From Bacillota bacterium (GTDB taxonomy: Bacteria; Bacillota; Bacilli; Bacillales_B; DSM-18226): 9,266 nucleotides of DNA. How positions within the stretch are numbered: position 1 is the first letter of the stretch; every line of letters starts with the position of its first letter. This document shows, piece after piece, positions 1 through 9,266 of the stretch. Location: positions 1 to 9,266 of the forward strand of contig JAUZQA010000125.1 in NCBI GenBank assembly GCA_030705665.1. Direction: 5' to 3'. The notes under the pieces were generated by a model. The model saw only the letters and a list, made by a program, of their open reading frames with translations, was not told the DNA's origin and made no database searches. Made by a program: the position numbers and the translations under genes.

Positions 1-377
1 AAATCATTGATAGCCGAGTGAGAAATTGGGAAATAAAGATTCAAGATACGATTGCCGATAATGCTTCGTATGGTGCATTAGTATTGGGAAGCCGTGGAAT
101 CTCTCCAAGAGAATTGGATCTAAGGACCATTGGGTTAGTATTGGAGCAAAATGGAGAGGTAATCGATACAGCAGCAGGTGCAGCGGTACTGGGCCATCCG
201 GCGGAAGCAGTTGCATGGTTATGCAATAAATTGGCTGAGTTTGGCGAGGGACTGAAAGCAGGAGATATTGTTCTATCAGGCTCTTTAACAAAAGCATATG
301 AGGCAAAATCAGGAGATCAGTTCACAGCCCACTTTGGCGGTGTTGGTAGCGTTCAAGTTGGTTTTAAAGAAAAGTAA
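1..377 (+). CDS. 2-keto-4-pentenoate hydratase-like protein, 5'-truncated (C-terminal half)
   Basis: The open frame runs in from the left edge (first full codon at base 3) to TAA at 375-377, giving the last 124 residues of a protein whose family is usually about 260 long. The visible part carries family landmarks: IIDSR at the start, then ADNAS, GAAVLGHPAEAVAWL, AGDIVLSGSL and a final GGVGSV. These match the FAH-fold hydratase/decarboxylase family (MhpD/DmpE/XylJ hydratases and DmpH/XylI oxalocrotonate decarboxylases). The hydratase adds water to 2-hydroxypenta-2,4-dienoate, giving 4-hydroxy-2-oxovalerate in catechol meta-cleavage. The RNWEI..QDTIADNAS and AGDIVLSG segments look closer to the hydratase branch, but the metal-binding acidic residues lie outside the window, so the exact reaction is uncertain. 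A GTG at 18 is internal, not the start. The 109-base gap to larE holds a likely promoter, so the gene probably belongs to an upstream unit. Confidence 0.8.
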   Translation, partial: IIDSRVRNWEIKIQDTIADNASYGALVLGSRGISPRELDLRTIGLVLEQNGEVIDTAAGAAVLGHPAEAVAWLCNKLAEFGEGLKAGDIVLSGSLTKAYEAKSGDQFTAHFGGVGSVQVGFKEK

Positions 378-433
378 GCGGTTTTAATAATTAGGATTAG
401 GTACTGGTAAAGATTAGTACATTTAGAGATACC

Positions 434-462
434 TTGATATTAAAGCTTTCATTCTATAAAAT
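434..462 (+). promoter_or_regulatory. Probable sigma-A promoter of the larE operon
   Basis: TTGATA at 434-439 and TAAAAT at 457-462 are separated by 17 bases, each matching the vegetative consensus at five of six positions. TATAAA at 455-460, with a 15-base spacer, is an alternative -10. Transcription would start near 469, leaving a short leader that contains the larE ribosome site (AGGGAG, 471-476). A small inverted repeat (GTACT 401-405, AGTAC 416-420) lies just upstream and could be an operator, but it is too short to be sure. Inferred from sequence only. Confidence 0.45.
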
Positions 463-486
463 TTTAAAAAAGGGAGAGTTATCAGC

Positions 487-1311
487 ATGTCATTACAAAA
501 CAAATATGAACAGTTACTTGAAATTCTGCGAGGGCTCGATCGTGTTGCGGTTGCATTTTCAGGTGGAGTGGACAGCACCTTTTTACTTAAAGCAGCAGTA
601 GAAGCATTAGGAGCCGAAAATGTTTTGGCCGTAACTTCAGATGCAGAGACCTATCCGGAGCGCGAGCTGAAAGAGGCAATGAACCTCGCAAAAGAAATCG
701 GCAGTGAACACTTGGTTATTAATTACAGCGAACTAAGTATTCCAGGTTACGCCGAAAATCCCATCAACCGTTGCTATTTTTGCAAGCAAGAGCTGTTCAC
801 CAATCTGATACCGGTTGCACAAGAACGAGGTTTTCATCAAATTGTTTTTGGAGCCATCGCTGATGATATAGGTGACTATCGACCAGGCTTTAAGGCTGCT
901 GTTGAAAAAGGAGTTCGTGCTCCACTTCAGGAGGCCGGACTGACTAAATTGGAAATTCGCTCTTTATCCTATCAATTAGGATTAAAGACGTGGGATAAAC
1001 CATCTTTTGCTTGTCTTTCTTCTCGTATTCCTTATGGTGAAGAAATTACACAGGAGAAGTTGACAATGATTGACAAGGCGGAGCAATTCCTGATGGACAT
1101 CGGCTTTCGACAAGTCCGTGTACGTCAACACGGTAATTTAGCCCGCATCGAAGTATTGCCTGAAGATATTCAAAAACTTGCAAGTTTCAATGAAATGATT
1201 GTGAGCAAATTAAAGAGTATTGGATATATGTATGTAACCATGGATATGCAAGGCTTTCGTTCAGGCAGTTTAAACGAAACATTAGATATTTCAAAATTAA
1301 CATTGGTTTAA
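487..1311 (+). CDS. larE: LarE, ATP-dependent sulfur transferase for nickel-pincer nucleotide synthesis
   Basis: LarE adenylates the pyridine dicarboxylate mononucleotide made by LarB and replaces carboxylate oxygen by sulfur, giving the pincer ligand that later holds nickel; it is cytoplasmic. The 274-residue product has the family's usual length. The N-type ATP-pyrophosphatase PP-loop SGGVDS is at residues 25-30, and the conserved PSFACLSSRIPYG segment at 172-183 places a cysteine at 176, the number of the sacrificial sulfur-donor Cys of Lactobacillus plantarum LarE. A second cysteine pair, C96xxC99 (NRCYFCK), is also present. As I recall, such three-cysteine LarE proteins, as in Thermotoga maritima, carry a [4Fe-4S] cluster and may act catalytically instead of sacrificing their own sulfur. 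The ATG at 487 is preceded by AGGGAG at 471-476. It is the first gene after the likely promoter and lies 94 bases ahead of the in-frame start chosen for the regulator. Confidence 0.95.
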   Translation: MSLQNKYEQLLEILRGLDRVAVAFSGGVDSTFLLKAAVEALGAENVLAVTSDAETYPERELKEAMNLAKEIGSEHLVINYSELSIPGYAENPINRCYFCKQELFTNLIPVAQERGFHQIVFGAIADDIGDYRPGFKAAVEKGVRAPLQEAGLTKLEIRSLSYQLGLKTWDKPSFACLSSRIPYGEEITQEKLTMIDKAEQFLMDIGFRQVRVRQHGNLARIEVLPEDIQKLASFNEMIVSKLKSIGYMYVTMDMQGFRSGSLNETLDISKLTLV

Positions 1312-1405
1312 TAGTTTCCAAGCAGTTGTGTTTAAAGGTTACAAATATATGAGTCCGATCTATTTAAACAAAACCGCTTATTTTGGTAAACGGAGGGGGA
1401 AACGA

Positions 1406-3202
1406 ATGCTTCTCTCAGAAATCACAAAAACACCTGTATTTACGGCTGAGTCAAAAATACTTCAGCAACACTCCGACCAAATTGCAGCGCAGATGAAGAC
1501 GTTATCGTTAGAAGAAATACCGGTTCTTGACGAAGGACACTGGGCTGGTGTATTTCATTTGTTTTCAAATGCATTTCCTGCAGGGACAGAAACGGGAGCT
1601 TGGATTCAAGATGCCCCCTTCTTTTATGGGGACACTGAGATAAATTCAATAAAGATACCTGTCAAGTCAAGCCTGATAGGTGTAATAGATGAAAAAAATA
1701 GATTTTTAGGCGTAGCAGAAGCAGCTGAAGTCATTGAACAACAGAGAAAGATCTGCGCTCAATATAAAGAATTATCGGAACAAAGAAAACACCTTGATGC
1801 CATTATTGATTCTGCTTATGACGGGATTTTGGTTACAGATCCACTTGGCGTCGTAACAAGGGTAAATCCGGCTATGTGCCGTTTTTCCGGGTTAGCTGAA
1901 GGTAGTTTTATTGGTCGGCATTTAACAGAACTGGAAAATCTTGGGGTTTTTAAAGAAAATTCGATTACTTGGAAAGCCTTGCAGGAAAAACGAGAAGTTA
2001 TAGGATTGCAGCGATATCCAACCGGTCAAGAACACATTGTAAGCGCTGTACCAATTATTGAGGAATCAGGGGAAGTCAAAGGTGCTGTTGCGACTGTACG
2101 GGACATGACGGAACTTGCAAAGATGCGGGAAGAATTGTCTATGATACAAAAGCGCAGTAAACAGTATCAAATGGAATTATTAAAGCTTCGAAAGCAAGTT
2201 CTATCAGATGAAGTGATAGCTGTATCGCCGAAAATGGTTAATGTGTTTGATTTGGCCGGAAGGGTAGCGGATTTTGATTCCACTGTCTTAATTTTGGGAG
2301 AGTCGGGTGTCGGAAAAGAAGTTCTTGCTAATTTTATTCATAAAAATAGCAGACGCTCAGAGAGTCCATTCGTGAAAATAAATTGTGGAGCACTTCCGGA
2401 GGATTTGCTCGAATCTGAATTGTTTGGATACGAAGCAGGGGCATTTACAGGCGCAAACAGGTCTGGAAAAAAAGGGCTATTTGAGGCCGCAGAGGGCGGC
2501 GTGATTTTATTGGATGAAATCGGGGAAATGTCGACCTCTCTTCAGGTGAAAATTCTTCGAGTTTTGCAGGAACAGGAATTTACCCGAGTTGGAGGAATAG
2601 AGCCAATACAGGTCAATTGCCGAATTATAGCAGCGACACACCGGAATTTGCGAGAGAGAATTCAACAAGGGCTTTTCCGAGAGGATCTATTTTACCGCCT
2701 GTATGTAGTTCCTATTGAAGTTCCGCCATTAAGGGAAAGACTGGAAGACATTCCGGCGATGATCCAATATTTTTTAAATCGCTACAATCATAAGCACGGG
2801 ACCAAAAAAGTAATTGATCCGGAAGTTATACGTACTTTGCAAAATTATTCGTGGCCAGGGAATGTCAGGCAGTTGTCCAATCTAATTGAACGATTGGTGG
2901 TGACGATATTGGATTCTACTATACGGATCCACGATCTTCCCGATGATGTCATGTCATTACAGACTCCACTTTCGGTTCATCAGTCAGCTTTGCTCATGAA
3001 TCCAGTAGAACCTGTAAAAAAACTTTCTGTTCTTGAAAAGACTGATACGAATAATAATGCTTTTAATGTTATGGAACGGGATTTAATTGTCCAGGCACTG
3101 TCGCGTTATGGCTCGATTCGTAAAGTGGGTAAGGCACTTGGAGTTTCCCACACAACGGTAATTAAGAAAATGAGAAAGTATGGTATCCAAAGAGAAAGCT
3201 AA
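1406..3202 (+). CDS. Sigma-54-dependent transcriptional activator with CBS-like, PAS, AAA+ and TyrR-type HTH regions
   Basis: This is a bacterial enhancer-binding protein that would use ATP to open sigma-54 promoters. I place the start at ATG 1406 because GGAGGGGG lies at 1392-1399; the in-frame GTG at 1328 would add 26 residues but has no ribosome site. The product is 598 residues. Residues about 30-110 resemble a degenerate CBS pair (EEIPVLDE..WAGVF, IGVIDEKNRFLGV). About 128-235 form a PAS domain (IIDSAYDGILVTDP, VNPAMCRFSG), followed by a likely coiled linker to 265. The AAA+ module spans about 268-500, with Walker A GESGVGKE (298-305), the sigma-54 contact loop GAFTGA (345-350), Walker B VILLDE (366-371) and SWPGNVRQL (482-490). 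A TyrR-like helix-turn-helix ends the protein (RKVGKALGVSHTTVIKKMRKYG, in two parts: RKVGKALGV at 572-580 and SHTTVIKK at 581-588). The effector is unknown. Its position between larE and larB suggests control of NPN or 2-hydroxyacid metabolism. Confidence 0.93.
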   Translation: MLLSEITKTPVFTAESKILQQHSDQIAAQMKTLSLEEIPVLDEGHWAGVFHLFSNAFPAGTETGAWIQDAPFFYGDTEINSIKIPVKSSLIGVIDEKNRFLGVAEAAEVIEQQRKICAQYKELSEQRKHLDAIIDSAYDGILVTDPLGVVTRVNPAMCRFSGLAEGSFIGRHLTELENLGVFKENSITWKALQEKREVIGLQRYPTGQEHIVSAVPIIEESGEVKGAVATVRDMTELAKMREELSMIQKRSKQYQMELLKLRKQVLSDEVIAVSPKMVNVFDLAGRVADFDSTVLILGESGVGKEVLANFIHKNSRRSESPFVKINCGALPEDLLESELFGYEAGAFTGANRSGKKGLFEAAEGGVILLDEIGEMSTSLQVKILRVLQEQEFTRVGGIEPIQVNCRIIAATHRNLRERIQQGLFREDLFYRLYVVPIEVPPLRERLEDIPAMIQYFLNRYNHKHGTKKVIDPEVIRTLQNYSWPGNVRQLSNLIERLVVTILDSTIRIHDLPDDVMSLQTPLSVHQSALLMNPVEPVKKLSVLEKTDTNNNAFNVMERDLIVQALSRYGSIRKVGKALGVSHTTVIKKMRKYGIQRES

Positions 3203-3242
3203 GGATAAATGTTTTTTGATTGAAAAAGGAGGAGCTAGCATC

Positions 3243-4001
3243 ATGAATCTACGTGAAGTATTACATCGTGTTAAAAATCTGGAAATCACTGTGGAGCAAG
3301 CAGAACATGAGATTAAGGGTTTTGAAGATTTAGGGTTTGTGAAAGTGGATTATGCCCGTGAAGCGAGACAAGGGTTTCCAGAGGTCATTTTTGGAAGAGG
3401 AAAAACACCGGAGCATGTAAGAATTATTTTTTCCCGAATCTATGAAAAGCATGGCAAGGCGATGGTTACCCATGCCAATGAGAAAATGGTAGAGTTGGTT
3501 CAAGAGGACTTCCCGAATGCGGTTTATGATCCATTGTCACGCTTGCTTACTATTGGCACTGTGGAAAAACGTTTCCCTGGAAGAGTCTTAGTTCTTTCTG
3601 CTGGGACTGCTGATCTCCCGGTTGCCCAAGAAGCGGCCCAAACTGCAGAATGGATGGGTAATGAAGTGGAACGCATTTATGATGTTGGAGTTGCGGGAAT
3701 TGATCGATTGCTTGCTCACAGGGATCGTATCGAAACGGCTAGCATCATTATTGTCGTGGCTGGAATGGAAGGTGCTCTGGCAAGTGTCGTTGGGGGATTG
3801 GCTCGCTGCCCTGTGATTGCTGTTCCAACCAGCGTTGGCTATGGTGCGCATTTTTCCGGGTTGACACCGCTGCTTGGCATGCTGACTGCTTGTGCATCAG
3901 GAATCACGGTAGTAAACATTGATAATGGATTTGGTGCAGCGGTGGCTGCGTCCAAGATCCAGCAAGCGATTCTCGAAGGACAACTGGAAAAGATTAAATA
4001 A
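3243..4001 (+). CDS. larB: LarB, nicotinic acid adenine dinucleotide carboxylase/hydrolase (NPN cofactor step 1)
   Basis: LarB carboxylates C5 of the pyridinium ring of nicotinic acid adenine dinucleotide and releases AMP, giving the dicarboxylate mononucleotide used by LarE. The 252-residue product has an N-terminal LarB-specific region (residues 1-110, with the hallmark GFPEVIFGRGKTPEH at 44-58). A PurE-like AIR-carboxylase domain follows from about 113 to 245 (VLVLSAGTADLPVA, VVAGMEGALASVV, VIAVPTSVGYG). Cys217 in LTACASGITVVNIDNG aligns with the nucleophilic cysteine (Cys221) of the L. plantarum enzyme that forms a covalent adduct with the substrate ring. The start at ATG 3243 is set by AAGGAGGAG at 3226-3234. 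An in-frame ATG at 3180 overlaps the regulator's 3' end and has no ribosome site. The gene follows the regulator stop by 40 bases, and no terminator is visible between them. Confidence 0.95.
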   Translation: MNLREVLHRVKNLEITVEQAEHEIKGFEDLGFVKVDYAREARQGFPEVIFGRGKTPEHVRIIFSRIYEKHGKAMVTHANEKMVELVQEDFPNAVYDPLSRLLTIGTVEKRFPGRVLVLSAGTADLPVAQEAAQTAEWMGNEVERIYDVGVAGIDRLLAHRDRIETASIIIVVAGMEGALASVVGGLARCPVIAVPTSVGYGAHFSGLTPLLGMLTACASGITVVNIDNGFGAAVAASKIQQAILEGQLEKIK

Positions 4002-4031
4002 ACGGCTCTTACTTTAAATTAAAATCACTTT

Positions 4032-4151
4032 GGTATTTGAAGGAATTTGAAGTTGTTCGGGTGATGGCATCTCTTTTCAAATTATTCTTAATGCCATCCT
4101 GTTTAATTATGGAGGAGGTATCTTCTTATGAAAATACCTCTTTTTTATTAA
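4032..4151 (+). promoter_or_regulatory. Structured larC leader: candidate pseudoknot plus attenuator (possible riboswitch-like element)
   Basis: Four pairings are visible in the larB-larC gap. Stem A: AATTTGAA (4044-4051) with TTCAAATT (4076-4083), 8 perfect pairs plus a G-U. Stem B: GATGGCAT (4063-4070) with ATGCCATC (4091-4098), 8 perfect pairs. The order A-B-A'-B' makes an H-type pseudoknot, or two competing hairpins. Stem T: GAGGTAT (4115-4121) with ATACCTC (4134-4140), followed by six T, a terminator. Stem P1: GGTATTT (4032-4038) with AAATACC (4132-4138), which would use the 3' arm of T and so prevent termination. A short reading frame MKIPLFY (ATG 4128, TAA 4149-4151) has the strong site GGAGGAGG at 4111-4118 on the terminator's 5' side. 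The pairings are read directly; the switching role is inferred. It matches no riboswitch class I recognise. Confidence 0.5.
4115..4146 (+). terminator. Rho-independent terminator/attenuator immediately upstream of larC
   Basis: A 7-bp stem (4115-4121 with 4134-4140) with a 12-base loop is followed by TTTTTT at 4141-4146. Only about 11 bases separate the T tract from the larC ribosome site at 4158-4162, so no promoter fits between them and larC must be reached by read-through. A conditional attenuator is therefore more likely than a plain operon end. Confidence 0.6.
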
Positions 4152-4168
4152 GACTTTGGAGGAAACAA

Positions 4169-5587
4169 ATGATGAAAACTCTTTACTTCGACTGTATCTC
4201 CGGAATTTCAGGCGATATGACACTGGGCGCCCTTATCGATTTAGGAGCGGATCTATCTTATATTGTTGAGCACCTAAGAAAATTACCAATTGACCCATTT
4301 GAAATAAAAGCGCAGAAAGTGATTAAACTTGGCATAGATTCTACGAAATTGCAAATCATTTTTCCTGAAGCAGAAAATAGCCATGAACACGTGCATAGCC
4401 ATAGCCACGAACATGTGGACAACCACAGCCATGAACATGGCCACGATCATGGACAAATTCACAGCCACAGCCATGAACATGACCACGATCATGGGCATAG
4501 TCATAGCCATAGCCACAGCCATGAACATGACCACGATCATGGGCACAGTCACAGCCACAGCCATGAACATGACCACGACCATGGGCACAGTCACAGCCAC
4601 AGCCACAGCCATGAACATCGAAGTGCAGCAATGATTTTAGGTATGATTGAGCAGAGTGACCTGCCAGGAAGAGTGAAAGAAAGAAGTCTTGCCATTTTTA
4701 AGGAAATAGCTATTGCAGAGGGTAAGATTCATGGGATTGATCCAAAGGATGTACATTTCCATGAGGTCGGAGCAATGGACTCCATTATTGATACGATTGG
4801 TGTCTGTCTAGCACTTGAAAACCTTGAAATCGATGAAGTCTATTCCTCACCAGTGCCAACAGGCTTTGGAAAAAAGCGTATGGCGCATGGGCTTTATCCA
4901 ATCCCCGCTCCGGCAACGCTTGAGCTGCTAAAGGGAATTCCGTTAGCTGAACTAAACGTAAAGGGTGAATTGACTACTCCAACTGGAGCGGGAATTTTAC
5001 GAGCGTTAGTAAAACAATTTATTCATCCAGGTGGATTTACAGTAGAACAGGTTGGATATGGTGCAGGGGAGAAAGACTTTGACCATCCGAATGTACTAAG
5101 AGCTATGCTGATCAAGCCATCCAACATAAAAAAAAATCTATTTGCTGATGAATCTTCACAGGAGCGTGAGCCCATTTTTGTACTGGAAGCTCAACTGGAT
5201 GATATGACCGGGGAAGGCCTTGGATATACCATGGAAAGTCTTCTTTCCGCAGGAGCACTTGATGTTTTTTATACTCCAGTATACATGAAGAAAAATCGGC
5301 CGGGAACACTTGTCACTGTGCTTGCTTCCCTGGATTCATCAGATCGGTGTGAACATATTTTGCTGACTGAAACCACAACGCTTGGGGTCCGGAGAAGCCT
5401 GTGGAGCCGCAATATACTTAATAGAAGGTTTATGGTTGCTAATACCCCATATGGACCAATAAAAGTAAAGCTGGCATTAATGGGAGATAAATTTCTGCAT
5501 CAGGCACCTGAATACGAAGATGTCGCTAGGGCGGCGAGAGAACATCAGGTTCCTTTTCAAGAAGTATACCAATCCGCTATGAGATAG
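4169..5587 (+). CDS. larC: LarC, CTP-dependent nickel insertase for NPN cofactor, with very long His-rich insert
   Basis: LarC is the cyclometallase that places nickel into the pincer nucleotide, using CTP, in the last step of the pathway. The product is 472 residues. The N-terminal family signature LYFDCISGISGDMTLGALIDLGAD begins at residue 5 (shown to FDCISGISGDM at 7-17). An 80-residue His-rich insert occupies 71-150. Later family segments include HFHEVGAMDSIIDTIG, PAPATLELLKGIPL, TPTGAGILRALV and, in the LarC2 part, LEAQLDDMTGEGLGY. L. plantarum makes the full protein by a ribosomal frameshift between larC1 and larC2; here both parts lie in one unbroken frame. GGAGG at 4158-4162 sets the start at the double ATG 4169/4172; either may be used. 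In-frame ATG 4109 and TTG 4037 lie in the leader and lack a suitable ribosome site. The next gene, a nickel permease, starts 69 bases downstream. Confidence 0.93.
   Translation: MMKTLYFDCISGISGDMTLGALIDLGADLSYIVEHLRKLPIDPFEIKAQKVIKLGIDSTKLQIIFPEAENSHEHVHSHSHEHVDNHSHEHGHDHGQIHSHSHEHDHDHGHSHSHSHSHEHDHDHGHSHSHSHEHDHDHGHSHSHSHSHEHRSAAMILGMIEQSDLPGRVKERSLAIFKEIAIAEGKIHGIDPKDVHFHEVGAMDSIIDTIGVCLALENLEIDEVYSSPVPTGFGKKRMAHGLYPIPAPATLELLKGIPLAELNVKGELTTPTGAGILRALVKQFIHPGGFTVEQVGYGAGEKDFDHPNVLRAMLIKPSNIKKNLFADESSQEREPIFVLEAQLDDMTGEGLGYTMESLLSAGALDVFYTPVYMKKNRPGTLVTVLASLDSSDRCEHILLTETTTLGVRRSLWSRNILNRRFMVANTPYGPIKVKLALMGDKFLHQAPEYEDVARAAREHQVPFQEVYQSAMR
4379..4618 (+). repeat. Imperfect tandem repeat encoding the His-rich metal-binding insert of LarC
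   Basis: This stretch encodes 80 residues with 38 His, in SH, EH, DH and GH pairs, a pattern typical of nickel or cobalt storage segments. At the DNA level a near-identical unit beginning CATGAACATGACCACGA recurs at 4472, 4520 and 4562, with a partial copy at 4610, giving spacings of 48, 42 and 48 bases (16, 14 and 16 codons). Copy differences are mostly C/T third-position changes. All spacings are multiples of three, so copy number can change without breaking the frame. Confidence 0.9.
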
Positions 5588-5656
5588 CTGCAATGAAACT
5601 ATTCTTTTGCAACTATAAAAAACAAGAGAACCGTCCTATTAAACACGGAGGTACTT

Positions 5657-6688
5657 ATGCAAAATCTAAAAAAATTCCTGAAAAAAAACTGGATACCTTA
5701 TGGTGTGATCGTCCTTTTACTGCACATAGTAGGACTTTCCTTTTTAATCTTAGGAGCTAAAAATCATTCCTTATTACTTGGGATGGCGTTTATTTCCTAC
5801 ACACTTGGTTTAAGACATGCTTTTGATGCGGACCACATTGCAGCGATTGATAACACAGTTAGGAAATTGGTGCAACAAAAGAAAAATCCTGTTGGGGTGG
5901 GATTCTTCTTTTCAGTAGGGCATTCAAGTGTTGTATTTTTAATGGCTGTGCTCCTTGCAGTATCTGTTCAATGGGCACAAAAGGAATTGCCGCAGTGGCA
6001 GGAAATGGGCAATGTGTTAGGGACGGCTGTTTCCGGTTGTTTTCTACTATTTATTGGTGTCCTGAATGCGATTGTTCTTTTCGACCTGCAAAAAGTTTTT
6101 TTAAAAATGCGTCAAGGGACATACAACGAAGAGGAAGTAGAAGAGCTTTTGCTTAATCGAGGTTTCCTGGCCCGCTTTGCTGGTCCGCTTTTTAAGTTAA
6201 TCAATAAAAGCTGGCATGTTTATCCATTGGGCTTTTTATTTGGTCTAGGTTTTGATACGGCAAGTGAAGTCGCATTGTTGGCGATATCAGCAGGTGCCGC
6301 AAAAACGGCACTGCCTTTAGTGGGCATCCTTTCTCTTCCGATTCTTTTTGCAGCAGGGATGAGTTTAATGGATACTGCTGATGGTGTTTTTATGTCAAAT
6401 GCTTATAAATGGGCGTTTTCAACACCACTAAGAAAGGTGTACTACAATTTGACTGTTACTACGCTATCGGTTATAGCAGCTTTACTGATTGGTATGATCG
6501 AGTTGGCACAAGTTTTTTCAAAAAAATTAAACCTAAATGGGGAAAGCTGGCATTGGATTCAAAATGTGGACATTGGCTGGCTGGGTTATTTATTAGTTGT
6601 ATTATTCATAGTAGCTTGGGGATTGTCTTTCGCGATATGGAAGGTATTTAAATTTGAAGAACGTTGGAAGCAATCAATGAAAATATGA
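5657..6688 (+). CDS. NiCoT-family nickel/cobalt permease (HoxN/NixA type)
   Basis: A membrane transporter that takes up Ni(II) and/or Co(II), here presumably to supply nickel for LarC. The 343-residue product has hydrophobic segments near residues 14-34, 39-52, 82-104, 119-143, 189-212, 216-237, 263-285 and 306-328, consistent with the eight-helix plan. The diagnostic HX4DH motif is HAFDADH at 54-60. Other family signatures are FSVGHSSVVF (85-94), LGFDTASE (197-204) and GMSLMDTADGVFM (234-246). Residues 146-180 form a charged loop in the middle. The start at ATG 5657 follows CGGAGG at 5646-5651. No terminator separates it from larC, and the hydrolase gene begins 24 bases after its stop, so all three are probably co-transcribed. 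Nickel versus cobalt preference cannot be told from sequence, but the lar context favours nickel. Confidence 0.95.
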   Translation: MQNLKKFLKKNWIPYGVIVLLLHIVGLSFLILGAKNHSLLLGMAFISYTLGLRHAFDADHIAAIDNTVRKLVQQKKNPVGVGFFFSVGHSSVVFLMAVLLAVSVQWAQKELPQWQEMGNVLGTAVSGCFLLFIGVLNAIVLFDLQKVFLKMRQGTYNEEEVEELLLNRGFLARFAGPLFKLINKSWHVYPLGFLFGLGFDTASEVALLAISAGAAKTALPLVGILSLPILFAAGMSLMDTADGVFMSNAYKWAFSTPLRKVYYNLTVTTLSVIAALLIGMIELAQVFSKKLNLNGESWHWIQNVDIGWLGYLLVVLFIVAWGLSFAIWKVFKFEERWKQSMKI

Positions 6689-6712
6689 CATTTCCGAAGG
6701 AGACAAAAAAAT

Positions 6713-7513
6713 ATGCCTTTCTTAAGGATAGGAAAAGATGATATATATTATCACTTTGAGCAAGGGGATCCTGATAAAGTAATACTGCTCTTACACAGTC
6801 TAGGCACCAATCAAAGCCTGTGGAAATACCAGATTGCTTTTTTCGCTGAAAAGGGATTTACCGTTATTGCCCCAGATGCAAGGGGGCATGGAAAGTCGTC
6901 TTGCAATGGCAGTATATCCGTTGAGCAATGGGTGGAGGATCTCATCTCAATTTTGGATCATTTAAAAATTGAAAAAACATTTGTTTGTGGGGTATCGATG
7001 GGGGGAGTGGAAGCAATGGCTTTAGCAGCACAACATCCACAACGAGTCCAGGGTCTTGTATTGGCCGACACCTTTGCCAAAATTGATCCAAAAGTGGTAC
7101 CTGAAAAAATTAGGTTAACTGCGGGCGTGGCAAGACAACAGGGGATGGAAAAGTACGCACAGACTTATCTGGAGCATACCTTATCCTATTCCTCGTCTGC
7201 GAAATCGATCCGTGATTCACTGCACCAAGCCATTGCAAGAATGAATGTGAAAGATTATTCAGCATCCGCGGAAACATGTTTCAGCGCAGATTTGGAGGAA
7301 CAATTATCTACTATTTCTGTTCCAGCCTTGGTAATCATCGGAGAAGAAGATTTTAAGACTCCAATTGAGTTGTCGGAAGCGATTGCAAGCAGAATCTCAA
7401 ATGCCAAATTGAAAGTAATTCCAAGTGCCAGGCATCTTTCAAATGTAGACGAACCAGAATTCTTTAATAAATTAGTTTATGAATATTGTCTTCCAATCAT
7501 GAGTGGCTATTAA
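6713..7513 (+). CDS. Alpha/beta hydrolase, 3-oxoadipate enol-lactonase (PcaD)-like
   Basis: A 266-residue alpha/beta-hydrolase-fold protein with no signal peptide, so probably cytoplasmic. A full catalytic triad can be assigned: Ser95 in the nucleophile elbow GVSMGG (93-98), Asp213 in IGEEDFKTP (209-217) and His241 in SARHLSNVDEPEFF (238-251). The oxyanion segment LLHSLGTN is at 26-33, and PDARGHGKS (54-62) is typical of the PcaD/MhpC-like branch. The substrate cannot be assigned: enol-lactone, C-C bond and simple ester hydrolases all share this pattern. The start at ATG 6713 follows GAAGGAG at 6697-6703. It is the last gene of the run and is followed by the terminator at 7644-7679. Why a hydrolase accompanies the NPN genes is unknown. 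It might make or recycle a 2-hydroxyacid substrate, for example from a lactone or ester. Confidence 0.9.
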   Translation: MPFLRIGKDDIYYHFEQGDPDKVILLLHSLGTNQSLWKYQIAFFAEKGFTVIAPDARGHGKSSCNGSISVEQWVEDLISILDHLKIEKTFVCGVSMGGVEAMALAAQHPQRVQGLVLADTFAKIDPKVVPEKIRLTAGVARQQGMEKYAQTYLEHTLSYSSSAKSIRDSLHQAIARMNVKDYSASAETCFSADLEEQLSTISVPALVIIGEEDFKTPIELSEAIASRISNAKLKVIPSARHLSNVDEPEFFNKLVYEYCLPIMSGY

Positions 7514-7643
7514 AATTTACCCCCTATGTATGTTTATTGTCGTAGACAACTCGTGAATTCGCCAAATCCTCTTTGAATGAAAGTCACAGCTAAGAACGGT
7601 GAATACTTAAATTTGTTAAAGGTAGTTGGTTTTTATTAATTTT

Positions 7644-7679
7644 AAAAATCCCAATCCACAACGCTGGACTGGGATTTTT
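7644..7679 (+). terminator. Rho-independent terminator at the end of the lar operon (probably bidirectional)
   Basis: The arms 7644-7657 and 7666-7679 form a 14-bp stem with one A-C mismatch (AAAAATCCCA then TCC against GGA then TGGGATTTTT) and an 8-base loop. The T tract lies inside the 3' arm, and the matching A tract on the left would let it work on the other strand. It lies 130 bases after the hydrolase stop. Confidence 0.85.
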
Positions 7680-7681
7680 AT

Positions 7682-7873
7682 TTAATATTCAACCGGCGAA
7701 GAAGGTGTTTTAGAACTTCTGAAAACAAATTCTTCGTTTTCAGAAGGAGTGTATTCCGGGGATTAGATGTTATCCCGAACCCAGATAGCGTTGAATTTAA
7801 TGGGACTGAAGAGTTTAGTTTTTATGTTACAGTATCCTTAAAGCTAAAAGGAAAAGAAAAGGCGAATAGTTAA
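7682..7873 (+). pseudogene. Possible gene remnant or small unrecognised ORF
   Basis: One frame stays open for 63 codons up to TAA at 7871-7873. Its last part reads like real protein (IPNPDSVEFNGTEEFSFYV, followed by a Lys-rich tail). There is no ATG, GTG or TTG start with a ribosome site in this frame, and the first half is Arg- and Phe-rich and crosses the 11-bp inverted repeat. It may be the 3' end of a decayed gene, or chance. I do not recognise the family. Confidence 0.2.
7716..7746. repeat. Perfect 11-bp inverted repeat
   Basis: CTTCTGAAAAC (7716-7726) and GTTTTCAGAAG (7736-7746) are exact reverse complements around a 9-base loop. No T tract follows, so it is not a normal terminator. 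It could be an operator, a stable RNA hairpin, or a trace of a small mobile element. Confidence 0.7.
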
Positions 7874-8006
7874 GAATGTAGGATTTTATGCATTCATCTT
7901 TTTCCATCCGTAAGCAGCCATAGACTGCATTTTTAAGTAAGTGATAATGATTTTTGTAACTTATTAACAAGGGTATAGCGTGGTAATCTGGATGGTTAAA
8001 TCAAGG

Positions 8007-8057
8007 CAACAACCTTTTCTTGTATTCAATCGTGAGGAGGTTGTTGTTTGTTTTGTG
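8007..8057 (+). terminator. Terminator-like hairpin upstream of the glycerate kinase
   Basis: 8007-8019 (CAACAACCTTTTC) pairs with 8034-8046 (GAGGAGGTTGTTG) as a 13-bp stem including two G-U pairs, with a 14-base loop. A T-rich tail TTTGTTTTG follows. It ends about 100 bases before the glycerate kinase start, so it could end an unseen upstream transcript or act as an attenuator in the kinase leader. Confidence 0.5.
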
Positions 8058-8147
8058 ATGATCTCTAGTAAGTAGGCTTCCTAAAAATGCAGAAAAGCAA
8101 ATCTATAGAAATGGAAATCTATTTTTTCAGTAGATTGAGGTGGTATG

Positions 8148-9266
8148 ATGAAAAATCCAGTATTTGTTTTGGCACCTGATTCATTTAAAGAAAGTTTGAC
8201 AGCAAAAGAAGTTTGTATGGCAATGGAGAAGGGAATTAAAAAGGTATTACCTGAAGCAGTCTGCATTCAAGTTCCTATGGCGGATGGCGGTGAAGGAACA
8301 GTTCAATCGCTTATTGATGCAACAGGTGGGGAAATTCACCATAGGACGGTAACGGGTCCGCTCGGCCAGCCTGTAACGGCCCACTTTGGTATTCTTGGTG
8401 ACGGTGAAACCGCTGCTATTGAAATGGCATCCGCAAGCGGTCTTCATTTGGTAACAAAAGAAACAAAAAATCCGCTTATTACCACCACATATGGTACAGG
8501 AGAATTAATAAAAGCCTGTTTAGATAAAGGTGTTAAAAAAATCATTATCGGTATTGGTGGGAGTGCCACCAATGATGGCGGGGCTGGGATGGCACAGGCA
8601 CTAGGTGTGAAATTACTTGATGAAAATGGCCTGGAGCTTAGCTTTGGTGGCGGTTCACTGGGAAGATTGGCAAAAGTGAACATGGCCAACATTGATCCTA
8701 GATTAAAAAATAAACGAATTTATATTGCATCCGATGTAACAAATCCTTTATGCGGAGAAAAAGGAGCTTCAAAAGTTTTTGGTCCACAAAAAGGGGCGAC
8801 ACCTGAAATGTTCGAAATACTTGATGAAAATCTGACCCATTATGCAAATATTTTGATGAAGAAGCTTGGAAAAGATATGAAAGATTTTCCGGGTGCAGGT
8901 GCAGCCGGCGGCTTGGGAGCCGGACTTCTTGCATTTACGAATGCTGAATTAAAGAAGGGCATAGACTTAGTAGTTGAGTATACAAGATTGGAGCAAAAAG
9001 TGAAGGAAGCAGATTTTGTCCTTACTGGTGAAGGAGGGATTGATTTTCAAACGCAATTTGGAAAAACCCCCTATGGTGTGGCCCAGACTGCCAAAAGGCA
9101 CGGTAAAACAGTCATTGCAGTTGCCGGTTATGTGGGAGATAAGATTGATATTCTTTATGATAAAGGAATAGATGCTATTTTTGGTATTCTTCCTAAAGCA
9201 ATGAGTTTAGAAGTAGCGTTAAAAACAGGTCAGAAAAATATCGAGATTACTTGTGAGAACATTGCA
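8148..9266 (+). CDS. glxK: Glycerate kinase (GlxK/GarK family), 3' end cut by window
   Basis: This cytoplasmic kinase phosphorylates D-glycerate with ATP; the GlxK/GarK family generally forms 2-phosphoglycerate. The frame is open to the window edge, giving 373 residues against about 375-385 for the family, so only a few are missing. Family motifs in order are LAPDSFKES (8-16), PMADGGEGT (43-51), GIGGSATNDGGAGMAQALG (135-153), SDVTNPLCG (195-203), GAGAAGGLGAG (249-259) and TGEGGIDFQT (293-302). I prefer ATG 8148 over the adjacent ATG 8145 because GAGGTGG at 8137-8143 gives better spacing; the choice changes one residue. It has its own leader and is separated from the lar operon by a terminator. 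A link to the NPN genes through 2-hydroxyacid metabolism is possible but not shown. Confidence 0.93.
   Translation, partial: MKNPVFVLAPDSFKESLTAKEVCMAMEKGIKKVLPEAVCIQVPMADGGEGTVQSLIDATGGEIHHRTVTGPLGQPVTAHFGILGDGETAAIEMASASGLHLVTKETKNPLITTTYGTGELIKACLDKGVKKIIIGIGGSATNDGGAGMAQALGVKLLDENGLELSFGGGSLGRLAKVNMANIDPRLKNKRIYIASDVTNPLCGEKGASKVFGPQKGATPEMFEILDENLTHYANILMKKLGKDMKDFPGAGAAGGLGAGLLAFTNAELKKGIDLVVEYTRLEQKVKEADFVLTGEGGIDFQTQFGKTPYGVAQTAKRHGKTVIAVAGYVGDKIDILYDKGIDAIFGILPKAMSLEVALKTGQKNIEITCENIA

Follow-up and report, generated by a model that had tools for sequence, protein, structure and literature searches.

The window, by which we mean the whole stretch of 9,266 nucleotides analysed, carries a larE-like gene (487-1311; named from its context, the top Pfam match being NAD_synthase), a PAS / sigma-54 activator gene recognised with Pfam between larE and larB (1406-3202), larB encoding 252 aa (3243-4001, plus strand; Pfam AIRC, 4.6e-12), larC encoding 472 aa from its first ATG (4169-5587, plus strand; Pfam Ni_insertion, 3.4e-141; second ATG at 4172), a NicO-family nickel/cobalt permease gene 3' of larC (5657-6688, plus strand; Pfam NicO, 1.5e-102), an alpha/beta hydrolase gene (6713-7513), a glycerate kinase gene running from 8148 to the window end, and a partial gene of the FAA-hydrolase family. 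The nearest named matches of the window's proteins belong to Aneurinibacillus and Neobacillus, and homologues of LarB reach 97% identity in the protein search. In the making of the nickel-pincer nucleotide LarB carries out the first step, while the metal is imported by the nickel permease and inserted by LarC. The larB and larC genes are separated by a spacer of 167 nt with 32% GC (4002-4168, plus strand), which we describe here as a candidate attenuator leader.

A search for sigma-70-like sites in the region 3000-4400 returned none on the plus strand and three in all, each on the minus strand. A sigma-54 promoter in the spacer was rejected, as sites with up to three mismatches number 41 in the window versus 43 expected and that of the spacer (4065) has three mismatches; sigma-54-type sites are thus at chance in a window that nevertheless carries a sigma-54 activator gene, and the sole one-mismatch site (5311-5326) lies inside larC. 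An inverted repeat serving as DNA operator was likewise rejected: the motif ATGCCATC (up to one mismatch) has 15 matches versus 9.2 expected, a number reached by 7 of 200 shuffles, and its matches beyond the spacer all lie inside genes. Duplication of the larC start was dismissed too, its alignment score of 24 being reached in 4 of 500 letter shuffles but also in 28 of the 101 gene starts used as controls, 17 of them among the 37 with low GC. Within LarC, positions 4378-4617 encode a long His-rich repeat of SHSHEHDHDHGH type, the length and sequence of which differ in the near relatives P0121 and P0122. A run of nine A at 5128-5136 is placed close to the border of the N- and C-terminal parts of LarC, the Neobacillus LarC proteins P0187, P0203 and P0234 stop about where it falls, and in G096 the two LarC parts occupy separate open frames (308 and 196 aa). 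It resembles the arrangement in Lactobacillus plantarum, in which larC is reportedly split into larC1 and larC2 with programmed frameshifting, whereas the larC frame of the window is continuous. Further downstream, the hairpin at 8007-8047 (CAACAACC ... GGTTGTTG, -17.2 kcal/mol) is strong, has a tail rich in T and lies about 100 nt 5' of the glycerate kinase gene.

Before larC we identified a terminator-like hairpin (4111-4144, with six T reaching 4146) that ends 22 nt 5' of the gene. Its 3' arm, strand 4 below (4134-4144, plus strand), forms seven Watson-Crick pairs with the 5' arm (4115-4121/4134-4140), and the stem continues beyond this 7-bp core via G-U and A-U pairs into the six-T tail (4141-4146, plus strand), which lies just where the initial annotation had placed it. 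A stable hairpin followed by a U run is hence present 5' of the gene to be controlled. Only 1 of 400 shuffles equalled the hairpin score of -14.2 (the site near 7677 scores -14.5), and the segment 4108-4146 folds at -14.8 kcal/mol with z = -4.86 and 0 of 200 shuffles as good, the comparison hairpin in 7640-7690, 3' of the hydrolase gene, having z = -6.18. Under a stricter scoring procedure the larC-side hairpin, at -12.2, was the weakest of the four window sites given, and it was absent from a simple terminator scan with a loop limit of 8 because its outer loop exceeds that limit. The predicted hairpin is well above chance and probably active. It adjoins larC so closely that transcription of larC would need read-through, which agrees with the initial annotation.

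The 5' arm of the hairpin has a second partner. Strand 3 (4111-4121, plus strand) pairs through 4113-4121 with strand 2 (4091-4100, plus strand) in a duplex of -10.4 kcal/mol with one bulge, at 4096, and this helix, a conventional antiterminator on the terminator 5' arm, had been missed by the initial annotation. Strand 2 can alternatively be held by strand 1 (4063-4070, plus strand), which pairs with 4091-4098 in an exact 8-bp helix that would act as anti-antiterminator. Since 4091-4100 is both the 3' strand of the 4063-4070/4091-4098 helix and the partner of the 5' arm, the spacer holds a ladder of 1:2, 2:3 and 3:4 pairings. No segment upstream pairs better with the terminator 5' arm than strand 2 (-10.4), which also supplies the 3' strand of the strong 1:2 helix (-13.5). 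The 2:3 helix excludes the terminator by using its 5' arm, and the 1:2 helix excludes the antiterminator by using strand 2; the earlier claim that the spacer can take mutually exclusive folds is in this sense supported. What favours the 2:3 helix is that it occupies the 5' arm, can form while the 3' arm is still unmade and has strand 2 in common with 1:2.

Folding of growing transcripts from 3960 gave minimum-energy structures with 1:2 at 4098-4114, another pairing at 4118, 2:3 at 4122-4134, a mixed state at 4138 and 1:2 together with 3:4 from 4142 on. For the transcript starting at 4002, the 2:3 state lay above the best fold by 2.1 kcal/mol (4130, 4134) and 4.9 kcal/mol (4138). At full length (4146) it was worse than the terminator state by 7.7 (from 3960) or 9.4 kcal/mol (from 4002), energies that leave aside kinetics and proteins.

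The rarity of the ladder was assessed with two controls. When the terminator was kept and 4002-4108 was shuffled 2000 times, as good a 2:3 partner appeared in 22% of the shuffles, as good a 1:2 partner in 0.2% and both in 0 of 2000. As a natural control, one fixed procedure was applied to 858 terminator-like sites from the loci then fetched; it scores the window site at -9.2 / -13.1, slightly weaker than the hand-set -10.4 / -13.5. With the hand-set values 44 of the 858 natural sites pass, and a single one among the 176 with upstream GC below 40%. The values of the procedure itself let through 0 of 112 natural sites at upstream GC below 36%, 1 of 176 below 40% and 52 of 682 at 40% or more, 46 of these at 50% or more. 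The ladder thus stands out for a sequence of its base composition, both tests being post hoc, with the ladder seen first and its own values used as thresholds.

From these sequences, pairings and energies, and from the rarity against the controls, we tentatively read the spacer as a mid-operon transcription attenuator that would limit larC and the nickel permease, a reading that we hold with somewhat less than even confidence. RNA polymerase leaving larB would make strands 1 to 4 in turn. Should strand 2 be kept by strand 1 (4063-4070/4091-4098), strand 3 would pair with strand 4 into an intrinsic terminator at 4146; should it pair with strand 3 instead (4091-4100/4113-4121), no terminator would arise and transcription would go on into larC and through the nickel permease and hydrolase genes. 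With no signal the folding model prefers the terminator state, and the default would then be lowered larC expression. We infer that the hairpin terminates, that 2:3 is formed early enough and that the balance is tipped by some signal. The attenuator ladder is, in sum, plausible but unproven.

The alternative that survives best, somewhat unlikely in our judgement, is a constitutive and partly efficient intra-operon terminator, which would keep expression of larC and the permease below that of larE, the regulator and larB and would not switch. The hairpin is the best supported single element of the spacer, the full-length RNA is most stable in the terminator state and a trigger would not be needed. 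Such a terminator leaves unexplained the coincidence of 1:2 with 2:3, which recurred in 0 of 2000 shuffles and at 1 of 176 natural low-GC sites.

We also considered coupling to a ribosome. A Shine-Dalgarno-like GGAGGAGG (4111-4118) is situated in strand 3, nine bases 5' of a start codon at 4128 in the terminator loop, from which a frame of seven codons, MKIPLFY, runs to its stop (4128-4151, plus strand); from its sequence, this frame is a possible candidate for a leader peptide. A ribosome on GGAGGAGG that starts the 4128 frame would block the hairpin, which would terminate when no ribosome is there. In a variant, a ribosome that ends translation at 4062-4064 would mask strand 1 and free strand 2: the short frames starting at TTG 4047 (five codons) and TTG 4053 (three codons) end, by eye, at the edge of strand 1. 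Trp-type leader-peptide attenuators are built on a 1:2 / 2:3 / 3:4 ladder, and the lar spacer resembles them in this strand order and differs in that no leader peptide places control codons over strand 1. Three-frame translation inspected by eye revealed no such peptide; the two TTG frames reach strand 1 with no more than their stop (4062-4064) and contain no control-codon run. Coupling would fit a strong Shine-Dalgarno-like site with a start codon inside the hairpin, and the rplJL leader of B. subtilis likewise has a leader peptide alongside its attenuator (PMC4538822). Against it, RNA polymerase has only about 20 nt to go beyond the site before the 3' arm is made, which gives initiation hardly any time, none of the peptides contains a run of a single amino acid and the TTG frames are preceded by a weak AAGGA alone (4040-4044). 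The starts in the larC frame, TTG 4037, GTG 4061 and ATG 4064, read on into larC with no stop and, by eye, have no well-placed Shine-Dalgarno sequence. Taken with its TTG variant, ribosome coupling is quite unlikely.

The spacer is open throughout in the larC frame from 3998 (3998-4168, 57 codons), as happened in 1.6% of 5000 shuffles, while some frame was fully open in 5.0% of 5000 spacer shuffles. Searching proteins with its larC-frame translation retrieved one protein with the extension, P0121, the first residues of which match the spacer translation at 19 of 20 positions and the annotated start of which corresponds to ATG 4109. Its LarC is about 98% identical to that of the window past the His-rich part (7 differences, by eye), too close overall for the conserved extension to say anything on function. 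A coding extension of LarC was rejected on codon usage, which at -0.087 bits per codon is below that of every one of 106 genuine in-frame pieces, whose mean is 0.221 and minimum -0.022.

The larB-larC gap was then compared among relatives. Loci were drawn from a first scan of contigs (the best 80 of 573 relatives, with few named Bacilli among them), from 398 genomes of the class, of which 101 had a match and which gave loci for 30 places, from the family that holds Niallia (193 genomes, 66 with a match, loci for 30), from one family of 11 and one of 17, from 118 genomes of another family and from 398 genomes across the phylum. The gap counts refer to the loci fetched, which are fewer than all matches, with the gap extrapolated from the protein match. 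There were 193 loci with a LarB match, 123 of them with a LarC start within 1.4 kb and 119 of these distinct; the other 70 were dropped for having no larC near or too little sequence, 20 of them being pieces with larB alone. The gap was at most 10 nt in 103 of the 119 distinct loci, 11-50 nt in 11 and above 50 nt in 5, hence at most 50 nt in 114. In the 85 distinct Bacilli-centred loci, including L178 from the phylum-wide draw, the gene order is that of the window, whereas the gap is at most 47 nt or the genes overlap, so that there is no space for a terminator. Among the five longer gaps, that of L023 (110 nt) has a fold in which the eye finds no hairpin with a U tail, and in L050 (by eye), L030, L039 and L051 another open frame intervenes. 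The 354-nt gap of L050 contains a frame that by eye resembles a metal-sensing repressor of the CsoR/RcnR type, possibly a hint of metal control at the larB-larC junction in another lineage. Those of L030, L039 and L051 are of 120-140 codons and look by eye like toxin-antitoxin genes (PIN-domain-like in L030 and L051, MazF-like in L039).

The two LarB closest to that of the window for which DNA was at hand are those of L083 (82% identical), which is Aneurinibacillus terranovensis by an identical protein, and L084 (77%). As neither has larC after larB, the nearest usable gaps come from LarB at most 76% identical. The LarB of Neobacillus bataviensis, at 80% identity, is known here as a protein alone. 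On the 3' side of the L083 larB (minus strand of the fetched locus), a sequence that by eye is like a transposase remnant stands in place of larC, and that genome gave 0 LarC matches at E up to 1e-40. L083, L084, L105, L109 and L131 were the later loci that had enough sequence and no larC in reach. Compared as DNA with 256 loci, the spacer had its top match in L099, to the larC start only (35 nt), and nhmmer gave 0 matches; the terminator 30-mer was found in none of the viral contigs. With 114 of 119 gaps at 50 nt or less, the spacer looks lineage-specific, which would point to a narrow acquisition.

This distribution also suits the view that the spacer is a lineage-specific AT-rich insertion with no regulatory function, its hairpins due to chance or serving to protect mRNA ends. 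Folded as a whole, the spacer beats its shuffles by a modest margin only (z = -1.98, 9 of 200 as good), and its plus strand has no match in an Rfam search of 4227 families at E up to 5, the sole match overlapping the spacer being STnc460 on the minus strand (20.4 bits versus a cut-off of 70). This reading is improbable given a terminator hairpin equalled by 1 in 400 shuffles and the strand ladder.

The initial annotation had proposed a pseudoknot attenuator in which a 7-bp helix captures the terminator 3' arm. Both of its 8-bp pairings, 4044-4051/4076-4083 and 4063-4070/4091-4098, are exact and follow the order A-B-A'-B'. In 3000 dinucleotide-preserving shuffles of 4002-4168, at least one perfect 8-bp stem occurred in 30%, at least two in 12% and two in A-B-A'-B' order in 1.0%; among 728 overlapping pieces of 167 nt taken from both strands of the window, 10 show that pattern as well. 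The two stems behave as alternatives in nested folds, with probabilities of 0.54 and 0.46 in a model that has no pseudoknot energies, and these folds give the pseudoknot no support as the working structure. The pairing 4032-4038/4132-4138 is indeed exact over 7 bp, but the capture proposed for it has a probability of about 2e-7 when 4002-4146 is free to fold, and since the spacer holds nine perfect 7-bp pairs such a pairing alone is not notable. The first stem (4044-4083, plus strand) is part of a long imperfect hairpin (4017-4108) and is also found in the fold with 2:3 enforced. Enforcing either 2:3 or 4032-4038/4132-4138 on 4002-4146 yielded an identical fold with both helices and the first stem, 9.4 kcal/mol above the terminator fold, so that the 7-bp helix and this stem are features of the antiterminated state and not of a pseudoknot. 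Exact as its pairings are, the pseudoknot mechanism is very improbable, as the capture helix needs the terminator's own 3' arm to be made first and would come too late to pre-empt the terminator.

The NiCo (Co2+/Ni2+) riboswitch is an RNA element through which nickel or cobalt could act on transport genes. It is presumably among the Rfam families searched, and the lar spacer is unlike it in that the plus strand matches none of them. Searches of the open-licence literature listed no RNA switch or attenuator between larB and larC; the term riboswitch is absent from the best-matching papers listed on larB, larC or lactate racemase, and a match for nickel-pincer with riboswitch concerns origins of life only. 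The closest described mechanism is, by analogy, the attenuator of the B. subtilis rplJL leader, with its anti-antiterminator, antiterminator and terminator (PMC4538822). The rplJL leader and the lar spacer have in common three mutually exclusive helices, their matching order and an intrinsic terminator before the controlled genes, whereas the lar element lies inside an operon after larB and not at the 5' end, precedes other genes, has no known binding protein and is predicted from sequence.

The triggers suggested in the initial annotation, namely nickel, an NPN intermediate, CTP or a protein, found no support in the analysis. For the attenuator proposed here, our guess from the genes controlled is that nickel or cofactor status might be the trigger. 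The fuller proposal, that of an RNA switch in the lar operon which would split LarB from LarC and the nickel permease and answer to nickel or an NPN intermediate, is unlikely as a whole. If the attenuator is real, it would set an RNA-level control point after LarB, which opens the synthesis of the nickel-pincer cofactor, and before LarC and NicO, which insert nickel and take it up. With larB and larC tightly joined in relatives, the locus would then also be a clean case of an attenuator gained within an operon by one lineage.
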